Below are positions 1 through 64,000 of a DNA stretch of 64,000 nt, piece by piece. The position numbers and the translations under genes are program-made. Every line of letters starts with the position of its first letter. Within the stretch, counting starts at the first letter, position 1. Source of the stretch: Lutibacter flavus (GTDB lineage Bacteria > Bacteroidota > Bacteroidia > Flavobacteriales > Flavobacteriaceae); contig NZ_FZNX01000002.1 in assembly GCF_900188355.1 (NCBI RefSeq), forward strand, positions 248,001-312,000. Reading direction: 5' to 3'. Below the pieces are notes generated by a model. That model was not told the DNA's origin. It worked only from the letters and a program-made list of their open reading frames with translations, and did no database searches.

Positions 1-1
1 T

Positions 2-1291
2 ATGGCACAATGGTATCCAAAAATGGCCGAATATGATTTTGAAGGGTGGCACGCTCACCCGTATATTGCACGTGAATTTCATGGGGTTTGGGGAGATTTT
101 GATGTAACTATTCATATTGATAAAAATTATACTGTTGGCGGTACAGGATATCTTCAAAATCCACAAGAAATAGGTCACGGATATGAGGATACAACAAAGA
201 AATTAAATCTTAAAAAAGGTGAAAAATTGAGATGGCATTTTGTTGCGCCAAAAGTTCATGATTTTACTTGGGCGGCAGATCCAAATTATGCTCATGATAT
301 CTTAAAAACAAAAAGCGGAACTGAACTCCATTTTTTCTATAAAAACACAAAAGAATATAAAAAAGCATGGAAAAAAGTTCAGCCTTTAACTGAAAAAGCA
401 TTGGATTTTTTCAATAAAAATATTGGAGAATATCCATACAAACAATATTCTGTTATCCAAGGAGGTGATGGAGGTATGGAGTACGCAATGTGTACATTAA
501 TTTCAGGAGGAAAAAGCCTAAATAGTATTGTGGGTACGGTTTTTCATGAACTTGCACATTCGTGGTTTCAACATGTTTTAGCTTCAAATGAAAATAAACA
601 TTCTTGGATGGATGAAGGATTTACTTCTTATATCTCTGGACTTGCTTCTAATCTAATTTTAAGAAATGGTGACGGAAAACCTTCGGGCAGAAATTATGGA
701 GGTTACTATTATGCAGTTAAATATGGAATCGACGAACCTTTAACAACACATGCAGATAGATTTAACATTAACAGTGCATTTAGCATTGCAAGTTACACGA
801 AAGGAAGTATGTTTTTAACCCAATTAAACTACATTATTGGAGAGGAAAATGTAAAGGAAACTATTAAAAAATACTATAACGATTTTAAGTTTAAACACCC
901 AGCACCTAATGATATTAAAAGAACCGCCGAGAAGGTTTCAGGAATTCAATTAGACTGGTATTTAAATGAATGGATTGAAACAACCCATACAGTAGATTAT
1001 GCTGTCGCAAAAGTTGAAGATAAGACAATAACCTTAGCAAGAGTTGGGGCAATGCCAATGCCTATTGATATAACTGTAACTTATAGTGATAAAACTACAG
1101 AAGAATTTAATATTCCATTACGAATGATGCGCGGCGAAAAACCAACATCAGCTACAATTATAAAGGATTGGACCTGGGCACATCCAACCTATTCTTTTTC
1201 TGTTGATAAAGAAATTAAATCTGTTCAAATTGATCCTTCTGGTTTAATGGCTGATATTGATAAAGCAAATAATAGTTTTTCAATAAAATAA
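2..1291 (+). CDS. M1 family zinc metallopeptidase, N-terminus cut off by window edge
   Basis: Aminopeptidase of the M1 (gluzincin) family, which removes N-terminal residues from peptides using one zinc ion. Visible: the zinc motif HELAH (about residues 182-186 of the visible part), followed 18 residues later by the third ligand Glu in WMDEGF. The exopeptidase motif appears as GGMEYA, just before the zinc site. A Tyr in SYTKGS is placed like the catalytic Tyr. The frame opens with MAQWYPKM, which in this family lies well inside the N-terminal beta domain. The Met at position 2 is therefore probably internal and the true start lies to the left of the window. It is probably periplasmic or secreted, but the signal peptide is not in view. 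Family assignment is firm; substrate is unknown. Confidence 0.9.
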   Translation: MAQWYPKMAEYDFEGWHAHPYIAREFHGVWGDFDVTIHIDKNYTVGGTGYLQNPQEIGHGYEDTTKKLNLKKGEKLRWHFVAPKVHDFTWAADPNYAHDILKTKSGTELHFFYKNTKEYKKAWKKVQPLTEKALDFFNKNIGEYPYKQYSVIQGGDGGMEYAMCTLISGGKSLNSIVGTVFHELAHSWFQHVLASNENKHSWMDEGFTSYISGLASNLILRNGDGKPSGRNYGGYYYAVKYGIDEPLTTHADRFNINSAFSIASYTKGSMFLTQLNYIIGEENVKETIKKYYNDFKFKHPAPNDIKRTAEKVSGIQLDWYLNEWIETTHTVDYAVAKVEDKTITLARVGAMPMPIDITVTYSDKTTEEFNIPLRMMRGEKPTSATIIKDWTWAHPTYSFSVDKEIKSVQIDPSGLMADIDKANNSFSIK

Positions 1292-1340
1292 ATTTCCAAT
1301 TAAATGCTTTATAAGAGGCCATTTGAAAAGTATCATTTTA

Positions 1341-1407
1341 TGTCATATTGAGCTTGTCGAAATATTTTAACTTACTGATAATCATTATTGAAAAGCTTAA
1401 CTTGACA
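1341..1407. repeat. imperfect inverted repeat, possible dispersed flavobacterial repeat or terminator
   Basis: Arms at 1341-1355 (TGTCATATTGAGCTT) and 1393-1407 (AAGCTTAACTTGACA) pair at about 12 of 15 positions around a 37-nt AT-rich loop. The left arm continues as GTCGAAAT. It resembles intergenic 'tgtcat..tgagcttgtcgaa' elements that I recall as scattered in flavobacterial genomes. The element sits between the convergent M1 peptidase and GH5 genes, so it could also end transcripts. The copy number cannot be judged from this window. Confidence 0.4.
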
Positions 1408-1469
1408 AATTAAATTAAAAAACTGTATCAGAAAGCCTCTATTATTTATTCAAATTATAAAAGAGTTAA

Positions 1470-2543
1470 TTAATATGCTTTATTTTTAGCTTTAATTTCA
1501 TTTCTTACCATTTTTCCTGAGGTTGTAAGATCAGATTCAGCCCAACCACCTGTTGCACTTGCACCTGGAATTAATGCTGCTGCTAATTCCTCTTTATCTG
1601 CAACTGACCAGTTACAATGAGAAATTTTATGTTCATCTAAAAACTCCCACCAAACTTTAGCTTCTTCAGCATCAATTGAATCATCTCCAGAGGCTTGTGT
1701 GGTTCCATATTCAGTAACAAAAATTGCGATGTTATTGTTTAGTGCCAACGTTGCAATATCTCTAAGATATTGTTTGTGCGTAGCTGCATAATAATGCAAT
1801 GTATATGCTACATTTTCATCATTAATTTTATTACCAATTACGTCGTTTACATTTTGAGACCAATTTCTTGTTCCACAAATAACAATATTATCAGCATCAA
1901 ATTTTCTAATTTCTGCAATTACTGCTTCGTGATATGGTTTTAAAACGTTGCGCCAAGAAACATCTAATGGTTCATTATATGGTTCATAAATAACATTTGG
2001 ATAGGACCCATATTTTTCTGCCATTTCAGCAAAAAAGGATTTAGATGCTTCTAAATGATTTTCGGCTTCGTGATCGTGCCAATCTATAATTACATAAATT
2101 CCTTCGGCAATAGCAGCATCTACAACAGCCATCACTTTTGCTTTTTCTATCTCTGGATTTGCTAAATAACCGTCGTGATCAACAGCCATTGCAGCTCTAA
2201 CAACTGTGCATTTCCAATCATCTTTTAGCCATTTTACAGTTTCGGGAGTATAATATTTACCAATCCACTGACTCCAAAAAAATGACATTCCACGAAGCTG
2301 AACAGGGTTCCCATTTTTGTCTAAAATTTTATTTCCAGAAACACTTAATTGTCCATATTCTTCAACTACTGAAGCAAAAGTTTGTGTCTCTTCAGTTGGT
2401 TGTTCTGTTTCTTCGGTTACTTCTTCGTTATTTTCTGTTTCAGTAATAGGTTCTTCTGAAGAAGATGAATTTCCACAAGAAATAAATATTGATAAAATAA
2501 CAATGAAAATATAGTTTTGAGCGAAAAATGATTTTAAATGCAT
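1470..2543 (-). CDS. GH5 family endoglucanase (cellulase) lipoprotein
   Basis: Glycoside hydrolase family 5 enzyme, likely an endo-beta-1,4-glucanase. It begins with a lipoprotein signal peptide (lipobox ending FISC, Cys23). A Glu/Thr-rich linker follows at about residues 29-55, then the catalytic barrel at about 65-350. The acid/base Glu is E191 in YNEPLD, and the nucleophile Glu is E278 in FVTEYG. The segments RGMSFFWSQW and KYYTPETVKWL are typical of Bacillus EglS-like GH5_2 cellulases. There is no carbohydrate-binding module and no type IX C-terminal domain. As a lipoprotein it is expected to be anchored in a membrane, perhaps on the surface. It is a single gene with no SusCD pair nearby, so it is not an obvious polysaccharide utilisation locus. 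Confidence 0.9.
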   Translation of the reverse strand: MHLKSFFAQNYIFIVILSIFISCGNSSSSEEPITETENNEEVTEETEQPTEETQTFASVVEEYGQLSVSGNKILDKNGNPVQLRGMSFFWSQWIGKYYTPETVKWLKDDWKCTVVRAAMAVDHDGYLANPEIEKAKVMAVVDAAIAEGIYVIIDWHDHEAENHLEASKSFFAEMAEKYGSYPNVIYEPYNEPLDVSWRNVLKPYHEAVIAEIRKFDADNIVICGTRNWSQNVNDVIGNKINDENVAYTLHYYAATHKQYLRDIATLALNNNIAIFVTEYGTTQASGDDSIDAEEAKVWWEFLDEHKISHCNWSVADKEELAAALIPGASATGGWAESDLTTSGKMVRNEIKAKNKAY

Positions 2544-2721
2544 CTTTTAGAGTTTTAATTTAGTTCAAAATTAAATAGAAAAATAATAATAGTTTAACAC
2601 TAATTACTTAGAATATTATACAATATTGTCAATTAATTTCTTTTTTTGTTAAAACTCTTTTAATGATTATTTTAGTACTAGTTAAAATAGTAAATTTAAA
2701 ATTGAATTTAAAACAACTTAA

Positions 2722-3318
2722 ATGAAACAGCTAACTTTTTTATTTATTTCACTTATTTTAATAGTTAATATAAAGGCACAAGAAAACCAAAAACAGGATG
2801 AATTACCTTACTACGAAGTTCCAGAATATACTAATGAATATTCAGCAGGAAGTGTTGCTGCAAGAATGGTTGATGGTTTAGGCTTTAGATACAGATGGGC
2901 CACAGAAAATTTAAATGAGGAAGATTTAAACTACAAACCGAATGAAAATAGTCGTTCTATTGAGGAGACTATAGATCATATTTTAGGATTATCGAGAGTA
3001 ATTGTAAATTCAACATTAAAACTAAAAACAGATTTTACCAAAGAGCAACCAACACTTTCATATGCTGAAAAGCGCAAAGTAACTTTGGAAAATTTAAAAA
3101 AAGCAAGTGATATATTAATAAGAGCTACAGATTTGGAATCTTTTAAAATAGAGTTTGTGTATGATGGTGGTTCAGCTGAATATCCTTTCTGGAATCAAAT
3201 TAACGGGCCAATTGCTGATGCTATTTGGCACTCTGGCCAGATTGCTAGTTTTAGGCGTTCTTCAGGGAATCCAATAAGCCCAAAAGTTCAATTTTTACAA
3301 GGAACAATTAAAGAGTAA
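2722..3318 (+). CDS. exported DinB-like superfamily protein
   Basis: Protein of 198 aa with an N-terminal signal peptide (MKQLTFLFISLILIVNIKAQ, cut near residue 19), so it is exported to the periplasm. The mature part looks like a DinB/YfiT four-helix bundle: an early EENLNEEDL-type helix, a histidine in ETIDHILGLSR, and a C-terminal histidine in IWHSGQIASFRR. These are two of the three metal-ligand positions typical of the superfamily. Known relatives are metal-dependent hydrolases or thiol transferases, but exported ones are uncharacterised. It is convergent with the YwbE gene, with only 8 bp between the stops. Confidence 0.65.
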   Translation: MKQLTFLFISLILIVNIKAQENQKQDELPYYEVPEYTNEYSAGSVAARMVDGLGFRYRWATENLNEEDLNYKPNENSRSIEETIDHILGLSRVIVNSTLKLKTDFTKEQPTLSYAEKRKVTLENLKKASDILIRATDLESFKIEFVYDGGSAEYPFWNQINGPIADAIWHSGQIASFRRSSGNPISPKVQFLQGTIKE

Positions 3319-3326
3319 TTACTTTT

Positions 3327-3536
3327 TTATAAAAGTACATTTTTCACACGACCAACCTCACCTGTTTCTAGTTGTACTTTTATGCCATGGGGATGGTTTG
3401 GTGAATTGGTAAGAATTCTTTTAACAAAACCTTCAGTTAATTCACCACTACGTTGATGATTTTTTTGAACTACTTCAACTTCAGAACCTATTTGGATGTT
3501 TTTTCTAAACCTTCCGCTAATTTTATTATCTTCCAT
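3327..3536 (-). CDS. YwbE family small protein
   Basis: Protein of 69 aa that matches the YwbE (DUF2196) family along its whole length: a basic start, GSEVEVVQKNHQRSGELTEG, then the diagnostic TNSPNHPHGIKV and a final GEVGRVKNVL. The fold is likely a small beta-barrel (KOW/SH3-like), possibly nucleic-acid binding. The function is unknown. It sits 5 bp upstream of the stop of the histidine kinase gene region and follows it on the same strand, so the two are probably co-transcribed. Confidence 0.8.
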   Translation of the reverse strand: MEDNKISGRFRKNIQIGSEVEVVQKNHQRSGELTEGFVKRILTNSPNHPHGIKVQLETGEVGRVKNVLL

Positions 3537-3541
3537 TAAAT

Positions 3542-4744
3542 TTATTTTTTAATAGTAAAAATAAATTTAGACCCTTTATATAATTCTGATTGAACTCTAA
3601 TTGTACCGCCACTTTTTTCTACTAAGTTTTTTACGGTTGCGAGTCCAATTCCATTTCCAGAAAGGCCAAATTTATCTTTTAATGTTACAACTTCGAAAAT
3701 TTTAAATATTTGTTCTTGATGTCCTAATGCAATTCCAGGGCCGTTGTCTTGAACATAAAATTCATAACTACAATCTAATTCTTTTACTCCAATTTCAATT
3801 TCAACTGTTTTTTTATCGTTGTACTTTATTGCATTTGCAATCAAATTTATTAGAATTTGCTCCAGAACAATTTTATTAACATAAATTTCATTTACGGTTG
3901 ATTTCAAATCTATACTTAAATTTTTTTCATAAGTGAATAGATTGAATATTTCATTTTTTAAAATTTCAAGATTTAAGTTTAATTTTTTTTCTTTTAAATA
4001 TTGTTCGCTTTTACTGTTTTCAAGTAAACCATCAATTAAACCTCTTAATTTATCCGATGCTCTTTCAATTATATTCAACATTTTTTGACCATTTGGGTCA
4101 ATTTTTGAAGCGTATTTTTCAGAAAATAATTTAGTTAAACTTGAAATTCCAATTAGTGGTGATTTAAGATCGTGAGCTGCTACGTGTGCGAATTTTTCTA
4201 AATTAATATTTTTATCTTCTAATTTGGAAAGTGCTTTTTCTAATTTAATTTTATTCTTTCTTAAATTTAATAAAATCATTACCTGATTAGATAATGCGGT
4301 TAAAGATTGCAATTGTTTTTCATTTAATTTATTAGGTTTATGATCGATAACACATAAAGTACCTAAAGCAAATCCATCATCACTTACTAATGGTACTCCT
4401 GCATAAAATATTACGAGTGGATCTCCGGTTATAAGTGGATTGTCATGAAAACGTTTATCTTCTCTTGCATCAGGAACCATTAGGATTTCTTGAGGCTCAT
4501 TAATAGCATGAGCACAAAAAGCATATTCTTTTGGAGTTTCTGTGGCATTTAACCCGTGATGCGATTTAAACCATTGTCGTTTGTCATCTATTAAACTAAT
4601 AAGTGAAATAGGAGTATTACATATCTCTGATGCAATTGCGGTTAAATTATCATAGTCAATTTCAGAAAGGGTGTCAAGAATTGAAAAAGAATTTAATTCA
4701 TTTAATCTTTCAGCTTCATTTTGGGGTTCTTTGGGATATTCCAT
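3542..4744 (-). CDS. soluble GAF-domain sensor histidine kinase
   Basis: Cytoplasmic two-component kinase of 400 aa without membrane segments. A GAF domain occupies about residues 20-160 (CNTPISLISLID, CVIDHKP). A short coiled linker follows, then a HisKA domain with phospho-acceptor His191 in HDLKSPL, and a C-terminal HATPase with N box (NLIANAIKYND), G1 box (QDNGPGI) and G2 box (GNGIGLATV). The GAF domain should sense a small ligand or redox state that cannot be named. No response regulator gene is adjacent, so it is an orphan kinase in this window. All catalytic boxes look intact. Confidence 0.9.
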   Translation of the reverse strand: MEYPKEPQNEAERLNELNSFSILDTLSEIDYDNLTAIASEICNTPISLISLIDDKRQWFKSHHGLNATETPKEYAFCAHAINEPQEILMVPDAREDKRFHDNPLITGDPLVIFYAGVPLVSDDGFALGTLCVIDHKPNKLNEKQLQSLTALSNQVMILLNLRKNKIKLEKALSKLEDKNINLEKFAHVAAHDLKSPLIGISSLTKLFSEKYASKIDPNGQKMLNIIERASDKLRGLIDGLLENSKSEQYLKEKKLNLNLEILKNEIFNLFTYEKNLSIDLKSTVNEIYVNKIVLEQILINLIANAIKYNDKKTVEIEIGVKELDCSYEFYVQDNGPGIALGHQEQIFKIFEVVTLKDKFGLSGNGIGLATVKNLVEKSGGTIRVQSELYKGSKFIFTIKK

Positions 4745-4981
4745 ACTTCATCATTTTTCTTTAACGGATTCTTACTCTTGGGAAGAATAAAAATGGGTAA
4801 TATTTTGCAATTAATTTTGGGGGAAGATACAATAAACTTTTAAAAAAAAGTATTATAATAATACAGATACAGGATAATTTAGTTGATGTTTACCGTAGTT
4901 TTTGGTATGATTATAACATGTAAAAATTACGTATAAGCTGAGTTATTTCACGCATATTTTAGTATTTATATTAAAAGATAA

Positions 4982-5563
4982 CTAAGATTTTCTTTTTCTA
5001 TGTTTTTTTAACCTTTTTGGACCATACCAAAGCCAAAAACCAGTTATTGTAAATAATAATAAAGCCAATCCCATAATTGAAGTGTAAATTACTTTAATTG
5101 GTTTTGTGGAATTATTAAAAAAAGTATCTAAAAAACTACCATCATGTAAGTTTTCTATAAAATCGGAATGCCTTTTACCTAAATTAAGAAGCTCTCCTGT
5201 TGCACCATCTAATTGAACTTCCCAATAGTGATTTTCAAAAACAAATTTAACCAACCCTTTATTTTTTCTGATATCAATTCTATTCAATTTTAAAGATAAG
5301 TTTGGTGAAATTGAATCATGTAAAATAGCACAAGCATTTTTATGTAAACTATCTATTGGTAGCCATTTATTTAATTCAACTGAGCTTCCTTGCTGATTTT
5401 TCGGTAAAATAAGTCCGTTACTGTTGTTTTTCCACCCTAATAAAAAACCTGTTATTGCAATAATAAAGAAAAATATAAATAGTGTAGCACCAGTTATTCT
5501 ATGTACTTTTCTGAAATTTCTTAATATTTTTGCTTGTTGTTGTCTTGAGTTCAATTTCTTCAA
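4982..5563 (-). CDS. PepSY-associated transmembrane protein
   Basis: Protein of 193 aa with an N-terminal membrane helix (about residues 22-45, FIFFFIIAITGFLLGW), a periplasmic PepSY-like region (about 60-140, including the LDGATGELLNLGKRH motif), and a second helix near the C-terminus (about 158-178, ending in GFWLWYGPKR). PepSY/PiuB proteins of this type often serve iron or siderophore uptake or ferric reduction, but no receptor gene is adjacent. It is 13 bp downstream of the LysE gene stop on the same strand, so probably in one operon with it. Confidence 0.75.
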   Translation of the reverse strand: MKKLNSRQQQAKILRNFRKVHRITGATLFIFFFIIAITGFLLGWKNNSNGLILPKNQQGSSVELNKWLPIDSLHKNACAILHDSISPNLSLKLNRIDIRKNKGLVKFVFENHYWEVQLDGATGELLNLGKRHSDFIENLHDGSFLDTFFNNSTKPIKVIYTSIMGLALLLFTITGFWLWYGPKRLKKHRKRKS

Positions 5564-5576
5564 AAAAAATACTTTT

Positions 5577-6260
5577 TTAGTTATTACTTTCTACTTTTTC
5601 AATTACGCCTTTTAGATTTAATTTTTCCTTAGGAATAAATCCCTTTAAAATTAACACAACTCCAAAAACCATTAATAAAATTCCCATTGCACGTTTAATT
5701 TTATAAGTAACATATGGTGTTAGATATTTTTTTAATTGTTTTGCTAGCATTATTTTTCCAACATCAGTAATAAAATAACTTAATAAAATAACTGAAAAGT
5801 AATTAAATATTTTCCCAGAATCCATTTGTAAATTTGAGCCAACAACTACTATCATTCCTAACCAAAAGGCTAAAACACCAATGTTTATAAAGTTTAGCAA
5901 AAACCCTTTAATAAAAAGTTTTATATAATTTGTTTTTTCAGGTAGTACTAAAGTTTCATCTTGAACTACTCTTTTTTGACTTTTATCTAAAAAAGTTATG
6001 ATACCATAAACCAATAAAATTAATCCACCAATATAAAAAAGTCTTGGGTCATCTTTTATTTTTTCAAGTAAACTTTTACTACCATAGTAGGCAATTAAAA
6101 TAAAAGCAATATCACCTAAAACAACACCTAAATCAAAAGAGATTGCTGCACGAGCTCCTTTTATAATGCTGGTTTGAATAAGCATAAAAAAAACAGGACC
6201 TATCATAAAGGCTAGGAAAAACCCAATAAGTACTGCTTCTTTAATCTCGTCAAATACCAT
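5577..6260 (-). CDS. LysE family exporter
   Basis: Inner-membrane protein of 227 aa with about six hydrophobic segments. The opening GFFLAFMIGPVFFMLIQTS and the following GARAAISFDLGVVLGD fit the LysE/RhtB exporter family, whose members export amino acids or other small solutes. The substrate cannot be predicted. It lies between the flavin reductase gene (43 bp upstream) and the PepSY gene, all read leftward, so it may be part of a three-gene unit. Confidence 0.8.
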   Translation of the reverse strand: MVFDEIKEAVLIGFFLAFMIGPVFFMLIQTSIIKGARAAISFDLGVVLGDIAFILIAYYGSKSLLEKIKDDPRLFYIGGLILLVYGIITFLDKSQKRVVQDETLVLPEKTNYIKLFIKGFLLNFINIGVLAFWLGMIVVVGSNLQMDSGKIFNYFSVILLSYFITDVGKIMLAKQLKKYLTPYVTYKIKRAMGILLMVFGVVLILKGFIPKEKLNLKGVIEKVESNN

Positions 6261-6303
6261 TTAATTTAAATTGTTTAATGAAAAGTGAAATTACTATAAA
6301 TTA

Positions 6304-7359
6304 TTAAACATCATCGTAATCAATGGTTAATTTTTGTGTTATTGGATGCGCTTGGCAAGTTAAAATTATACCGTCATTAACTTCTTCTTCCGATAAAATA
6401 GCGTTTTTATCCATAACAGCTTTTCCTTCAGTAACTTTAGCCATACAGCTACTGCAAATTCCACCTTGACAAGAGTAAGGAGCATCTAATCCTTCTTTTA
6501 AAGCGGCTGTTAAAATAGTGGTTTTAGAATCCATTGTAAAAGTGGTTTCTTCATCGTCTACTATAACAGTTATTTCACAAGCCCCTTCGTAAACGGTAGT
6601 TGGTTCACTTTTGGATGAAACAGGTGTAGAAAATAATTCAAAACGAATGTTTTTTTCATCTAAACCATTTTCAATTAAGGTTGTTTTTGCAACATTAATC
6701 ATAGCTTCTGGGCCGCATAAAAATGCTTTGTCAAAAGTTAAATTTTTAAATTTATTTTTAGTTACAAAATTGATATTTCCAGGGTCAATTCTTCCAAATA
6801 AAGTATTTTCTTGCTGTTCTCTGCTAAAAACATATTGCACATTAAATTGATTTGGATATGCATTTATTAAATTGTCAATTTCAGTTTTAAAAATTGTTTC
6901 AGCCTTTGTTTTATTACCATAAATTAATGTAAAAGTACTATTTGGCTCTTCGGTTAGAGTAGCTTTTATCATTGCCATTACTGGTGTAATTCCACTTCCG
7001 GCTGCAATTGCTAAGTAGTTTTTAGAGGAGTTTGGTGAAGCTTCTAATATAAATTTTCCTTCTGGTTTAGAAGCATTTAATGTATCACCCTCTTTTAAAA
7101 TAGTACAAGCAAAAACAGAGAAAGTTCCGTTATCAACTGCTTTTACTGCAATACGAAGTTCACCACTGTTTGGCGCTGAACAAATTGAGTATGCTCTTCT
7201 TAATTCTTCTCCTGCAATTGTTTTTTTTATGTTAATGTACTGTCCGGCTTTAAATTTAAATTCATTTTCCAGTTCAGATGGAATATCAAATAAAATTGAA
7301 ACTGTATTTAAGGTTTCCTTTTTTATTTCTTTTATAGTAAGTGTGTGAAATTTCGACAT
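6304..7359 (-). CDS. PaaE-like FAD/NAD(P)H reductase with C-terminal [2Fe-2S] ferredoxin domain
   Basis: Electron-transfer flavoprotein of 351 aa. An FAD-binding barrel covers residues 1-100 (RRAYSICSAP), an NAD(P)H-binding domain about 105-230 (GSGITPVMAMI), and a plant-type [2Fe-2S] ferredoxin domain about 265-351 with ligands in CQGGICSSC and a fourth Cys in LTCQAHP. The order matches the PaaE/HmpA type that feeds electrons to oxygenases. No paaABCD genes lie nearby, so its partner is elsewhere or different. I place the start at the ATG at 7359; a TTG two codons upstream is also open. A -7 element lies just upstream, and the gene diverges from padR. Confidence 0.85.
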   Translation of the reverse strand: MSKFHTLTIKEIKKETLNTVSILFDIPSELENEFKFKAGQYINIKKTIAGEELRRAYSICSAPNSGELRIAVKAVDNGTFSVFACTILKEGDTLNASKPEGKFILEASPNSSKNYLAIAAGSGITPVMAMIKATLTEEPNSTFTLIYGNKTKAETIFKTEIDNLINAYPNQFNVQYVFSREQQENTLFGRIDPGNINFVTKNKFKNLTFDKAFLCGPEAMINVAKTTLIENGLDEKNIRFELFSTPVSSKSEPTTVYEGACEITVIVDDEETTFTMDSKTTILTAALKEGLDAPYSCQGGICSSCMAKVTEGKAVMDKNAILSEEEVNDGIILTCQAHPITQKLTIDYDDV

Positions 7360-7378
7360 GATCAATTATTTAAGGCTA

Positions 7379-7386
7379 CAAAAGTA
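7379..7386 (-). promoter_or_regulatory. candidate -7 element for the flavin reductase gene
   Basis: On the minus strand this reads TACTTTTG, a match to the Bacteroidota TAnnTTTG -7 element, 20 nt upstream of the ATG at 7359. I find no well-spaced TTG -33 element. Confidence 0.4.
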
Positions 7387-7428
7387 GTTAAACTAAATTC
7401 AAATTTTGGTGAAAAATAATACATAAGA

Positions 7429-7461
7429 TTGTTATACATAAGAAAATTATGCATATATTTG
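7429..7461 (+). promoter_or_regulatory. candidate promoter of the padR operon
   Basis: TTG at 7429-7431, a 22-nt spacer, and TATATTTG at 7454-7461 fit the Bacteroidota TTG/TAnnTTTG promoter form, 18 nt before the padR start. The surrounding ATACATAAGATTGTTATACATAAG contains a short direct repeat (ATACATAAG). It could be the PadR operator, which would give autoregulation. Confidence 0.5.
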
Positions 7462-7479
7462 AAATAGATACTAATTAAA

Positions 7480-7818
7480 ATGGGAAATCAAAAATTATAT
7501 AAAGGCTCTTTACAAACCATAATTTTAAAATTATTGGAAGAAAAAGACAAAATGTATGGTTATGAAATTACACAAAAAGTAAAGGAATTAACCAAAGGCG
7601 AATTGAATATCACAGAAGGTGCTTTATACCCGGCATTGCATAAATTAGAAGCCGAAGGTTTGCTAGATGTTGAGGTTGCAAAAGTTGATAATCGTTTACG
7701 CAAATATTATAAGTTGACTGAAAACGGCACCAAAGAAACTGCAAGTAAGTTAGCTGAAATGGAGGAGTTTTTAAGAACGATGCAAAGTATTGTAAATCCA
7801 AAATTTAGTTTAGAATAA
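7480..7818 (+). CDS. PadR family transcriptional regulator
   Basis: DNA-binding regulator of 112 aa with the PadR winged helix-turn-helix: LQTIILKLLEEKDKMYGYEI, then ITEGALYPALHKLEAEGLL (recognition helix and wing), and YYKLTENG. It is the first gene of a cluster with two membrane proteins and an ABC-type exporter. In such clusters PadR usually represses its own operon and responds to a toxic compound or membrane stress. A short direct repeat in its promoter is a possible operator. The effector is unknown. Confidence 0.9.
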   Translation: MGNQKLYKGSLQTIILKLLEEKDKMYGYEITQKVKELTKGELNITEGALYPALHKLEAEGLLDVEVAKVDNRLRKYYKLTENGTKETASKLAEMEEFLRTMQSIVNPKFSLE

Positions 7819-7828
7819 AATTGCTGCT

Positions 7829-8506
7829 ATGAAACTAAACAAAGAACAATTACAGGAAATAGAAGGTTATTTAACAAAAAAAGGAGTTAAATATATTGAT
7901 ATACGTTTTGAAATTTTAGATCATATTTCAACAGATATTGAAAATTTAATGGAGATAATCTCTTTCGAAGAGGCTTTTGAAAAGGTTAAATTGAAATGGA
8001 ATAAGAATTTTGTAAATAGATCTAGTTTTTGGTTAGGGATAACTAATTCTGGACCGAGAATTTTTATTGATAAATGTATAAGAATTTATAAACCATTGTG
8101 GTTTAAATCATTGTTTTTAATAGTGGTTTTTGTTACGGTTTTTTATAGTGTAAACAATATTTTAGATTATTCGCTGGTTGGTTATGAAAACTATGTTTCA
8201 TTAATAATATCAATAGGATTTGCTTTTTATATTGGCTTAATTATTTTTTGGTATATAAGAATGAAAATGAAAAAGGCAAATACAACTTATAGTTATTTGT
8301 ATTACAAACAAATTATGCCAAATTTATTTTCAGTTTTAATTCTTAACCCATATATGCATAATAGCTATATAACAAGAGAACATAAGTTTAGCTTTATTAT
8401 GTTTACAGGGTTATTTATTTTCTTTTTAACCGCTTTAGGAGCTAATTACTTTTACAAAAAACATTCTGAAACTGTTTCAAACTATAAAAATTATTTGTTA
8501 AAATGA
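7829..8506 (+). CDS. membrane protein with HAAS-like N-terminus, first of two paralogues
   Basis: Protein of 225 aa that I cannot place in a named family. The first 70 residues are a soluble helical segment (MKLNKEQLQEIEGYL, then FEILDHISTDIENLM, then FEEAFEKVKLKW). This resembles the HAAS/permease-prefix regions found beside PadR regulators, an inference from pattern only. About three to four membrane helices follow (about 93-115, 128-150, 188-208). It starts 10 bp after padR and overlaps the next gene by 4 bp (ATGA), so translation is coupled. The next gene product has the same layout and a similar N-terminus. Confidence 0.6.
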   Translation: MKLNKEQLQEIEGYLTKKGVKYIDIRFEILDHISTDIENLMEIISFEEAFEKVKLKWNKNFVNRSSFWLGITNSGPRIFIDKCIRIYKPLWFKSLFLIVVFVTVFYSVNNILDYSLVGYENYVSLIISIGFAFYIGLIIFWYIRMKMKKANTTYSYLYYKQIMPNLFSVLILNPYMHNSYITREHKFSFIMFTGLFIFFLTALGANYFYKKHSETVSNYKNYLLK

Positions 8507-9186
8507 AACTAACCCCAAATCAAATACAAGAACTTTACAAATTTACACGTCAACATTATGTAGAACATTACGATGTCCAAACCGAGTTAGTAGATCATTT
8601 AGCCAATGATATTGAACAAATTTGGCAAGAACAACCTAAGCTTTCTTTTGAGCAAGCTAGAACAATTTCTTTCAAAAAATTTGGTGTATTTGGATTTATG
8701 GAGGTGGTTGAGGCAAGAACAAAAGCATTAAGCAAAAAGTATTGGAAACTAGTTTGGGGAATTTTTAAGCAGTTTTTTAATATTCCTCATATTCTTATTA
8801 CAATAACAATATTTTTAGCGCTTTATGTCTCGTTTCAAATTTTTCCTGCAAAATGGTTAATTGTTTCAATTGGCATTGGAAGTATGCTTGTTATTGGTAC
8901 ACGCTTATTTTTGCTAAATAAAGAAAAAAAGACACGCTTTAAAGAATCAAACAAAAAATGGTTGTTTGAAGAGTATGTTTTTAATTTAGGGGGAAGTATC
9001 GGATTTATTAATTTGTTTATACAAACTGCAAATCTTTCACCTTTAACAATTTCAAATATTGCAATTGTTGTTACCTCAATCATATTAACTTCATTATTTT
9101 TATTAATTTATATCATCACTTTTATTTTACCATCTAAAATTGAAGAAATTTTAGAAAATCAATACCCAGAATATAAAATGGTTTAA
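8503..9186 (+). CDS. membrane protein with HAAS-like N-terminus, second paralogue
   Basis: Protein of 227 aa, a paralogue of the preceding gene product. The N-terminal segment again runs MKLTPNQIQELYKF, then TELVDHLANDIEQIW, then FEQARTISFKKFG, with the DH..NDIE core shared between the two. Four membrane helices follow (about 88-108, 112-132, 153-175, 185-208). It overlaps the upstream gene by 4 bp. PadR-associated proteins with such a prefix are thought to modulate the regulator or an exporter; for these two this is inference. No catalytic motif is visible. Confidence 0.6.
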   Translation: MKLTPNQIQELYKFTRQHYVEHYDVQTELVDHLANDIEQIWQEQPKLSFEQARTISFKKFGVFGFMEVVEARTKALSKKYWKLVWGIFKQFFNIPHILITITIFLALYVSFQIFPAKWLIVSIGIGSMLVIGTRLFLLNKEKKTRFKESNKKWLFEEYVFNLGGSIGFINLFIQTANLSPLTISNIAIVVTSIILTSLFLLIYIITFILPSKIEEILENQYPEYKMV

Positions 9187-9251
9187 TTTTATCTGTAACA
9201 AATCAAGTTAAAAACATACTTATTAACCATAAAGCCATAAAAACTACCCAA

Positions 9252-10730
9252 ATGATTAAACACTTTTTAAATTTTGAATGGAAACAATTTTTTCGTTCAT
9301 CGTATTGGCAAAAGAGTATTGCACTGAATATTCTTCTTGGTTTTTTTGCCTTGTATATGATTTTATCTTTTTTAGTTTTAGGTGTAGCTATATACCCATT
9401 ATTAAAAAAGGAGTATCCAGAATCTGATCCTTTAATTATAGTTAATGGATTTTTATTTTATTGGTTTTTAGCCGATTTAGTAATGCGATTCTTTTTGCAA
9501 AAACTTCCGGTTATGAATGTTAAACCATTTTTGGTTTTACCTTTAAAACGAAGTAAAATAGTGAATTATGTACTGCAAAAATCTGCACTTTCATTTTTTA
9601 ACTTTCTTCCACTATTTGCAGTGATACCTTTTGGGGTCGTATTAATTTTTGAAGATTACAGCTTAACTACAGCGTTAATTTGGATGCTAACAATGGTGGT
9701 GTTTTCGCTAATAATTAACTTTGTAAATTTTATAATTGAAAGTAAATCTGCCGAAACTGAATTAAGTTTTCTTCCAATAATTGTGATTGCAACAGCTTTG
9801 TTTGCATTAAATTATTTTGAAATTGTATCATTTTCAAAATTAGTAGCTTCCGCAATGAATGCTATTACAGAAAATCCGTTTTTAGTAACAGTTCCTATCC
9901 TTGTTTTAATAGGTGTGTATCTCGCTAATTTTTCAATTTTAAAGCAAAAATTATATATAGACTCGTCATTAAAAGCCAAAACTGAAATAGCCAATACTTC
10001 AAATTTAGAATGGACCAAAAAATTTGGTTCTATTGCCCCATTTTTACAATTAGATTTAAAATTATTGTGGAGAAATAAAAGACCGCGATCCTCCATATTT
10101 ATTTTAGCAATTGGTTTGTTATATGGTTTATTCTTTTACCCAAATCCTATGTATAGCGATTTAGAATGGCTTTATGTTTTTGTTGGAGTTTTTGTTACAG
10201 GAATTTTCATGATCAATTTTGGGCAATTTATTCCGGCTTGGGATAGTGGTTATTATAAGTTGTTAATGAGTCAGAATATTAAATATAAAGAATACCTTAA
10301 TTCTAAATATACATTAATGATAATGGTAAGTATTATCATGTTTGTTTTAAGTATTCCATATGTGTATTTTGGATGGAAAATACTAGCAGTTCACTTTGCA
10401 GCACTAATTTATAATCTTGGAATAAATGTATATATATTGCTGTATGCTGGTTCTTTTAATAGAAAAAAAATAGATTTAACTCAAAGAGCTGCATTTAACT
10501 ATCAAGGTACTGGTGCAGTGCAGTGGCTGGTTGGATTTCCTTTATTATTTATTCCTGTTGGAATTTTCTTAATACCATATTTCACCATTGGTTTTGAAGC
10601 TGCAGTAGCAACTTTAATAATATTGGGCGTAATTGGAATTGTTTTCCATCAAAAAATAATGAGTAGTATCGTGAAAAAATACCATAGTTCAAAATATAAA
10701 ATGATAAGTGCTTTTGAGCAAAACAACTAA
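9252..10730 (+). CDS. DUF5687 family ABC transporter permease
   Basis: Integral membrane protein of 492 aa with roughly twelve hydrophobic segments. Its start (HFLNFEWKQFFRSSYWQKS) and general form fit the Bacteroidota DUF5687 family, which is paired with a stand-alone ABC ATPase. It should form the membrane part of an ABC exporter with the product of the next gene, 29 bp downstream. The substrate is unknown. Control by the upstream PadR suggests export of an amphipathic or toxic compound, but that is inference. Confidence 0.8.
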   Translation: MIKHFLNFEWKQFFRSSYWQKSIALNILLGFFALYMILSFLVLGVAIYPLLKKEYPESDPLIIVNGFLFYWFLADLVMRFFLQKLPVMNVKPFLVLPLKRSKIVNYVLQKSALSFFNFLPLFAVIPFGVVLIFEDYSLTTALIWMLTMVVFSLIINFVNFIIESKSAETELSFLPIIVIATALFALNYFEIVSFSKLVASAMNAITENPFLVTVPILVLIGVYLANFSILKQKLYIDSSLKAKTEIANTSNLEWTKKFGSIAPFLQLDLKLLWRNKRPRSSIFILAIGLLYGLFFYPNPMYSDLEWLYVFVGVFVTGIFMINFGQFIPAWDSGYYKLLMSQNIKYKEYLNSKYTLMIMVSIIMFVLSIPYVYFGWKILAVHFAALIYNLGINVYILLYAGSFNRKKIDLTQRAAFNYQGTGAVQWLVGFPLLFIPVGIFLIPYFTIGFEAAVATLIILGVIGIVFHQKIMSSIVKKYHSSKYKMISAFEQNN

Positions 10731-10759
10731 CTAAATTATTTCATTTAAAAATAATAAAA

Positions 10760-11455
10760 ATGATTATAGCAACTGAATTATCAAAAAAATACGGAGAAAA
10801 CATAGTTTTAAACATAGAATCATTGGAAATACCAAAAGGACAAGCATTTGGTTTGGTTGGTAATAATGGAGCTGGTAAAACCACTTATTTTAATTTATTA
10901 TTAGATTTAATAAAACCAACAACAGGAAATGTTTTTAATAACGAAATACAAGTAAACAAAAGTGAAGACTGGAAGCCTTTTACAGCTGCTTTTATTGATG
11001 AAAGTTTTTTAATTGGTTATTTGACTCCTGAAGAATATTTCTATTTTATTGGCGAATTACGTGGAATGAACAAAGCAGATATCGACACTTTTTTAGCTCA
11101 ATTCACCGAGATTTTTAATGATGAAATTTTAGGAGGAAAAAAATACTTGAGAGATTTATCAAAAGGAAATCAGAAAAAAGCTGGAATTGTTGCTGCTTTA
11201 ATTGGAAACCCTGAAGTGATAGTTTTAGATGAGCCATTTGCAAATTTAGACCCTACAACACAAATTAGACTTAAAAAATTGTTGAGAGATCTAACAAAAA
11301 ACAGCAAAGCAACTATTTTAATTTCTAGCCACGATTTAGGTCACGTTACTGAAGTTTGTGAGCGAATTGTTGTATTGGATAAAGGAAATATTGTAAAAGA
11401 TATTAAAACATCTGAAGAAACTTTAAAAGAGTTGGAAGCCTATTTTTCGGTGTAA
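10760..11455 (+). CDS. ABC transporter ATP-binding protein
   Basis: ATPase of 231 aa with all ABC motifs: Walker A GNNGAGKTT (about residues 35-43), signature LSKGNQKKAG, Walker B VIVLDEPFANLDP, and the switch His in SSHDLGHV. The signature reads LSKGN rather than LSGGQ, a common variant in exporters of this kind. It is the last gene of the padR cluster and is expected to energise the DUF5687 permease. Confidence 0.9.
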   Translation: MIIATELSKKYGENIVLNIESLEIPKGQAFGLVGNNGAGKTTYFNLLLDLIKPTTGNVFNNEIQVNKSEDWKPFTAAFIDESFLIGYLTPEEYFYFIGELRGMNKADIDTFLAQFTEIFNDEILGGKKYLRDLSKGNQKKAGIVAALIGNPEVIVLDEPFANLDPTTQIRLKKLLRDLTKNSKATILISSHDLGHVTEVCERIVVLDKGNIVKDIKTSEETLKELEAYFSV

Positions 11456-11549
11456 GTAAGTTAAATACACATAATTTTGTATTTTTACAATCCTTTTGCA
11501 ATAATTACGTTAAATACTAAGTTAAGAGGTAGGTAAAAATAAAACTCTA

Positions 11550-13805
11550 TTGAACAAAATTTTTAAAATATTTGTAAGTTTTTTAGCGATGCTTCTTATT
11601 GTTGGTTGTTCAACAAAAAAAGATGCCTTTTTAAATAGGAATTTCCATTCTATTAATACCAAATATAACATACTTTATAACGGTCACGAAGCTTTAAGAA
11701 TTGGTTTAGAGCAATTAAATGCCAATTATGAAGATAATTTTTGGGAACGTTTACCTGTAGAGCCCCTAAAAGTTGATGTTTTGGCATTACCAGGAATGGC
11801 TGCAGAAACTGATGCTTCTCCAAAAGAATTTGAAAGAGCCGAAGAAAAAGCAGTAAAAGCAGTTCAAAAACATTCGATGCTTATTGCAAGGCAAGAACGT
11901 AATAAACAAATAGATGATGCTTATTTGTTATTAGGTAAAGCTCGGTATTATTCTAAAAGATTTGTTCCTGCGTTAGAAGCTTTTAATTATGTTATTAGTA
12001 ATTATCCAAGAGCAAACTTAATTAATGAAACAAAAGTTTGGCAAGCAAAAACACTAGTTCGCTTAAGAAACGAAGAACAAGCGATTGAAAATCTACAATC
12101 CTTATTAAAAGACGAATCTCTAAAAGACCACATAATTGAAGATGCAAATTCGGCATTGGCAATGGCTTATGTTGGTTTAGATAGTGTCACCAAGGCTTTA
12201 TATCATTTAAATAAATCGGTTTTAATTATAAATAAAAATAGAACGATAGCGAAAGCTATGATAACCAAGAAAAAATCAAATGTTGAAAAGTTAGTTTTAA
12301 CAACAAATAATGTTGAACAAACAGCAAGAAATTTATTTATTATAGGTCAGCTTTATAAAGAACAAAACAATATAGATTCTTCTAATATTGCATTTAATAC
12401 TTTGGCAAAATTGAAAAAAGCGCCAAAAAAATATAGTGTAAGAGCTCAGTTAGAATTGGCTAAAAACGCAAATACTAAACAGCGTTTAGCTTATTTTTTA
12501 GAAGTGCTTAAAAAAATGATTAAAAACAGAGATAATAAACCATTTTTAGATGAAATTTATTATCAAGCAGGAATTATTGAAAACACTATTAATTCTGAAG
12601 GCGCAATAGAATATTTTAAAAACTCTTTACTTGCTAGTGATATAAATAATATTCAAAAAGAACTTTCTTATGAAGCAGCTGGAAATTATTATTTTGATAA
12701 AGCAAAATTTGCTGTAGCTGGAGCTTATTACGATAGTATTTTAGGAATTACAAAAGATGAAAATTCTAAACGAATTAGACGTTTGGCAAGAAAAAGAAAT
12801 AACTTAAATGATGTTATTTTATATGAAAATATTGCAAAAAACAACGATAGTATTTTAGATATTGTTGCAATGAGTAAAGAGGAACAATCAGACTTTTTTA
12901 CTACCTACATAGAAAAATTAAAGGCAGAAGATGAAAAGCAGCAGGTATTATTAACTTCAGGAAGTGGATTTTTAAGTGATGCCAGTAAAAAGGGAGAAAA
13001 AGGTACAGGTAAATGGTATTTTTACAATTCACAAACACTGGGATTTGGAGAGCAAGAGTTTAAAAAAGTTTGGGGTAACAGACCGTTAGAAGAAAATTGG
13101 AGATTAAGTGATAAAACTCAAATTAATTTCCAAGGAAATGAGTTAGACATTGTTCAAACCACTAAAAAAATTGACGATTCTAAAAAGTATGACCTTGCAT
13201 ATTATTTAGAGAATATTCCTAGTGATTTATCTAAAATTGATAGCATTAAACAAGAACGTAACAACGCTTATTATAAATTAGGTGTAATTTATAAAGAGCA
13301 ATTTAAAGAACCAGTTTTAGCAATTGATAAATTAGAAAACCTACTTTCTTTTAATCCAGATGAAAATTTGGAGGTTCCGGCAAAATATCATTTATATAAA
13401 ATATATTTCAGTCAAAATAATACAAAAGCAGATGAATTAAAGAAAGATATAGTTTCTAATTTCCCTGATTCTTTGTATGCTAAAATTCTATTAAATCCTG
13501 ATGCAGTTCAGAACGAGGATAAAACAAATTCCCCAGAAAGTGAATATGCCTTAGTTTTTTATGAGTATAAGGATAATAAATTTGACAGTGTTATTGAAAA
13601 AGCCAATTTAGCAATAAGCAAGTTTGAAGGTCAGTCAATTGTTCCAAAGTTTGAATTATTAAAAGCGTATACAATTGGTAAAAAAGAAGGTTTAGAAGCT
13701 TTTAAAACTGCTTTGGACTTTGTAGCTACAAATTACCCAAATACTGAAGAAGGTAAAAAAGCATTAGAAGTAATAGATACCATAAAAACAAAAATAGAAC
13801 CCTAA
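11550..13805 (+). CDS. sprE: type IX secretion/gliding protein SprE/PorW, TPR lipoprotein
   Basis: Protein of 751 aa starting with a TTG codon and a lipoprotein signal (lipobox IVGC, Cys20). The N-terminal block (STKKDAFLNRNFHSINTKYN, then ILYNGHEA) is characteristic of SprE/PorW. Tetratricopeptide-type helical repeats follow over most of the length, for example YLLLGKARYYSKRFVPALEA and YYKLGVIYKEQF. SprE/PorW is a periplasmic-side outer-membrane lipoprotein needed for type IX secretion and gliding in Flavobacterium. It lies directly upstream of the bactofilin and ATP synthase genes. A TAATTTTG element at 11472-11479 may be its -7 box. The assignment rests on recognition of the N-terminus and layout. 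Confidence 0.8.
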   Translation: MNKIFKIFVSFLAMLLIVGCSTKKDAFLNRNFHSINTKYNILYNGHEALRIGLEQLNANYEDNFWERLPVEPLKVDVLALPGMAAETDASPKEFERAEEKAVKAVQKHSMLIARQERNKQIDDAYLLLGKARYYSKRFVPALEAFNYVISNYPRANLINETKVWQAKTLVRLRNEEQAIENLQSLLKDESLKDHIIEDANSALAMAYVGLDSVTKALYHLNKSVLIINKNRTIAKAMITKKKSNVEKLVLTTNNVEQTARNLFIIGQLYKEQNNIDSSNIAFNTLAKLKKAPKKYSVRAQLELAKNANTKQRLAYFLEVLKKMIKNRDNKPFLDEIYYQAGIIENTINSEGAIEYFKNSLLASDINNIQKELSYEAAGNYYFDKAKFAVAGAYYDSILGITKDENSKRIRRLARKRNNLNDVILYENIAKNNDSILDIVAMSKEEQSDFFTTYIEKLKAEDEKQQVLLTSGSGFLSDASKKGEKGTGKWYFYNSQTLGFGEQEFKKVWGNRPLEENWRLSDKTQINFQGNELDIVQTTKKIDDSKKYDLAYYLENIPSDLSKIDSIKQERNNAYYKLGVIYKEQFKEPVLAIDKLENLLSFNPDENLEVPAKYHLYKIYFSQNNTKADELKKDIVSNFPDSLYAKILLNPDAVQNEDKTNSPESEYALVFYEYKDNKFDSVIEKANLAISKFEGQSIVPKFELLKAYTIGKKEGLEAFKTALDFVATNYPNTEEGKKALEVIDTIKTKIEP

Positions 13806-13824
13806 CCCTAAAAGTATAGTAATC

Positions 13825-14223
13825 ATGTTTTCAGAAAAAAAAGACAAACAACCACAAGTTTTAGAACGAAATATAATTGGAAAAAACACCTCAATAGTAG
13901 GAGACGTTATTTCTGAAGGAGATTTTAGAATTGATGGTAAAGTTGAAGGGACTATAAAAACAAGTGGTAGAGTTGTAATTGGTAGTTCTGGTAATGTAAG
14001 TGGAAAAGTTGATTGTAGTAATGCGGATATTGAAGGGAAATTTTCAGGAGAATTACTTGTAAATAGTCTATTAACCTTAAAATCAACTGCAAAAATAGCT
14101 GGAAATGTTGTTATAAGCAAATTATCTGTAGAGCCAGGTGCAGAATTTAATGCAACTTGCTCTATGAAAGGTTCGGTTAAGGAATTGAAAAATGAACAAA
14201 ACACCAAAGAAAAAACAGCTTAA
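13825..14223 (+). CDS. bactofilin (polymer-forming cytoskeletal protein)
   Basis: Protein of 132 aa with the bactofilin beta-helix: NIIGKNTSIVGDVISEGDFR, then IDGKVEGTIKTSGRVVIGSSG and repeated hexapeptide-like turns to about residue 115. The tail is short and charged (KELKNEQNTKEKTA). Bactofilins self-assemble into nucleotide-free filaments and often organise envelope machinery. It starts 19 bp after sprE and overlaps atpZ by 32 bp. It is therefore translationally coupled to both and likely part of the same transcript. Confidence 0.9.
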   Translation: MFSEKKDKQPQVLERNIIGKNTSIVGDVISEGDFRIDGKVEGTIKTSGRVVIGSSGNVSGKVDCSNADIEGKFSGELLVNSLLTLKSTAKIAGNVVISKLSVEPGAEFNATCSMKGSVKELKNEQNTKEKTA

Positions 14224-14419
14224 TAAATACATTCATTTAACTGGAATTGGATTTCAAATGGGCGCTACTATGTATTTGGCAGCCTATTTAGGTAAAAAAT
14301 TAGACAATTATTTTCAAAACGAAAAAAAGATTTGTACGCTGCTACTACTATTATTAGGGTTAGGTGTTTCAATTTGGAATGTATTGCGACAATTAAAAAA
14401 TATAAATGATAGTAAATAA
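14192..14419 (+). CDS. atpZ: AtpZ/AtpI family ATP synthase accessory membrane protein
   Basis: Protein of 75 aa with two membrane helices (about 17-36 and 45-64) separated by a short GKKLDNYF turn, the usual AtpZ/AtpI layout. These proteins assist assembly of the F-ATPase c-ring or supply Mg/Ca to the complex. The start overlaps the last 32 bp of the bactofilin gene in another frame. The ATG is followed by a lysine-rich N-terminus, as is common in the family. Confidence 0.75.
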   Translation: MNKTPKKKQLNKYIHLTGIGFQMGATMYLAAYLGKKLDNYFQNEKKICTLLLLLLGLGVSIWNVLRQLKNINDSK

Positions 14420-14422
14420 TTT

Positions 14423-14803
14423 ATGAATCAAATTTTTAAACAATTTGTAATCGCTCTTTTTTTATTTGTAGGTTTAGCTTTTGCACTACACCTTTTATTA
14501 CTTAATGTTGCAGACTTGCCTCTATTCGAAAATAAAATTATTGCATCCTATATTGTAAATATTATTTTAGCTCTTATAATTTTTACTGGACTGTTTTTAT
14601 TAAGAAATAAATTTAAAAATCAAATCGGATTTCTATTTATGGGTGGAAGTTTTCTTAAGTTTTTTGTTTTCTTTCTTTTTTTCTTACCTGTTTTTAAAGA
14701 AGATGGAACTACAGATAAACTAGAATTTGCTTCTTTTTTCGTTCCTTATGCTGTTTGTCTTTTAATAGAAACATTAGGAGTTATGAGACTTCTTAGGGAC
14801 TAG
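14423..14803 (+). CDS. small membrane protein of the ATP synthase cluster (DUF6168-like)
   Basis: Protein of 126 aa with four hydrophobic segments (about 8-28, 40-60, 70-90, 105-122) and no other motif. It begins 3 bp after atpZ and is followed by the promoter of atpB. Its size, topology and place match the DUF6168-type proteins found before atpB in flavobacteria. The function is unknown; an AtpI-like assembly role is possible from position only. Confidence 0.55.
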   Translation: MNQIFKQFVIALFLFVGLAFALHLLLLNVADLPLFENKIIASYIVNIILALIIFTGLFLLRNKFKNQIGFLFMGGSFLKFFVFFLFFLPVFKEDGTTDKLEFASFFVPYAVCLLIETLGVMRLLRD

Positions 14804-14860
14804 AATTTCAGCTCTTTTTATTCTTATTTATACTGAATAAAAACAAAGGATAATTTATTT

Positions 14861-14889
14861 TTGATTTTTAATTTAAAAACATACCTTTG
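14861..14889 (+). promoter_or_regulatory. promoter upstream of atpB
   Basis: TTG at 14861-14863, an 18-nt spacer and TACCTTTG at 14882-14889 match the Bacteroidota promoter consensus. The position, 37 nt before the atpB ATG, suggests that the ATP synthase genes have their own promoter besides read-through from sprE. Confidence 0.6.
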
Positions 14890-14925
14890 CAGCTAATTTT
14901 AAGCAACTACTATTAGCTAATTAAT

Positions 14926-16059
14926 ATGTATCGAAAAAATCTAGTTAAAACGCTCACTTTGTTGTTATTTGTAATTGCTTTTTCAGCAAACGCACAACAC
15001 GAAGAAGCTCATGTTGAAGAAACAAAACTAAGTACACAAGACACTGAAAAACTTGAGCGTAAAGAATACATTAAGCATCACCTTTTAGATTCATACAGTT
15101 TCAATTTGTTTTCCTACGAAAAGGACAATGGAGAAACTGCACATGTTGGATTTCCTCTACCAATTATTTTAATAGATGGTGGTTTGCAAGTTTTTTCTTC
15201 ATCGAAATTTCATCATGGAGAAACTGTTGCCGAAAATAATGGAAACTTCTATAAATTAGATCACAACAAAATATATAAAACGGACGCAGCTGGTACAATT
15301 GAATATGATGAGCATCACCATGCAACAAACGAGAAGCCTTTAGATTTTTCTTTCACTAAAGGAGCGTTTATGATTTTACTAACATGTATATTAATGTTTT
15401 GGTTATTTACCAGCTTAGCAAAATCTTATGTTAAAAATGGTGGAATCTCAAAAGGATTTGGAAGATTATTTGAGCCAATTGTATTGTATATTCGAGATGA
15501 TATTGCAATTCCAAATATTGGAGAAAAGAAATACAAAAAATATATGCCATATTTATTAACTATATTTTTCTTTATATGGTTTTTAAACATGTTTGGATTA
15601 ACACCATTTGGTGTAAACGTAACAGGAAATATTGCAGTAACCGTTGCATTAGCTTTACTAACGTTTTTAATTACAAATTTTACAGGAACAAAAGATTATT
15701 GGAAACATATTTTTGATCCTTTAGGTGATACCTTGCCTTGGTTTGGTAAAATCCCTTTATACATTATTTTAATTCCAATAGAATTATTAGGAATTGTTAT
15801 CAAACCCTTTTCATTATTGATACGTTTGTATGCAAATATGCAAGCAGGACATATTGTATTGGGAAGTTTAATTGGTTTAATGTTTTTCTTTAAGAGTTGG
15901 TTAGGTAGTCCAATGTCATTTGGGTTGGCTTTTGCAATTTCTTTAATTGAAGTATTAGTTGCCTTATTACAAGCATATATTTTCACAATGTTATCTGCTT
16001 TGTATTTTGGTTTTGCTTCAGAAGAACACGAACACCACGAAGAATCACCAGCTCATTAA
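14926..16059 (+). CDS. atpB: F0F1 ATP synthase subunit a
   Basis: Proton channel subunit of 377 aa. An N-terminal signal peptide (ends SANAQ) is followed by a His/Glu-rich periplasmic extension to about residue 140, an extension known from Bacteroidota AtpB. The membrane domain follows. It contains the essential Arg in IRLYANMQAGHIVLGSL, which faces the c-ring, and ends with a His/Glu-rich tail. First structural gene of the ATP synthase operon. Confidence 0.95.
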   Translation: MYRKNLVKTLTLLLFVIAFSANAQHEEAHVEETKLSTQDTEKLERKEYIKHHLLDSYSFNLFSYEKDNGETAHVGFPLPIILIDGGLQVFSSSKFHHGETVAENNGNFYKLDHNKIYKTDAAGTIEYDEHHHATNEKPLDFSFTKGAFMILLTCILMFWLFTSLAKSYVKNGGISKGFGRLFEPIVLYIRDDIAIPNIGEKKYKKYMPYLLTIFFFIWFLNMFGLTPFGVNVTGNIAVTVALALLTFLITNFTGTKDYWKHIFDPLGDTLPWFGKIPLYIILIPIELLGIVIKPFSLLIRLYANMQAGHIVLGSLIGLMFFFKSWLGSPMSFGLAFAISLIEVLVALLQAYIFTMLSALYFGFASEEHEHHEESPAH

Positions 16060-16127
16060 ATTGAGTAACAACCTTAGCAAAAAGCAAAGGGTTTAAATTG
16101 AATGTTTAATTTTTAATTATATATATT

Positions 16128-16319
16128 ATGGAAATCCCAGTAATGGTAGGAGCAGGTTTAGTAGTTATCGGTGTAGGTATCGGTATTGGTAGAATTGGTG
16201 GTTCAGCAATGGACGCAATCGCCCGTCAACCTGAAGCTTATGGAAAAATCCAAACAGCGATGTTGATTGCAGCGGCGCTTATTGAAGGTATTGGATTTGC
16301 TGCATTATTCGCAGTTTAA
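16128..16319 (+). CDS. atpE: F0F1 ATP synthase subunit c
   Basis: Ring-forming proteolipid of 63 aa. Helix 1 is glycine-rich (GAGLVVIGVGIGIGRIGG), the loop is ARQPEA, and helix 2 carries the ion-binding Glu in AALIEGIGF. The residue after Glu is Gly, not the Ser/Thr seen in many Na+-binding c subunits, so H+ coupling is more likely (inference). It is short compared with the 70-90 aa of many bacteria but normal for this phylum. A strong stem-loop follows the stop codon. Confidence 0.95.
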   Translation: MEIPVMVGAGLVVIGVGIGIGRIGGSAMDAIARQPEAYGKIQTAMLIAAALIEGIGFAALFAV

Positions 16320-16330
16320 TTCTTACAAAT

Positions 16331-16365
16331 ACTAACAACTATAGCGGTTGGTTATAGTTGTTAGT
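16331..16365 (+). promoter_or_regulatory. 15-bp stem-loop between atpE and atpF
   Basis: ACTAACAACTATAGC (16331-16345) pairs with GTTATAGTTGTTAGT-type sequence up to 16365, with one G-T wobble and a 5-nt loop. No T-run follows, so it is not a classic terminator. It probably protects the 3' end of an atpE mRNA or tunes c-subunit output relative to downstream subunits. Confidence 0.55.
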
Positions 16366-16403
16366 TATTTAAAATATACTGAATAAAATTATAAAAATAT
16401 AGA

Positions 16404-16904
16404 ATGGAAAAATTATTAAATGAGTTTTCACTAGGATTGTTCTTTTGGCAATCAGTTTTGTTTATTTGCCTTCTTTTATTATTAAGAAAGTTTGCTTGGA
16501 AGCCAATCTTAAACGCCGTTAATGAGCGTGAGGAAGGTATTAAAGATGCATTAGCATCTGCAGAAGCGGCTCGTAAAGAAATGCAAAACTTGAACGCAGA
16601 CAATGAGCGTATTTTAAAAGAAGCACGTGCACAGCGTGATAGTCTTTTAAAAGAAGCACGTGAAATGAAAGAAAATATTATTTCTGAAGCAAAAGGTGAA
16701 GCTCAGGCTCAAGCTAATAAAGTGGTTGAACAAGCACAAGCTACAATTCAAGCTGAAAAACAAGCTGCAATTACAGATCTAAAAAATCAAGTTGCAGAAT
16801 TATCAGTTGGTATTGCAGAGAAAGTTGTAAGAGGTGAATTAGCGGATAAAAACAAGCAAATTAAACTTGTTGAAGAACTATTAAAAGAAGTAACTATTAG
16901 TTAA
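16404..16904 (+). CDS. atpF: F0F1 ATP synthase subunit b
   Basis: Peripheral stalk subunit of 166 aa: one N-terminal membrane helix (about residues 10-28, GLFFWQSVLFICLLLLL) and a long charged helix with abundant Ala, Glu and Lys to about residue 140. It connects F0 to the delta subunit. The start ATG lies 84 bp after atpE, beyond the intergenic stem-loop. Confidence 0.95.
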   Translation: MEKLLNEFSLGLFFWQSVLFICLLLLLRKFAWKPILNAVNEREEGIKDALASAEAARKEMQNLNADNERILKEARAQRDSLLKEAREMKENIISEAKGEAQAQANKVVEQAQATIQAEKQAAITDLKNQVAELSVGIAEKVVRGELADKNKQIKLVEELLKEVTIS

Positions 16905-16912
16905 TAATAATT

Positions 16913-17455
16913 ATGAGCGGATCTAGAGCGGCAGTAAGGTATGCAAAGGCAGTATTAAATTTTGCACTTGAACAAAATAAAGAAGTTGAAGTGAATAGTG
17001 ATATGTTGTTGGTTGCAGAAACTATTGATGAGAGTAAAGATTTACAATTATTGTTAAGTAGTCCAGTTTTAAAAACTGATATAAAAAGAGCAGCTTTAAA
17101 AGAAGTTTTTTCTAATAAAATCTCGAGCTTATCAATTGGTTTATTAGATCTTTTAGTTGATAATAAAAGATTGCCAATATTAAGTGATGTTGCAAAAGCA
17201 TACACAGTTATTTTTGATAAGTTAAAAGGAATTGAAGTAGCTAAAGTAACTTCAGCAGTTCCGCTAACGGAAGCTTTAAATAAACAAGTTTTAGCTAAAG
17301 TAAAAGAAATTACAGGAAAAGAAGCAACAATTGAAAACATAATAAATCCTGATATTATAGGTGGGTTTATTCTTCGCATTGGAGATGTTCAGTACGATGC
17401 AAGTATTTCAAATAAATTACAAGTATTAAAAAGACAGTTTGAAAGCGAAAATTAG
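16913..17455 (+). CDS. atpH: F0F1 ATP synthase subunit delta
   Basis: Stalk subunit of 180 aa (OSCP family). The N-terminal RAAVRYAKAVLNFA and the C-terminal NPDIIGGFILRIGDVQYDASI are typical of the family. It starts 8 bp after atpF. It links subunit b to the top of the alpha/beta hexamer. Confidence 0.95.
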   Translation: MSGSRAAVRYAKAVLNFALEQNKEVEVNSDMLLVAETIDESKDLQLLLSSPVLKTDIKRAALKEVFSNKISSLSIGLLDLLVDNKRLPILSDVAKAYTVIFDKLKGIEVAKVTSAVPLTEALNKQVLAKVKEITGKEATIENIINPDIIGGFILRIGDVQYDASISNKLQVLKRQFESEN

Positions 17456-17500
17456 ATTTCAAATTAATAATAAAGATTTTAGTTTTAAAAAATAAATAAA

Positions 17501-19078
17501 ATGGCATCAATAAAACCAGCTGAAGTATCAGCGATTTTAAAACAACAATTAGCAGGATTTGAGGCTTCAGCTTCATTGGACGAAGTTGGAACAGTATTAC
17601 AAGTGGGTGATGGTATTGCACGTGTATATGGTTTGGCAAATGTACAATATGGTGAGTTAGTTGAGTTTGAAGATGGATTAGAAGGAATTGTATTGAACTT
17701 AGAAGAAGACAATGTTGGAGTTGTTTTATTAGGTCATTCAAAATCTATTAAAGAAGGTTCTACTGTAAAACGTACCGAAAGAATTGCTTCATTACAAGTT
17801 GGTGAAGGAATTGTTGGTCGTGTTGTAAACACATTAGGTTTCCCAATTGATGGTAAAGGTCCAATTCAAGGAGAAACTTTTGAAATGCCATTAGAGCGAA
17901 AAGCTCCGGGTGTTATTTACCGTGAACCAGTTACCGAACCATTACAAACAGGTGTTAAAGCAGTTGATGCTATGATTCCAGTTGGTAGAGGGCAACGTGA
18001 ACTTATTATTGGTGACCGTCAAACAGGTAAATCTACAGTTGCTATTGATACTATTATCAATCAAAAAGAATTTTACGATGCTGGTGAACCAGTATATTGT
18101 ATATATGTTGCAATTGGTCAAAAAGCATCTACGGTTGCTGGAATTGCAAATTTATTAGAAGAAAAAGGGGCAATGGCGTACACAACAATAGTTGCTGCCA
18201 ACGCATCTGATCCTGCTGCAATGCAAGTTTATGCTCCAATGGGAGGTGCTGCAATTGGAGAGTATTTTAGAGATACAGGTAGACCAGCTTTAATTGTTTA
18301 TGATGATTTATCTAAACAAGCTGTTGCTTACCGTGAGATTTCATTATTATTACGTCGTCCACCAGGACGTGAGGCATATCCTGGAGATGTTTTTTACTTA
18401 CACTCTCGTTTATTAGAACGTGCTGCAAAAGTAATTAATGATGATAAAATTGCATCTCAAATGAATGATGTTCCTGATTCCTTACAAGGAAAAATTAAAG
18501 GAGGAGGTTCGTTAACAGCTTTACCAATTATTGAAACTCAGGCAGGTGACGTATCTGCATATATTCCAACAAACGTGATTTCAATTACTGATGGACAAAT
18601 TTTCTTAGATGGAGATTTATTCAACTCAGGTGTACGTCCAGCTATTAACGTGGGTATTTCAGTATCTCGTGTAGGTGGTAATGCACAAATTAAATCAATG
18701 AAAAAAGTAGCAGGTACTTTAAAATTAGATCAAGCACAATACCGTGAGCTTGAAGCTTTCGCTAAGTTTGGTTCTGATTTAGATGCAGCTACAATGAATG
18801 TAATTGAAAAAGGAAAACGTAACGTTGAAATTTTAAAGCAAAATCAAGCGGATCCATTTAAAGTTGAAGACCAAATTGCTATTATTTATGCAGGTTCTAA
18901 AAACTTATTAAGAGCGGTTCCTGTTGAAAAAGTAAAAGAATTTGAATCTGATTTCATTCAATATTTGAATGCAAAACACAGAGATATATTAGATACTTTA
19001 AAAGCTGGTAAATTAACTGATGAGGTTATTGATACTTTAACTAGTGCAGCAAAAGAAGTTTCAGCTAAATACGCATAA
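17501..19078 (+). CDS. atpA: F0F1 ATP synthase subunit alpha
   Basis: Regulatory nucleotide-binding subunit of 525 aa, full length. P-loop GDRQTGKST (about residues 169-177), [13 protein letters not shown] with the Walker B region, and the arginine-bearing [12 protein letters not shown] segment are visible. The catalytic beta subunit gene (atpD) and atpC are not next to it. In flavobacteria these usually form a separate locus. Confidence 0.97.
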
Positions 19079-19091
19079 ATCATAAATTGTT

Positions 19092-19157
19092 ATTCCCGCG
19101 AAAGCGGGAATTTCATGATTTAAAGTTCATTTATAAAGATTCCGCATCAAGTGCGGA
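19092..19157. repeat. double-hairpin intergenic repeat between atpA and atpG
   Basis: Two GC-rich hairpins in an AT-rich context. The first is ATTCCCGC-GAAA-GCGGGAAT (19092-19111) with a GNRA-type loop. The second is TCCGCA-TCAAG-TGCGGA (19141-19157). The pair, with about 30 nt between, looks like a REP-type dispersed element. Similar 'ttcccgcgaaagcgggaa...ttccgcatcaagtgcgg' pairs are known to me as intergenic repeats in flavobacteria. It lies inside the ATP synthase transcript and excludes the upstream TTG codon at 19158 as a start for atpG. Confidence 0.65.
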
Positions 19158-19175
19158 TTGACAAATAAAATTAAA

Positions 19176-20036
19176 ATGGCAAACTTAAAAGAAATACGTA
19201 ACAGAATAGCATCCATTGGATCAACAATGCAAATTACCAGTGCCATGAAAATGGTGTCCGCTGCAAAGTTGAAAAAAGCACAAGATGCAATTACTCAAAT
19301 GCGTCCATATTCTGATAAGTTGACTGAACTTTTACAAAGTTTAAGTTCAACTTTAGATGGTGATGTAGGAGGAACTTATTCTAAACAAAGAGAAGTTTCT
19401 AATGTTTTAATTGTTGTTATTACATCAAATAGAGGTTTGTGCGGAGGTTTTAATTCATCTGTAATTAAAGGAACTGTTCAATATGTTAAAGATAATTATG
19501 CAGGAAAACAAGTTGATTTATTAACTATTGGTAAAAAAGGAAACGACCTTTTATCTAAAACCTTTAAAGTTATTGAAAATCACAATGATATTTATGATGA
19601 TTTAACATTTAATAATGTGGCCTTAATTGCAGAAAAGATAATGAGTCTTTTTGCTGAAGGAAAGTATGATAAAATTGAATTAGTTTATAATCGATTTAAA
19701 AATGCTGCCACCCAAATAACAACAATTGAGCAGTTTTTACCAATTGCACCAATTGAAGGAACTGTAAATGTTAATACAGACTATATTTTTGAGCCATCTA
19801 AACCTGAAATTGTGTTAGAGTTGATTCCTAAATCATTAAAAACACAATTATATAAAGGGATTAGAGATTCATTTGCATCAGAACATGGAGCACGTATGAC
19901 AGCAATGCATAAAGCTACTGATAATGCAACTGATTTACGTGACGATTTATTGTTAACTTACAATAAAGCACGTCAGGCTGCAATTACAAATGAGATCCTG
20001 GAGATTGTTGGTGGTGCGGAAGCATTGAACAATTAG
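19176..20036 (+). CDS. atpG: F0F1 ATP synthase subunit gamma
   Basis: Central rotor subunit of 286 aa. It starts MANLKEIRNRIASIGSTMQI, with the family-typical coiled N-terminal helix. The C-terminal helix ends KARQAAITNEILEIVGGAEA. The open frame extends 6 codons further to a TTG inside the repeat hairpin, but the ATG at 19176 fits the family start. Last gene of the operon, followed by a strong terminator. Confidence 0.95.
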   Translation: MANLKEIRNRIASIGSTMQITSAMKMVSAAKLKKAQDAITQMRPYSDKLTELLQSLSSTLDGDVGGTYSKQREVSNVLIVVITSNRGLCGGFNSSVIKGTVQYVKDNYAGKQVDLLTIGKKGNDLLSKTFKVIENHNDIYDDLTFNNVALIAEKIMSLFAEGKYDKIELVYNRFKNAATQITTIEQFLPIAPIEGTVNVNTDYIFEPSKPEIVLELIPKSLKTQLYKGIRDSFASEHGARMTAMHKATDNATDLRDDLLLTYNKARQAAITNEILEIVGGAEALNN

Positions 20037-20060
20037 AAAAAAATATTTTTAAAATATTAA

Positions 20061-20094
20061 AAAGAGCTTATCAATTTTGATAAGCTCTTTTTTT
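20061..20094 (+). terminator. rho-independent terminator of the ATP synthase operon
   Basis: Perfect 13-bp stem AAAGAGCTTATCA/TGATAAGCTCTTT (20061-20073 with 20078-20090), a 4-nt loop, and T-run to 20094, 25 nt after the atpG stop. Confidence 0.85.
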
Positions 20095-20140
20095 GCAATT
20101 TGGCATGTATTTTGCTAACTTATATAAAAAAATATATGAA

Positions 20141-20632
20141 ATGAAAAAACTAATATACGTTTTAGCTTTAGGTATTTTTCCTTTAGCATTTTCTTGTTAT
20201 GGATCCAATAAAATTAATGGCGAAAAAGAATTACAAACGAAACCTCCATTTAAAATAATTGAAGCGACATACCACTCATGGGTTGGAGGTCAGCCCGATG
20301 TTAAAGGCATTAAAGTTAATTTAGTTATTGATAATACTCAAATAGCATTAGACACCATATTTTTTAGAAATATGAAAGTCAAACTTAAAAAAGATAAAAG
20401 TTCTTCTAAAAATCTATATGTTGGAACTTTTATACTTGAGAAAAAGAAAGAGTTTAGATTAGATATAGACCCAAAAAAGGAATATGGTAATGAAGCACCT
20501 GATGTTTCTGTAAAAATACCTTTTCAATTAAAAAAGAACGAAGCTGTGGTTTCATATTCTTATAAAAATAAAAGGGTGTTTTATAAAGTGGAAAATATTA
20601 TAGAATCAAAACCACCCTCAATTAACAATTAA
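20141..20632 (+). CDS. lipoprotein of unknown function
   Basis: Protein of 163 aa. I choose the ATG at 20141 because it gives a clean lipoprotein signal (MKKLIYVLALGIFPLAFSC, Cys19); the frame is open 16 codons further upstream into the terminator. The mature part is about 145 aa of alternating beta-type sequence with many lysines and no Cys. I do not recognise a family. It stands alone between the atp operon terminator and another lipoprotein gene. Confidence 0.6.
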   Translation: MKKLIYVLALGIFPLAFSCYGSNKINGEKELQTKPPFKIIEATYHSWVGGQPDVKGIKVNLVIDNTQIALDTIFFRNMKVKLKKDKSSSKNLYVGTFILEKKKEFRLDIDPKKEYGNEAPDVSVKIPFQLKKNEAVVSYSYKNKRVFYKVENIIESKPPSINN

Positions 20633-20744
20633 ACAAGTAGATTAACTAGTTAAAAACCAAACTATTAAATTTAAAGATGTTGTAATTTTATCTTTTGGCA
20701 CGGAAATTGAAATTTCTATAATATAACCCAAAAAACAAAAAATT

Positions 20745-21668
20745 ATGAAGACTTTAAAATTACTTTTCGCAACACTTGTTATAGGAATTTCAATTTCTTC
20801 TTGTAGTGTAATAATTGATGATTATGATGAGCCTTATTACGAAACGCTTGAAGATGTAGTAACATCTTACGATTTATGGTACATAGATTATAACAAAACA
20901 TCTGGTAATGGAGATGTACCATTTTTATCAAAAGCTTTTACAATTTCATTTATTAATGGAAAAATATTTGCTAACAATAATTTAGTTGGGATAGGGACAG
21001 CAGGAAATGGATATGGAATTCAAATAGGTTATTACAATACTTTTGAAGGTTATTTAGAAATTGACCATAATTTAGATGGTTATTATGATTTTGATGTAAT
21101 TCAAATATCAAATGATAGAATAAAACTAAAAGATAATTATAATAATGTAACCTATTACTTAGAAGGGTACCAAAAATATAATTTCGATTACGATCAAATA
21201 TTTTACGACAATATTGAATATTTTTTACAAGAATATAATGCCTGGGAAAAAACATTTACAAGTCAAGTAGGTGCTTTAAATGAATTTGATAATGAGAACT
21301 TTTTAAGTTTCACTCCAGAAAATTTAACAACATTTTATTCTTCACAAGATGAAATTGGCACAAATATTGCAAATCTATATTGGGATTATGTAGGAGATTA
21401 TACGGTAGCAAATGTGCAAGGATATGACAATCTTAAAATTTTAACATTAGATTATGATTCTTGGGGCAATGAAGAGTTTGAGTTGACCGTTATAAATGAT
21501 AGTGAAATTAGTTTGTATCACATAGATTCTGGAACAACGTATGAATTTAAAGGAAAAGGATACATTCAGTATTTAAAAACAAGTTCGGCTAAAGGAAGTG
21601 TAAGGAATGATGGAAGAAAACGAACTAAAGTAAATAGAGAAACGAAAGTTAGAAGAAATTTAAAATAA
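20745..21668 (+). CDS. lipoprotein of unknown function with basic C-terminal tail
   Basis: Protein of 307 aa with lipoprotein signal (ISISSC, Cys20) and acidic residues soon after the Cys (VIIDDYDEP). The mature protein is rich in Asp, Asn and Tyr, with two similar beta-rich halves: WYIDYNKTSGNGDVPFLSKA with FAIQ-like strands, and AWEKTFTSQVG onward. The last 30 residues change to a strongly basic tail (RNDGRKRTKVNRETKVRRN). Related flavobacterial lipoproteins are sometimes misnamed nicotinic acid mononucleotide adenylyltransferase; no such enzyme motif is present. Two hairpins follow, the second a good terminator. Confidence 0.6.
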   Translation: MKTLKLLFATLVIGISISSCSVIIDDYDEPYYETLEDVVTSYDLWYIDYNKTSGNGDVPFLSKAFTISFINGKIFANNNLVGIGTAGNGYGIQIGYYNTFEGYLEIDHNLDGYYDFDVIQISNDRIKLKDNYNNVTYYLEGYQKYNFDYDQIFYDNIEYFLQEYNAWEKTFTSQVGALNEFDNENFLSFTPENLTTFYSSQDEIGTNIANLYWDYVGDYTVANVQGYDNLKILTLDYDSWGNEEFELTVINDSEISLYHIDSGTTYEFKGKGYIQYLKTSSAKGSVRNDGRKRTKVNRETKVRRNLK

Positions 21669-21690
21669 AGTTTGGTTAGTTGATTTTTGA

Positions 21691-21712
21691 TTGGCTATTA
21701 TTTAATAGCCAA
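21691..21712 (+). promoter_or_regulatory. AT-rich hairpin after the lipoprotein gene
   Basis: TTGGCTATTA (21691-21700) pairs with TAATAGCCAA (21703-21712). It lies just before the terminator at 21721 and may help end or protect the transcript. Confidence 0.4.
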
Positions 21713-21720
21713 TTATTAGG

Positions 21721-21747
21721 CCGCTCCTGAAGAGGAGCGGTTTTTTT
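21721..21747 (+). terminator. rho-independent terminator
   Basis: CCGCTCCT-GAAG-AGGAGCGG (21721-21740) followed by seven T (21741-21747). It ends the lipoprotein transcript and shows that the open frame reaching back to 21746 is not the real start of the next gene. Confidence 0.9.
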
Positions 21748-21778
21748 GTATCTTTATATCATTGTAAAAAAATGTAAA

Positions 21779-22534
21779 ATGAACCAAAAAACAGCATTTA
21801 TTACTGGCGCAACGTCAGGTATTGGAAAAGCAACTGCGGAAATTTTCGCAAAAAATAACATTCAATTAATTCTTTGTGGCAGAAGAGGTGAAAGATTGTC
21901 AGAATTAAAAACGGAACTAAGTAAGCTAACAAAAGTAACTACGTTACAATTTGATGTTAGAGATAAAGAAGCCATTTATAATGCGGTAAAATCGTTGCCA
22001 AAAGAATTTCAGAAAATAGATATTTTAATAAATAATGCAGGTAATGCACATGGATTAAGTAGCATACAAGATGGAAGTATGGATGATTGGGATGCGATGA
22101 TTGATATCAATGTAAAAGGCTTGTTATATGTATCAAAAGCAATTCTTCCTCAAATGGTTAAAAGAAACGATGGTTTTGTAGTGAATATAGGCTCAATTGC
22201 AGGAAAAGAAGTATATCCTAATGGAAATGTGTATTGCGCTTCTAAACACGCTGTAAATGCGTTAAATAAAGCAATGCGGATAGATTTAAATAAGCATAAT
22301 ATAAGGGTTTCAGCAATTCACCCTGGAGCAGTTGAAACTGAATTTTCTGAAGTTCGTTTTAAAGGAGATATAGAAAAGGCAAAAAATGTTTATAAAGGCT
22401 TTAAAGCGCTTCAAGCTGTTGATATAGCAGAAATTATTCATTTTGTTGTTACAAGGCCATCACATGTTAATATTGAAGATTTAATTGTTTATCCAACTGC
22501 CCAGGCCAGTGCTACTATTTTAAACAAAGAATAA
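21779..22534 (+). CDS. YdfG-like short-chain dehydrogenase/reductase
   Basis: NAD(P)H-dependent oxidoreductase of 251 aa. Nucleotide-binding motif TGATSGIGKA, the structural NNAG, catalytic Ser in NIGSIAG and the YCASK catalytic Tyr/Lys pair are all present. The C-terminal half (HPGAVETEFSEVRFKGD) matches the YdfG/serine 3-dehydrogenase subgroup, which oxidises 3-hydroxy acids such as serine or reduces malonic semialdehyde. The exact substrate is not certain. I start at the ATG at 21779; the open frame upstream lies in a terminator. Confidence 0.85.
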   Translation: MNQKTAFITGATSGIGKATAEIFAKNNIQLILCGRRGERLSELKTELSKLTKVTTLQFDVRDKEAIYNAVKSLPKEFQKIDILINNAGNAHGLSSIQDGSMDDWDAMIDINVKGLLYVSKAILPQMVKRNDGFVVNIGSIAGKEVYPNGNVYCASKHAVNALNKAMRIDLNKHNIRVSAIHPGAVETEFSEVRFKGDIEKAKNVYKGFKALQAVDIAEIIHFVVTRPSHVNIEDLIVYPTAQASATILNKE

Positions 22535-22544
22535 GAGTTTTAAA

Positions 22545-23690
22545 ATGATCAACAAACGTCTTTTAATAAAAAATTTACTCGCCCAAAACGATGAAAATAG
22601 TTTTTACGATAAAAAGAGAAAAATTTCATTAGACAATAAAGAGGGGAAAGCTAAGTTTTTAAAGCATGTTTGCGCGCTATCAAATTCAAATCCAGAAAAC
22701 AATTCATACATAGTAATTGGAGTAGAAGATGAATTAAATACTATTGAAGGGGTTGATTTTTTTGATGACAGTAAAATTCAAAATTTGGTAAATTCTTATT
22801 TAGAAAATCCACCTAAAATTCAATATGAAAATATTCCATTTCCTAGATTACCGCGATATAAAGTAGTAGGTTTAGTTACCATAAGCCCTATTAATAAAGT
22901 AACATCCCTTAAAAAACAAATTTGGAAATATGTAAGAGGACGCGTTTTTTTTAGGAGAGGAAGCAACTCAATGTCTACCTTGGGAAAATTTGAATTAAAA
23001 AATACCAATAGAGAAATAGTAACTGCCATTGAAAAAAATGCTAGTAATAATATTCAATTGACTTTAGATGGTGTTTTTGATTTTATTAACAGACATAAAG
23101 ATGAATATAACCCAAGGTATAAAGTTTTTAATGAGCAATTTGTATTGTGTTGGGCTGGTCAAAAAAAAGTAGTTGAGGATAAGGTATTTTATTCAAGAGT
23201 TGACATTGAATTGGTGAATGAACAAGTACGTTTATTTTATTCTGCTTTGGATGAAGTTAAAATTGAACACAATCATAGGTCGTTTATAATAACTGAATAT
23301 GTTTATTTAAGAATTAAAGATGAATTTGATTATTATCCACTAGAAAAAACGGTTATTCATTTTAAAGACAACGGAAAACACGATATTGTAACTGAATTAC
23401 TTTTTCAACCACCCCAGTTTAATAAGATGGAATTACACCATATTTTTAATAATTGTAATACAATTTTAAATAAGTTGATAAAGAAGTTACCGTTATCTGA
23501 AACTGAGCAAATTGATTTATTAGAGTTGCCTACAAATTATTTGATTTGTGCATTGAATGAGATTCCTAATGCTTTGTCAAAACTAAAAGAATCTAAAAAT
23601 TACTTAAAAATTTTAGATGATAAAACTAGCTATATTAAATATAAAGAAGCTGTTCGAATTTTACGTAAAATAAATCATCAAAACGATTAA
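22545..23690 (+). CDS. AlbA_2-domain (Schlafen-like) protein
   Basis: Protein of 381 aa. The N-terminal 150 residues form an AlbA_2/divergent AAA-4 type domain: KEGKAKFLKHVCALSNSNPE, then SYIVIGVEDE, and VRGRVFFRRGSNSM. The rest (about 150-381) is an uncharacterised helical and beta region typical of flavobacterial homologues. AlbA_2 domains bind nucleic acid or act as regulators. It starts 10 bp after the SDR gene, so they are likely co-transcribed. There is no helicase or nuclease partner, so I do not read it as a defence system. Confidence 0.7.
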   Translation: MINKRLLIKNLLAQNDENSFYDKKRKISLDNKEGKAKFLKHVCALSNSNPENNSYIVIGVEDELNTIEGVDFFDDSKIQNLVNSYLENPPKIQYENIPFPRLPRYKVVGLVTISPINKVTSLKKQIWKYVRGRVFFRRGSNSMSTLGKFELKNTNREIVTAIEKNASNNIQLTLDGVFDFINRHKDEYNPRYKVFNEQFVLCWAGQKKVVEDKVFYSRVDIELVNEQVRLFYSALDEVKIEHNHRSFIITEYVYLRIKDEFDYYPLEKTVIHFKDNGKHDIVTELLFQPPQFNKMELHHIFNNCNTILNKLIKKLPLSETEQIDLLELPTNYLICALNEIPNALSKLKESKNYLKILDDKTSYIKYKEAVRILRKINHQND

Positions 23691-23718
23691 ATTACTAATT
23701 ATTCACTTTCTTGAACGC

Positions 23719-23739
23719 TGGTTAAATTAATATTAACCA
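23719..23739. terminator. possible bidirectional terminator hairpin
   Basis: TGGTTAA (23719-23725) pairs with TTAACCA (23733-23739), overlapping the dgt stop codon, between convergent genes. The stem is short and AT-rich, so this is a weak call. Confidence 0.35.
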
Positions 23740-25064
23740 TTTATTTTGTTATATAATTGATACGCAAAACCATCCGTTAAACTAGCAACAAAACCACAAA
23801 TAGTCAAAAGTCTTAAATATAATGTGTCTTTTGGTTTTTGGATACTTTCAGGTAATAAATTAATTATTAATTTATCATAATTAGATAATGTATTTTCAAA
23901 TTTGTTATTGGAAGCTGTTAAAAACACATCTAACAATTTTGCAATAATTGAATAACCAACAAGCTCTTTTTCTATTACTTCACGACTTCTGTAAATTTTT
24001 TCAACACTTAGCTTAATAATATCATTTATTTGAGCTTCATAATTGCATTTTTCTAAAAGTGAATGAGGAAAATCTCCCTTTAATATTGCTTCTTCATTGG
24101 TTAAAAATACTCGGGTAGCTTCGTTAATAAGAGTTCCAATAGCTAAAGCTCTTAAATAACTTAAACGATCCTTTTTAAATTTTAACTGATGGTATTTTTT
24201 AGAGTCAATAGTGTCTTTTACTAACTTAATTAAATATTCTAGCGCAAATTCTTCTTCAATTAAACCTAAATTAATTCCATCTTCAAAATCTATAATTGTA
24301 TAACAAATATCATCTGCGGCCTCAACTAAATATGCTAAAGGATGTCTTTTAAAAGCAACATTTTCATTGCTACCTGTTGGAATTAAACCCAATTCAGAAG
24401 CAACTTCATTAAAAAAGGATATTTCAGATTGAAAAATTCCATATTTTTTATCAGCAATATGTGGTGTAGGTTTTTTAGGTAAAGATTCTTTAGGATATTT
24501 TAAAAAAGCCCCTAAAGTTGCATAAGATAAACGTAAACCACCTTCAACCCCTTCTTTGCTTTCAGTTAAAATTCTAAATCCGTTTGCATTTCCTTCAAAA
24601 TCAATTAAATCTTGCCATTCTTTATCCGTTAGTTCGTCTTTAAATTTTTTTCCTTTACCATTTATAAAATATTCTCCAATAGCCTTTTCACCACTATGTC
24701 CAAATGGTGGATTTCCAATATCATGAGCCAATGCAGCAGTTGCAACAATTGCCCCAAAATCATTCATTGTATATCCTTTCTCAGTTAATTCAGCGTGTTT
24801 TTTTAGAACCTGTTCTCCAACTATCCTACCCAAAGAACGCGCAACCACACTAACTTCTAAACTGTGTGTTAATCGCGTATGAACAAAATCGGTTTTTGAT
24901 AATGGAACAACCTGAGTTTTATCTTGTAAACTTCTAAACGAATCAGAAAAAATTATACGATCATAATCTACTTCAAAACCTAAGCGAGTTTCATCTTGTT
25001 TATTTCGTAATCTCTTTTGTGTATCACCAGATCTCTTTAGAGATAACAATTGATTCCAATTCAT
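23733..25064 (-). CDS. dgt: dGTP triphosphohydrolase (dGTPase)
   Basis: HD-domain enzyme of 443 aa that hydrolyses dGTP to deoxyguanosine and triphosphate and so adjusts dNTP pools. The metal site is formed by THSLEV (His), AHDIGNPPFGHSGE (His-Asp pair plus the family-typical loop) and the Asp in EAADDICYTIIDFED. The start (NWNQLLSLKRSGD, then SFRSLQDKTQVVP) also fits. It lies alone, convergent with the AlbA_2 gene. Ribonucleotide reductase is encoded 20 kb away in the same window. Confidence 0.9.
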   Translation of the reverse strand: MNWNQLLSLKRSGDTQKRLRNKQDETRLGFEVDYDRIIFSDSFRSLQDKTQVVPLSKTDFVHTRLTHSLEVSVVARSLGRIVGEQVLKKHAELTEKGYTMNDFGAIVATAALAHDIGNPPFGHSGEKAIGEYFINGKGKKFKDELTDKEWQDLIDFEGNANGFRILTESKEGVEGGLRLSYATLGAFLKYPKESLPKKPTPHIADKKYGIFQSEISFFNEVASELGLIPTGSNENVAFKRHPLAYLVEAADDICYTIIDFEDGINLGLIEEEFALEYLIKLVKDTIDSKKYHQLKFKKDRLSYLRALAIGTLINEATRVFLTNEEAILKGDFPHSLLEKCNYEAQINDIIKLSVEKIYRSREVIEKELVGYSIIAKLLDVFLTASNNKFENTLSNYDKLIINLLPESIQKPKDTLYLRLLTICGFVASLTDGFAYQLYNKING

Positions 25065-25169
25065 ATTTCCTTTTTATAATTTGATGCAATATAGGTAATA
25101 ATTTATATATTTTTTGATTCCTTTATTGCTGAAACTTAACATTTAAAATATGATTAAATAAACGTTACA

Positions 25170-25202
25170 TAACAATTAATTAACAATCAAATAGTTTATT
25201 TA
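25170..25202 (+). promoter_or_regulatory. candidate Pho-type box before the CarboxypepD_reg gene
   Basis: ATAAC and TTAAC repeats with their C at 25173 and 25184 (11-bp period). Exactly 14 nt after the second C comes TTTAC (25199-25203), where other promoters of this region have TTTGC. A single TTAACAT also lies at 25136-25142. It is weaker than the sites before pstS, the porin and the TonB receptor. Confidence 0.4.
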
Positions 25203-25224
25203 CGTACAAATAATTACAAATATA

Positions 25225-25620
25225 ATGAGGGTTTTAATTGTTACCTTTTTTCTTTTAATAATCACTCAGAATTTTGGACAATCATTAAAAATGAGTTCCT
25301 TAACTACTGATTTTAATAAAAAAGGAAATATAGAAGGAGTTGTATTTGATGGTGAAAATGAAAACGAGCCATTGATTTTTGCTCAAGTACTTGTTAAAGA
25401 AACAAATACAACTGCTACAACTGATGTTGATGGTTCGTTTAGATTAAAGCTTAAACCAGGAAAATATTCATTAAAATTTAGTTTTATTGGATATAATTCG
25501 ATTGAAATAAACAATGTGAAAATTTCATCAAATAGTTCATTAAAATTATATCAAGTTTTGAATGCATTAAAACCTAAGACTTCTATTTCTGAGGGTAACC
25601 TTATTTCCAAAGCAAAATAA
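25225..25620 (+). CDS. exported stand-alone CarboxypepD_reg-like domain protein
   Basis: Protein of 131 aa with a signal peptide (cut near QNFGQS) and one carboxypeptidase-regulatory-like beta domain (about residues 35-115, GNIEGVVFDGE to LKFSFIGYNSIEINNVK). The same domain forms the N-terminus of the TonB receptor encoded next (FSFIGYQTVEIPNV). The two are clearly paralogous. Here the domain has no plug or barrel attached. It may assist the receptor in the periplasm, but its role is unknown. It may share phosphate control with the receptor, given the repeat elements upstream of both. Confidence 0.65.
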   Translation: MRVLIVTFFLLIITQNFGQSLKMSSLTTDFNKKGNIEGVVFDGENENEPLIFAQVLVKETNTTATTDVDGSFRLKLKPGKYSLKFSFIGYNSIEINNVKISSNSSLKLYQVLNALKPKTSISEGNLISKAK

Positions 25621-25621
25621 G

Positions 25622-25698
25622 TAACATTAATTTAACGGTATTATTACTATTAAATAACTACTCATTAACCTTTCATTTACTTAGTTGCTATTCCTTTG
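25622..25698 (+). promoter_or_regulatory. six-unit 11-bp Pho-type repeat array and promoter of the TonB receptor gene
   Basis: TWAC units end with C at 25625, 25636, 25647, 25658, 25669 and 25680, six in a row in exact 11-bp register (TAAC, TAAC, TTAC, TAAC, TAAC, TTAC). From the last C, 14 nt lead to TTTGCG at 25695. PhoB and PhoP recognise direct repeats with an 11-bp period (TTAACA-type in Bacillus), so several activator dimers could bind side by side. The TTTG lies in the expected -7 position, 22 nt before the ATG at 25720. Confidence 0.65.
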
Positions 25699-25719
25699 CG
25701 CAAGAAATTAAAACTAAAA

Positions 25720-28455
25720 ATGAAGAAATTTATTACTGTAATTATTATACTTATTAATGTTGTTGTATTCGCTCAGGAAAAAGGAACTATTTCGGGACTT
25801 GTTTTGGATAAAGAAGTTGATAACTCACCACTACCTTTTGCAAATGTATTTATTAAAGGAACTTCAATAGGAACAACTACTGAATTCGAAGGGAATTATA
25901 CTTTTCAAGTTGAACAAGGAACTTATACTGTTGTATTTAGCTTTATAGGTTATCAAACGGTTGAAATACCAAATGTAGTTGTTAGTGAAGGTGAAACAAC
26001 AAAATTAGATCAAATTTTAAGTGCAAGTCAGGGAGTTTCTTTAAGTGAAATTCAAATTACAGGTTCAACCAAAAAAGAATCTGAAAGTGCACTTTTAACT
26101 GAGCAAAAAAAGGCTACTGTTATTAAAGAAAGTATTGGAGCTGAAAGATTGGCAAGAACGGGTGTTTCTAATGCTGCCGCTGCAACTTCAAAAATTTCGG
26201 GTGTAACTAAAAATGAAGGTTCTGGAGATATCTACATTCGAGGTTTGGGGGATAGATATTTAACTACAACAATGAATGGTTTGCCGATACCTTCAGATGA
26301 TGTGGAAAAGAAAAACATCGATTTAAATTTATTCTCTACTGATATTATTCAAAATGTTGGAATAAGTAAAACGTATACCACAGAAAATTATGCAGATCAG
26401 GCATCTGGAAGTGTTGATATAACTACAAAAGAATATAACGGCGGTAAATTTTCCATTGATATTAGTGGAGGTACTAATACCAATGTAATTAAAGAGAGTG
26501 TTTTTAATAACTTTAGAGTAACACAAAACATGAATGATGTTAGTTTAGGGTTTTATTCAAAACAATATGCTCTAGTTGATGCCATTACTTTACAGAGTTG
26601 GAATAGGGAAACAAGAAGTACTCCGTTAAATTTTGGAGTTTCATTAACAGGAGGAAAAAAGGTTGAATTATTTGGCAAGGACTTATCAGTTTTTGCAACA
26701 GCCTCTCATGATAATTCATTTAGTCATGAAAAAGGAATTTTTAAAAAATACAGATCTAATGTATTAGATAATTCCTTTTCTGATGCTGAAACATTTAGTT
26801 CAAAAATTAACACTACAGCACTATTAAATATAGCTTACAAACTAAATGAAAGTAATAAAATAAGTTATAATAGTTTGGTAGTAAATAAAACTATTGACAA
26901 TTTATACGAACAAGGTAGAAATGGAGAAGGCTATGTTTTTGATCAAGATCCTTCAGAATATGGGGCTTTTGTTAGAGACCAAAACCTAAAGCAAACAAGA
27001 ATGTTTGTGAATCAGGTTTTAGGGAATCATAATGTTACTGAAAATAATGAATTGAATTGGGCTGTTGGTTACAATTATGTAATTGCAAAAGAACCGAATC
27101 GTATTAGAAATGAAGTAAATATATTAGATGAAAACACGGTGCAATTTGCGCACGTAGGTGATTTTCAGCAACGAAAATCTAGTCAAAAGATAAAAGATAC
27201 CGAGTTAAATGGGTATTTGAAAGATCAAATTACATTTAATGAAAATGGTGACAATCCATTAAAATTAATTTTTGGAGCAAATTTTCGTCAAAAAGAAAGA
27301 AGTTTTAATTCATTATTTATTGGTGTCAGAGCCAAGGGTTTTCAAGTAGAATCGATAGATGATTTATCAATAGCTTTTCAAAAAATGTATTTTAATAATG
27401 GTACAATAATTTTAAGGGAAAGAAATCCAGACATTTATAATGCCAATCTTAATTCCTATGCCGGTTTTGCAAATTTAGATTTTGGGTTTAATAAAATTTC
27501 AGGTAACATTGGTGTGAGATATGAGACTGATGAACTAGGTGTAAATTGGGATGTTTCAAATTATGTTGGTAGAGTTGGAAGTTTAACAAACAACTATAAT
27601 AATGTATTACCAAGTTTAAATTTAAAGTTGGAAATAAATGAAAAGAACTTTGTAAGATTTGCAGGTAGCAAAACAATAACGCTTCCAGAATTTAAAGAAT
27701 TGGCACCATTTGAATACGTTTCTCCAATAGGACGTGTTACTAAAGGGAATCCAGACCTTAAAGAATCTACCAATTATAATATTGATTTAAAATGGGAATT
27801 ATTTCCTTCATCTAAAGAGTTGATATCCATATCAAGTTTCTATAAAAGAATTAAAAACCCAATAAACCTATCACAAACAAGAGGATCATCAGGTAATTTT
27901 TCATATGATAATACTGGTGAAAAAGCAGCTATTGTAGGATTAGAATTCGAAACAAGACTTAATATTATTAGTAAAGAGAATAGTGATTTAAATATCAATT
28001 TTAATGCTACAAAAATGTGGTTTAAACAAGATCTTTTAGAGGAATTTCAATATAAAGGAAAAACAGAATCAGATTTACAAGGTGCTTCGGAATTTATTTT
28101 GAACACAGCATTAAGTTATTCAAATAATCAGATGAATAAATTTATTGCAACATTAGCAGGTAACTATTCATCAGATAAAATTTATGCTTTGGGAGCACCG
28201 GAAGATTTTGCTAATAGCGCAGTGTTATATAATGATGAAATTATTGAAAAAGGTTTTGTAACGCTGGATTTGGTTTTAAGTAAAAAACTGAATGAAAATC
28301 TCACTTTAAAATTTATAGGTAAGAATATTTTAAATCCTAATATTGAACAAACTCAAAAAGTAAAAAGTTTATCAACTCAAGTTGAAACAAATGAAATTAT
28401 AAGTTCATATAAAAAAGGAATGAACCTAAGTTTGGGACTTAAGTACACCTTCTAA
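25720..28455 (+). CDS. TonB-dependent receptor, likely phosphate-starvation regulated
   Basis: Outer-membrane active transporter of 911 aa. Signal peptide (ends VVVFAQ), CarboxypepD_reg-like N-terminal extension (residues 20-100), plug domain with ESIGAERLARTGVSNAAAAT, then GDIYIRGLGDRY (about 140-240), and a beta-barrel ending in the terminal LGLKYTF. The start is the ATG at 25720; a TTG eight codons upstream lies in the promoter. There is no SusD partner; a duplicated beta-helix lipoprotein gene follows instead. The Pho-type array suggests that the substrate supplies phosphate, for example a phosphorylated organic compound or a polymer. That is inference from control and neighbours. Confidence 0.88.
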   Translation: MKKFITVIIILINVVVFAQEKGTISGLVLDKEVDNSPLPFANVFIKGTSIGTTTEFEGNYTFQVEQGTYTVVFSFIGYQTVEIPNVVVSEGETTKLDQILSASQGVSLSEIQITGSTKKESESALLTEQKKATVIKESIGAERLARTGVSNAAAATSKISGVTKNEGSGDIYIRGLGDRYLTTTMNGLPIPSDDVEKKNIDLNLFSTDIIQNVGISKTYTTENYADQASGSVDITTKEYNGGKFSIDISGGTNTNVIKESVFNNFRVTQNMNDVSLGFYSKQYALVDAITLQSWNRETRSTPLNFGVSLTGGKKVELFGKDLSVFATASHDNSFSHEKGIFKKYRSNVLDNSFSDAETFSSKINTTALLNIAYKLNESNKISYNSLVVNKTIDNLYEQGRNGEGYVFDQDPSEYGAFVRDQNLKQTRMFVNQVLGNHNVTENNELNWAVGYNYVIAKEPNRIRNEVNILDENTVQFAHVGDFQQRKSSQKIKDTELNGYLKDQITFNENGDNPLKLIFGANFRQKERSFNSLFIGVRAKGFQVESIDDLSIAFQKMYFNNGTIILRERNPDIYNANLNSYAGFANLDFGFNKISGNIGVRYETDELGVNWDVSNYVGRVGSLTNNYNNVLPSLNLKLEINEKNFVRFAGSKTITLPEFKELAPFEYVSPIGRVTKGNPDLKESTNYNIDLKWELFPSSKELISISSFYKRIKNPINLSQTRGSSGNFSYDNTGEKAAIVGLEFETRLNIISKENSDLNINFNATKMWFKQDLLEEFQYKGKTESDLQGASEFILNTALSYSNNQMNKFIATLAGNYSSDKIYALGAPEDFANSAVLYNDEIIEKGFVTLDLVLSKKLNENLTLKFIGKNILNPNIEQTQKVKSLSTQVETNEIISSYKKGMNLSLGLKYTF

Positions 28456-28476
28456 AATAATTTAATAGAATTTTAT

Positions 28477-28510
28477 AAAAGCTGCAAATAGTTATCTATT
28501 TGTGGCTTTT
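28477..28510 (+). terminator. hairpin after the TonB receptor gene
   Basis: AAAAGCTGCAAATAG (28477-28491) pairs with CTATTTGTGGCTTTT (28496-28510), with two wobble pairs and a 4-nt loop. The following T-run is interrupted, so termination may be partial. Confidence 0.55.
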
Positions 28511-28530
28511 AATTTTATAAAAAATGGAAA

Positions 28531-28548
28531 TAACATTTTTTTAACATA
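28531..28548 (+). promoter_or_regulatory. candidate Pho-type box before the beta-helix lipoprotein gene
   Basis: TAACAT and TTAACAT repeats with C at 28534 and 28545 (11-bp period). A TTATTTGCAC element typical of this region's promoters lies at 28620-28629, but 78 nt downstream, so the spacing rule of the other sites is not met. The box may act at a distance or on another start. Confidence 0.4.
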
Positions 28549-28670
28549 ACCTGAATAATGCAGGAATTTCATAATAAATACTTAATGTTTACTTAAGGCC
28601 TTAGTGTTATTAAAAAAGGTTATTTGCACATAAATTAATTTAAAATAAATACAAAATAAATTATTTCAAA

Positions 28671-30626
28671 ATGAAAAAAACAAGCTTTAAATTTATTGGA
28701 ATAACAGCAGTAGTTGCGTTATTGACGTTATTTAGTTGTGATGATAGTGATCCGAGTCCAATTATAACTCCTTCTAATTCTGTGATAGAAAACTTAAAAG
28801 TTGGAATTATGAATGGTCAACTTGAAGAAAACTTCACCTTAAATAGTTCAACCAGTTATGAATTATCAGGTTCGTTTATTATTCCTGAAGGGGTTACTCT
28901 TACAATTCCTGCAGGCACCCAAATTGAAGCCGATAATGGTGGTACCGATGTTTATATAGCAGTATTAAAAGGTGGGAAAATTAACATTAATGGAACAGAT
29001 AACAACCCGGTTATTATGTCATCTTCAAATGGTAATCCAGGAGATTGGGGAGGTTTAACTATTTGTGGAAAAGCTACCACTACTGCTGGCGTTGATGCCG
29101 AAGCTGAAGTTGGTGGGTTTATTTATGGGGGCACCGAAGATGCTGACAGTTCGGGAACTATAAAAAACTTAGTAATAATTGGTACAGGAGCTCAAATTAA
29201 TTCTGAATCTCAATATAATGGAGTTTCTTTTTATGCTGTAGGTTCTGGAACTGTTGTTGAAAATGTTGCCGTAATAAACGGTTCCGATGATGGTGTTGAA
29301 TTTTTTGGAGGGACTGTTTCAGTTGGTAATTTATACTTAGAAAATAATGAAGATGATGCTATTGACTGGACAGAAGGTTGGAGTGGAACAATTGATAATG
29401 CTTATGTTGCTCATACAATTGCGGGATTTTCAACTGTTGTTGAAGGGGATAAAGACAATAAAAATCCAAGAATCAATAATTTAACTGCAATATCAACAGT
29501 TGGTGGTACAGCCTTACAATTCAAAAAAGAATCTGGTGCAACTATTACGAACTTATTTTTAAGCGGTTATGATAAAAATATAGATATGAAAGACGGTGGA
29601 GCCTTATCTAATGTAAAAATTGATGGTTCAAATGCTCAAGTTGATGTTTCTTATAATACAGGCTCTCAAGTTGATATTTCTAATTGGAATTTTATCAATG
29701 GTCAGTTTGTGGCTCTTGAAGTTTTAAATGGAAATTTAACGTCTAATAAAACTTTAACAGCTGATACAAACTATACATTAACAGGTTCTTATATTGTACA
29801 AAACGGAGTTACATTAACAATAGAAGCAGGTACCAGAATCTCTGCAGATAAAGGTGGTGTAGATGTTTATATTGCTGTTCTTAAAGGTGGAAAAATTGAT
29901 ATTCAAGGTACTGAAGATAATCCTATTGTTATGTCTTCTGTAAATCCTGCTCCAGCAGATTGGGGTGGATTAACTATTTGTGGTAAAGCAACTACTACTG
30001 CTGGTGTGGATGCAGAAGCAGAAGTTGGTGGATTTATTTATGGAGGTATAGATGATGCTGATAACTCTGGATCTATAAAATATTTAGTAATTAAAGGTAC
30101 CGGTGCTCAAATTAATTCAGAATCACAATACAATGGTGTTTCATTATATGCGGTAGGTTCTGGTACAGTTATAGAAAATGTTGCGATAATTGATGGAGCT
30201 GATGACGGTGTAGAATTTTTTGGAGGAACAGTCTCATTAACCAATATTTATTTAGAAAATAATGAAGATGATGCTGTAGATTGGACTGAAGGTTGGAATG
30301 GAACCATTACAAATACATATATTTCTCATACAATAGAAGGTTTTTCAACAGCTTTTGAAGGAGATAAAGTAAATAACAACCCTAAATTTATTAATGTTAC
30401 GGCAATTTCTACTGTTGATGGTACAGCATTACAATTTAAAAAAGAATCTGGAGCAACAATTTCCAACTTATATTTAGAAGGATATTCAAAGAATATTGAT
30501 ATGAAAGATAATGGTGCATTATCTAATGTTCAAATTGATGGTAATGACGCTACAACAACTGATACCTATAACACAGGGACTAAAGTTGATATTTCTAGCT
30601 GGTCTTGGAAAGGGGCTGATTTATAG
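28671..30626 (+). CDS. internally duplicated beta-helix-type lipoprotein
   Basis: Protein of 651 aa. The lipoprotein signal ends LFSC (Cys23) and is followed by acidic DDSDP, as in surface-export signals of Bacteroidota lipoproteins. Two copies of a 300-aa module follow (about residues 42-345 and 348-651). They share VDVYIAVLKGGKI, DWGGLTICGKATTTAGVDAE, VGGFIYGG, AQINSESQYNGVS, DDGVEFFGGTVS and ALQFKKESGAT. The repeated turns suggest a right-handed beta-helix or pectate-lyase-like fold. No catalytic site is recognised. It takes the place that SusD has beside many TonB receptors, so it may capture substrate for the upstream receptor (inference). Homologues may be misnamed multidrug transporter. 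Confidence 0.7.
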   Translation: MKKTSFKFIGITAVVALLTLFSCDDSDPSPIITPSNSVIENLKVGIMNGQLEENFTLNSSTSYELSGSFIIPEGVTLTIPAGTQIEADNGGTDVYIAVLKGGKININGTDNNPVIMSSSNGNPGDWGGLTICGKATTTAGVDAEAEVGGFIYGGTEDADSSGTIKNLVIIGTGAQINSESQYNGVSFYAVGSGTVVENVAVINGSDDGVEFFGGTVSVGNLYLENNEDDAIDWTEGWSGTIDNAYVAHTIAGFSTVVEGDKDNKNPRINNLTAISTVGGTALQFKKESGATITNLFLSGYDKNIDMKDGGALSNVKIDGSNAQVDVSYNTGSQVDISNWNFINGQFVALEVLNGNLTSNKTLTADTNYTLTGSYIVQNGVTLTIEAGTRISADKGGVDVYIAVLKGGKIDIQGTEDNPIVMSSVNPAPADWGGLTICGKATTTAGVDAEAEVGGFIYGGIDDADNSGSIKYLVIKGTGAQINSESQYNGVSLYAVGSGTVIENVAIIDGADDGVEFFGGTVSLTNIYLENNEDDAVDWTEGWNGTITNTYISHTIEGFSTAFEGDKVNNNPKFINVTAISTVDGTALQFKKESGATISNLYLEGYSKNIDMKDNGALSNVQIDGNDATTTDTYNTGTKVDISSWSWKGADL

Positions 30627-30646
30627 AAGAAATTTCATTTTATAAC

Positions 30647-30678
30647 AAAAAAGGGGCTAATATTTTAGTCCCTTTTTT
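30647..30678 (+). terminator. rho-independent terminator of the beta-helix lipoprotein gene
   Basis: 14-bp stem from 30647-30660 (AAAAAAGGGGCTAA) with 30665-30678, one G-T wobble, 4-nt loop, ending in six T. It lies 20 nt after the stop. Confidence 0.85.
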
Positions 30679-30701
30679 ATTACAAGAATATTAATCTTAT
30701 T

Positions 30702-31049
30702 TTAATTTATCACTATTGCTTTTTCTTCAACATTTGTAATTTTATTGTCTTTGTAGGTAATTACACTAATTTTATCTTCTTTAAAAAAAGTCCAGACTCC
30801 ATCTTTTTTACCGTTATTATAGTTTGCAATTGAAGTTTTATTTCCTTCAATATTATAACTTACCCACATACCATGTAATTTTTCTTCCTTATTAAAATAC
30901 CCTTCTTTTTCAATTATGAAATTATTATCAGCAAAATAATAAGTTGCTTTTATTAAATTATTGTCAACTTTTTTATATTCTACTTTTTGTTCTTGAGAAA
31001 ATGCTGTTACACAAAACAACAGTATAATTATATTTATAAGTGATTTCAT
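30702..31049 (-). CDS. exported MORN/YwqK-like repeat protein
   Basis: Protein of 115 aa with signal peptide (cut near TAFSQE). The mature part has MORN-like beta turns: EGYFNKEEKLHGMWVSYNIE, then GNKTSIANYNNGKKDGVW. These resemble the YwqK-type repeats of small periplasmic flavobacterial proteins. The function is unknown; such proteins are sometimes misannotated as nicotinic acid mononucleotide adenylyltransferase. A -7 element lies about 43 nt upstream. Confidence 0.6.
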   Translation of the reverse strand: MKSLINIIILLFCVTAFSQEQKVEYKKVDNNLIKATYYFADNNFIIEKEGYFNKEEKLHGMWVSYNIEGNKTSIANYNNGKKDGVWTFFKEDKISVITYKDNKITNVEEKAIVIN

Positions 31050-31091
31050 GGTTTAATATTTTTTTAATTAAAATTCAGTTTTCAATATACT

Positions 31092-31099
31092 CAAAGATA
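31092..31099 (-). promoter_or_regulatory. -7 element of the MORN-like gene
   Basis: On the minus strand this reads TATCTTTG, an exact TAnnTTTG match, 43 nt upstream of the start codon at 31049. Confidence 0.5.
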
Positions 31100-31105
31100 T
31101 ATACT

Positions 31106-31145
31106 TTACCTTATTTTAAAGATTAATTAACATTAAGTTTACATT
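31106..31145 (+). promoter_or_regulatory. orphan Pho-type repeat in plus orientation
   Basis: TTAC, TAAC and TTAC with C at 31109, 31131 and 31142 in 11-bp register, with the missing unit at 31120 reading TAAA. The core is TTAACATTAAGTTTACATTA. In the orientation of the other boxes no coding gene lies downstream for 3 kb on this strand. It could act on the minus-strand MORN gene or on an unannotated transcript. Confidence 0.4.
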
Positions 31146-31412
31146 AAGTTTTTATAAAATGGATATAATTTATTGAAAATGAGATAAATAACGGTAATGG
31201 TATTCCACTCGAAATATTTGGAAATTAAAATATTAAGTATTTGAGTGTTTATTATTTATGTAAACAGAAGATACAAATAGTTAACGATTGCATAATATTT
31301 AGATTACACATAGAAAAAATTTAAACAAGATATTTGTTTTGTGTATAGATTGATTTTATACTACACCATTTCATATTAATTATTTGTTTTTGTCAACAAT
31401 ATTATTGAAATG
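31146..31412. other. gene-free stretch between MORN-like gene promoter and SulP terminator
   Basis: About 270 nt with no supported open frame, very AT-rich. It follows a plus-oriented Pho-type repeat and ends at a strong hairpin (31413-31444). A small RNA read rightward is possible, but I find no convincing -7 element in the expected place. Confidence 0.3.
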
Positions 31413-31444
31413 AAAAGACCACCAAATTTTGGTGGTCTTTATTT
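31413..31444. terminator. bidirectional terminator hairpin
   Basis: AAAGACCACCAA (31414-31425) pairs with TTGGTGGTCTTT (31429-31440), about 12 bp with a short loop. T-rich flanks lie on both sides. It should end the leftward SulP transcript (stop at 31491) and could also end a rightward transcript. Confidence 0.75.
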
Positions 31445-31490
31445 TAAGAGTATTAGAAGAATTATCTAATAAATATTAATGATAAAATAA

Positions 31491-33353
31491 TTAATATTTA
31501 TCTTTTAAGTTTATCTTAATCCATTTTACACATTTCTTAAAGGAGTCAAAAATATGTTCTTCTGGTATAAAATCAGGAATAATATCAATACGTTCCATCA
31601 TATATCTTGGTTGTTCTAGTAACCCCACAAATAAAACTTCAACATTTTTCTTTTTTAGATCCTGTAACATATCTTCCATGGCATATAAGCCAGACTGATC
31701 CATATATTGCATACGTCCTAACCTCATAATTACTGTTGATGCAGTTTCTGGTATCTGTTTTGCTAATGCTTGAAAATCGCTTGTAGATCCAAAAAACAAT
31801 GGTCCTTTAAGATGTTTTATAAAAACTTCTTCTTTAAGATTTTCAGGGAAATCAATTTCATCTTTCCAGGCTTCTTCTTTAAGTGATTTTACATCAGATC
31901 GCTCCGCAGTAAGATCTCCAATTTTTTTCATAAACATTAAAGAGGCGATTATCATACCAATTCCAACGGCATAAACTAAATTCCAAATGCTAGAAAGCAC
32001 TAAAACCACAAGCATAATAATAACTTCTGAACTCACTTTTAGAGGTCCAATTTTCATGTCTCTTGGTAAACTTGGTATTGCTTTTAATCCTTTATAATCC
32101 ATTACGCCAATCCCAACAGTAATTAAAATTCCAGCTAAAACAGCGGCAGGAATTTTTGAAGCCACGGGACCTAAAGCCAATAAAATAATCAACAACATAA
32201 TACCAGCTATCATTCCAGATAACTTTGTTTTACCACCAGATTTAATATTAACTACCGTTCTGATAGTAGCACCTGCTCCAGGAATCCCTCCGAAAATAGC
32301 CGCAATACTATTACCTATACCTTGTCCAATAAGTTCTTTATTGGGTTGATGTTTGGTTTTGGTCATATTATCAGCAACCACACTAGTTAATAATGAATCT
32401 ATCGATCCCAAAAGTGCCAATGTTAATGCTGCTAAAAGATATGGTGAGATATTATTAAAACTAAATTCTGTAAAAATTCCAAAATTAGGAATAGGTAATC
32501 CAGAAGGAATTTCTTCAATAGGCCTATAATCTAAATTAAAAGCAAAAGCAACACCAGATACTACTAATAAGGCTACAAGTGTGCTTGGAATTGCAGTAGT
32601 AATTCGTTTAAATCCATAAATAATAAAAATTGTAGCTAATGCCAAAATAAATTCTAACCAAATTATATTTCTTAAAGCTTGTGGTAAAACTTTAAGGGTT
32701 CCTAAAACACCAGAAGCGTCATTTGCAGCAAGTGTTTTAGACTCTTTTAGAATATCTTCTTGTGTTGTATTTCCTGCTCTAGCAACCGTTTCAGTAAAAT
32801 TTTCTAATACTAATATTCCTTCTCCAGCTTCTTCTTTTAAAATATTTTCTAAAATAATTTCTTCAGCTTGAGGTTTAAATGATTCAACATAAGGCATGTC
32901 TTCTTTTGGATAATACCCAATAGCTGGAAGAATTTGAGTTACTAAAATAATAACACCAATGGCAGTCATAAAACCAGAAACTACAGGATAAGGTATATAC
33001 TTAATATATTTACCAAGACCTAATACACCTAAACCAACTTGAAATAATCCTCCAAGTAAAAAAACAGTTAGAATAATTGGAAGCGCTTTTGAAACATCAC
33101 CATCATTTACCGCAATAATACCTGCAATAACAACCATACTAACGGCAGTCATTGGTGCGGTTGGTCCTGAGATTTGAGTGTTAGTACCACCTAACAAAGC
33201 AGCAAAGAAGCTTATAAAAATAGCTCCATATAATCCTGCGCTTGGTCCTAATCCCGAGGATACACCAAATGCCAATGCTAATGGTAATGCAACAATACCT
33301 GCTGTGATACCTCCAAAGGCATCACCTTTAATATTTGAAAATAAATTTTTCAT
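31491..33353 (-). CDS. SulP family anion transporter with STAS domain (likely bicarbonate)
   Basis: Membrane transporter of 620 aa. The start (DAFGGITAGIVALPLALAFG, then SGLGPSAGLYGAIF) and GGTNTQISGPTAPMTAV are classic SulP. Some 10-14 membrane helices run to about residue 490. A C-terminal STAS domain follows (about 505-610, VIMRLGRMQYMDQSGLYAMED). There is an insertion of about 60 residues (about 150-215) with charged, probably periplasmic sequence. The linked beta-carbonic anhydrase gene 51 bp upstream argues for Na+-dependent bicarbonate uptake like BicA rather than sulfate. This is inference from the pairing. Confidence 0.88.
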   Translation of the reverse strand: MKNLFSNIKGDAFGGITAGIVALPLALAFGVSSGLGPSAGLYGAIFISFFAALLGGTNTQISGPTAPMTAVSMVVIAGIIAVNDGDVSKALPIILTVFLLGGLFQVGLGVLGLGKYIKYIPYPVVSGFMTAIGVIILVTQILPAIGYYPKEDMPYVESFKPQAEEIILENILKEEAGEGILVLENFTETVARAGNTTQEDILKESKTLAANDASGVLGTLKVLPQALRNIIWLEFILALATIFIIYGFKRITTAIPSTLVALLVVSGVAFAFNLDYRPIEEIPSGLPIPNFGIFTEFSFNNISPYLLAALTLALLGSIDSLLTSVVADNMTKTKHQPNKELIGQGIGNSIAAIFGGIPGAGATIRTVVNIKSGGKTKLSGMIAGIMLLIILLALGPVASKIPAAVLAGILITVGIGVMDYKGLKAIPSLPRDMKIGPLKVSSEVIIMLVVLVLSSIWNLVYAVGIGMIIASLMFMKKIGDLTAERSDVKSLKEEAWKDEIDFPENLKEEVFIKHLKGPLFFGSTSDFQALAKQIPETASTVIMRLGRMQYMDQSGLYAMEDMLQDLKKKNVEVLFVGLLEQPRYMMERIDIIPDFIPEEHIFDSFKKCVKWIKINLKDKY

Positions 33354-33404
33354 GTGATTTATTTTTATAGATAATTTTTATTTTTTTAGTTAACAATTTA
33401 AATC

Positions 33405-34034
33405 TTATTCAAAAAAATCAACGGCTCCTGTATTAATATCATACATAGCTCCAACAATTTTTATTTCACCCTTGCTTTGCATTTCTGCAAGAACAGGACT
33501 TTCTTTTAAGATTCTGTCTATAGTAAGTTGTACATTTTTGGTGGCAACATTATCAACAAATTCACTGTTTTTAGAGTTGCGTAAATTAGGGTCTTTCGGT
33601 TCTTTAATTGCCTCAACTGCTGGTTTTATTTTTGCCAGCATACTTGTTAAGTTACCTAATTTGGCATCATCACATGCTCCTTTAACAGCTCCACAACTTG
33701 TGTGCCCTAAAACAACTATCAATTCGGTTCCTGCAAGTTTGCAAGCAAACTCCATACTCCCTAAAATATCTTCATTTACAAAATTTCCTGCAATACGAAC
33801 GCTAAAAATATCGCCTAATCCTTGGTCAAAAACCAATTCAGCAGACACCCTTGAATCTATACAACTTAAAATTGTTGCAAATGGAAATTGCCCTTCGCTG
33901 GTATCATTAACTTGCTCTAATAAGTTTCTATTAGCTTTTAAATTATTTTGAAATCTGATATTTCCTTCTTTTAAAAATTGTAATGACTTCTCTGGAGTCA
34001 TCGTTGCCTGAGTTTCTTTTGTATGCGCTTTCAT
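33405..34034 (-). CDS. beta-class carbonic anhydrase
   Basis: Zinc enzyme of 209 aa interconverting CO2 and bicarbonate. Zinc ligands Cys in SCIDSRVSAE, and His and Cys in LGHTSCGAVKGA, with the catalytic Asp-Arg pair in DSR. No signal peptide, so it is cytoplasmic. It is the first gene of a two-gene unit with the SulP transporter, suggesting joint handling of inorganic carbon. A TATTTTTG element on the minus strand at 34109-34116 is a possible -7 box. Confidence 0.92.
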   Translation of the reverse strand: MKAHTKETQATMTPEKSLQFLKEGNIRFQNNLKANRNLLEQVNDTSEGQFPFATILSCIDSRVSAELVFDQGLGDIFSVRIAGNFVNEDILGSMEFACKLAGTELIVVLGHTSCGAVKGACDDAKLGNLTSMLAKIKPAVEAIKEPKDPNLRNSKNSEFVDNVATKNVQLTIDRILKESPVLAEMQSKGEIKIVGAMYDINTGAVDFFE

Positions 34035-34286
34035 TATATTTTATTTTTAATACCAAGTTTATGGTAATTTATTTAACTTTTTCTAAATGGTTTGTAAAAA
34101 ATTAATCCCAAAAATAGTTTCTCTGCCAAAATAATACATAAACATAAATATAATCAATAAAAAATTATAAGCACTCCTTTGGAATATCAATTTTTAAAGA
34201 TTTAAAAAACGAGTTGTAATATTTAGCTAGCGGAACTAAAAATATTAATAGACTATATATAAGGTATTATTTAACCGATAAATATA

Positions 34287-34577
34287 TTATCCTTTGTTGA
34301 ATTCAGGAGGTGGAGATATTAAATTGACGTGTGGTTTAGGGTGTTTTTTGAAGTAAAAACCTAAGCTTTGATTTTTAAAAGTTATAGGATAAGAGTCCGT
34401 GTCGTCATCTATTTCAGACACAACTAACTTTAAGTTATTGGTTTCCTCTTCTTCTTCGGATATATTATACAAAACAGAAATGTCTATTGAGTCATCTATT
34501 GAAACAATAATTGAAGGCGCCGAAATAATGCCTAAAAATAATATTGTTAAGAAAATAGATACTGTTTTTTTAAACAT
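34287..34577 (-). CDS. small exported acidic protein of unknown function
   Basis: Protein of 96 aa, start taken at the ATG at 34577 (MFKKTVSIFLTILFLGIISA), which gives an N-terminal signal or anchor helix. The remainder is acidic (SEEEEETN, SEIDDDTD) and ends in SPPPEFNKG. I recognise no family. It lies upstream of the carbonic anhydrase gene on the same strand with a 250-bp gap and may be co-regulated. Confidence 0.5.
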   Translation of the reverse strand: MFKKTVSIFLTILFLGIISAPSIIVSIDDSIDISVLYNISEEEEETNNLKLVVSEIDDDTDSYPITFKNQSLGFYFKKHPKPHVNLISPPPEFNKG

Positions 34578-34760
34578 CTGTTTTGGTTTGTTGAAATGCA
34601 AATATAAAATTAAAACAATATGAAAATGTTAAATATTTTTAAAAATAATTCAATGGTTTAATATTAATATAAAAAAATCGTAATTTATTGAGACAAAAAT
34701 TAACTTAAATCCTTAGCTTTATATAAGTATTAAGCAGTCATCATAATCAATAGCTATTTT

Positions 34761-34816
34761 TGACTATAAATTAATCATAAGGAAACATTAAGTTAACATA
34801 GGTGTTGGTTATTTGC
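34761..34816 (+). promoter_or_regulatory. Pho-type box and promoter of the porin gene
   Basis: AAAC and TTAAC repeats with C at 34786 and 34797 (11-bp period; TGAC at 34764 is two periods further left). From the last C, 14 nt lead to TTTGCA at 34812. A start site expected a few nt downstream lies at or after the ATG at 34818, which favours the later ATG at 34842 as the real start. Confidence 0.65.
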
Positions 34817-34841
34817 AATGACAAAAACTAATAATAATCTT

Positions 34842-36032
34842 ATGAAACTTAAATTATCACTTTCAGTATTATTAATATCCTTTTCATTATTTACAATGGC
34901 TCAAGAAACAAATGCGCCAAAATTTGGAAAAGGTCTCTTCAACCTAGTTGGACAAGATAGTACTTGGACAATGAAAGTTGCTACACGAATGCAATTTTTA
35001 GCAGTTACAAATTTTCAAGATGGCGAAAGCCCAGAATCTAACTTTTTAGTAAGACGTGCACGTTTGAAATTTGACGGATTTGCTTTTTCTCCTAAACTAA
35101 AATATAAGTTGGAGTTGGGGCTTTCGAATCGAGATATTTCTGGAGCTTCTGAATTTACGAGCAACGCCCCTCGATATATTTTAGATGCACTTATTAAATA
35201 TAATTTTGCAAAAAATTTAGAATTATGGTTCGGACAAACAAAATTACCTGGTAACCGAGAACGCGTAATTTCTTCTGGAAATATGCAGCAAGTTGATCGT
35301 TCTTTATTAAACAGCCGTTTTAATATTGATCGTGATATGGGTATTCAATTAAGACATCATTTTAACCTAACGGATAAATTTGTTGTAAAAGAAATCTTTT
35401 CAATTGCCCAGGGTGAGGGAAGAAATATTACAAGTGGAAATATTGGAGGGCATCAGTATACTGGTCGTGTAGAGTTCTTGCCAATGGGAAATTTCACAAG
35501 CGGTGGCGATTATTCAGGTAGTGATTTAAAAAGAGAAAAAACACCAAAACTCGCTTTGGGTGTATCTTATGATCATAACAATAACGCAGTTAAAAACAGA
35601 AGTAACCAAGGATCGTATATGGCAAATGATATTGGTTTTTACCAAACTAATATTAATACATTGTTTATTGATGCCATGTTCAAATATAATGGATTTTCAT
35701 TTATGGCTGAATATGCCGACAGAGATGCGGATGATCCATATGCAAAAAATTCAGATGGATCTCTTACAGGGGACGAGGTACAAGTTGGTCGAGGTTTAAA
35801 TCTACAAACCGGTTATTTATTAAATAATGATTGGGAGGTTTCTGGTCGATATACAAATATAGAATTAGACAAGATTGTTACTGGTAAAGATGTAGAAAAC
35901 CAATATACTTTGGGTGTTTCTAAATATATAGTTGGGCATAAATTAAAAATTCAATCAGACATCAGTGTTTTAGATGTTGCCAATAGTAACAGCCAAATTA
36001 TGTATAGAATACAATTTGATATTCACTTTTAA
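34842..36032 (+). CDS. phosphate-selective porin (OprO/OprP family)
   Basis: Outer-membrane beta-barrel of 396 aa. Signal peptide (MKLKLSLSVLLISFSLFTMA) then an OprO/P-type barrel: MKVATRMQFLAVTN, FLVRRARLKFDGFAF, KLELGLSNRD, IDRDMGIQLRHHF and a terminal YRIQFDIHF. Porins of this family let phosphate or polyphosphate through under phosphate limitation. The Pho-type box upstream and pstSCAB-phoU downstream fit this job. The start at 34842 rather than 34818 is chosen from the promoter position and the cleaner signal peptide. Confidence 0.85.
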   Translation: MKLKLSLSVLLISFSLFTMAQETNAPKFGKGLFNLVGQDSTWTMKVATRMQFLAVTNFQDGESPESNFLVRRARLKFDGFAFSPKLKYKLELGLSNRDISGASEFTSNAPRYILDALIKYNFAKNLELWFGQTKLPGNRERVISSGNMQQVDRSLLNSRFNIDRDMGIQLRHHFNLTDKFVVKEIFSIAQGEGRNITSGNIGGHQYTGRVEFLPMGNFTSGGDYSGSDLKREKTPKLALGVSYDHNNNAVKNRSNQGSYMANDIGFYQTNINTLFIDAMFKYNGFSFMAEYADRDADDPYAKNSDGSLTGDEVQVGRGLNLQTGYLLNNDWEVSGRYTNIELDKIVTGKDVENQYTLGVSKYIVGHKLKIQSDISVLDVANSNSQIMYRIQFDIHF

Positions 36033-36107
36033 AAATTTAACTCTTATTTTGTTTAAAATCTCTAAGAATGAATTCCCTAGAATTAACCTTAAATAATTAA
36101 TTTTCAG

Positions 36108-36143
36108 TTAACTTAAACTTAACAACAGGATCATTTATTTGCA
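36108..36143 (+). promoter_or_regulatory. Pho-type box and promoter of the pst operon
   Basis: TTAAC repeats with C at 36112 and 36123 (11-bp period), then 14 nt to TTTGCA at 36138. Spacing is identical to the porin and TonB receptor promoters. The pstS ATG follows 27 nt after the TTTG. Confidence 0.7.
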
Positions 36144-36167
36144 ACACAATTAGAAAAAACATAAAAA

Positions 36168-37118
36168 ATGAAAAAAATAGTATTTATTATCTCTCTTGCA
36201 ATTGTAGCAATTTCTTGTGGAGAAAAAAAAGCTGAAAAAGTAATTAAAGATACAGCAGCTTTAGAAGGAACAATTAAGGTAGACGGATCAAGTACAGTAT
36301 TTCCAATAACAGAGGCCGTAGCCGAAGAATTTAGATCAGAACAGCCAAAAGTAAAAGTTACAATAGGTGTTTCTGGAACTGGTGGAGGTTTCAAAAAATT
36401 CTCAAGAGGTGAAACAAACTTATCAAATGCCTCACGTCCAATAAAAGATAAAGAAAAGGCAGCTTGTGCTGAAAACAATATCAATTATTTAGAATTGGAA
36501 GTTGCTTACGATGGTTTGGCAGTTTTAGTTAATCCAGCAAACGATTGGGTTGATAACTTTACTGTTGAAGAATTAAAGAAAATTTGGGAGCCAGCAGCTC
36601 AGGGAGTAATAATGAAATGGAACCAAATTAGACCAGAATGGCCAAATGAAGAAATTCATTTATTTGGACCTGGAGTTGCCTCAGGAACTTACGATTATTT
36701 TACAGAAGCAGTTGTTGGAAAAAGTGGTTCAAGTAGAGGTGATTTTACAGCTAGTGAAGATGATCACGTATTAGTGCAAGGCATTGCGGGTGATAAATTC
36801 TCATTAGGTTTCTTTGGCTTAGCTTACTATGCTGAAAACAAAGATAAATTAACTTTAATTGGTGTTAATAATGGCGAAGAAGTTGTAAAACCAACGTTGG
36901 AAACTGTTAGTAACGGAACTTATAGACCTTTATCTAGACCTCTATTTGTTTATGTAAACAGTACTTCAGTAAAATTTCCTGAAGTTGTTGAGTTTGTAAA
37001 TTTCTATATAGATAATGCAGGTGAATTATCAGAAGATGTAGGATACATTCCATTACCTTCTGAATTGTACACGAAACAAAAAGCAAATTTTAAAGCTTTT
37101 GTTGAAAGCAATAAATAG
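36168..37118 (+). CDS. pstS: phosphate ABC transporter substrate-binding lipoprotein
   Basis: Phosphate-binding protein of 316 aa. Lipoprotein signal (VAISC, Cys17), then the phosphate site motifs [32 protein letters not shown] and [11 protein letters not shown], and later [10 protein letters not shown]. It captures phosphate in the periplasm for PstCAB. First gene of the pst operon, followed by a stem-loop that may raise its level relative to the permease genes. Confidence 0.95.
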
Positions 37119-37142
37119 TGAAAAAGAGTAAAGCAACAGTAG

Positions 37143-37168
37143 ATCAGATGTTTTTTTTGACATCTGAT
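37143..37168 (+). promoter_or_regulatory. stem-loop between pstS and pstC
   Basis: ATCAGATG (37143-37150) pairs with CATCTGAT (37161-37168), T-rich loop. There is no T-run after the stem, so it is likely a 3'-end stabiliser or processing site for pstS mRNA rather than a full terminator. Confidence 0.5.
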
Positions 37169-37191
37169 ACTACTTGTATAAAAATTAGTTG

Positions 37192-38070
37192 ATGCAAAAA
37201 ATAAAAGAACTTGTAATTGAAAAATCGCTCTTATTCAGTGCCTTAATTACAATTGCAGTAACTTTTGGAATCATTTCAGTTTTAGCAATTGAAGCGTTTC
37301 GCTTTTTTAGTGAAGTTTCAATTTTTGACTTTTTTACTGATACCCAATGGACACCATTATTCACCGATAAACATTATGGTATTTTACCATTACTTTCGGG
37401 GACATTACTTACTTCATTTATTGCAATTTCAGTTGCATTGCCAATTGGTTTATCAATAAGTATTTACTTAAGTGAATATGCTCCAAAAAGCTTTAGAAAA
37501 ACTGTTAAGCCACTATTAGAATTATTGGCAGCAGTACCAACTGTTGTTTATGGTTTTTTCGCTTTAATAGTTGTAACTCCTTTTTTACAGCAGTTTATAC
37601 CAAATTTATCGGGATTTAACTCTCTTTCAGCCGGTATAGTAATGGGAATTATGATTATTCCGTTTGTTTCATCATTAAGTGAAGATGCTTTACATGCAGT
37701 TCCAAAAGCACTAAAAGAAGCTTCATATGGTATGGGAGCAACTAAGTTACAAACGGCCTTTAAAGTAGTAGTTCCGGCTGCTTCATCTGGTATTATTGTA
37801 TCAATAATTTTGGCAATTTCAAGAGCAATTGGAGAAACTATGATTGTTGCTATTGCTGCTGGTCAGCAACCAAGATTAACTTTAGATCCAACGGTTCCAG
37901 TAGAAACCATTACAGCTTTTATAGTTCAAGTAAGTTTAGGAGATGTACAGCATGGCTCAATTGAATACAGAACCATATTTGCTGCTGGAATTACATTGTT
38001 TGTATTTACCTTTTTATTGAATACATTAAGTTATAGAATTAGAAAAAAATATCAGGAAAAATATGAATAG
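37192..38070 (+). CDS. pstC: phosphate ABC transporter permease PstC
   Basis: Inner-membrane permease of 292 aa with about six helices. Family-typical segments include LPLLSGTLLTSFIAISVALP, then GLSISIYLSEYAP, and the EAA-type loop EASYGMGATKLQTAFKVVVP. Starts at the ATG at 37192, directly after an in-frame TTG. It overlaps pstA by 8 bp. Confidence 0.95.
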   Translation: MQKIKELVIEKSLLFSALITIAVTFGIISVLAIEAFRFFSEVSIFDFFTDTQWTPLFTDKHYGILPLLSGTLLTSFIAISVALPIGLSISIYLSEYAPKSFRKTVKPLLELLAAVPTVVYGFFALIVVTPFLQQFIPNLSGFNSLSAGIVMGIMIIPFVSSLSEDALHAVPKALKEASYGMGATKLQTAFKVVVPAASSGIIVSIILAISRAIGETMIVAIAAGQQPRLTLDPTVPVETITAFIVQVSLGDVQHGSIEYRTIFAAGITLFVFTFLLNTLSYRIRKKYQEKYE

Positions 38071-38917
38071 TATTCAAAAAAATAGATTGAAAGATCAGCT
38101 ATTCAAAATTTGGGGAATAGCATGTACCTTATTTGGTTTGGTGTTGCTTGTGATATTTATTGGAGATATTTTAATAGATGGGATTGGCAGAATAGATTGG
38201 GGATTTATTACAGATCTTCCATCAAGAAAAGCTGAAAAATCGGGTATTTTTACTGCCTTAATGGGAAGTATTTGGATTTTGTTATTAACTACAGCAATTG
38301 CTTTTCCGGTTGGAGTTGCTGCTGGTGTGTATTTAGAAGAGTATAGTAAAAAAAATAGATTATCTGCAATATTAGAAATAAATATTTCAAACTTAGCAGG
38401 TGTGCCTTCTATTATTTATGGTTTGCTAGGTTTAGAAGTTTTTGTTAGAATTATGGGTTTAGGTGCTTCTGTATTGGCAGGTGCATTAACGTTATCATTA
38501 TTGATACTTCCAATAATAATTGTAGCAACCAGAGAGGCTATAAAAGCGGTTCCAAAATCAATTAGAGACGCTTCTTATGCGTTAGGTGCGTCTAAATGGC
38601 AAACAATATGGAATCAAATATTACCAGCTTCAGGTGGTGGTATATTAACAGGTGTAATTTTGGCACTATCTAGAGCAGTTGGGGAAACAGCTCCATTAAT
38701 TGTTGTTGGGGCATTAGCATATGTTCCATTTGCACCTTCAAATCCAATGGATGAATTTTCAGTATTGCCAATTCAAATATTCAACTGGATTTCAAGACCA
38801 CAACATGGGTTTATTGAAAACGCTGCAGCGGCAATTATTATTTTATTATTAATAACTTTCGTAATGAATGGAATTGCAGTTTATTTTAGAAATAAGTGGC
38901 AAAAGAGATTGAAATAA
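38063..38917 (+). CDS. pstA: phosphate ABC transporter permease PstA
   Basis: Second permease subunit, 284 aa. The region [20 protein letters not shown], the [13 protein letters not shown] segment and the EAA loop [20 protein letters not shown] are typical of PstA. It overlaps the end of pstC by 8 bp, indicating coupled translation. Confidence 0.95.
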
Positions 38918-38919
38918 CA

Positions 38920-39738
38920 ATGGAAAAATTAAAAGATAAAAAATTAGTTTCAGCTTCAACGGAAGATGATATTACATCAAAAAATGCTTCTAGAATTGAG
39001 GCAAAAGATGTAAAAGTTTGGTACGACGATTTTCAGGCAATTAAAGGTATTGATATGGTTATTAAACCAAATACAGTAACTGCATTTATTGGCCCTTCTG
39101 GTTGTGGTAAATCTACATTTCTTCGTTTATTTAATAGAATGAATGATTATGTTGAAGGATTTAGAATGGAGGGGAAAATAAAAATTGAGGGGAACAATAT
39201 TTATAAGAAAAAAGTAAATGTTGAAGAGTTGAGAAAAGAAATTGGAATGGTTTTTCAAAAGCCAAACCCCTTTCCTAAATCAATTTTTGAAAATGTAGCT
39301 TATGGTCTTAAAATTCAAGGAATAAAAGATAAAAAATTTATTAATGAACGTGTTGAGAAAGCTTTAAGACAGGCTGATCTTTGGGAGGAAGTTAAAGACA
39401 ATCTTAAGAAATCGGCATTGGCATTATCTGGTGGTCAACAACAGCGTTTATGTATTGCCAGAACTTTGGCAGTGCAACCTTCTATTTTATTAATGGATGA
39501 GCCAACTTCAGCTTTAGATCCTATTTCTACAGCTAAAATTGAAGAATTAATTCATAATTTAAAAGAAGATTATACTATTATAATTGTAACTCATAATATG
39601 CAGCAAGCATCTAGAATAAGTGATTATACTGCATTCTTTTATTTAGGAGAGTTAATTGAATTTGATAAAACGAGAAAGGTTTTTACAAATCCAGAAAAAA
39701 AGCAAACAGAAAATTATATTACAGGTAGATTCGGTTAA
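38920..39738 (+). CDS. pstB: phosphate ABC transporter ATP-binding protein PstB
   Basis: ATPase of 272 aa. Walker [10 protein letters not shown], the PstB-type [10 protein letters not shown]-loop [11 protein letters not shown], signature [13 protein letters not shown] and Walker [13 protein letters not shown]. There is an N-terminal extension of about 28 residues before the core ([19 protein letters not shown]). I take the ATG at 38920, 2 bp after pstA, over a start inside pstA. Confidence 0.95.
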
Positions 39739-39749
39739 AAAATAAAATT

Positions 39750-40412
39750 ATGATAAATATTGAAGAACAAAGAGTTGCTTTAAGTGACATTGGAGAAGAG
39801 ATGTTAAACTTGTGCCAAAGCCAAGTTCAGCATGCGTTTGAAGCATTTACAATTTTTGATACTGATTTAGCAGAAGAAGTCATTTTAAAAGAAAATAGAA
39901 TAAATGCCCTTGATTTAAAAATTGAAAGAGATACAGATAATTTTATAGCCCTATACAATCCGGTTGCAACAGATCTTAGGTTTGCATTGGCATTGCTTAA
40001 AATTAATTACAATTTGGAAAGAATCGGAGATCAAGCTTATGATATCGCGAATCATACAATAGATTTAAATCAAAAATTAGCACCGGAATTAATTGAAAAA
40101 CTGCAGTTTAAAACAATGTTTAAAACGTTGGATAGTATGTTTAAGGATATAGTTTCTGCTTATACAGACGAAAACCTAAAAGCTGCAAGAAAGGTATTTA
40201 AAAAAGATAAAGTTATTAATGAAATTAACAACAACACGTTTAATATAGTTGCAGAAGAAGTAGTTAAAAACCCTGAATTAATAAGACAGTATTTAATGGC
40301 ATTAGTTGTCATGAAGAAATTTGAAAAAATAGGAGATTTACTTAAAAATATTTCAGAAAGCATTATTTATTATATTGATGCAAAAGTTTTAAAACACAAA
40401 GGTAAAAAGTAA
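39750..40412 (+). CDS. phoU: phosphate transport regulator PhoU
   Basis: Cytoplasmic helical regulator of 220 aa with two PhoU repeats: NRINALDLKIERDTDNFIA..LKINYNLERIGDQAYDIANH and the C-terminal half with MKKFEKIGDLLKNISES. PhoU links PstSCAB activity to the PhoR/PhoB two-component system, whose genes are not in this window. Its last four codons (KGKK, stop region) lie inside a palindrome shared with the convergent Na/Pi cotransporter gene. Confidence 0.95.
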   Translation: MINIEEQRVALSDIGEEMLNLCQSQVQHAFEAFTIFDTDLAEEVILKENRINALDLKIERDTDNFIALYNPVATDLRFALALLKINYNLERIGDQAYDIANHTIDLNQKLAPELIEKLQFKTMFKTLDSMFKDIVSAYTDENLKAARKVFKKDKVINEINNNTFNIVAEEVVKNPELIRQYLMALVVMKKFEKIGDLLKNISESIIYYIDAKVLKHKGKK

Positions 40413-40448
40413 AAAAGTGTATTTAAATACGCTTTTTTACTTTTTACC
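40401..40448. terminator. 48-bp palindrome serving as shared terminator and coding end of two convergent genes
   Basis: GGTAAAAAGTAAAAAAGTGT (40401-40420) with its continuation to 40422 pairs with 40427-40448 over 22 bp with one wobble. Both phoU and the convergent cotransporter gene end with codons GGT AAA AAG TAA, one in each arm. T-runs are present in both directions. Confidence 0.85.
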
Positions 40449-42206
40449 TTCACCATCTTCAAAAAGAGAATCTTTATATCCATAAAGTAATTCAGCAACT
40501 TCTATAAGTTTTTTAATCATATCATTTACGTTGGTATTGTCATTAAAAAGTGAGGAAGCCATTTCAGTAGTAATCAAATTTTTTCTAATTAGTTTATCAA
40601 TAGATTTATTACTCTGTCTAATATTTTCTTTGGCTTGCTTCTTTAATTCAGCTAATTTTTCTGCGTATTTGTCAGTTTTTTCTTCGGTTCTAAACAAATA
40701 AATAACACGTAAAACTTTAGTCACTTTTTTTCTAAAGCCATTGTATTCACTTAGTAAATATTTATTGTCTAAGTTTAATGATAAGGTTAAATTTTTATTC
40801 AATTCTTTAACATCTTTAATAATTTCAACCATTTTACGATTGGCAATCTTAATTTCGGTTAATGAATCGTTCTGCTTTTTAGTTAGTTTTAACTCGTTTT
40901 GTGCTGTAACGGCATATTTTAAAATTTCACCATAAATAGTCTTAAATTTTTTATAATATAAATTTTCAACATCTATATGCATGTCTTTTAAAGACTTTTT
41001 AATTACTTTTTTAATCTTTAAATCAGATATTATATCTTCTCTATGAATATTTAAGCCATGAGCAACAATTTCAAATACAGCATTTTTATATAAATACTTT
41101 GTTTCTTTTACCAATGCTGAAATAGTGGAACTTGGAAACTTTAATACAGCTTCATTCAAATATTTTGGTTCATCTATATCTTTGTCAGTTTTTTCTTTAA
41201 AGAATTTTATTAAAAAAGTCTCAAGTTTTTTAATAAAAGGAATCATGATTAAAACCCCTAGAATATTAAAAATAGTGTGAAATAAGGCAAGTTTTAACGT
41301 ATAATCTGTTGAGGAAATATTCATTATTGATGAAAGATAATTCACCAATTTAGCGAGTGGGAAAATTAATGCCAGAGCAACTATTCCGGTAACTATATTA
41401 AAAATAAAATGCGCTCCAGCCAATCGTCTTCCAGCAATATTTGATTTTAAAGAGCCTAATATTGCGGTTATTGTAGTACCTACATTTGCCCCAATTGCTA
41501 AGGCTAAAGCGTTTTCATATGTTATTTGCCCAGCTGCTAAAGCAGTTAATATTAAGGCCAAGGTTGCACTACTTGACTGAAGAATAGTTGTAATTATAAT
41601 CCCTAACCCTGTATAAATCAATACACCTAAATACCCCGAAACGGCAAATTTTGTTAAATCAATATGTTCTTTAAAAACATCAAAACCTTCTTTCATGTAA
41701 TAAATACCAAGAAAGAAAAAACCCAAACCGGCTAAAACATTTCCTATTCCTTTAAGTTGATTCCTTCTTTGGAATGAGAAAATAATTCCAAAAATTAGCA
41801 TAGGCATAGCCAATGCGGCTATATTAATTTTTAGTCCAAAACCAGCTACCAACCAAGCGGTTGCAGTAGTTCCAATATTTGCGCCAAATACAAGGCCTAA
41901 ACCTCCGGATAAACTTATTAAACCAGCACTTATAAATGAAATTGTAATTACTGAAACTAATGAGCTAGATTGAATAAGAGCTGTTACCAATGCTCCCGCA
42001 GTAATACTTTTATATAATTTACTTGTTGCTTTTTTTAATATATTTTGAAGTGGGCCACGGGTAAAAACTTTAAAGCCTTCTTCAAGCAAAATCATTCCAA
42101 AAAGTAAAATGGCAACACCTGCCAAAATTGTTTTAAAGTTTGGATTGGTAAATAGGATTCCGGCCAGTACAATTAAAAACGCTAAAAAAATAAATTTTCT
42201 AACCAT
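40437..42206 (-). CDS. Na/Pi cotransporter family protein with PhoU-like tail
   Basis: Membrane protein of 589 aa of the NptA/YjbB family. Two Na/Pi-cotransporter repeats carry the QSSS signatures: TALIQSSSLVSVITI with GANIGTTATAWLV, and TTILQSSSATLALIL with GANVGTTITAIL. About ten helices reach residue 330. A long helical PhoU-like C-terminal region follows (about 370-589). Bacterial members move phosphate with Na+, often as an exporter or low-affinity path. It is convergent with phoU and divergent from the PiT gene, with Pho-type boxes between. Confidence 0.88.
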   Translation of the reverse strand: MVRKFIFLAFLIVLAGILFTNPNFKTILAGVAILLFGMILLEEGFKVFTRGPLQNILKKATSKLYKSITAGALVTALIQSSSLVSVITISFISAGLISLSGGLGLVFGANIGTTATAWLVAGFGLKINIAALAMPMLIFGIIFSFQRRNQLKGIGNVLAGLGFFFLGIYYMKEGFDVFKEHIDLTKFAVSGYLGVLIYTGLGIIITTILQSSSATLALILTALAAGQITYENALALAIGANVGTTITAILGSLKSNIAGRRLAGAHFIFNIVTGIVALALIFPLAKLVNYLSSIMNISSTDYTLKLALFHTIFNILGVLIMIPFIKKLETFLIKFFKEKTDKDIDEPKYLNEAVLKFPSSTISALVKETKYLYKNAVFEIVAHGLNIHREDIISDLKIKKVIKKSLKDMHIDVENLYYKKFKTIYGEILKYAVTAQNELKLTKKQNDSLTEIKIANRKMVEIIKDVKELNKNLTLSLNLDNKYLLSEYNGFRKKVTKVLRVIYLFRTEEKTDKYAEKLAELKKQAKENIRQSNKSIDKLIRKNLITTEMASSLFNDNTNVNDMIKKLIEVAELLYGYKDSLFEDGEGKK

Positions 42207-42301
42207 AAAAAATTCATATTAAAGTTATAAACTTACAGCTATTAATTAAAATAAAAAAGTTTATAAAAAATTGTAATTAATCCATATTCTTAATCTAAAC
42301 A

Positions 42302-42318
42302 TAACGTTTAGATTACAT
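42302..42318 (+). promoter_or_regulatory. candidate Pho-type box in the divergent region
   Basis: TAAC and TTACAT repeats with C at 42305 and 42316 (11-bp period). No TTTG lies at the usual distance, so its target is unclear; it might serve the leftward cotransporter gene. Confidence 0.35.
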
Positions 42319-42420
42319 GAAATAATGTTCAAAAACCGAAATTTGTCATTAACATAAAGCAATATTTAGGCAATCTAATATAGATGGCCTTCTTTTCATG
42401 TGTGTATTTTGGTTAAATGA

Positions 42421-42465
42421 TAACATAATGTTAACATTAGATTCGTAAATGTTTTAGTTCTTTGC
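42421..42465 (+). promoter_or_regulatory. Pho-type box and promoter of the PiT gene
   Basis: TAACAT and TTAACAT repeats with C at 42424 and 42435 (11-bp period). The TTTGC element is at 42461, 25 nt after the last C: the common 14-nt spacing plus exactly one further 11-bp unit. The leader to the ATG at 42618 is about 145 nt, much longer than for the other Pho-type promoters here. Confidence 0.55.
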
Positions 42466-42617
42466 TGTGACAAAAACGAGTACTAAATTGAAAAACATTA
42501 AAGCTATTTTACCGATTTCTTTTTTTCGCTTCTTCTATATAAATTCTAATTATTTAGGTTTTTTATTTAGTATAAAATCAATTAACTTATTACATTTACT
42601 TTTTTAAAAACCAAAAA

Positions 42618-44876
42618 ATGGATAATTTTTATTTATTAATGATTGTAGCACTTGCTATTTTGGCTGTTGCTGATTTAGTTGTTGGTGTTAGTAATGATGC
42701 TGTGAATTTTTTAAATTCAGCAATTGGCTCAAAAGCAGTTTCATTTAAAACTATTATGATTGTTGCAAGTATTGGTATTGCTTGTGGTGCAATTTTTTCA
42801 AGTGGGATGATGGAGGTTGCTCGTAAGGGAATCTTTAATCCAAGCATGTTTATGTTTAGTGACATCATGATTATTTTTATGGCTGTTATGATTACTGACA
42901 TTCTGCTTCTTGATTTTTTCAATACACTTGGAATGCCAACATCAACAACTGTTTCCATTGTATTTGAATTATTAGGTGCGGCAGTTGCTGTGGCATTAAT
43001 TAAAATTGGTGCTGACGGTGGAAATTTTGGTGATGTAACAAATTATATAAATACTACTAAGGCCACTCAGATTATTTTTGGAATTCTACTCTCAGTTGTG
43101 GTTGCTTTCTCTGTTGGTGCTTTAGTACAATATCTTTCCCGTTTGTTATTATCCTTTAATTTTGAAAGAAAAGCAAAATGGGTTGGAGCTTTATTTGGCG
43201 GTATAGCATTAACTGCGATGGTTTATTTTATTTTAATGAAAGGTATTAAAGGTGCAGATATTGCGAAACAAAGTCTTGACTTTTTAAATGGTTTAACAAT
43301 AAATGTCTTTTTAGAAAAATATGTTTTTGCTATTGTAGCAGTAAGCTTTTTTATATGGTCAATATTATCATATGTTTTAATCAACTTTTTTAAATTTAAT
43401 ATTTACAAAATTATTATTGTTGTAGGTACATTTGCTTTAGCTTTAGCATTTGCCGGAAATGATTTGGTAAACTTTATTGGTGTTCCAATTGCGGGTTGGC
43501 AATCATACCAGGCTTGGGCTAGTTCTGGAGTGCCAGCTAATGAGTTTGCAATGGGTGTTTTGGGTGCAAAAGTTGCAACTCCAACTTTATTACTATTTAT
43601 TGCTGGTATGATAATGGTTCTAACACTATGGTTTTCTTCAAAAGCAAAAGGAGTAGTAAAAACTTCTTTGGATTTATCAAGTCAAAGTGATACAAAAGAG
43701 CGTTTTCAACCTACATTTTTATCAAGAGTTCTGGTTAGAGGTTCCATATTAATTTCAAAATATTTTTCGGCTATAATCCCTAATTCAATTGAAAATAAAA
43801 TTGAAAAGCAATTTGAAAAACCAGTTATAGAATTAGCACAAGGAAAAACGCATGAGTTACCTGCTTTTGATTTAGTGCGTGCTGCAGTAAATTTAATGGT
43901 TGCAGGTGTCTTAATTTCTATAGCGACTTCTTACAAATTACCATTATCAACTACATATGTAACATTTATGGTTGCAATGGGTACTTCTTTAGCTGATAGA
44001 GCTTGGGGAAGTGAAAGTGCTGTTTATAGAGTAGCAGGTGTTTTAAATGTAATTGGAGGTTGGTTTTTTACTGCACTAAGTGCATTTATTGCTTCGGGAG
44101 TTACTGCTTATTTAATTTATTTAGGTGGACCAACAATGATTGCTATTTTATTGCTTATCGCAGTTTTGTTATTGATAAGAAACTCTTTAAATCACATTAA
44201 GAAATCCAAAGAAACTAAAGCAGAAGATAGCTTAAACAGATCTGAAAGTAAATCAGTTAAAGGTGTTATTGAAGAAAGCGCAGACAATATTTCTAAAGTG
44301 TTAAAAAGAGTTAGTAAAATTAATGAAAGCACCATTAATGGTTTAATAAATGAAGATTTACCAACACTTAAAAAAGCAAAAAACACAGTTGTAAAACTGG
44401 AATCTGAAATTGAAGATTTACAAAACAATATTTTCTATTTTATTAAGAACCTTGATGAATCTTCTATAAGTGCAAGTAAATTTTATATTGATGTAATTGG
44501 AGATTTACAAGACATTGCACAATCTGTTTCATTTATTTCAAAGGTAAGCCATAAACATATTCACAACAATCATAAAGGGTTAAAGGCCAATCAAGCAAAA
44601 GAGCTAAAAGAGATAAGTGGAAAATTAAATCATTTATTTGGAAAAATTAGAGTTATTTTCGATTCTCGTTCTTTTGGTCAAATTGAATCTATAATTGAGG
44701 AAAAACAAGGGTTATTGAATGATGTATCATCATATGCTCAAAAACAAGTTGAGCGTACAAGAACTTCAGAATCAAGTCCTAAAAACACAACGCTTTATTT
44801 TAGCATTTTACTGGAAACGGAAGATTTAATTAAAGCTACAATGGATTTGTTAGAATTGTATGCAACTAAAAAATAG
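42618..44876 (+). CDS. PiT family inorganic phosphate transporter with PhoU-like C-terminal domain
   Basis: Low-affinity phosphate permease of 752 aa. Two PiT repeats carry the signature GVSNDAVNFLNSAIGSKAV (about residues 22-40) and AFAGNDLVNFIGVPIAG. TSTTVSIVFELLGAA and LPLSTTYVTFMVAMGTSLAD are the matching partner segments. Membrane part to about residue 530. The last 200 residues are charged and helical, resembling PhoU/Pit accessory proteins fused to the transporter, which makes it longer than simple PiT proteins (about 400-500 aa). Preceded by a Pho-type box with shifted spacing. Confidence 0.9.
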   Translation: MDNFYLLMIVALAILAVADLVVGVSNDAVNFLNSAIGSKAVSFKTIMIVASIGIACGAIFSSGMMEVARKGIFNPSMFMFSDIMIIFMAVMITDILLLDFFNTLGMPTSTTVSIVFELLGAAVAVALIKIGADGGNFGDVTNYINTTKATQIIFGILLSVVVAFSVGALVQYLSRLLLSFNFERKAKWVGALFGGIALTAMVYFILMKGIKGADIAKQSLDFLNGLTINVFLEKYVFAIVAVSFFIWSILSYVLINFFKFNIYKIIIVVGTFALALAFAGNDLVNFIGVPIAGWQSYQAWASSGVPANEFAMGVLGAKVATPTLLLFIAGMIMVLTLWFSSKAKGVVKTSLDLSSQSDTKERFQPTFLSRVLVRGSILISKYFSAIIPNSIENKIEKQFEKPVIELAQGKTHELPAFDLVRAAVNLMVAGVLISIATSYKLPLSTTYVTFMVAMGTSLADRAWGSESAVYRVAGVLNVIGGWFFTALSAFIASGVTAYLIYLGGPTMIAILLLIAVLLLIRNSLNHIKKSKETKAEDSLNRSESKSVKGVIEESADNISKVLKRVSKINESTINGLINEDLPTLKKAKNTVVKLESEIEDLQNNIFYFIKNLDESSISASKFYIDVIGDLQDIAQSVSFISKVSHKHIHNNHKGLKANQAKELKEISGKLNHLFGKIRVIFDSRSFGQIESIIEEKQGLLNDVSSYAQKQVERTRTSESSPKNTTLYFSILLETEDLIKATMDLLELYATKK

Positions 44877-44894
44877 TTAAATTAAATTAAAATG

Positions 44895-44931
44895 AAAAAC
44901 CTGAACTATTTATTAGCTTCAGGTTTTTTTT
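44895..44931 (+). terminator. rho-independent terminator of the PiT gene
   Basis: AAAAACCTGAA (44895-44905) pairs with TTCAGGTTTTT (44918-44928), followed by further T. It lies 18 nt after the stop. Confidence 0.8.
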
Positions 44932-45004
44932 ATTTAATATGTAAAATAGTAGAATAAGAGTTTTGCTGAAAACTAAGACTTTCAAAACAATTCATAGTTT
45001 ACAT

Positions 45005-45039
45005 AAAAAAAGCCTTAATTATAAAATAATTAAGGCTTT
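45005..45039 (-). terminator. probable terminator of the nrdBA transcript
   Basis: AAAGCCTTAATT (45009-45020) pairs with AATTAAGGCTTT (45028-45039). Read on the minus strand it is followed by a run of T (A-run at 45005-45011). It lies about 150 nt beyond the nrdA stop. Confidence 0.7.
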
Positions 45040-45190
45040 CAAGTATCGGGTTGACTAATTTATTCAGTTTATTAACCACTTAGCAATTAGTTCTATGGTA
45101 ACAAATATTAATTATGGCAAATATCAATAAAAATACTAGAGAAATTATTTTTTATATTTTTTGTTATTCACAAGATATTAACATTAGTAT

Positions 45191-47572
45191 TTAAGAACCA
45201 CACATATCACAATCGTCAGGATTGTTTTGTGATGCTATTAACATCGCTTTTAATTCTTCAGGAGACAGAGGTTCATCTTCCACTTTCTTTTTGTTAGAAA
45301 GCGTAAACTGAATTGCATTTACTGCACTTTTTGTTCTTAAATAATACATTCCAGTTTTTAATCCAGATTTCCAAGCGTAAAAATGCATTGATGTTAATTT
45401 TGAATAATTTGCATCTTGCATAAATAAGTTTAAAGATTGAGATTGATCTATAAAATAGCCTCTTTGGCGAGACATATCTATAATATCTTTCATGCTCATT
45501 TCCCAAACAGTTTTGTATAAATCTTTTAAATCTTGAGGAATTACATCAATATGTTGAACAGATCCGTTTGCACGCATAATGTCCTCTTTCATTTCATTAT
45601 TCCATAAGCCTAATTCTACTAAATCTTCTAATAAATGCTTGTTTACAACAATGTATTCTCCACTTAAAACTCTACGTGTATAAATATTTGATGTATATGG
45701 CTCAAAAGCTTCATTGTTACCTAATATTTGTGAAGTTGATGCTGTTGGCATTGGCGCAACTAATAATGAGTTTCTAACACCATTTTCCATCACCTCTTTT
45801 CTAAGTGCTTTCCAATCCCATCTGCCGCTTAAATCATCTTCAGAAACTCCCCACATATTAAATTGAAATTCACCCTGAGAAATAGGAGAGCCTTTAAATG
45901 TTGAATATGGTTCTTTAGCTTTTGCAATTTCCATAGAAGAGGTTACTGCCGCAAAATAAATGGTTTCAAAAATTTCTTCATTTAGTTTTTTAGCTTCGTC
46001 ACTAGTAAAAGGCATACGTAACGTAATAAAAGCATCCGCCAACCCTTGTATTCCTAAACCAATTGGTCTGTGTCTAAAATTGGAGTTTTCAGCTTCTTTT
46101 ACCGGGTAGTAGTTGCGATCTATTACTGTATCTAAATTACGAGTAATTTTTTTGGTAACATCAAACAGGCTTTGGTGGTTGAAAAATTTATTTCCTTTTT
46201 CATCTTCTTCAATAAACATTGGAATTGCAATAGAAGCCAAGTTACAAACAGCAACTTCGTCTTTTGCAGTGTACTCCATAATTTCAGTACATAAATTAGA
46301 TGAACGTATGGTTCCTAAATTCTTTTGATTTGATTTTCTGTTGGCTGCATCTTTATATAACATATAAGGATTTCCAGTCTCAATTTGAGCTTCTAAAATC
46401 TTTTCCCAAAGTTCACGAGCCTTAATAGTTTTTCGCCCTTTTCCAACTTTTTCGTAGCCAGTATATAATTTTTCAAATTCATCTCCATAAGTATCAAATA
46501 AATGCGGACATTCGTTAGGACACATTAACGTCCATTCGCCATTTTCTTCAACACGTTTCATAAATAAATCTGGAATCCACATAGCGTAAAATAAATCACG
46601 CGCACGCATTTCTTCTGCTCCGGTATTTTTACGTAGGTCTAAAAAATCGAAAACATCAGCGTGCCAAGGTTCCATATAAATAGCAAAAGATCCTTTACGT
46701 TTTCCACCACCTTGATCTACATAGCGAGCCGTATCGTTATAAACCTTTAACATTGGCACAATTCCATTAGAAGTACCATTTGTACCTCTAATATAAGAGC
46801 CTGTTGCTCTAACGTTGTGTATAGATAGGCCAATTCCCCCTGCAGATTGTGAAATTTTAGCTGTTTGTTTTAAAGTATCGTAAATACCGTCTATACTATC
46901 ATCTTGTATTTGTAATAAGAAACAAGATGACATTTGAGGTTTTGGAGTTCCTGAGTTGAATAACGTTGGAGTTGCGTGAGTAAAAATTCGTTTTGACATT
47001 AATTCGTAAGTCGCAATTGCTTCATCAATATCATTTAAATGAATACCAATTGAAACACGCATTAACATATGTTGTGGACGTTCAGCTATTTCCCCATTTA
47101 ATTTCAATAAATAAGAACGTTCTAAAGTTTTAAATCCAAAATAATCGTACCCGAAATCACGGTTATAAATAATAGTAGAATCTAATTTTGCTGCATTGTC
47201 AATAATAACTTTATAGACCTCATCAGATAATAATGGTGCTTTTTTTCCTGTACGCGGATTTACATATTCATATAAGTCCGTCATTACTTCTGAAAAAGTT
47301 TTTTTAGTGTTTTTATGTAAATTTGAAACGGCAATACGAGCAGCTAAACGTGCGTAATCTGGATGTTGAACAGTCATTGTTGCCGCAGTTTCAGCTGCCA
47401 AATTATCAAGTTCGGATGTGGTAACTCCATCATACAAACCTTCAATAACTCTCATTGCAACTTTAACTGGATCAACAAGTTTGTTTAATCCATAACACAT
47501 TTTTCTTATTCTTGATGTGATTTTATCGAACATCACAGGTTCTTTTCTTCCGTCTCTTTTTAGTACAAACAT
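45191..47572 (-). CDS. nrdA: class Ia ribonucleoside-diphosphate reductase alpha subunit
   Basis: Catalytic subunit of 793 aa that reduces ribonucleotides for DNA synthesis. ATP-cone at residues 1-90 ([20 protein letters not shown]). Active-site Cys in MSSCFLL; radical Cys and Glu in SNLCTEI; second redox Cys in [27 protein letters not shown] is typical. The C-terminal CDMC pair passes electrons from thioredoxin or glutaredoxin. The gene follows nrdB by 122 bp on the minus strand. The ATP-cone suggests dATP feedback. Confidence 0.95.
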
Positions 47573-47694
47573 AGGTTACACGTAGTTTTTTAGTTGGTTA
47601 AATATTAAAATTAGATACGGGGCTATATCTTGGATTTTATTAAAAAATTCAAATTTTTTGGAATACTATAATTTGAACAATAATTTATTGTAAT

Positions 47695-48666
47695 TTAGAA
47701 ATCAGCATCAAAACTAATGCTTCCAGTTCCTCCAGATTTTACACCAGCTTTTTGATATTCTGAAACTCGTTTTTCAAAAAAGTTTGTTTTACCTTCTAAA
47801 GAAATCATCTCCATAAAATCAAACGGATTTGAAACATTGTAAACTTCATCACAGCCAAATTCAGAAAGCAATCTATCGGTTACATATTCCAGATATTGCG
47901 TCATTAATTTTGCGTTCATACCAATTAAACTAACAGGTAAAGATTCTGTAATAAATTTGCGTTCAATGTTTAAGGCATCAACAATAATTTCTGTAATTCT
48001 TTCTTTTGGAACTTTTTGAACAATATGATTGTTGTGTAGATGTACAGCAAAATCACAATGCAAACCTTCATCACGAGAAATTAATTCATTTGAAAAAGTT
48101 AAACCTGGTAATAATCCACGTTTTTTTAGCCAGAAAATAGAGCAAAAGCTTCCTGAGAAGAAAATTCCTTCAACTGCAGCAAAGGCTATTAAGCGTTCAG
48201 CAAAACTTGGACTATCTATCCACTTTAAAGCCCAATCTGCTTTTAGTTTAATTGCTGGGAAAACCTCAATTGCTTTAAATAGCTCGTTTTTTTCTTCTTC
48301 TTTTTTTACATACGTATCAATTAATAACGAATACACTTCAGAATGAATATTTTCCATCATTATTTGAAAGCCATAAAAGAATTTTGCTTCGGAATATTGA
48401 ACTTCACTTACAAAATTTTCAGCTAAATTTTCATTTACAATGCCATCCGAAGCAGCAAAAAAGGCTAAAATATGTTTAATAAAATAGCGCTCATCTTCAT
48501 TTAATTTAGTCTCCCAATCAATAACATCTTGGTGTAAATCTATTTCTTCTGCAGTCCAGATACTTGCCTCTTGTTTTTTATACCAATCCCAAATATCATG
48601 GTGTTGAATAGGGAATATTACAAATCGATCTTTATTTTCTTGTAAAATTGGTTCAATAAATGACAT
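47695..48666 (-). CDS. nrdB: class Ia ribonucleoside-diphosphate reductase beta subunit
   Basis: Radical-generating subunit of 323 aa. Metal ligands lie in [33 protein letters not shown] (Glu and His), [10 protein letters not shown] and [10 protein letters not shown]. The Tyr directly after HSEV is in the radical position, so a Tyr-type diiron enzyme is expected. First gene of the nrdBA unit. I see no clear NrdR box upstream. Confidence 0.95.
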
Positions 48667-49022
48667 TTTAGCTCTGACTTTTTTAGTTTTAAATAGTTGT
48701 AGTTGTTCTCGAAGGAGAAAAACAAAGATTGTAAAAAAACTGATAGAATGAAAGGCTTACTTATTCACATTTGTTATTAAGTTTTTAACATTTGACTAAA
48801 TTTATAATAAACGGCTAATTTGTCTTAAATACTGATTAACAGTCTTTTGTAAATTATAAAATGGCTTCGACTACTGGTTTTATTGGCTTTTTTAGTAATA
48901 TCTAAATCAAAAAAAGAGTTCAAATTTTTGAACTCTTTTTAACGTTGGTTGATTTCGAATCACCCCATTTTAAATTTATTTAACTGAATTATTTTTTTAT
49001 TTTAATGTTTTCTAATGAATTT
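48667..49022. other. 356-bp intergenic region
   Basis: Holds the promoter region of nrdB (CAAAGATTG at about 48724 gives AATCTTTG on the minus strand, near the -7 consensus), a single TTAACAT (48785-48791) without a partner repeat, and the terminator at 48906-48940. No supported gene. Confidence 0.5.
48906..48940 (-). terminator. terminator of the four-gene exported-protein operon
   Basis: AAAAAGAGTTCAAA (48911-48924) pairs with TTTGAACTCTTTTT (48927-48940), 14 bp, tiny loop. On the minus strand it is followed by seven T. It lies about 85 nt after the stop at 49023. Confidence 0.8.
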
Positions 49023-50111
49023 TTAAATTTCTAATGTTTTAGTTCTACTTGGTTTTAACAATAAAATACTGATGTTATTTTGTGGAAGTAACATTGCTTT
49101 GTTATTAACACTCCATTTAAAATCTAGATCCTCAACAGCTGAATCTTGCGCATGTGGATTATCAATATTTACAACAGCATTATTTTTTATTTTGAATGGG
49201 TTTCCCCAATCAAGAACATTATTGTAGCTATAAAGGTTGTATTTTATATTAAGTTGATTGTTTTTGTCAATACCTAAAACTTGCATTTTTCCAATTGTTA
49301 ATTTTGAAGTTACAAACAATAGAATGTCGTTTTTTTGAAGTTGAATTCCTTCAATATTATCTGCTTGCTCGGTAACATCTGGACGTGCATCTAATAATTC
49401 TACAATTTTGTTTTCATCCAATAAATTGTATAATTTTTCTCGTTTTAACCAAATAGGGTTAAATAACTCTTGATTTATTGCTGATGTAGTATCAATTTCA
49501 ATTGCTATTTTTGTTCTGTCAGGGTATAACCTTTTTCCTTTTCTATTTGTTGAAAAATATTCAGTTTTTAAAAGCAATCCTTTCCAGACATATAAATCTT
49601 GATAATTATCTATTTTATAATAATCTGAGTCTTTTCCAAGAATTTCTTTTGTTCCTGAAGTTTTAGCTCCCATGTGAAGTGTTTCAATCCAAGAATCTTT
49701 TATTTGATAATACTGAAAGTTTTCTTTACACTTTATTCTTAAATGATATGGATCGTCATATATGGTGTTTTCTTCAATATTGTAATAATAGCGATGCTCC
49801 CCCACCCATAATCGTTCAGTAATTTTAACCTTCTCAGGCAACAATTCTCCTCCAAATTTTGAAACTTGATAAATTTCTTCAAAAGCAATATCACCAAATT
49901 GATCCCAATAATAAATAACCTGTTCAGAAACATAGGGAACTTGTTTGCTGTAGTTCCTTTCTTTTTCATTTTTCCACTTGTAGCCTGAAACGGTTGAATA
50001 TTTTAGCTTTTCGTAGGTAATTTTACCAAATTTTACTTTATATGGCTTAAAATCTTGTGCATAGGTTGAAATAATGACACTTAAAAAAATGAAATTTAAT
50101 AGCTTTTTCAT
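49023..50111 (-). CDS. exported protein of unknown function, two-domain
   Basis: Protein of 362 aa with signal peptide (ends IISTYAQ). The N-terminal domain (about 20-230) has the pattern Y.V.FGKI.Y, then Y.DQFGDIAFEE, then WVGEHRYY and LYVWKGLLLKTEYF, ending NPIW. The neighbouring 298-aa lipoprotein shows the same order of motifs. The C-terminal domain (about 265-360, IGKMQVLGIDKNNQLNIKYN) resembles the C-terminus of the OmpA-family protein of the same operon (LGKMEILNVDENDNHKLTVKY). Last gene of the operon, 11 bp after its neighbour. No named family. Confidence 0.6.
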   Translation of the reverse strand: MKKLLNFIFLSVIISTYAQDFKPYKVKFGKITYEKLKYSTVSGYKWKNEKERNYSKQVPYVSEQVIYYWDQFGDIAFEEIYQVSKFGGELLPEKVKITERLWVGEHRYYYNIEENTIYDDPYHLRIKCKENFQYYQIKDSWIETLHMGAKTSGTKEILGKDSDYYKIDNYQDLYVWKGLLLKTEYFSTNRKGKRLYPDRTKIAIEIDTTSAINQELFNPIWLKREKLYNLLDENKIVELLDARPDVTEQADNIEGIQLQKNDILLFVTSKLTIGKMQVLGIDKNNQLNIKYNLYSYNNVLDWGNPFKIKNNAVVNIDNPHAQDSAVEDLDFKWSVNNKAMLLPQNNISILLLKPSRTKTLEI

Positions 50112-50122
50112 AGTAATTTTAT

Positions 50123-51019
50123 TTAATTTCCTTTTCTCATTTTTACCATTTTTTGAATCATATTATAGGTTTGATGTAGTTCTTCATCACTCATTTCTCT
50201 CATTTCTGGATCGTTTTTAGTTGCCATTTTTTTCCATTCTTCAAAAGAAAGTTTACTTAGCATATCCATGTTAGCATTCATATCTTCCATATTGTCCATG
50301 TCAAAATTCATTTCTTCAATACTAAAAAAGCTTTCTTCCTTTTTTATCGGAAAATGCGGAAGTTTAAAATGCTTATCAGGTACAGCAATATTAAATTCAA
50401 TTTTTGTTGCTTTTTTTGAAGTTGTAATACCCATAACAGTAGTTTCAATTTTAAGTGTAATATGTTTGTGAACCCATTGTTTTACGCCCATAGCTTCCCA
50501 AATTTCACAAGGATAGCCCATATAATTTTCTTCACCAATTTTTTTACCTCCAAGGCCTTTCAACATTTCTTTTCCTGTGTCTCCTGCATCAGAATCTGGG
50601 TGAAATGCGGTTATCATATCAATTGGTATAGATCTTTTTGTTGTAATTTCTTTTCTTTCAAAATCAACTGTATACCATTCGCCATTGTCTAATTTATTAA
50701 CAGTATGTTTAGTGGTTGTTTCTTCTTTAGCTTTTCCAAAGAATTTAATATGGGTTGTTTCAGATGATTTTTCATCTTTTAATTCTATAGCACCCCAATC
50801 TTTAAAGTAAATTGTTTCAGTACCAGTTCCAGTCATGGTACTTCCTAATACCTTACCTGAAATAGTAGAGGTAAAATGAATGATTCCAGACTCAACTTGA
50901 TAGCGTTTTAGCTTATTTTGTTCGATTTTTACTGCCAAGCTATCTGCTGGTTTGTTTTCGTTTCCTTTGCAACTTATAATAATTATAAACAATGCGAGTA
51001 TGATATTTATTTTTTTCAT
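50123..51019 (-). CDS. lipoprotein of unknown function
   Basis: Protein of 298 aa with lipoprotein signal (IIISC, Cys17). The mature part carries RYQVESGIIHFTSTISG, then ETIYFKDWGAIEL, GKKIGEENYMGYPCEIWEAM and the strand pattern ending VPDKHFKLP. A Met/Glu-rich C-terminal tail follows (about 235-298: MNFDMDNMEDMNANMDMLSK and EMREMSDEEL). The central region is a paralogue of the N-terminal domain encoded by the downstream gene. The Met-rich tail is unusual. The function is unknown. It sits between two other exported-protein genes with 11-bp gaps. Confidence 0.6.
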   Translation of the reverse strand: MKKINIILALFIIIISCKGNENKPADSLAVKIEQNKLKRYQVESGIIHFTSTISGKVLGSTMTGTGTETIYFKDWGAIELKDEKSSETTHIKFFGKAKEETTTKHTVNKLDNGEWYTVDFERKEITTKRSIPIDMITAFHPDSDAGDTGKEMLKGLGGKKIGEENYMGYPCEIWEAMGVKQWVHKHITLKIETTVMGITTSKKATKIEFNIAVPDKHFKLPHFPIKKEESFFSIEEMNFDMDNMEDMNANMDMLSKLSFEEWKKMATKNDPEMREMSDEELHQTYNMIQKMVKMRKGN

Positions 51020-51030
51020 TTTTAATAATT

Positions 51031-52233
51031 TTATTTAATTTCTTGTAATTCGTAGCTAAAATAATGACCAAAATTTCCTATTTTCTCTTTTATAATTTTG
51101 GCTAGTATTCCAGGCTTATTGGTAATCATCCAAATTTTAATTTTTTCATCAAAATCTCCAATAGCTTCAATAATTGTGCAGTTAAAAGTACCTGCTTGAG
51201 TTGTAATTTCTTCTTCACCAACTATTCTAAAGGTATCACCTTCTATAGGATATAATTTGTTGTACTCGTCATAGTTATTTGGTGGAAGCGCTGTGTCTTC
51301 TGGCAGGTTGTAGCTATCGTATCCATTAAATATATTATCAATACTTAAAGTTCCCTCTTCTTCTTTTACAACTACATTTGCTATAAGTGTTTTATTTTCA
51401 AATGTTTCAGTATTTTCAATTAATACGGAATAGTTATACACTAATTGATTTACAACACTTAAATTTTCCATCATTTTATAAAAATCTTTCCAAGGTAATT
51501 TTTGTTCATCATCATAATAGTTGTAATCTCCATCTTCATTATAAAAATCTTCTTCAGAAAAAGATAAGTGTTCAATTTTAACAGCTTGATTTACTTCTTT
51601 TTTAAAAGCATAGCTAATGTTATTATTTTCTAAAGAAATTTTATCACCTGAACTATTAATTACTTTGTTTAAACCTTTTAAATGTTCTAAAGAAAATCCA
51701 ATAAGGATTACTGTTTTTTCATTTTTATTAAAAATCCAAGTTCCTTTGCTAGTTGATTGGGAATATTTATCTTTTTCAACTAAAATAAATTTATCTGGAG
51801 ATTTAAACGATAGTATTTGAACAAGATCTGAATTGTTATTGACTAGTTTCCAAGTTCCGAGTAAGCCAGAAGCTGCATTTGCTTCAGTAATTTGATTTTT
51901 ATTAATTTTTTGATAAAATGCTTTTGCCCCATCTTTTAAAACAATCAATTCTTTTTCCGACAGTTTTAAAATTTTTGCCTCTCCATTAAAATCTTTATCA
52001 AATTCAGAATCAGTTATAATTGAATGGTTTTTTTTACTGTATTCCCAAGTACCAACTTCTATTCCCATTACACTAAATTTTCCGTTTTGGTTATAATCAA
52101 AAATTTGATATGGTTTTTGAACTTCAGTTCCAACCTCTACTTTTGTGAATAGCCAGTTGCCGACTAATTTTTCTTTTTGTGAATAGCAAAATGACGTAAA
52201 TACTAGTGCAAATAATAGTATAAAATTTTTCAT
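51031..52233 (-). CDS. exported protein with tandem lipocalin-like domains
   Basis: Protein of 400 aa with signal peptide (ends SFCYSQ). Two lipocalin-like units are visible: LVGNWLFTKVEV to about residue 108, and LLGTWKLVNNNSDLVQ from about 123 to 220. Each begins with a G.W motif and contains a GTW strand (GTWEYSKK, GTWIFNKN). A third domain (about 250-400) has ITTQAGTFNCTIIEAIGDFD and resembles the DUF3108-like end of envelope proteins. A ligand cannot be named. Second gene of the operon, 8 bp after the OmpA gene. Confidence 0.6.
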   Translation of the reverse strand: MKNFILLFALVFTSFCYSQKEKLVGNWLFTKVEVGTEVQKPYQIFDYNQNGKFSVMGIEVGTWEYSKKNHSIITDSEFDKDFNGEAKILKLSEKELIVLKDGAKAFYQKINKNQITEANAASGLLGTWKLVNNNSDLVQILSFKSPDKFILVEKDKYSQSTSKGTWIFNKNEKTVILIGFSLEHLKGLNKVINSSGDKISLENNNISYAFKKEVNQAVKIEHLSFSEEDFYNEDGDYNYYDDEQKLPWKDFYKMMENLSVVNQLVYNYSVLIENTETFENKTLIANVVVKEEEGTLSIDNIFNGYDSYNLPEDTALPPNNYDEYNKLYPIEGDTFRIVGEEEITTQAGTFNCTIIEAIGDFDEKIKIWMITNKPGILAKIIKEKIGNFGHYFSYELQEIK

Positions 52234-52241
52234 AGGAATTG

Positions 52242-53981
52242 TTATTTTAAAACTTTTAAAATAGCAGTTTCTCCATTATATAAAGATGCGGTTTTGCTAT
52301 CTTGAATGCCCAAATGGAAATCTCTTTCAGAATAAATTACGTTTTCAGTTTTACCTTTATCTAAGTCACATGTATAAGTTCCTTGGATTTCTAAATTATT
52401 AGATTTACTAAGTACAGAACCGTTGTAATTGTAAGTGACATACTTAACAGTAAGCTTGTGGTTGTCATTTTCATCAACATTTAAAATTTCCATTTTACCT
52501 AAATTTCCATCGGAAGTAGCATACAAAATTATAGTTCCCTTACCGTTAATAATACCTGAAATATTTGAAATAGGAATATTTATACTTTCTGGTAACGATT
52601 CAAGTTTAATTGCAATTGTTTTTTTGTCTATATCATTAAAGACTGAATTATTACTGTTATTTGTAGTAGTACTATTTGTTGAAGTTGTTCCTGAAAATTT
52701 TACAAATTCTACACGTCTGTTATTCGCTTTTCCTTCTGGAGTACCATTGTTATCAATTGGTTTAGATTCCCCAAATCCGTTAGATTTTAAACGGTTTGCA
52801 GCAATTCCCATACTAATTAATTTATCCATTACCGCTTTTCCTCTGGTTTGAGATAAAGTCATATTTGAAGCATCATCACCATCACTGTCTGTATGCCCTT
52901 CCACACTAAAATTAACCATAGGATTGTCTACCATTAATTGATATATTTTATTGATTGGCCCCATACTTTCAGGTTTTAAAGTAGCCTTGTTAACATCGAA
53001 TTTTATACCGTTAACAATAATTTTTCCTTCTGAAAGAACTCGGTCGTAATATTTTACACCTCCTTTGGCTATTCTAATGTTTTTAGCAAATAAATTAAAT
53101 TCTCGTGGTCCACTTGCTGTAAGTGTTATTCCTGTTGGATTTCCGTCTAAATGAGGTACATTTATTAAACGGGTGTCGTCCATATAAGCTTTAAATTTAC
53201 CTTTTGTATAAGCAATGGAAATATGTTTCCACCCACCAATTGGATTGTTTCCCCAATTGTATTTCTCAGTTCCAGGATAACTTTTTTCGGAGTTTAAGAA
53301 TGACAATCCGTTTACGTAGACTTCTAAACTTTCATTAACTCCTTTTCCCTTTTGATTTTTATCGTCTTTTAACTTTATCCAAAAGCGTTGTCCATGATTA
53401 CCTGGTTCAAAGTATAGATCCATTTCCAAAGTAAATATTTCTGGTAAATAATCTTCTTTAGCGTTTTTTAAATAAGGAATTATTGCAGCACTTCCACCTT
53501 CCAAAAACATAATTACATTCTCTCCGTTCATATTTCCAATTTCTGAAACACCTTTTAATAAATCCCACCGGCTTGGAAACTCCCCATTTTCTTCATCTGT
53601 ACTTGGGCCATCTTCAAAAATAATAGTGTCTCCTGGCACAAAATCATATTTACTCCAAACTACAGTTGGTTTATTTGATTTTTGGGTTGTCTCATTTGTA
53701 TTTGAATCATTTACACCTTTTTCATTTTTGTTACTATTTTCCTCATTTTCTGTAGTTTTTTCTTTGCCTTCTCCATCTAAAATATCTTCTGCCTTGTCAA
53801 ACTCTTTATCAATTTTTTTGTTTACACGGCGTTCAGCTCTTTTTTCGGCTTCGCGTTCAATTTTCTTTTCAGCTTTTTCTTTTAATTTTTTAAGAAATTG
53901 AGCTTCAGATTGGTTAGGGATTAAAAAGAATAATCCAAAAAGAAGTAAAATTTTAGGAAGTAATAGTTGTTTGTTTTTCAT
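52242..53981 (-). CDS. OmpA family protein with coiled-coil start and extra C-terminal domain
   Basis: Protein of 579 aa. Signal peptide (ends NQSEAQ), a highly charged coiled segment (residues 28-100, KKLKEKAEKKIEREAEKRAE), a beta-sandwich LamG-like domain (about 110-310, TLEMDLYFEPGNHGQRFWIK), then an OmpA peptidoglycan-binding domain (about 320-430, NFSVEGHTDSDGDDASNMTL and NRRVEFVKF). The last 125 residues form a separate domain that recurs at the end of the last gene product of the operon. First gene of the operon; it should anchor to peptidoglycan. Confidence 0.8.
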   Translation of the reverse strand: MKNKQLLLPKILLLFGLFFLIPNQSEAQFLKKLKEKAEKKIEREAEKRAERRVNKKIDKEFDKAEDILDGEGKEKTTENEENSNKNEKGVNDSNTNETTQKSNKPTVVWSKYDFVPGDTIIFEDGPSTDEENGEFPSRWDLLKGVSEIGNMNGENVIMFLEGGSAAIIPYLKNAKEDYLPEIFTLEMDLYFEPGNHGQRFWIKLKDDKNQKGKGVNESLEVYVNGLSFLNSEKSYPGTEKYNWGNNPIGGWKHISIAYTKGKFKAYMDDTRLINVPHLDGNPTGITLTASGPREFNLFAKNIRIAKGGVKYYDRVLSEGKIIVNGIKFDVNKATLKPESMGPINKIYQLMVDNPMVNFSVEGHTDSDGDDASNMTLSQTRGKAVMDKLISMGIAANRLKSNGFGESKPIDNNGTPEGKANNRRVEFVKFSGTTSTNSTTTNNSNNSVFNDIDKKTIAIKLESLPESINIPISNISGIINGKGTIILYATSDGNLGKMEILNVDENDNHKLTVKYVTYNYNGSVLSKSNNLEIQGTYTCDLDKGKTENVIYSERDFHLGIQDSKTASLYNGETAILKVLK

Positions 53982-54108
53982 TTTAGTAATTTTTAAATTG
54001 TAGTATAAAATTACTTTAACGAGCTAATTTGGCATTCATTTGTTTAAGTGATAAACCTCACCTTTTTGGGTGATTTTATAATTGGAAGACCAATAAAAAC
54101 TTCGTTTT

Positions 54109-55713
54109 TTAGATGCCTATCTTTTTTAAAGCCTGAATTCTGTTTTTAACATCAAGTTTTAAATAGATATTTTTTATGTGAGTTTTTATGGTGTTTTGCG
54201 ATACAAATAATTTTTCTGAAATTTTGATATTTGAATATCCTTTTGAAATAAGTGTTAATACTTCAATTTCTCGCTTTGATAATTCATATTCGCTGTATTT
54301 TTCAATAAAATATTGTTTTGAAAGCGAAGATTTATTTTCTACTTTATCTTTTAATTGATTAATTTGATTTAGATACTTCTGTAATTCAGAATTTTTTTGT
54401 TCTATTTCTAAATCAGAATTTTTTCTATAAAGATTAAGTAGATATAAAAGTGCTATAATTCCCAATAAACTAATAGCTGAAATAATAATTAACCGATTAG
54501 AAATGGTTTTAGCTTTGTTTTTACTTTGTTCATTTTCTAAAGCTAATTGTTGTATTTGTTTATCTTTTTTAGCTGTTTGATATTCAATTTGAGTACTTAT
54601 TATGCTTTTTTGAGATGATTCGTTAATAATACTATCACGAAAAGCTGTGGCAATTTTATGAGATACTAAGGCTTTTTTAAAGTTTTTTGTAAGTGTATAA
54701 TAATCGACCAAAGCTTGATATCCTAATGTGATGTTTTCTTTAGATTTTATATTTATTGCATTATTTAAACCAAGAGTTATATTATCTATAGCCTCTTTAA
54801 AATCACCTAAGTTTAATTGATTTTTACCAATGTTTATTAACGTATTGCTTAAGTACCTAATATTATTTGAATTAGTAAAAGTTGGTATGGCTTGTTTATA
54901 ATAGTCAGTTGAGGTTTTATAATTTCCCTTCTTTTGAAATAACAAACCCAACAAATTATAACGTATAGCTTCACTTGATTTGTGCTTATATTCTTTGGTT
55001 AAATCTAAAGCAGTATTGATATAATAATATGCAGAATCATAAGATTTTTTGTGCAAAAAACATTCTCCAATGTTTGATAAACTATATTCCTGGCCTTTTA
55101 TATTATTGTTTTTTAGATCTAATCTATAAACTCTTTTAAAGTAGTGTAGCGCTTTTTCATATTCTTCAATATCAATAAAAACATTTCCAATACCATTAAG
55201 AGCTATCGCTATACTTCTATCGTGTTTAAATTTCTCGGAAATATCTAACGCTTGAAAATAGTATTGAAATGCTTCGTTTTCAAGATTTAATTTTCTATAA
55301 GTTACACCTAAATTATTTAAACATTTTATAATTAATAAGGAATCCGTTGTTTTATTAAGGTAATTTAAAGCCCTTTTATGGTACGAAATAGAATTATTAT
55401 AATCGTTGTTTTTTCTAGCTGTAAGACCTTTTCTATCAAAACTTTCACCCAATCCTTTTAAATAGAATATTTTTTCTGAAACGTTAATTGCCTCATCAAT
55501 TATTGCTTCGTTAATTTCTTTGTTTTTAATGGATTTTTTGTAAAGTGCAATTAGACTTTCTACTTTAGAGATCGTATTTGGTTTAACTTTTAGTTCTTGA
55601 AAAAGGCTATTAGTAAGCGCTTTTTCAGGGTTTAAATTTTGACTAAAAATAAAGCCAGAAATTAAAAAGGTTAAAATATAAATCGGAAAATTTAAATAGT
55701 AAATTTTATTCAT
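54109..55713 (-). CDS. membrane TPR regulator with LuxR-type HTH
   Basis: Protein of 534 aa. N-terminal signal/anchor helix (about 5-25), seven or so tetratricopeptide repeats (about 75-350, for example RALNYLNKTTDSLLIIKCLN and YYFQALDISEKF), a membrane helix (about 408-426), a coiled segment, and a C-terminal LuxR/GerE HTH (about 470-534, LSKREIEVLTLISKGYSN, then KLFVSQNTIKTHIKNIYLK). The TPR part should face the periplasm and the HTH the cytoplasm, so it could pass an envelope signal to DNA. It lies 127 bp upstream of the four-gene operon on the same strand and is a likely regulator of it (inference). Confidence 0.75.
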   Translation of the reverse strand: MNKIYYLNFPIYILTFLISGFIFSQNLNPEKALTNSLFQELKVKPNTISKVESLIALYKKSIKNKEINEAIIDEAINVSEKIFYLKGLGESFDRKGLTARKNNDYNNSISYHKRALNYLNKTTDSLLIIKCLNNLGVTYRKLNLENEAFQYYFQALDISEKFKHDRSIAIALNGIGNVFIDIEEYEKALHYFKRVYRLDLKNNNIKGQEYSLSNIGECFLHKKSYDSAYYYINTALDLTKEYKHKSSEAIRYNLLGLLFQKKGNYKTSTDYYKQAIPTFTNSNNIRYLSNTLINIGKNQLNLGDFKEAIDNITLGLNNAINIKSKENITLGYQALVDYYTLTKNFKKALVSHKIATAFRDSIINESSQKSIISTQIEYQTAKKDKQIQQLALENEQSKNKAKTISNRLIIISAISLLGIIALLYLLNLYRKNSDLEIEQKNSELQKYLNQINQLKDKVENKSSLSKQYFIEKYSEYELSKREIEVLTLISKGYSNIKISEKLFVSQNTIKTHIKNIYLKLDVKNRIQALKKIGI

Positions 55714-55796
55714 AGCTAAAATAATATCCTATTTAGAGTAAAAGTACTAAATAGTTAAATTTTATGTGCTATAAAAGTTGCACTTAGTAAAATATA

Positions 55797-56363
55797 TTAT
55801 GATTTATGTGTATCAGCTACTTTTTCCAATTCTGCGTACCAATCCTTTCCAAATTTTCTAATTAAGGCATCTTTAACAAATTTATAAACAGGCACTTGAA
55901 GTTCTTTTCCTAATTGGCATGCATCATCACAAATTGGCCATTTATGGTAATTTACAGCAGAAAATTCACTGTATTCCATAATTCTAACAGGATATAAATG
56001 ACAAGAAATTGGCTTTTTCCATTTTATTTCACCTGCATTGTAAGCTTCTTCTATTCCGCATTTTGCAATATTATTTTTATCGAAAATAACATAGGCGCAA
56101 TCTTTTTCATCAATTAAAGGTGTTTCGTATTCTCCTTCATTGGTAATAAACAGCCCTTGATCTTCAATTGCTGCAATTCCTTCTGCACGTAAAAATGGCT
56201 TTACTTTTGGATAAATATCTAATAATATTTGAAGTTCATCTTCTTCTAAAGGAGCACCGGCTTCTCCATCAATACAACACTTACCTTTGCAGGCATTTAA
56301 ATTACAGACAAAATCCTTTTCTATAATATCTTCTGAAACTATTGTTTTTCCTAATTGAAACAT
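55797..56363 (-). CDS. DUF3109 family Cys-rich protein
   Basis: Protein of 188 aa with nine cysteines: CNLNACKGKCC near the N-terminus, then DCAYV, KCGIE, ISCHLYP and CDDACQ. The pattern is that of DUF3109, related to YkgJ-type Zn/Fe-binding proteins. It has no signal peptide. The function is unknown. It diverges from marC. Confidence 0.85.
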   Translation of the reverse strand: MFQLGKTIVSEDIIEKDFVCNLNACKGKCCIDGEAGAPLEEDELQILLDIYPKVKPFLRAEGIAAIEDQGLFITNEGEYETPLIDEKDCAYVIFDKNNIAKCGIEEAYNAGEIKWKKPISCHLYPVRIMEYSEFSAVNYHKWPICDDACQLGKELQVPVYKFVKDALIRKFGKDWYAELEKVADTHKS

Positions 56364-56393
56364 TTGCCAAAAATAAACTTTTTTATACTAATT

Positions 56394-56426
56394 TTGGTAT
56401 TTATAAATAAGGTTTATTTACTTTTG
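56394..56426 (+). promoter_or_regulatory. promoter of marC
   Basis: TTG at 56394-56396, a 22-nt spacer and TACTTTTG at 56419-56426, 26 nt before the ATG; a good match to the Bacteroidota consensus. Confidence 0.55.
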
Positions 56427-56451
56427 CCGACCCTAATTAAAATATAGTATT

Positions 56452-57033
56452 ATGTCAATTAATTTTAAAGAAATATTAACTGCAACCATGGTCTTATTTG
56501 CGGTTATTGATGTAATTGGAAATATTCCGATTATTATTGATTTACGTGCAAAATTTGGAAAAATTCAATCTGAAAAAGCTTCAATTATTGCAGGTATTAT
56601 AATGGTTGCCTTTTTATATTTAGGAAAAAGTATTTTAAACTTAATTGGAATTGATGTAAATTCCTTTGCTGTTGCTGGTGCTTTTATTTTATTTTTTATT
56701 GCTTTGGAAATGATTTTAGGTGTTTCGCTTTATAAGGAAGAAGAAACAAATGCCAGAACGATTTCTGTTTTTCCGTTAGCATTTCCTTTAATTGCAGGTC
56801 CAGGAAGTTTAACAACGCTACTTTCTTTACGTGCAGAATTTGATACTATTAATATTTTAATTGCGATAATTATTAATATGTTTTTTATGTATATCGTACT
56901 TAAATCTTCAAATAAATTAGCTAATTTTATTGGAGAAAATGGTATTTTAATTATCAGAAAAGTGTTTGGAGTAATCCTTTTAGCTATTGCAGTAAAATTA
57001 TTTACTTCAAATATTCAAGGTTTAATTTCTTAA
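56452..57033 (+). CDS. MarC family integral membrane protein
   Basis: Protein of 193 aa with six hydrophobic segments. FAVIDVIGNIPIIIDL, then VAGAFILFFIALEMILG and FPLAFPLIAGPGSLTTLLSL are the family hallmarks. MarC proteins were once linked to multidrug resistance, but the function is unproven. It starts an operon with a small FAD oxidoreductase gene (11-bp gap). Confidence 0.9.
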   Translation: MSINFKEILTATMVLFAVIDVIGNIPIIIDLRAKFGKIQSEKASIIAGIIMVAFLYLGKSILNLIGIDVNSFAVAGAFILFFIALEMILGVSLYKEEETNARTISVFPLAFPLIAGPGSLTTLLSLRAEFDTINILIAIIINMFFMYIVLKSSNKLANFIGENGILIIRKVFGVILLAIAVKLFTSNIQGLIS

Positions 57034-57044
57034 AAAATCTTTGT

Positions 57045-57659
57045 ATGAATTATTACGATGTTTTAATTATAGGTGGTGGAGCTGCAGGTTTATCTTGTGC
57101 GTTAATTTTAGGTTCGGCAGTTAACAAGCCTTTTGCTCAGGATAAAAAAATAGGAATTATTTCACATCAAAAAAGTTCTGCATTACAAACTGCAGAGTTA
57201 AATAATGTACTGGGTTTTAAAAAAGGAACCAAAGGGAGTGATATTTTAAATGAAGGCCTTGAGCAACTAGCTAATGATTTTCCTGATGTAGCGCAAATTC
57301 ATAAAGAAAAAGTTATTGAAATTAAACGTTTAGAAGATAAATCATTACTTGTTATAACAAATAAAGCTTCGTATACCACAAAAATTGTTGTAATTGCTGT
57401 TGGGCCGTCTAAAATGTTTGATATAATTGGTTTAACTCAATTTGTAGAAACTCATAACCGGTTACCAATTGAAAAAGATAAGATTATGTTAAGGAATTTT
57501 AATCATTTAATTGACGAAGGAATTTATGTTGCCGGCGTTTTAGCCGGGTGGCGCAGTCAGTATGCTATTGCAGCTGGAAGTGGAGCTCAGGTAGGAACAG
57601 ATATTCTAACTCTTTGGAATGACGGAAATCATACAATGATACACGATGTTATAAAATAA
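57045..57659 (+). CDS. small FAD-dependent oxidoreductase, thioredoxin-reductase-like
   Basis: Flavoprotein of 204 aa. FAD-binding GGGAAGLSCAL at the N-terminus and the C-terminal GIYVAGVLAGWRSQYAIAAG, which corresponds to the second FAD motif of thioredoxin reductases. The middle NADPH domain and the redox CxxC are missing, so it cannot work as thioredoxin reductase. It may be a flavin-dependent sensor or oxidase. Second gene after marC. Confidence 0.75.
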   Translation: MNYYDVLIIGGGAAGLSCALILGSAVNKPFAQDKKIGIISHQKSSALQTAELNNVLGFKKGTKGSDILNEGLEQLANDFPDVAQIHKEKVIEIKRLEDKSLLVITNKASYTTKIVVIAVGPSKMFDIIGLTQFVETHNRLPIEKDKIMLRNFNHLIDEGIYVAGVLAGWRSQYAIAAGSGAQVGTDILTLWNDGNHTMIHDVIK

Positions 57660-57690
57660 AAAAAGCCAGTTTTAAAACTGGCTTTTTTAT
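57659..57690. terminator. bidirectional terminator between the FAD gene and glmS
   Basis: AAAAAAGCCAGTT (57659-57671) pairs with AACTGGCTTTTTT (57676-57688), T-runs on both strands. It lies between convergent genes. Confidence 0.85.
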
Positions 57691-57706
57691 ATATAAAAGT
57701 TACTTT

Positions 57707-59560
57707 TTATTCTACCGTAACTGATTTTGCTAAATTTCGTGGTTGATCTACATTACAACCTCTCATAACTGCAATGTGATACGATAATAATTGCAATGGA
57801 ATTGTGGTTAATAAAGGAGTAAAAGCTTCTTCAGTTTCTGGAATTTCAATTACATGATCAGCAATTTCTTTTACTATAGTATCTCCTTCCGTAACAATAG
57901 CTATAATTTTTCCATTTCTAGATTTAATTTCTTGAATATTACTTACAACTTTATCATAATGTCCTTTTTTAGTTGCAATAACAACTACCGGCATAGATTC
58001 GTCTATTAAAGCAATAGGCCCATGTTTCATTTCAGCAGCAGGATAACCTTCAGCATGGATATAGGAAATTTCTTTTAATTTTAAAGCACCTTCTAATGCA
58101 ACTGGAAAATTGTAACCTCTTCCTAAATATAAACAATTTGGGGCATCTTTATAAATAGCAGCGATTTTTTCAATTTCAGAATTAATGTTTAATAATTGCT
58201 CAATTTTACCAGGAATCATGCTCATTTTTTGTAAATAATCATGAAACTTTGAATTAGAAAGTTCTCCATTTAAATTACCTAGTTTTAAAGCCATTAAGGC
58301 CAACAAAGTGATTTGAGTTGTAAATGCTTTTGTAGAAGCCACTCCAATTTCTGGACCCGCATGTGTATAAGCACCCGAATCAGTTTCACGTGCAATAGAA
58401 GAGCCAACAACATTACAAATTCCAAACACAAAAGCGCCTTTTGATTTTGCAAGCTTGATTGCAGCAAGAGTATCTGCCGTTTCACCAGACTGGGATATAG
58501 CTATTACAATATCTCCTTTATTTATTATTGGATTTCTGTATCTAAATTCAGAAGCGTATTCAACTTCAACAGGAATTCTTGCAAGGTCTTCTAAAAGATA
58601 TTCACCAACTAAACCAGCGTGCCAAGAAGTTCCACAGGCAACAACAATAATTCTTTTTGCATTTAAAAATTTGGCAATATTATTATCAACACTACCCATT
58701 TTTATAATTCCCTTATCGGCTAAAAGCCTACCTCTATAAGTATCTGAAATTGCTTGTGGCTGTTCATGAATTTCTTTTAACATGAAATGATCATAACCAC
58801 CTTTTTCTATTTGTTCTAAATTTAGTTTTAACTCTTGAATATTCGGTTCAACTATAGAATCGTCATGAATTTTTCTAACTCTAATGGTTTTTCCAAGTTT
58901 AATAATTGCTAATTCTTCATCATCTAAATAAATTGCATCTTTTGTATATTCAATAAATGGAGATGCGTCTGAAGCGACAAAAAATTCTGAATTATTTTCT
59001 CCAATCCCTATTGCTAATGGACTTCCTAAACGGGCAATAATAATTTCGGTTGGATTATTTATATCATAAACCGCAATTGCATATGCTCCAACTACATTGG
59101 TAAGTGCTAATTGAACCGCTTTTCCTAATTTGCAGTTATTTTTTATTTGTACTTCTTCAATTAAATTAATTAAAACTTCGGTATCGGTATCACTATGAAA
59201 GATATAACCTCTTTTTATTAGCTCTTTTTTAATGGTATTATAATTTTCTATGATACCATTATGAACAATTACTAAATTTCCTGAATTTGATATATGTGGA
59301 TGAGAATTAGCATTATTAGGGACACCATGTGTTGCCCAACGTGTATGACCTAATCCTAAATTTCCTTCTGTATTATTTTTTTTGGCTATTTTTTTTAAAT
59401 CAGATACCTTTCCTTTGGTTTTAAAAAGTTTTAACTTGTTTTCTTTTGATGTTAAAACAATTCCGGCACTATCATATCCTCTATATTCTAATCGTTGTAA
59501 TCCATTTATAACTATTGGATATGCTTCTCTATACCCTAAATAACCAGTAATCCCACACAT
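57707..59560 (-). CDS. glmS: glutamine-fructose-6-phosphate aminotransferase
   Basis: Enzyme of 617 aa making glucosamine-6-phosphate for peptidoglycan and LPS. N-terminal glutaminase domain starting MCGITGYLG, with Cys2 as nucleophile after Met removal. GHTRWATHG and GIIENY follow. Two SIS domains (about 290-440 and 460-600) carry ACGTSWHAG, ISQSGETADT and the C-terminal NLAKSVTVE. No glmS riboswitch is seen. It is the last gene of a leftward unit with DUF4270 (15-bp gap) and the GT5-like gene. Confidence 0.97.
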   Translation of the reverse strand: MCGITGYLGYREAYPIVINGLQRLEYRGYDSAGIVLTSKENKLKLFKTKGKVSDLKKIAKKNNTEGNLGLGHTRWATHGVPNNANSHPHISNSGNLVIVHNGIIENYNTIKKELIKRGYIFHSDTDTEVLINLIEEVQIKNNCKLGKAVQLALTNVVGAYAIAVYDINNPTEIIIARLGSPLAIGIGENNSEFFVASDASPFIEYTKDAIYLDDEELAIIKLGKTIRVRKIHDDSIVEPNIQELKLNLEQIEKGGYDHFMLKEIHEQPQAISDTYRGRLLADKGIIKMGSVDNNIAKFLNAKRIIVVACGTSWHAGLVGEYLLEDLARIPVEVEYASEFRYRNPIINKGDIVIAISQSGETADTLAAIKLAKSKGAFVFGICNVVGSSIARETDSGAYTHAGPEIGVASTKAFTTQITLLALMALKLGNLNGELSNSKFHDYLQKMSMIPGKIEQLLNINSEIEKIAAIYKDAPNCLYLGRGYNFPVALEGALKLKEISYIHAEGYPAAEMKHGPIALIDESMPVVVIATKKGHYDKVVSNIQEIKSRNGKIIAIVTEGDTIVKEIADHVIEIPETEEAFTPLLTTIPLQLLSYHIAVMRGCNVDQPRNLAKSVTVE

Positions 59561-59575
59561 AAAAAGTTATATTTT

Positions 59576-61111
59576 TTAATTATTTAAATTTGAATATGAT
59601 ATTTCTAGTTTAACCCTTTTATCTCCAGCACTGACATTATTATTAAATAAAACAACACCTTTTGGGGTCCAACTAAAGTTTTTAACAGCAGTATCTGCTA
59701 AAGATGTTGGTGAGTCTGTAGGATTATAAACTTTAAGTCCTAATTTAACTAAATCTAAAGGTTCATAAGATTTTAGTAACTCAGAAATGTAATCTGTAAT
59801 TTTAAATACATATTTGTATGGGTTTCCGTCATCGTCTCTTTCTAAATTACCTCCAACGGCTGCAATTCCCTCAGTTAGCATATCGGTTAGTTGCAGGTTT
59901 TCATCATAATTGTAGATGAAAAGTTGTTCTGGAATTTCATTTGTAGAAGCATTTTGATCTACATAAAAAGTTAAATTAGCATCTGTAATCAACAAATTGT
60001 TATTTCTTATTTCAGAAATATCTTCGTTTGAAAATAATTCTAATACACTTAAAGATCCTGCTGCACCTTGCACATAAAGTCTATCTTCTCCAGAAAAATG
60101 TGAATTTGAGTAATCTCTTTTAAAAACATTGGACTTTATATTTCCAAAAGGAAAACTATAAACATGTTTTGTTCTAACACCTTGTTCACCGTTAGTTCCA
60201 TTTTCATTTAAATCCTCTTCAGAACCTTCATCTTCATTCATAGAATAGTAAATGGACATTTTTGCACCAAACATATTTAAAGAAACCAAGTGTGATTGTT
60301 CAGTAGATATTTTAGTTGCTTCAATGTAAAATCCTCTAAAATAATGAAAGAAATTATCGTAATTCAAAAAATCTGAATTCCCGGCATTTTCAATAAAAAT
60401 TTGATGGATTAAAGCTTCGTTTAATGGAATATTGATAGAAGGACTTACGTTATCTGCTTTTATTGTATCCACATCATAAACCGTGATACCATCATTTAAA
60501 TATCTTTTAATATAAGAAACCGTATCATTAGGATTTACTTTAAAACTATTTGAAAAAAATGGAGTATCTCCTTTTTGAAACTCTTTATCAGAATAATAAA
60601 CCATATCTTTTGATGGATCCTCTGGATCTAATGAGTTTAAAAATGTTTTTAATTCAAAAATATCAAGTTGAAATTCTACATCTGAATTTCCAAAAACAGA
60701 ATCAATTGAGAATTTTGGCTTTCCATCTGAAAAAGTTTCTGTTTCTTTTGTTGATTGATAAGGAATACTAATAATTACAGAATCTATAGCTGTATTTTCT
60801 CCATAGCCAGAAGCGTATGTTTCTCCATAAGTAGTTATTCCAAGTTGGCTTACAATTGATGCTTTTAGCTCTCCAAATTCATCATCCGAATAAACACCAA
60901 GTAAATATTGTGATAATATATTGGCAGGAACTTTTTCTATATTTTCATTGGTTGATATAACTTCAGAAATTAACACATTTGTATCAAAATTATTATTATC
61001 AACTAAATTAACTCCAATATTTTCAATCTCTTTTTCACATGAAATTATTGTAAAAAACACCAAAGAGAACATTCCAAAGTATTTTAAGGCACTTACAACT
61101 TTTGTTGTCAT
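59576..61111 (-). CDS. DUF4270 family lipoprotein
   Basis: Protein of 511 aa with lipoprotein signal (FTIISC, Cys25). The Bacteroidota DUF4270 pattern is visible: IENIGVNLVD, then LLGVYSDDEFGELKASIVSQ, DSVIISIPYQ, and DRLYVQGAAGSLSVL. The function is unknown. It is placed between the GT5-like and glmS genes, an arrangement I associate with flavobacteria. Probably attached to the outer membrane. Confidence 0.85.
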   Translation of the reverse strand: MTTKVVSALKYFGMFSLVFFTIISCEKEIENIGVNLVDNNNFDTNVLISEVISTNENIEKVPANILSQYLLGVYSDDEFGELKASIVSQLGITTYGETYASGYGENTAIDSVIISIPYQSTKETETFSDGKPKFSIDSVFGNSDVEFQLDIFELKTFLNSLDPEDPSKDMVYYSDKEFQKGDTPFFSNSFKVNPNDTVSYIKRYLNDGITVYDVDTIKADNVSPSINIPLNEALIHQIFIENAGNSDFLNYDNFFHYFRGFYIEATKISTEQSHLVSLNMFGAKMSIYYSMNEDEGSEEDLNENGTNGEQGVRTKHVYSFPFGNIKSNVFKRDYSNSHFSGEDRLYVQGAAGSLSVLELFSNEDISEIRNNNLLITDANLTFYVDQNASTNEIPEQLFIYNYDENLQLTDMLTEGIAAVGGNLERDDDGNPYKYVFKITDYISELLKSYEPLDLVKLGLKVYNPTDSPTSLADTAVKNFSWTPKGVVLFNNNVSAGDKRVKLEISYSNLNN

Positions 61112-61138
61112 AATTTAAATAAATATTTTTTTAATTTA

Positions 61139-61945
61139 CTATAGAACTTTGTTTAAGTAAAATTCTGTATAAGCAGATTCAAATTCTTCAAATGGAACAT
61201 AATCTAACACAGGTTTATTACTTGTTTTTAAATAATCCAATAAATCTTTTGGTAATTCATCGCTGGATTTAACAACAGCATCAGAATGTTCAATTGCATT
61301 TATTAAAATATTAGTATAGTTTGGTTGGGAGATAGTCTTAATTTTAGATTCATCAATAGCATCAAATTTTATTTTATCCATAAAATTATCACCTAAAGAA
61401 CCTTCAAAGCCATTATTGTATAATGAAATAACTATTTTACTATCAGTAAATAATGGGTCGTTTTTGTAATATTCCTTAATATATAAAGGTAATAATGAAG
61501 CCATCCATCCATGAACGTGAATGATATCTGGCGCCCAGTTTAATTTTTTTACAGTTTCTACAACACCTTTTGCAAAAAATATTGCTCTTTCATCATTGTC
61601 TTTAAACAGGCTATTATCTTCGTCTGTAAACAACGCTTTTCGTTTAAAATATTCATCATTATCAATAAAGTAAACTTGCATTCTTTCTTTTGGAATAGAA
61701 GCAACTTTTATAATTAATGGCATATCCATATCATTAATTACCAAATTCATACCAGATAATCGAATAACTTCGTGTAATTGATGTCTTCTTTCATTAATTA
61801 AACCATAGCGTGGCATAAAAATACGCGTTTGTCCACCTTTACCATGAATCATTTTAGCCACTTCAAACGAAGTTGTAGATAATTCATTTTCAGGTAAATA
61901 AGGCACAACTTCCGACGAAACAACTAATACTCTCTTATCTTTCAT
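61139..61945 (-). CDS. short GT5 glycogen-synthase-like protein lacking KxGG
   Basis: Protein of 268 aa that matches only the N-terminal GT5 half of glycogen/starch synthase: VLVVSSEVVPYLPE at the start, GKGGQTRIFMPRYG, APDIIHVHGWMASLLPLYI and NNGFEGSLGD. The C-terminal GT1-type domain (about 200 aa in true GlgA) is absent. The KxGGL motif that binds ADP-glucose is replaced by ENELSTTSFEV. It is therefore probably not an active synthase. It diverges from panC and precedes DUF4270 by 27 bp. Confidence 0.75.
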   Translation of the reverse strand: MKDKRVLVVSSEVVPYLPENELSTTSFEVAKMIHGKGGQTRIFMPRYGLINERRHQLHEVIRLSGMNLVINDMDMPLIIKVASIPKERMQVYFIDNDEYFKRKALFTDEDNSLFKDNDERAIFFAKGVVETVKKLNWAPDIIHVHGWMASLLPLYIKEYYKNDPLFTDSKIVISLYNNGFEGSLGDNFMDKIKFDAIDESKIKTISQPNYTNILINAIEHSDAVVKSSDELPKDLLDYLKTSNKPVLDYVPFEEFESAYTEFYLNKVL

Positions 61946-61973
61946 AATCCAACTCTATATTTTAAAGATTATG

Positions 61974-61981
61974 CAAAATTA
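61974..61981 (-). promoter_or_regulatory. -7 element of the GT5-like gene
   Basis: On the minus strand TAATTTTG, 29 nt upstream of the start at 61945. No clear TTG -33 element. Confidence 0.4.
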
Positions 61982-62014
61982 CGAAATTTTATGTAGAATT
62001 TGACTTGAAAAATG

Positions 62015-62022
62015 TAAGTTTG
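62015..62022 (+). promoter_or_regulatory. -7 element of panC
   Basis: TAAGTTTG followed by CACG, 32 nt before the panC ATG at 62054. The nearest upstream TTG is too close to be a standard -33 element. Confidence 0.4.
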
Positions 62023-62053
62023 CACGCTTTTAACGTTTATTAACAAATGCGCA

Positions 62054-62893
62054 ATGTTAGTTTTTGCTAAAATAAAATCTGTACAACAAAAAATCTCTTT
62101 ATTAAATAAAAGCACTTCAATTGGTTTTGTACCAACAATGGGGGCACTTCACAGGGGTCATTTATCATTAATTGAAAAAGCTAAAAAGGAAAATGACTTA
62201 GTTGTTGTAAGTATTTTTATAAATCCTACTCAGTTTGATAAACAAGAAGATTTAATTAATTACCCAAAAACTATTGATACAGATTTATCTCTTTTAAAAT
62301 CAGTATTTTGCGATATTGTTTTTGCACCTTCTGCACAGGAAATTTATTCAAATGATATTAAATCTCAATCCTTTGATTATGACGGTTTAGAGTTTCAAAT
62401 GGAAGGAAAATTTAGAGATGGTCATTTTAATGGAGTGGGCACTATTGTAAAACGTTTATTTGAAATAGTTAAGCCTCATAAAGCATACTTTGGCGAAAAA
62501 GATTTTCAGCAATTACAAATTATTAAAAAAATGGTGCAAAATCACCAGATTCCGGTTAAAGTTATTGGATGTGAAATTTATAGAGAACCCGATGGATTGG
62601 CTATGAGTTCTAGAAATATTCGACTGACAAATGAGCATAGGGTTGCTGCACCATTTATATATAAAACGTTGAAACGAGCTAAAATTGAGTTTGGCATAAA
62701 AAGTGCAAGAGATGTTGTGAATTGGGTTGAAAATGAATTTAAAAAACAACCTTTATTGGAACTTGAATATTTTGAAATTGCAGATGAGGAAACTCTTCAA
62801 ACAATTAAAAATAGGAGTCCAAAGCAAAAATACAGGGCTTTTATTGCCGTTTTTGCTGGGGAAATACGACTTATTGATAATATAAGTTTATAA
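62054..62893 (+). CDS. panC: pantothenate synthetase
   Basis: Enzyme of 279 aa that joins pantoate and beta-alanine with ATP, the last step of pantothenate (vitamin B5, CoA precursor) synthesis. Nucleotidylyl-transfer motif GALHRGHLSLI, FINPTQFD, and GVGTIVKRLFEIVKPHKAYFG are family-typical. The SSRN loop corresponds to KMSKS. Followed 38 bp later by panD, which makes the beta-alanine. Confidence 0.95.
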   Translation: MLVFAKIKSVQQKISLLNKSTSIGFVPTMGALHRGHLSLIEKAKKENDLVVVSIFINPTQFDKQEDLINYPKTIDTDLSLLKSVFCDIVFAPSAQEIYSNDIKSQSFDYDGLEFQMEGKFRDGHFNGVGTIVKRLFEIVKPHKAYFGEKDFQQLQIIKKMVQNHQIPVKVIGCEIYREPDGLAMSSRNIRLTNEHRVAAPFIYKTLKRAKIEFGIKSARDVVNWVENEFKKQPLLELEYFEIADEETLQTIKNRSPKQKYRAFIAVFAGEIRLIDNISL

Positions 62894-62931
62894 ATATGAA
62901 TAGATTAACACAAAATTATTAATTTTGCACC

Positions 62932-63282
62932 ATGCAGATAGAAGTAGTAAAATCAAAAATCCATAGAGTTAAAGTAACAGGCGCCGATTTAAATTATATT
63001 GGAAGTATTACTATTGACGAGGATTTAATGGAGGCTGCAAATATAATTCAGGGAGAAAAGGTTCAAATTGTAAACAACAATAATGGAGAACGCCTTGAAA
63101 CGTATGCAATTCCAGGACCTAGAAATAGTGGCGAAATAACACTTAATGGAGCGGCAGCTAGAAAAGTTGCAGTAGGAGACATTCTAATTTTAATTACATA
63201 TGCTAGAATGGGCTTTGAAGAAGCGAAAAAATTTAAACCTTCAATTGTTTTCCCAAACGAAAACAACAACTTGCTGACCTAA
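62932..63282 (+). CDS. panD: aspartate 1-decarboxylase
   Basis: Pyruvoyl enzyme of 116 aa that makes beta-alanine from aspartate. It self-cleaves at a Gly-Ser bond, here in [12 protein letters not shown] (about residues 24-25). [20 protein letters not shown] is typical. A TAATTTTG element at 62920-62927 ends only 4 nt before the ATG. Any transcript from there would have almost no leader. Supplies the partner substrate for panC. Confidence 0.95.
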
Positions 63283-63283
63283 T

Positions 63284-64000
63284 TTGATTAAAAAAATAAA
63301 AAAGATAAGTTTTATAACACTCCCAATAGCATTGGGAGTTTTTTTAATTTGGTACTCAACCTCCAAACTTTCTGCAAGTGATATTGAATCTATAAAATTA
63401 TCTTTTAAAACTGCCAATTATTGGTGGGTTGTACTGTCTTTAGTATTTGGAATTCTAAGTCACTTATCAAGAGCATATCGTTGGCAATTTTTATTGGAGC
63501 CACTTGGGTATAAGCCGCGGTTTGCGAACAGCGTAATGGCCGTTTTAATCGCTTATCTATTAAATTTATTTATTCCGAGATCTGGTGAAATTGCAAGGGC
63601 AGCAAGCATAAAAAAATATGAAAATATTCCTTTTGAAAAAGGGTTTGGGACTATTGTAGCTGAAAGAGTTGCAGATGTAATTATGCTGCTAATAATAATT
63701 GGAATTGCCTTTTTTTTACAAGCAGATTTAATAGGGAGTTATATTTTTAAGGATAATAATGAAAGTAATTTATTTTCAAAAATAGCAATACTTGCTGCCT
63801 TAGCATTAATAGGATTTTTTACGTATCGTTTTTTGGGGAAATCGAAAAACCCTTTTATAGTAAAGGTTATTTCCTTTGCAAATGGGCTTATCGATGGAGC
63901 TAAAAGTATATTTACAATGAAAAAGAAATGGAAATTTATTTTTCATACCGTTTTTATTTGGTTAATGTATGTGCTTATGTTTTATGTAGTTACATTTGCG
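63284..64000 (+). CDS. LPG_synthase_TM (UPF0104/YbhN-like) membrane protein, 3' end cut by window
   Basis: Partial frame of 239 codons with no stop before the window edge. It starts with TTG at 63284, one base after the panD stop (no ATG nearby in frame). Hydrophobic segments ITLPIALGVFLIWYS and WWVVLSLVFGILSHLS are followed by RAYRWQFLLEPLG. FIPRSGEIARAASI and FGTIVAERVADVIMLL are the family signatures. Members are polytopic membrane proteins related to lysylphosphatidylglycerol synthase flippase domains. A terminator-like hairpin lies within its first 20 codons. Confidence 0.8.
   Translation, partial: MIKKIKKISFITLPIALGVFLIWYSTSKLSASDIESIKLSFKTANYWWVVLSLVFGILSHLSRAYRWQFLLEPLGYKPRFANSVMAVLIAYLLNLFIPRSGEIARAASIKKYENIPFEKGFGTIVAERVADVIMLLIIIGIAFFLQADLIGSYIFKDNNESNLFSKIAILAALALIGFFTYRFLGKSKNPFIVKVISFANGLIDGAKSIFTMKKKWKFIFHTVFIWLMYVLMFYVVTFA
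63319..63345 (+). terminator. terminator-like hairpin inside the start of a coding region
   Basis: ACTCCCAA (63319-63326) pairs with TTGGGAGT (63332-63339), 5-nt loop, followed by a T-run to 63345. It looks like a terminator after panD, yet the bases encode LPIALGVFL of the next protein's first membrane helix. Confidence 0.55.

Follow-up and report, generated by a model that had tools for sequence, protein, structure and literature searches.

A phase-locked array of six 11-bp repeats before a TonB-dependent receptor gene of Lutibacter flavus, a probable long Pho box

In Lutibacter flavus, six TWAC units in unbroken 11-bp register precede the gene of a TonB-dependent receptor, and comparison with related genomes makes it very probable that PhoB has its operator, a long Pho box, in this array, which would switch on the receptor, and probably the lipoprotein encoded behind it, under phosphate shortage. 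The array lies in a window of 64 kb, which is the whole stretch of DNA that was analysed. A preliminary description had placed six TWAC in exact register upstream of a TonB receptor gene and TTTGC 14 nt beyond the last of them, and the coordinates of both (the latter at 25695) were confirmed. The features concerned are:

25622-25680, + strand: array of six TWAC units (TWAC-N7), the predicted PhoB operator, with its register kept in 118 anchored relatives
25622-25625, 25633-25636, 25644-25647, 25655-25658, 25666-25669 and 25677-25680, + strand: the TWAC units as read directly, period 11
25695-25699, + strand: TTTGC, the putative -7 promoter element, 14 nt past the last TWAC unit
25720-28455, + strand: TonB-dependent receptor with Plug, CarbopepD_reg_2 and OMP_b-brl_3 domains (PF07715, PF13715, PF14905), the gene presumed to be regulated
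28671-30626, + strand: lipoprotein-like ORF of 651 aa behind the receptor, lipobox judged by eye
25225-25620, + strand: stand-alone CarboxypepD_reg-like ORF of 131 aa, the stop codon of which ends one base before the array
25156-25201, + strand: weaker Pho-type promoter match before the 131-aa ORF, 18.4 bits, E 1.8e-4 in the window and 0.011 in the genome

The units read, in order, TAAC, TAAC, TTAC, TAAC, TAAC and TTAC. TTTG is the core of the -7 element in Bacteroidota, and the receptor ATG at 25720 follows downstream of TTTGC; a -33 element is presumably missing at this promoter, as judged by inspection. The 131-aa ORF repeats, as a separate protein, the CarboxypepD_reg-like domain found at the N-terminus of the receptor. 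A Pfam search with the 651-aa ORF gave no match.

On both strands of the window, the receptor array is the sole run of at least three TWAC at period 11. In 200 dinucleotide shuffles of the window the longest run was two units (167 shuffles) or three (33 shuffles) and never more, in agreement with the earlier statement that six in line are unlikely to arise by chance. The plain TWAC triple was rejected as a genome-wide marker, as exact triples gave 13 matches in the whole genome, four of them the receptor array itself, against 19 for the reversed control pattern; there is no enrichment, and because the control exceeds the real pattern the triple alone is uninformative. None of the nine triples outside the array (L001-L005, L174-L177) has TTTG 14 nt downstream, as judged by eye, and only L005, which adjoins phoB, looks relevant. 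There, the triple (1501-1526, minus strand) lies between phoB and a divergent ORF, with TTTG absent at 14 nt; we take this ORF to resemble lamin-tail-domain proteins.

The preliminary description had proposed a search for the array upstream of related receptors. For this comparison 131 receptor loci were assembled, consisting of 22 from the genus, 80 named loci (the best 80 of 418 relatives) and 29 of 73 further family matches; a receptor match was present in 22 of the 38 genomes of the genus sample, L. flavus included, and in 74 of 149 in the family sample. Removal of L025, which is cut before the start, and of the repeats L039, L058, L060, L063, L064 and L132 left 124 distinct upstreams with about 70% A+T. 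Six of these are without TTTG, and the other 118 could be anchored on it. Register counts were anchored on the last TTTG[CT] before the gene and array strength was scored blind to TTTG; L121 and L140, read from a late start codon, and L059, probably read from a wrong one, were all counted as misses.

A strong array was detected in 100 of the 124 distinct upstreams. All 21 genus members with upstream sequence keep one 11-bp register, with six (5 genomes), five (12) or four (4) exact TWAC, so that loss of the array in close relatives that retain the gene, named beforehand as grounds for refutation, was not observed among them. The upstream sequence is identical in the same-genus genome L022 and the Lutibacter record L039. 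From the proximal to the distal end, exact TWAC stands at the register positions in 80, 107, 57, 34, 97 and 107 of the 118 anchored upstreams, then in 6 and 0; because of this fall beyond the sixth unit, six is a conserved length with a sharp boundary. The exact units per locus range from 0 to 6, with at least four in 88/118 and all six in 8/118. Four or more of six units in some register were found in 92 of 124 upstreams and in 3 of 12,400 shuffled ones. Neighbouring registers at the six positions show TWAC in only 0-6 of 110 upstreams, and the one other register peak (36/110) reflects an extra unit farther upstream. A role of these regularly spaced, AT-rich words in bending or curving the DNA, and not as protein sites, would fit a period near the helical repeat and the AT-rich upstreams. 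We nevertheless consider it hardly conceivable, as the conserved letters are T-A-A-C including the C, which bending is not expected to keep, and most spacer positions are only weakly conserved.

Most relatives have degenerate letters at the middle units 3 and 4, where exact TWAC stands in 34 and 57 of 118 compared to 107, 97, 107 and 80 for units 1, 2, 5 and 6. Two PhoB dimers might accordingly occupy only units 1-2 and 5-6, with the middle as a phase-keeping spacer and the perfect six of L. flavus as drift. We regard this as unlikely, since unit 4 is TWAY in 101/118 (unit 3 in 44/118) and is therefore constrained, six exact units occur in five genus members, and cooperative regulators tolerate weak sites. 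The preferred reading remains an operator in which all six units take part.

Each of the 100 strong arrays has TTTG[CT] at 14 nt (82 arrays) or 25 nt (18 arrays), i.e. at 14+11n; three of them have another TTTG[CT] in range. The 24 upstreams without a strong array comprise 17 from the family or from unresolved MAGs and seven from outside the family. Eleven of the 24 keep TTTG[CT] at 14 or 25 (ten family or unresolved MAG loci and L048) and 13 do not; among the 17, the weak and out-of-phase loci are L059, L109, L119, L121, L133, L140 and L141, three of which probably have a wrong start. From record titles and taxonomy we take L040, L041, L042, L045, L048, L112 and L117 to lie outside the Flavobacteriaceae. 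Six of these seven show no array, and that of L048 is partial, with gap 14; the array is thus a trait of the family and not of the receptor as such. At 55-60% identity the receptors of the six loci without an array (L040, L041, L042, L045, L112, L117) are nearer than those of many members of the family; a transfer of the gene that left the promoter behind is a possible explanation for the outside-family receptors.

We were interested whether other phosphate genes share the units and the phase of the array. The window also holds a Na/Pi symporter and the following features:

34769-34817, + strand: Pho-type promoter of the porin gene, three positions, gap 14, middle position AAAC, 33.4 bits
34818-36032, + strand: phosphate-selective porin O/P family protein (Porin_O_P)
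36095-36143, + strand: Pho-type promoter of pstS, three units (TAAT, TAAC, TAAC), gap 14, 36.6 bits in the window
36168-40412, + strand: pstS, pstC, pstA, pstB and phoU
42289-42330: a second Pho-type match, more distant from the PHO4 transporter on its upstream side, 15.4 bits
42420-42465, + strand: Pho-type promoter of the PHO4 transporter, two units, gap 25, 14.6 bits, E 0.0028 in the window and 0.2 in the genome
42618-44876, + strand: PHO4-family phosphate transporter

The pstS, porin and PHO4 promoters share the units and phase of the receptor array, the PHO4 sites being weak genome-wide. In the pstS, porin, PHO4, phoB and lipoprotein upstreams the TTTG anchor was chosen in favour of the first two units and only units from the third onward are unbiased; read in this way, pstS has exact TWAC at positions 1 and 2 in 22/24 and 24/24 anchored upstreams and TWAY at position 3 in 21/24, the porin gene has TWAC at position 1 in 18/24 and position 2 in 8/24 and TWAY at position 3 in 22/24, and the PHO4 gene has TWAC in 0/33 at position 1, 25/33 at position 2 and 27/33 at position 3, i.e. 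two units at gap 25. The promoter of the lipoprotein gene itself gave no clean register (91 upstreams, 43 with TTTG[CT]), and the scheme fits it poorly. The stretch from the receptor pair to the pst operon includes genes for a SulP-type transporter and a carbonic anhydrase (31491-34034).

A sequence-only promoter model (R1) was built from 45 of 46 selected receptor, pstS and porin promoter segments of other genomes (porin segment L079 was left out), and its search of the 3.9-Mb genome, in which 150 of 7,868 first-look candidates were scored, gave 51 hits. The pstS promoter (36.5 bits) ranked first in the whole genome, followed by the porin (33.4 bits) and receptor (25.4 bits) promoters and then the 131-aa ORF site (18.4 bits); because the model was trained on the former three promoter classes, their ranking shows conservation. 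Weak sites that precede the PHO4 gene and the 131-aa ORF, neither of which was used in training, also rank within the top ten. Seven of these ten are inside the window, a stretch that makes up 1.6% of the genome, and the PHO4 gene accounts for two of the seven (E 0.09 and 0.2). Another hit adjoins phoB (E 0.14). The remaining hits, one on C6 at 359 bp upstream of a LacI-like ORF and one on C5 within a 446-aa ORF, may be chance. A further match (31124-31148, + strand, 15.8 bits) is located between two minus-strand genes, ORF 30702-31049 and the SulP gene (31491-33353).

A PhoB/PhoR pair is encoded in the L. flavus genome, elsewhere on the same contig (C7:105532) and not beside the receptor. The regulator (L009) shows receiver and winged-helix domains and its partner kinase domains. 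With 209 bits L009 is below the NCBIfam TIGR02154 cut-off of 296.2, so its name PhoB rests on context and orthology; MtrA and RegX3 are its best-scoring solved relatives. PhoB and PhoR relatives are inside the examined flanks of 26 of the 80 named loci, and in 20 of the 80 phoB is divergent from the receptor at a distance of 178-434 bp. The intervening region contains a strong array in 16 of these 20; that of the other four (L052, L100, L102 and L104) is degenerate and has gap 25. All 20 divergent PhoBs are 70-79% identical to L. flavus PhoB and 28-38% to three other full-length regulators. As regards the other neighbours of the receptor, a relative of the 651-aa ORF is downstream in 79/80 named loci (tblastn E up to 1e-8), and the dGTPase which is the upstream neighbour in L. 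flavus is also within the flanks of 43/80.

Above unit 1, at distances of 8 and 19 bp and out of phase with the six, an additional pair of units is present in 16/19 divergent-phoB loci versus 6/51 other named loci (Fisher 2e-8, an optimistic P as the loci are related); L043, with a distance of 434 bp, was left out. A quick tree built from 62 receptors shows about ten changes for the divergent-phoB trait and about ten for the extra pair, so that their association is not due to one event. Examples with the pair just above the array are L053, L055, L056, L099, L115 and others. The promoter served by the extra pair may be that of phoB. A search of 33 phoB upstreams for an array directed towards phoB found TTTG[CT] in 16 and, in those 16, TWAC at none of nine register positions.

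Direct repeats of 11 bp are common to the OmpR family of regulators as a whole, at least three more full-length paralogues are encoded in the genome, and the PhoP motif of Riemerella is described as ArcA-like in the text consulted (PMC9603813), all of which would also suit binding of the array by another OmpR/PhoB-family regulator in response to a different stress, with the phosphate genes nearby by coincidence. This is very improbable, as the regulator encoded divergently from the receptor at 20 named loci is orthologous to L009 and not to L010-L012, and matching units in matching phase precede the pstS, porin and PHO4 genes. The original suggestion of a PhoB/PhoP-type regulator is thus supported from the sequence side, and by analogy also from the strong induction of a probable Flavobacterium johnsoniae counterpart.

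This counterpart is Fjoh_0545, encoded beside phoBR and listed with 8.02 in the FC column under phosphate depletion (the text uses log2FC) in the part of the study consulted (PMC8115612), in which the following lipoprotein gene Fjoh_0546 reaches 9.91 and PhoB 3.06 in the same column; the OprP gene Fjoh_0542, also beside phoBR, was not induced (-1.3, FDR 0.245). The word 'promoter' is absent from the main text of that source. As in L. flavus, a receptor with PF07715, PF13715 and PF14905 is followed by a lipoprotein; the pair is beside phoBR in F. johnsoniae (PMC8115612), whereas the L. flavus receptor is not. The Flavobacterium MAG loci L089 and L104 show the order phoR, phoB, receptor, lipoprotein relative, which is not that of L. 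flavus. From this gene order and the matching domain set, the L. flavus receptor is probably the same functional gene as Fjoh_0545. L104, which serves best as a proxy for F. johnsoniae, carries PF00593 instead of PF14905 in its receptor and has a degenerate array (score 6 of 12, gap 25).

A plausible course of events would be that PhoR phosphorylates PhoB when phosphate is short and that phosphorylated PhoB aligns head to tail on the six 11-bp units along one helix face, the number of units suggesting most simply three dimers. Weak middle units would be filled through cooperativity, as ArcA fills weaker repeats. The very strong or graded response suggested at first would be a possible consequence. 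With the proximal unit fixed 14 nt from the -7 element, the last PhoB subunit would contact RNA polymerase in place of a -33 element; it is the exact phase to TTTG that would allow the proximal subunit to meet the polymerase. We tentatively extend this to a tally for the Flavobacteriaceae, which is possible and falls short of being probable: PhoB units would stand only at 14+11n from the -7 element, in a number specific to each gene. If true, this number would be two for the PHO4 transporter, three each for pstS and the porin, six for the receptor, and six plus the offset pair where phoB is divergent, and PhoB would assemble head to tail into a short filament, the length of which sets threshold and gain per gene. 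The array gives a Pho-box grammar that can be tested across a large bacterial family, phosphate regulons may become predictable from sequence, and the effect of array length on the response can be tried on natural promoters in which one regulator has two, three or six units.

In the open-licence literature, surveyed mostly at title level, no multi-unit Pho box was found for Flavobacteriaceae or Bacteroidota. For B. fragilis, binding of PhoB to the pst promoter is described, the text consulted giving no box (PMC3547664), and putative Pho boxes are marked in plcP clusters of marine bacteria including flavobacteria (PMC4796936, seen in part); the latter and the Riemerella PhoP motif are the nearest described to the Flavobacteriaceae array. 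In Riemerella anatipestifer, PhoP is likewise a Bacteroidota regulator of the PhoB/PhoP type, the top DAP-seq letters are TTTAACA and a TonB receptor promoter was in the EMSA set; it differs in that most direct targets rose in the deletion mutant, and array, phase and unit number are absent from the text consulted (PMC9603813). As 34 of 50 direct targets, including one TonB receptor, were up on phoP deletion, PhoP may repress there (PMC9603813, in the part consulted).

Among the better known systems, and as far as the excerpts consulted go, the Pho box of E. coli PhoB is similar in its 11-nt direct repeats, head-to-tail binding, phosphate genes and multiple boxes at ugp; its unit is CTGTCAT versus TTWAC here, and its box has two units versus six phased ones (PMC4415409). 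The array does not match the letters CTGTCAT, a mismatch which does not define the family because the Pho box consensus differs from one species to another (PMC4415409). For E. coli PhoB, a strict distance of the box from the core promoter is likewise reported in the text consulted (PMC10294691). Very similar letters occur in the cyanobacterial SphR Pho box, with at least three tandem 8-bp repeats CTTAACCT and 3-bp linkers, i.e. period 11; three units are modelled there versus six here, and the phylum is different (PMC1906773, seen in part). E. coli ArcA binds cooperatively to two to five direct repeats, mostly 11-bp spaced and with extra repeats often weaker, in footprints of 30-60+ bp, so that 'usually two to four units', as first stated, is fair as background; ArcA is treated there mainly as a repressor and has a site-dependent repeat number, whereas here six are conserved at one promoter (PMC3798270, in the text consulted). 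Set beside these systems, the receptor array belongs to a familiar type of element, here unusually long and in strict phase, i.e. a phase-locked Pho box.
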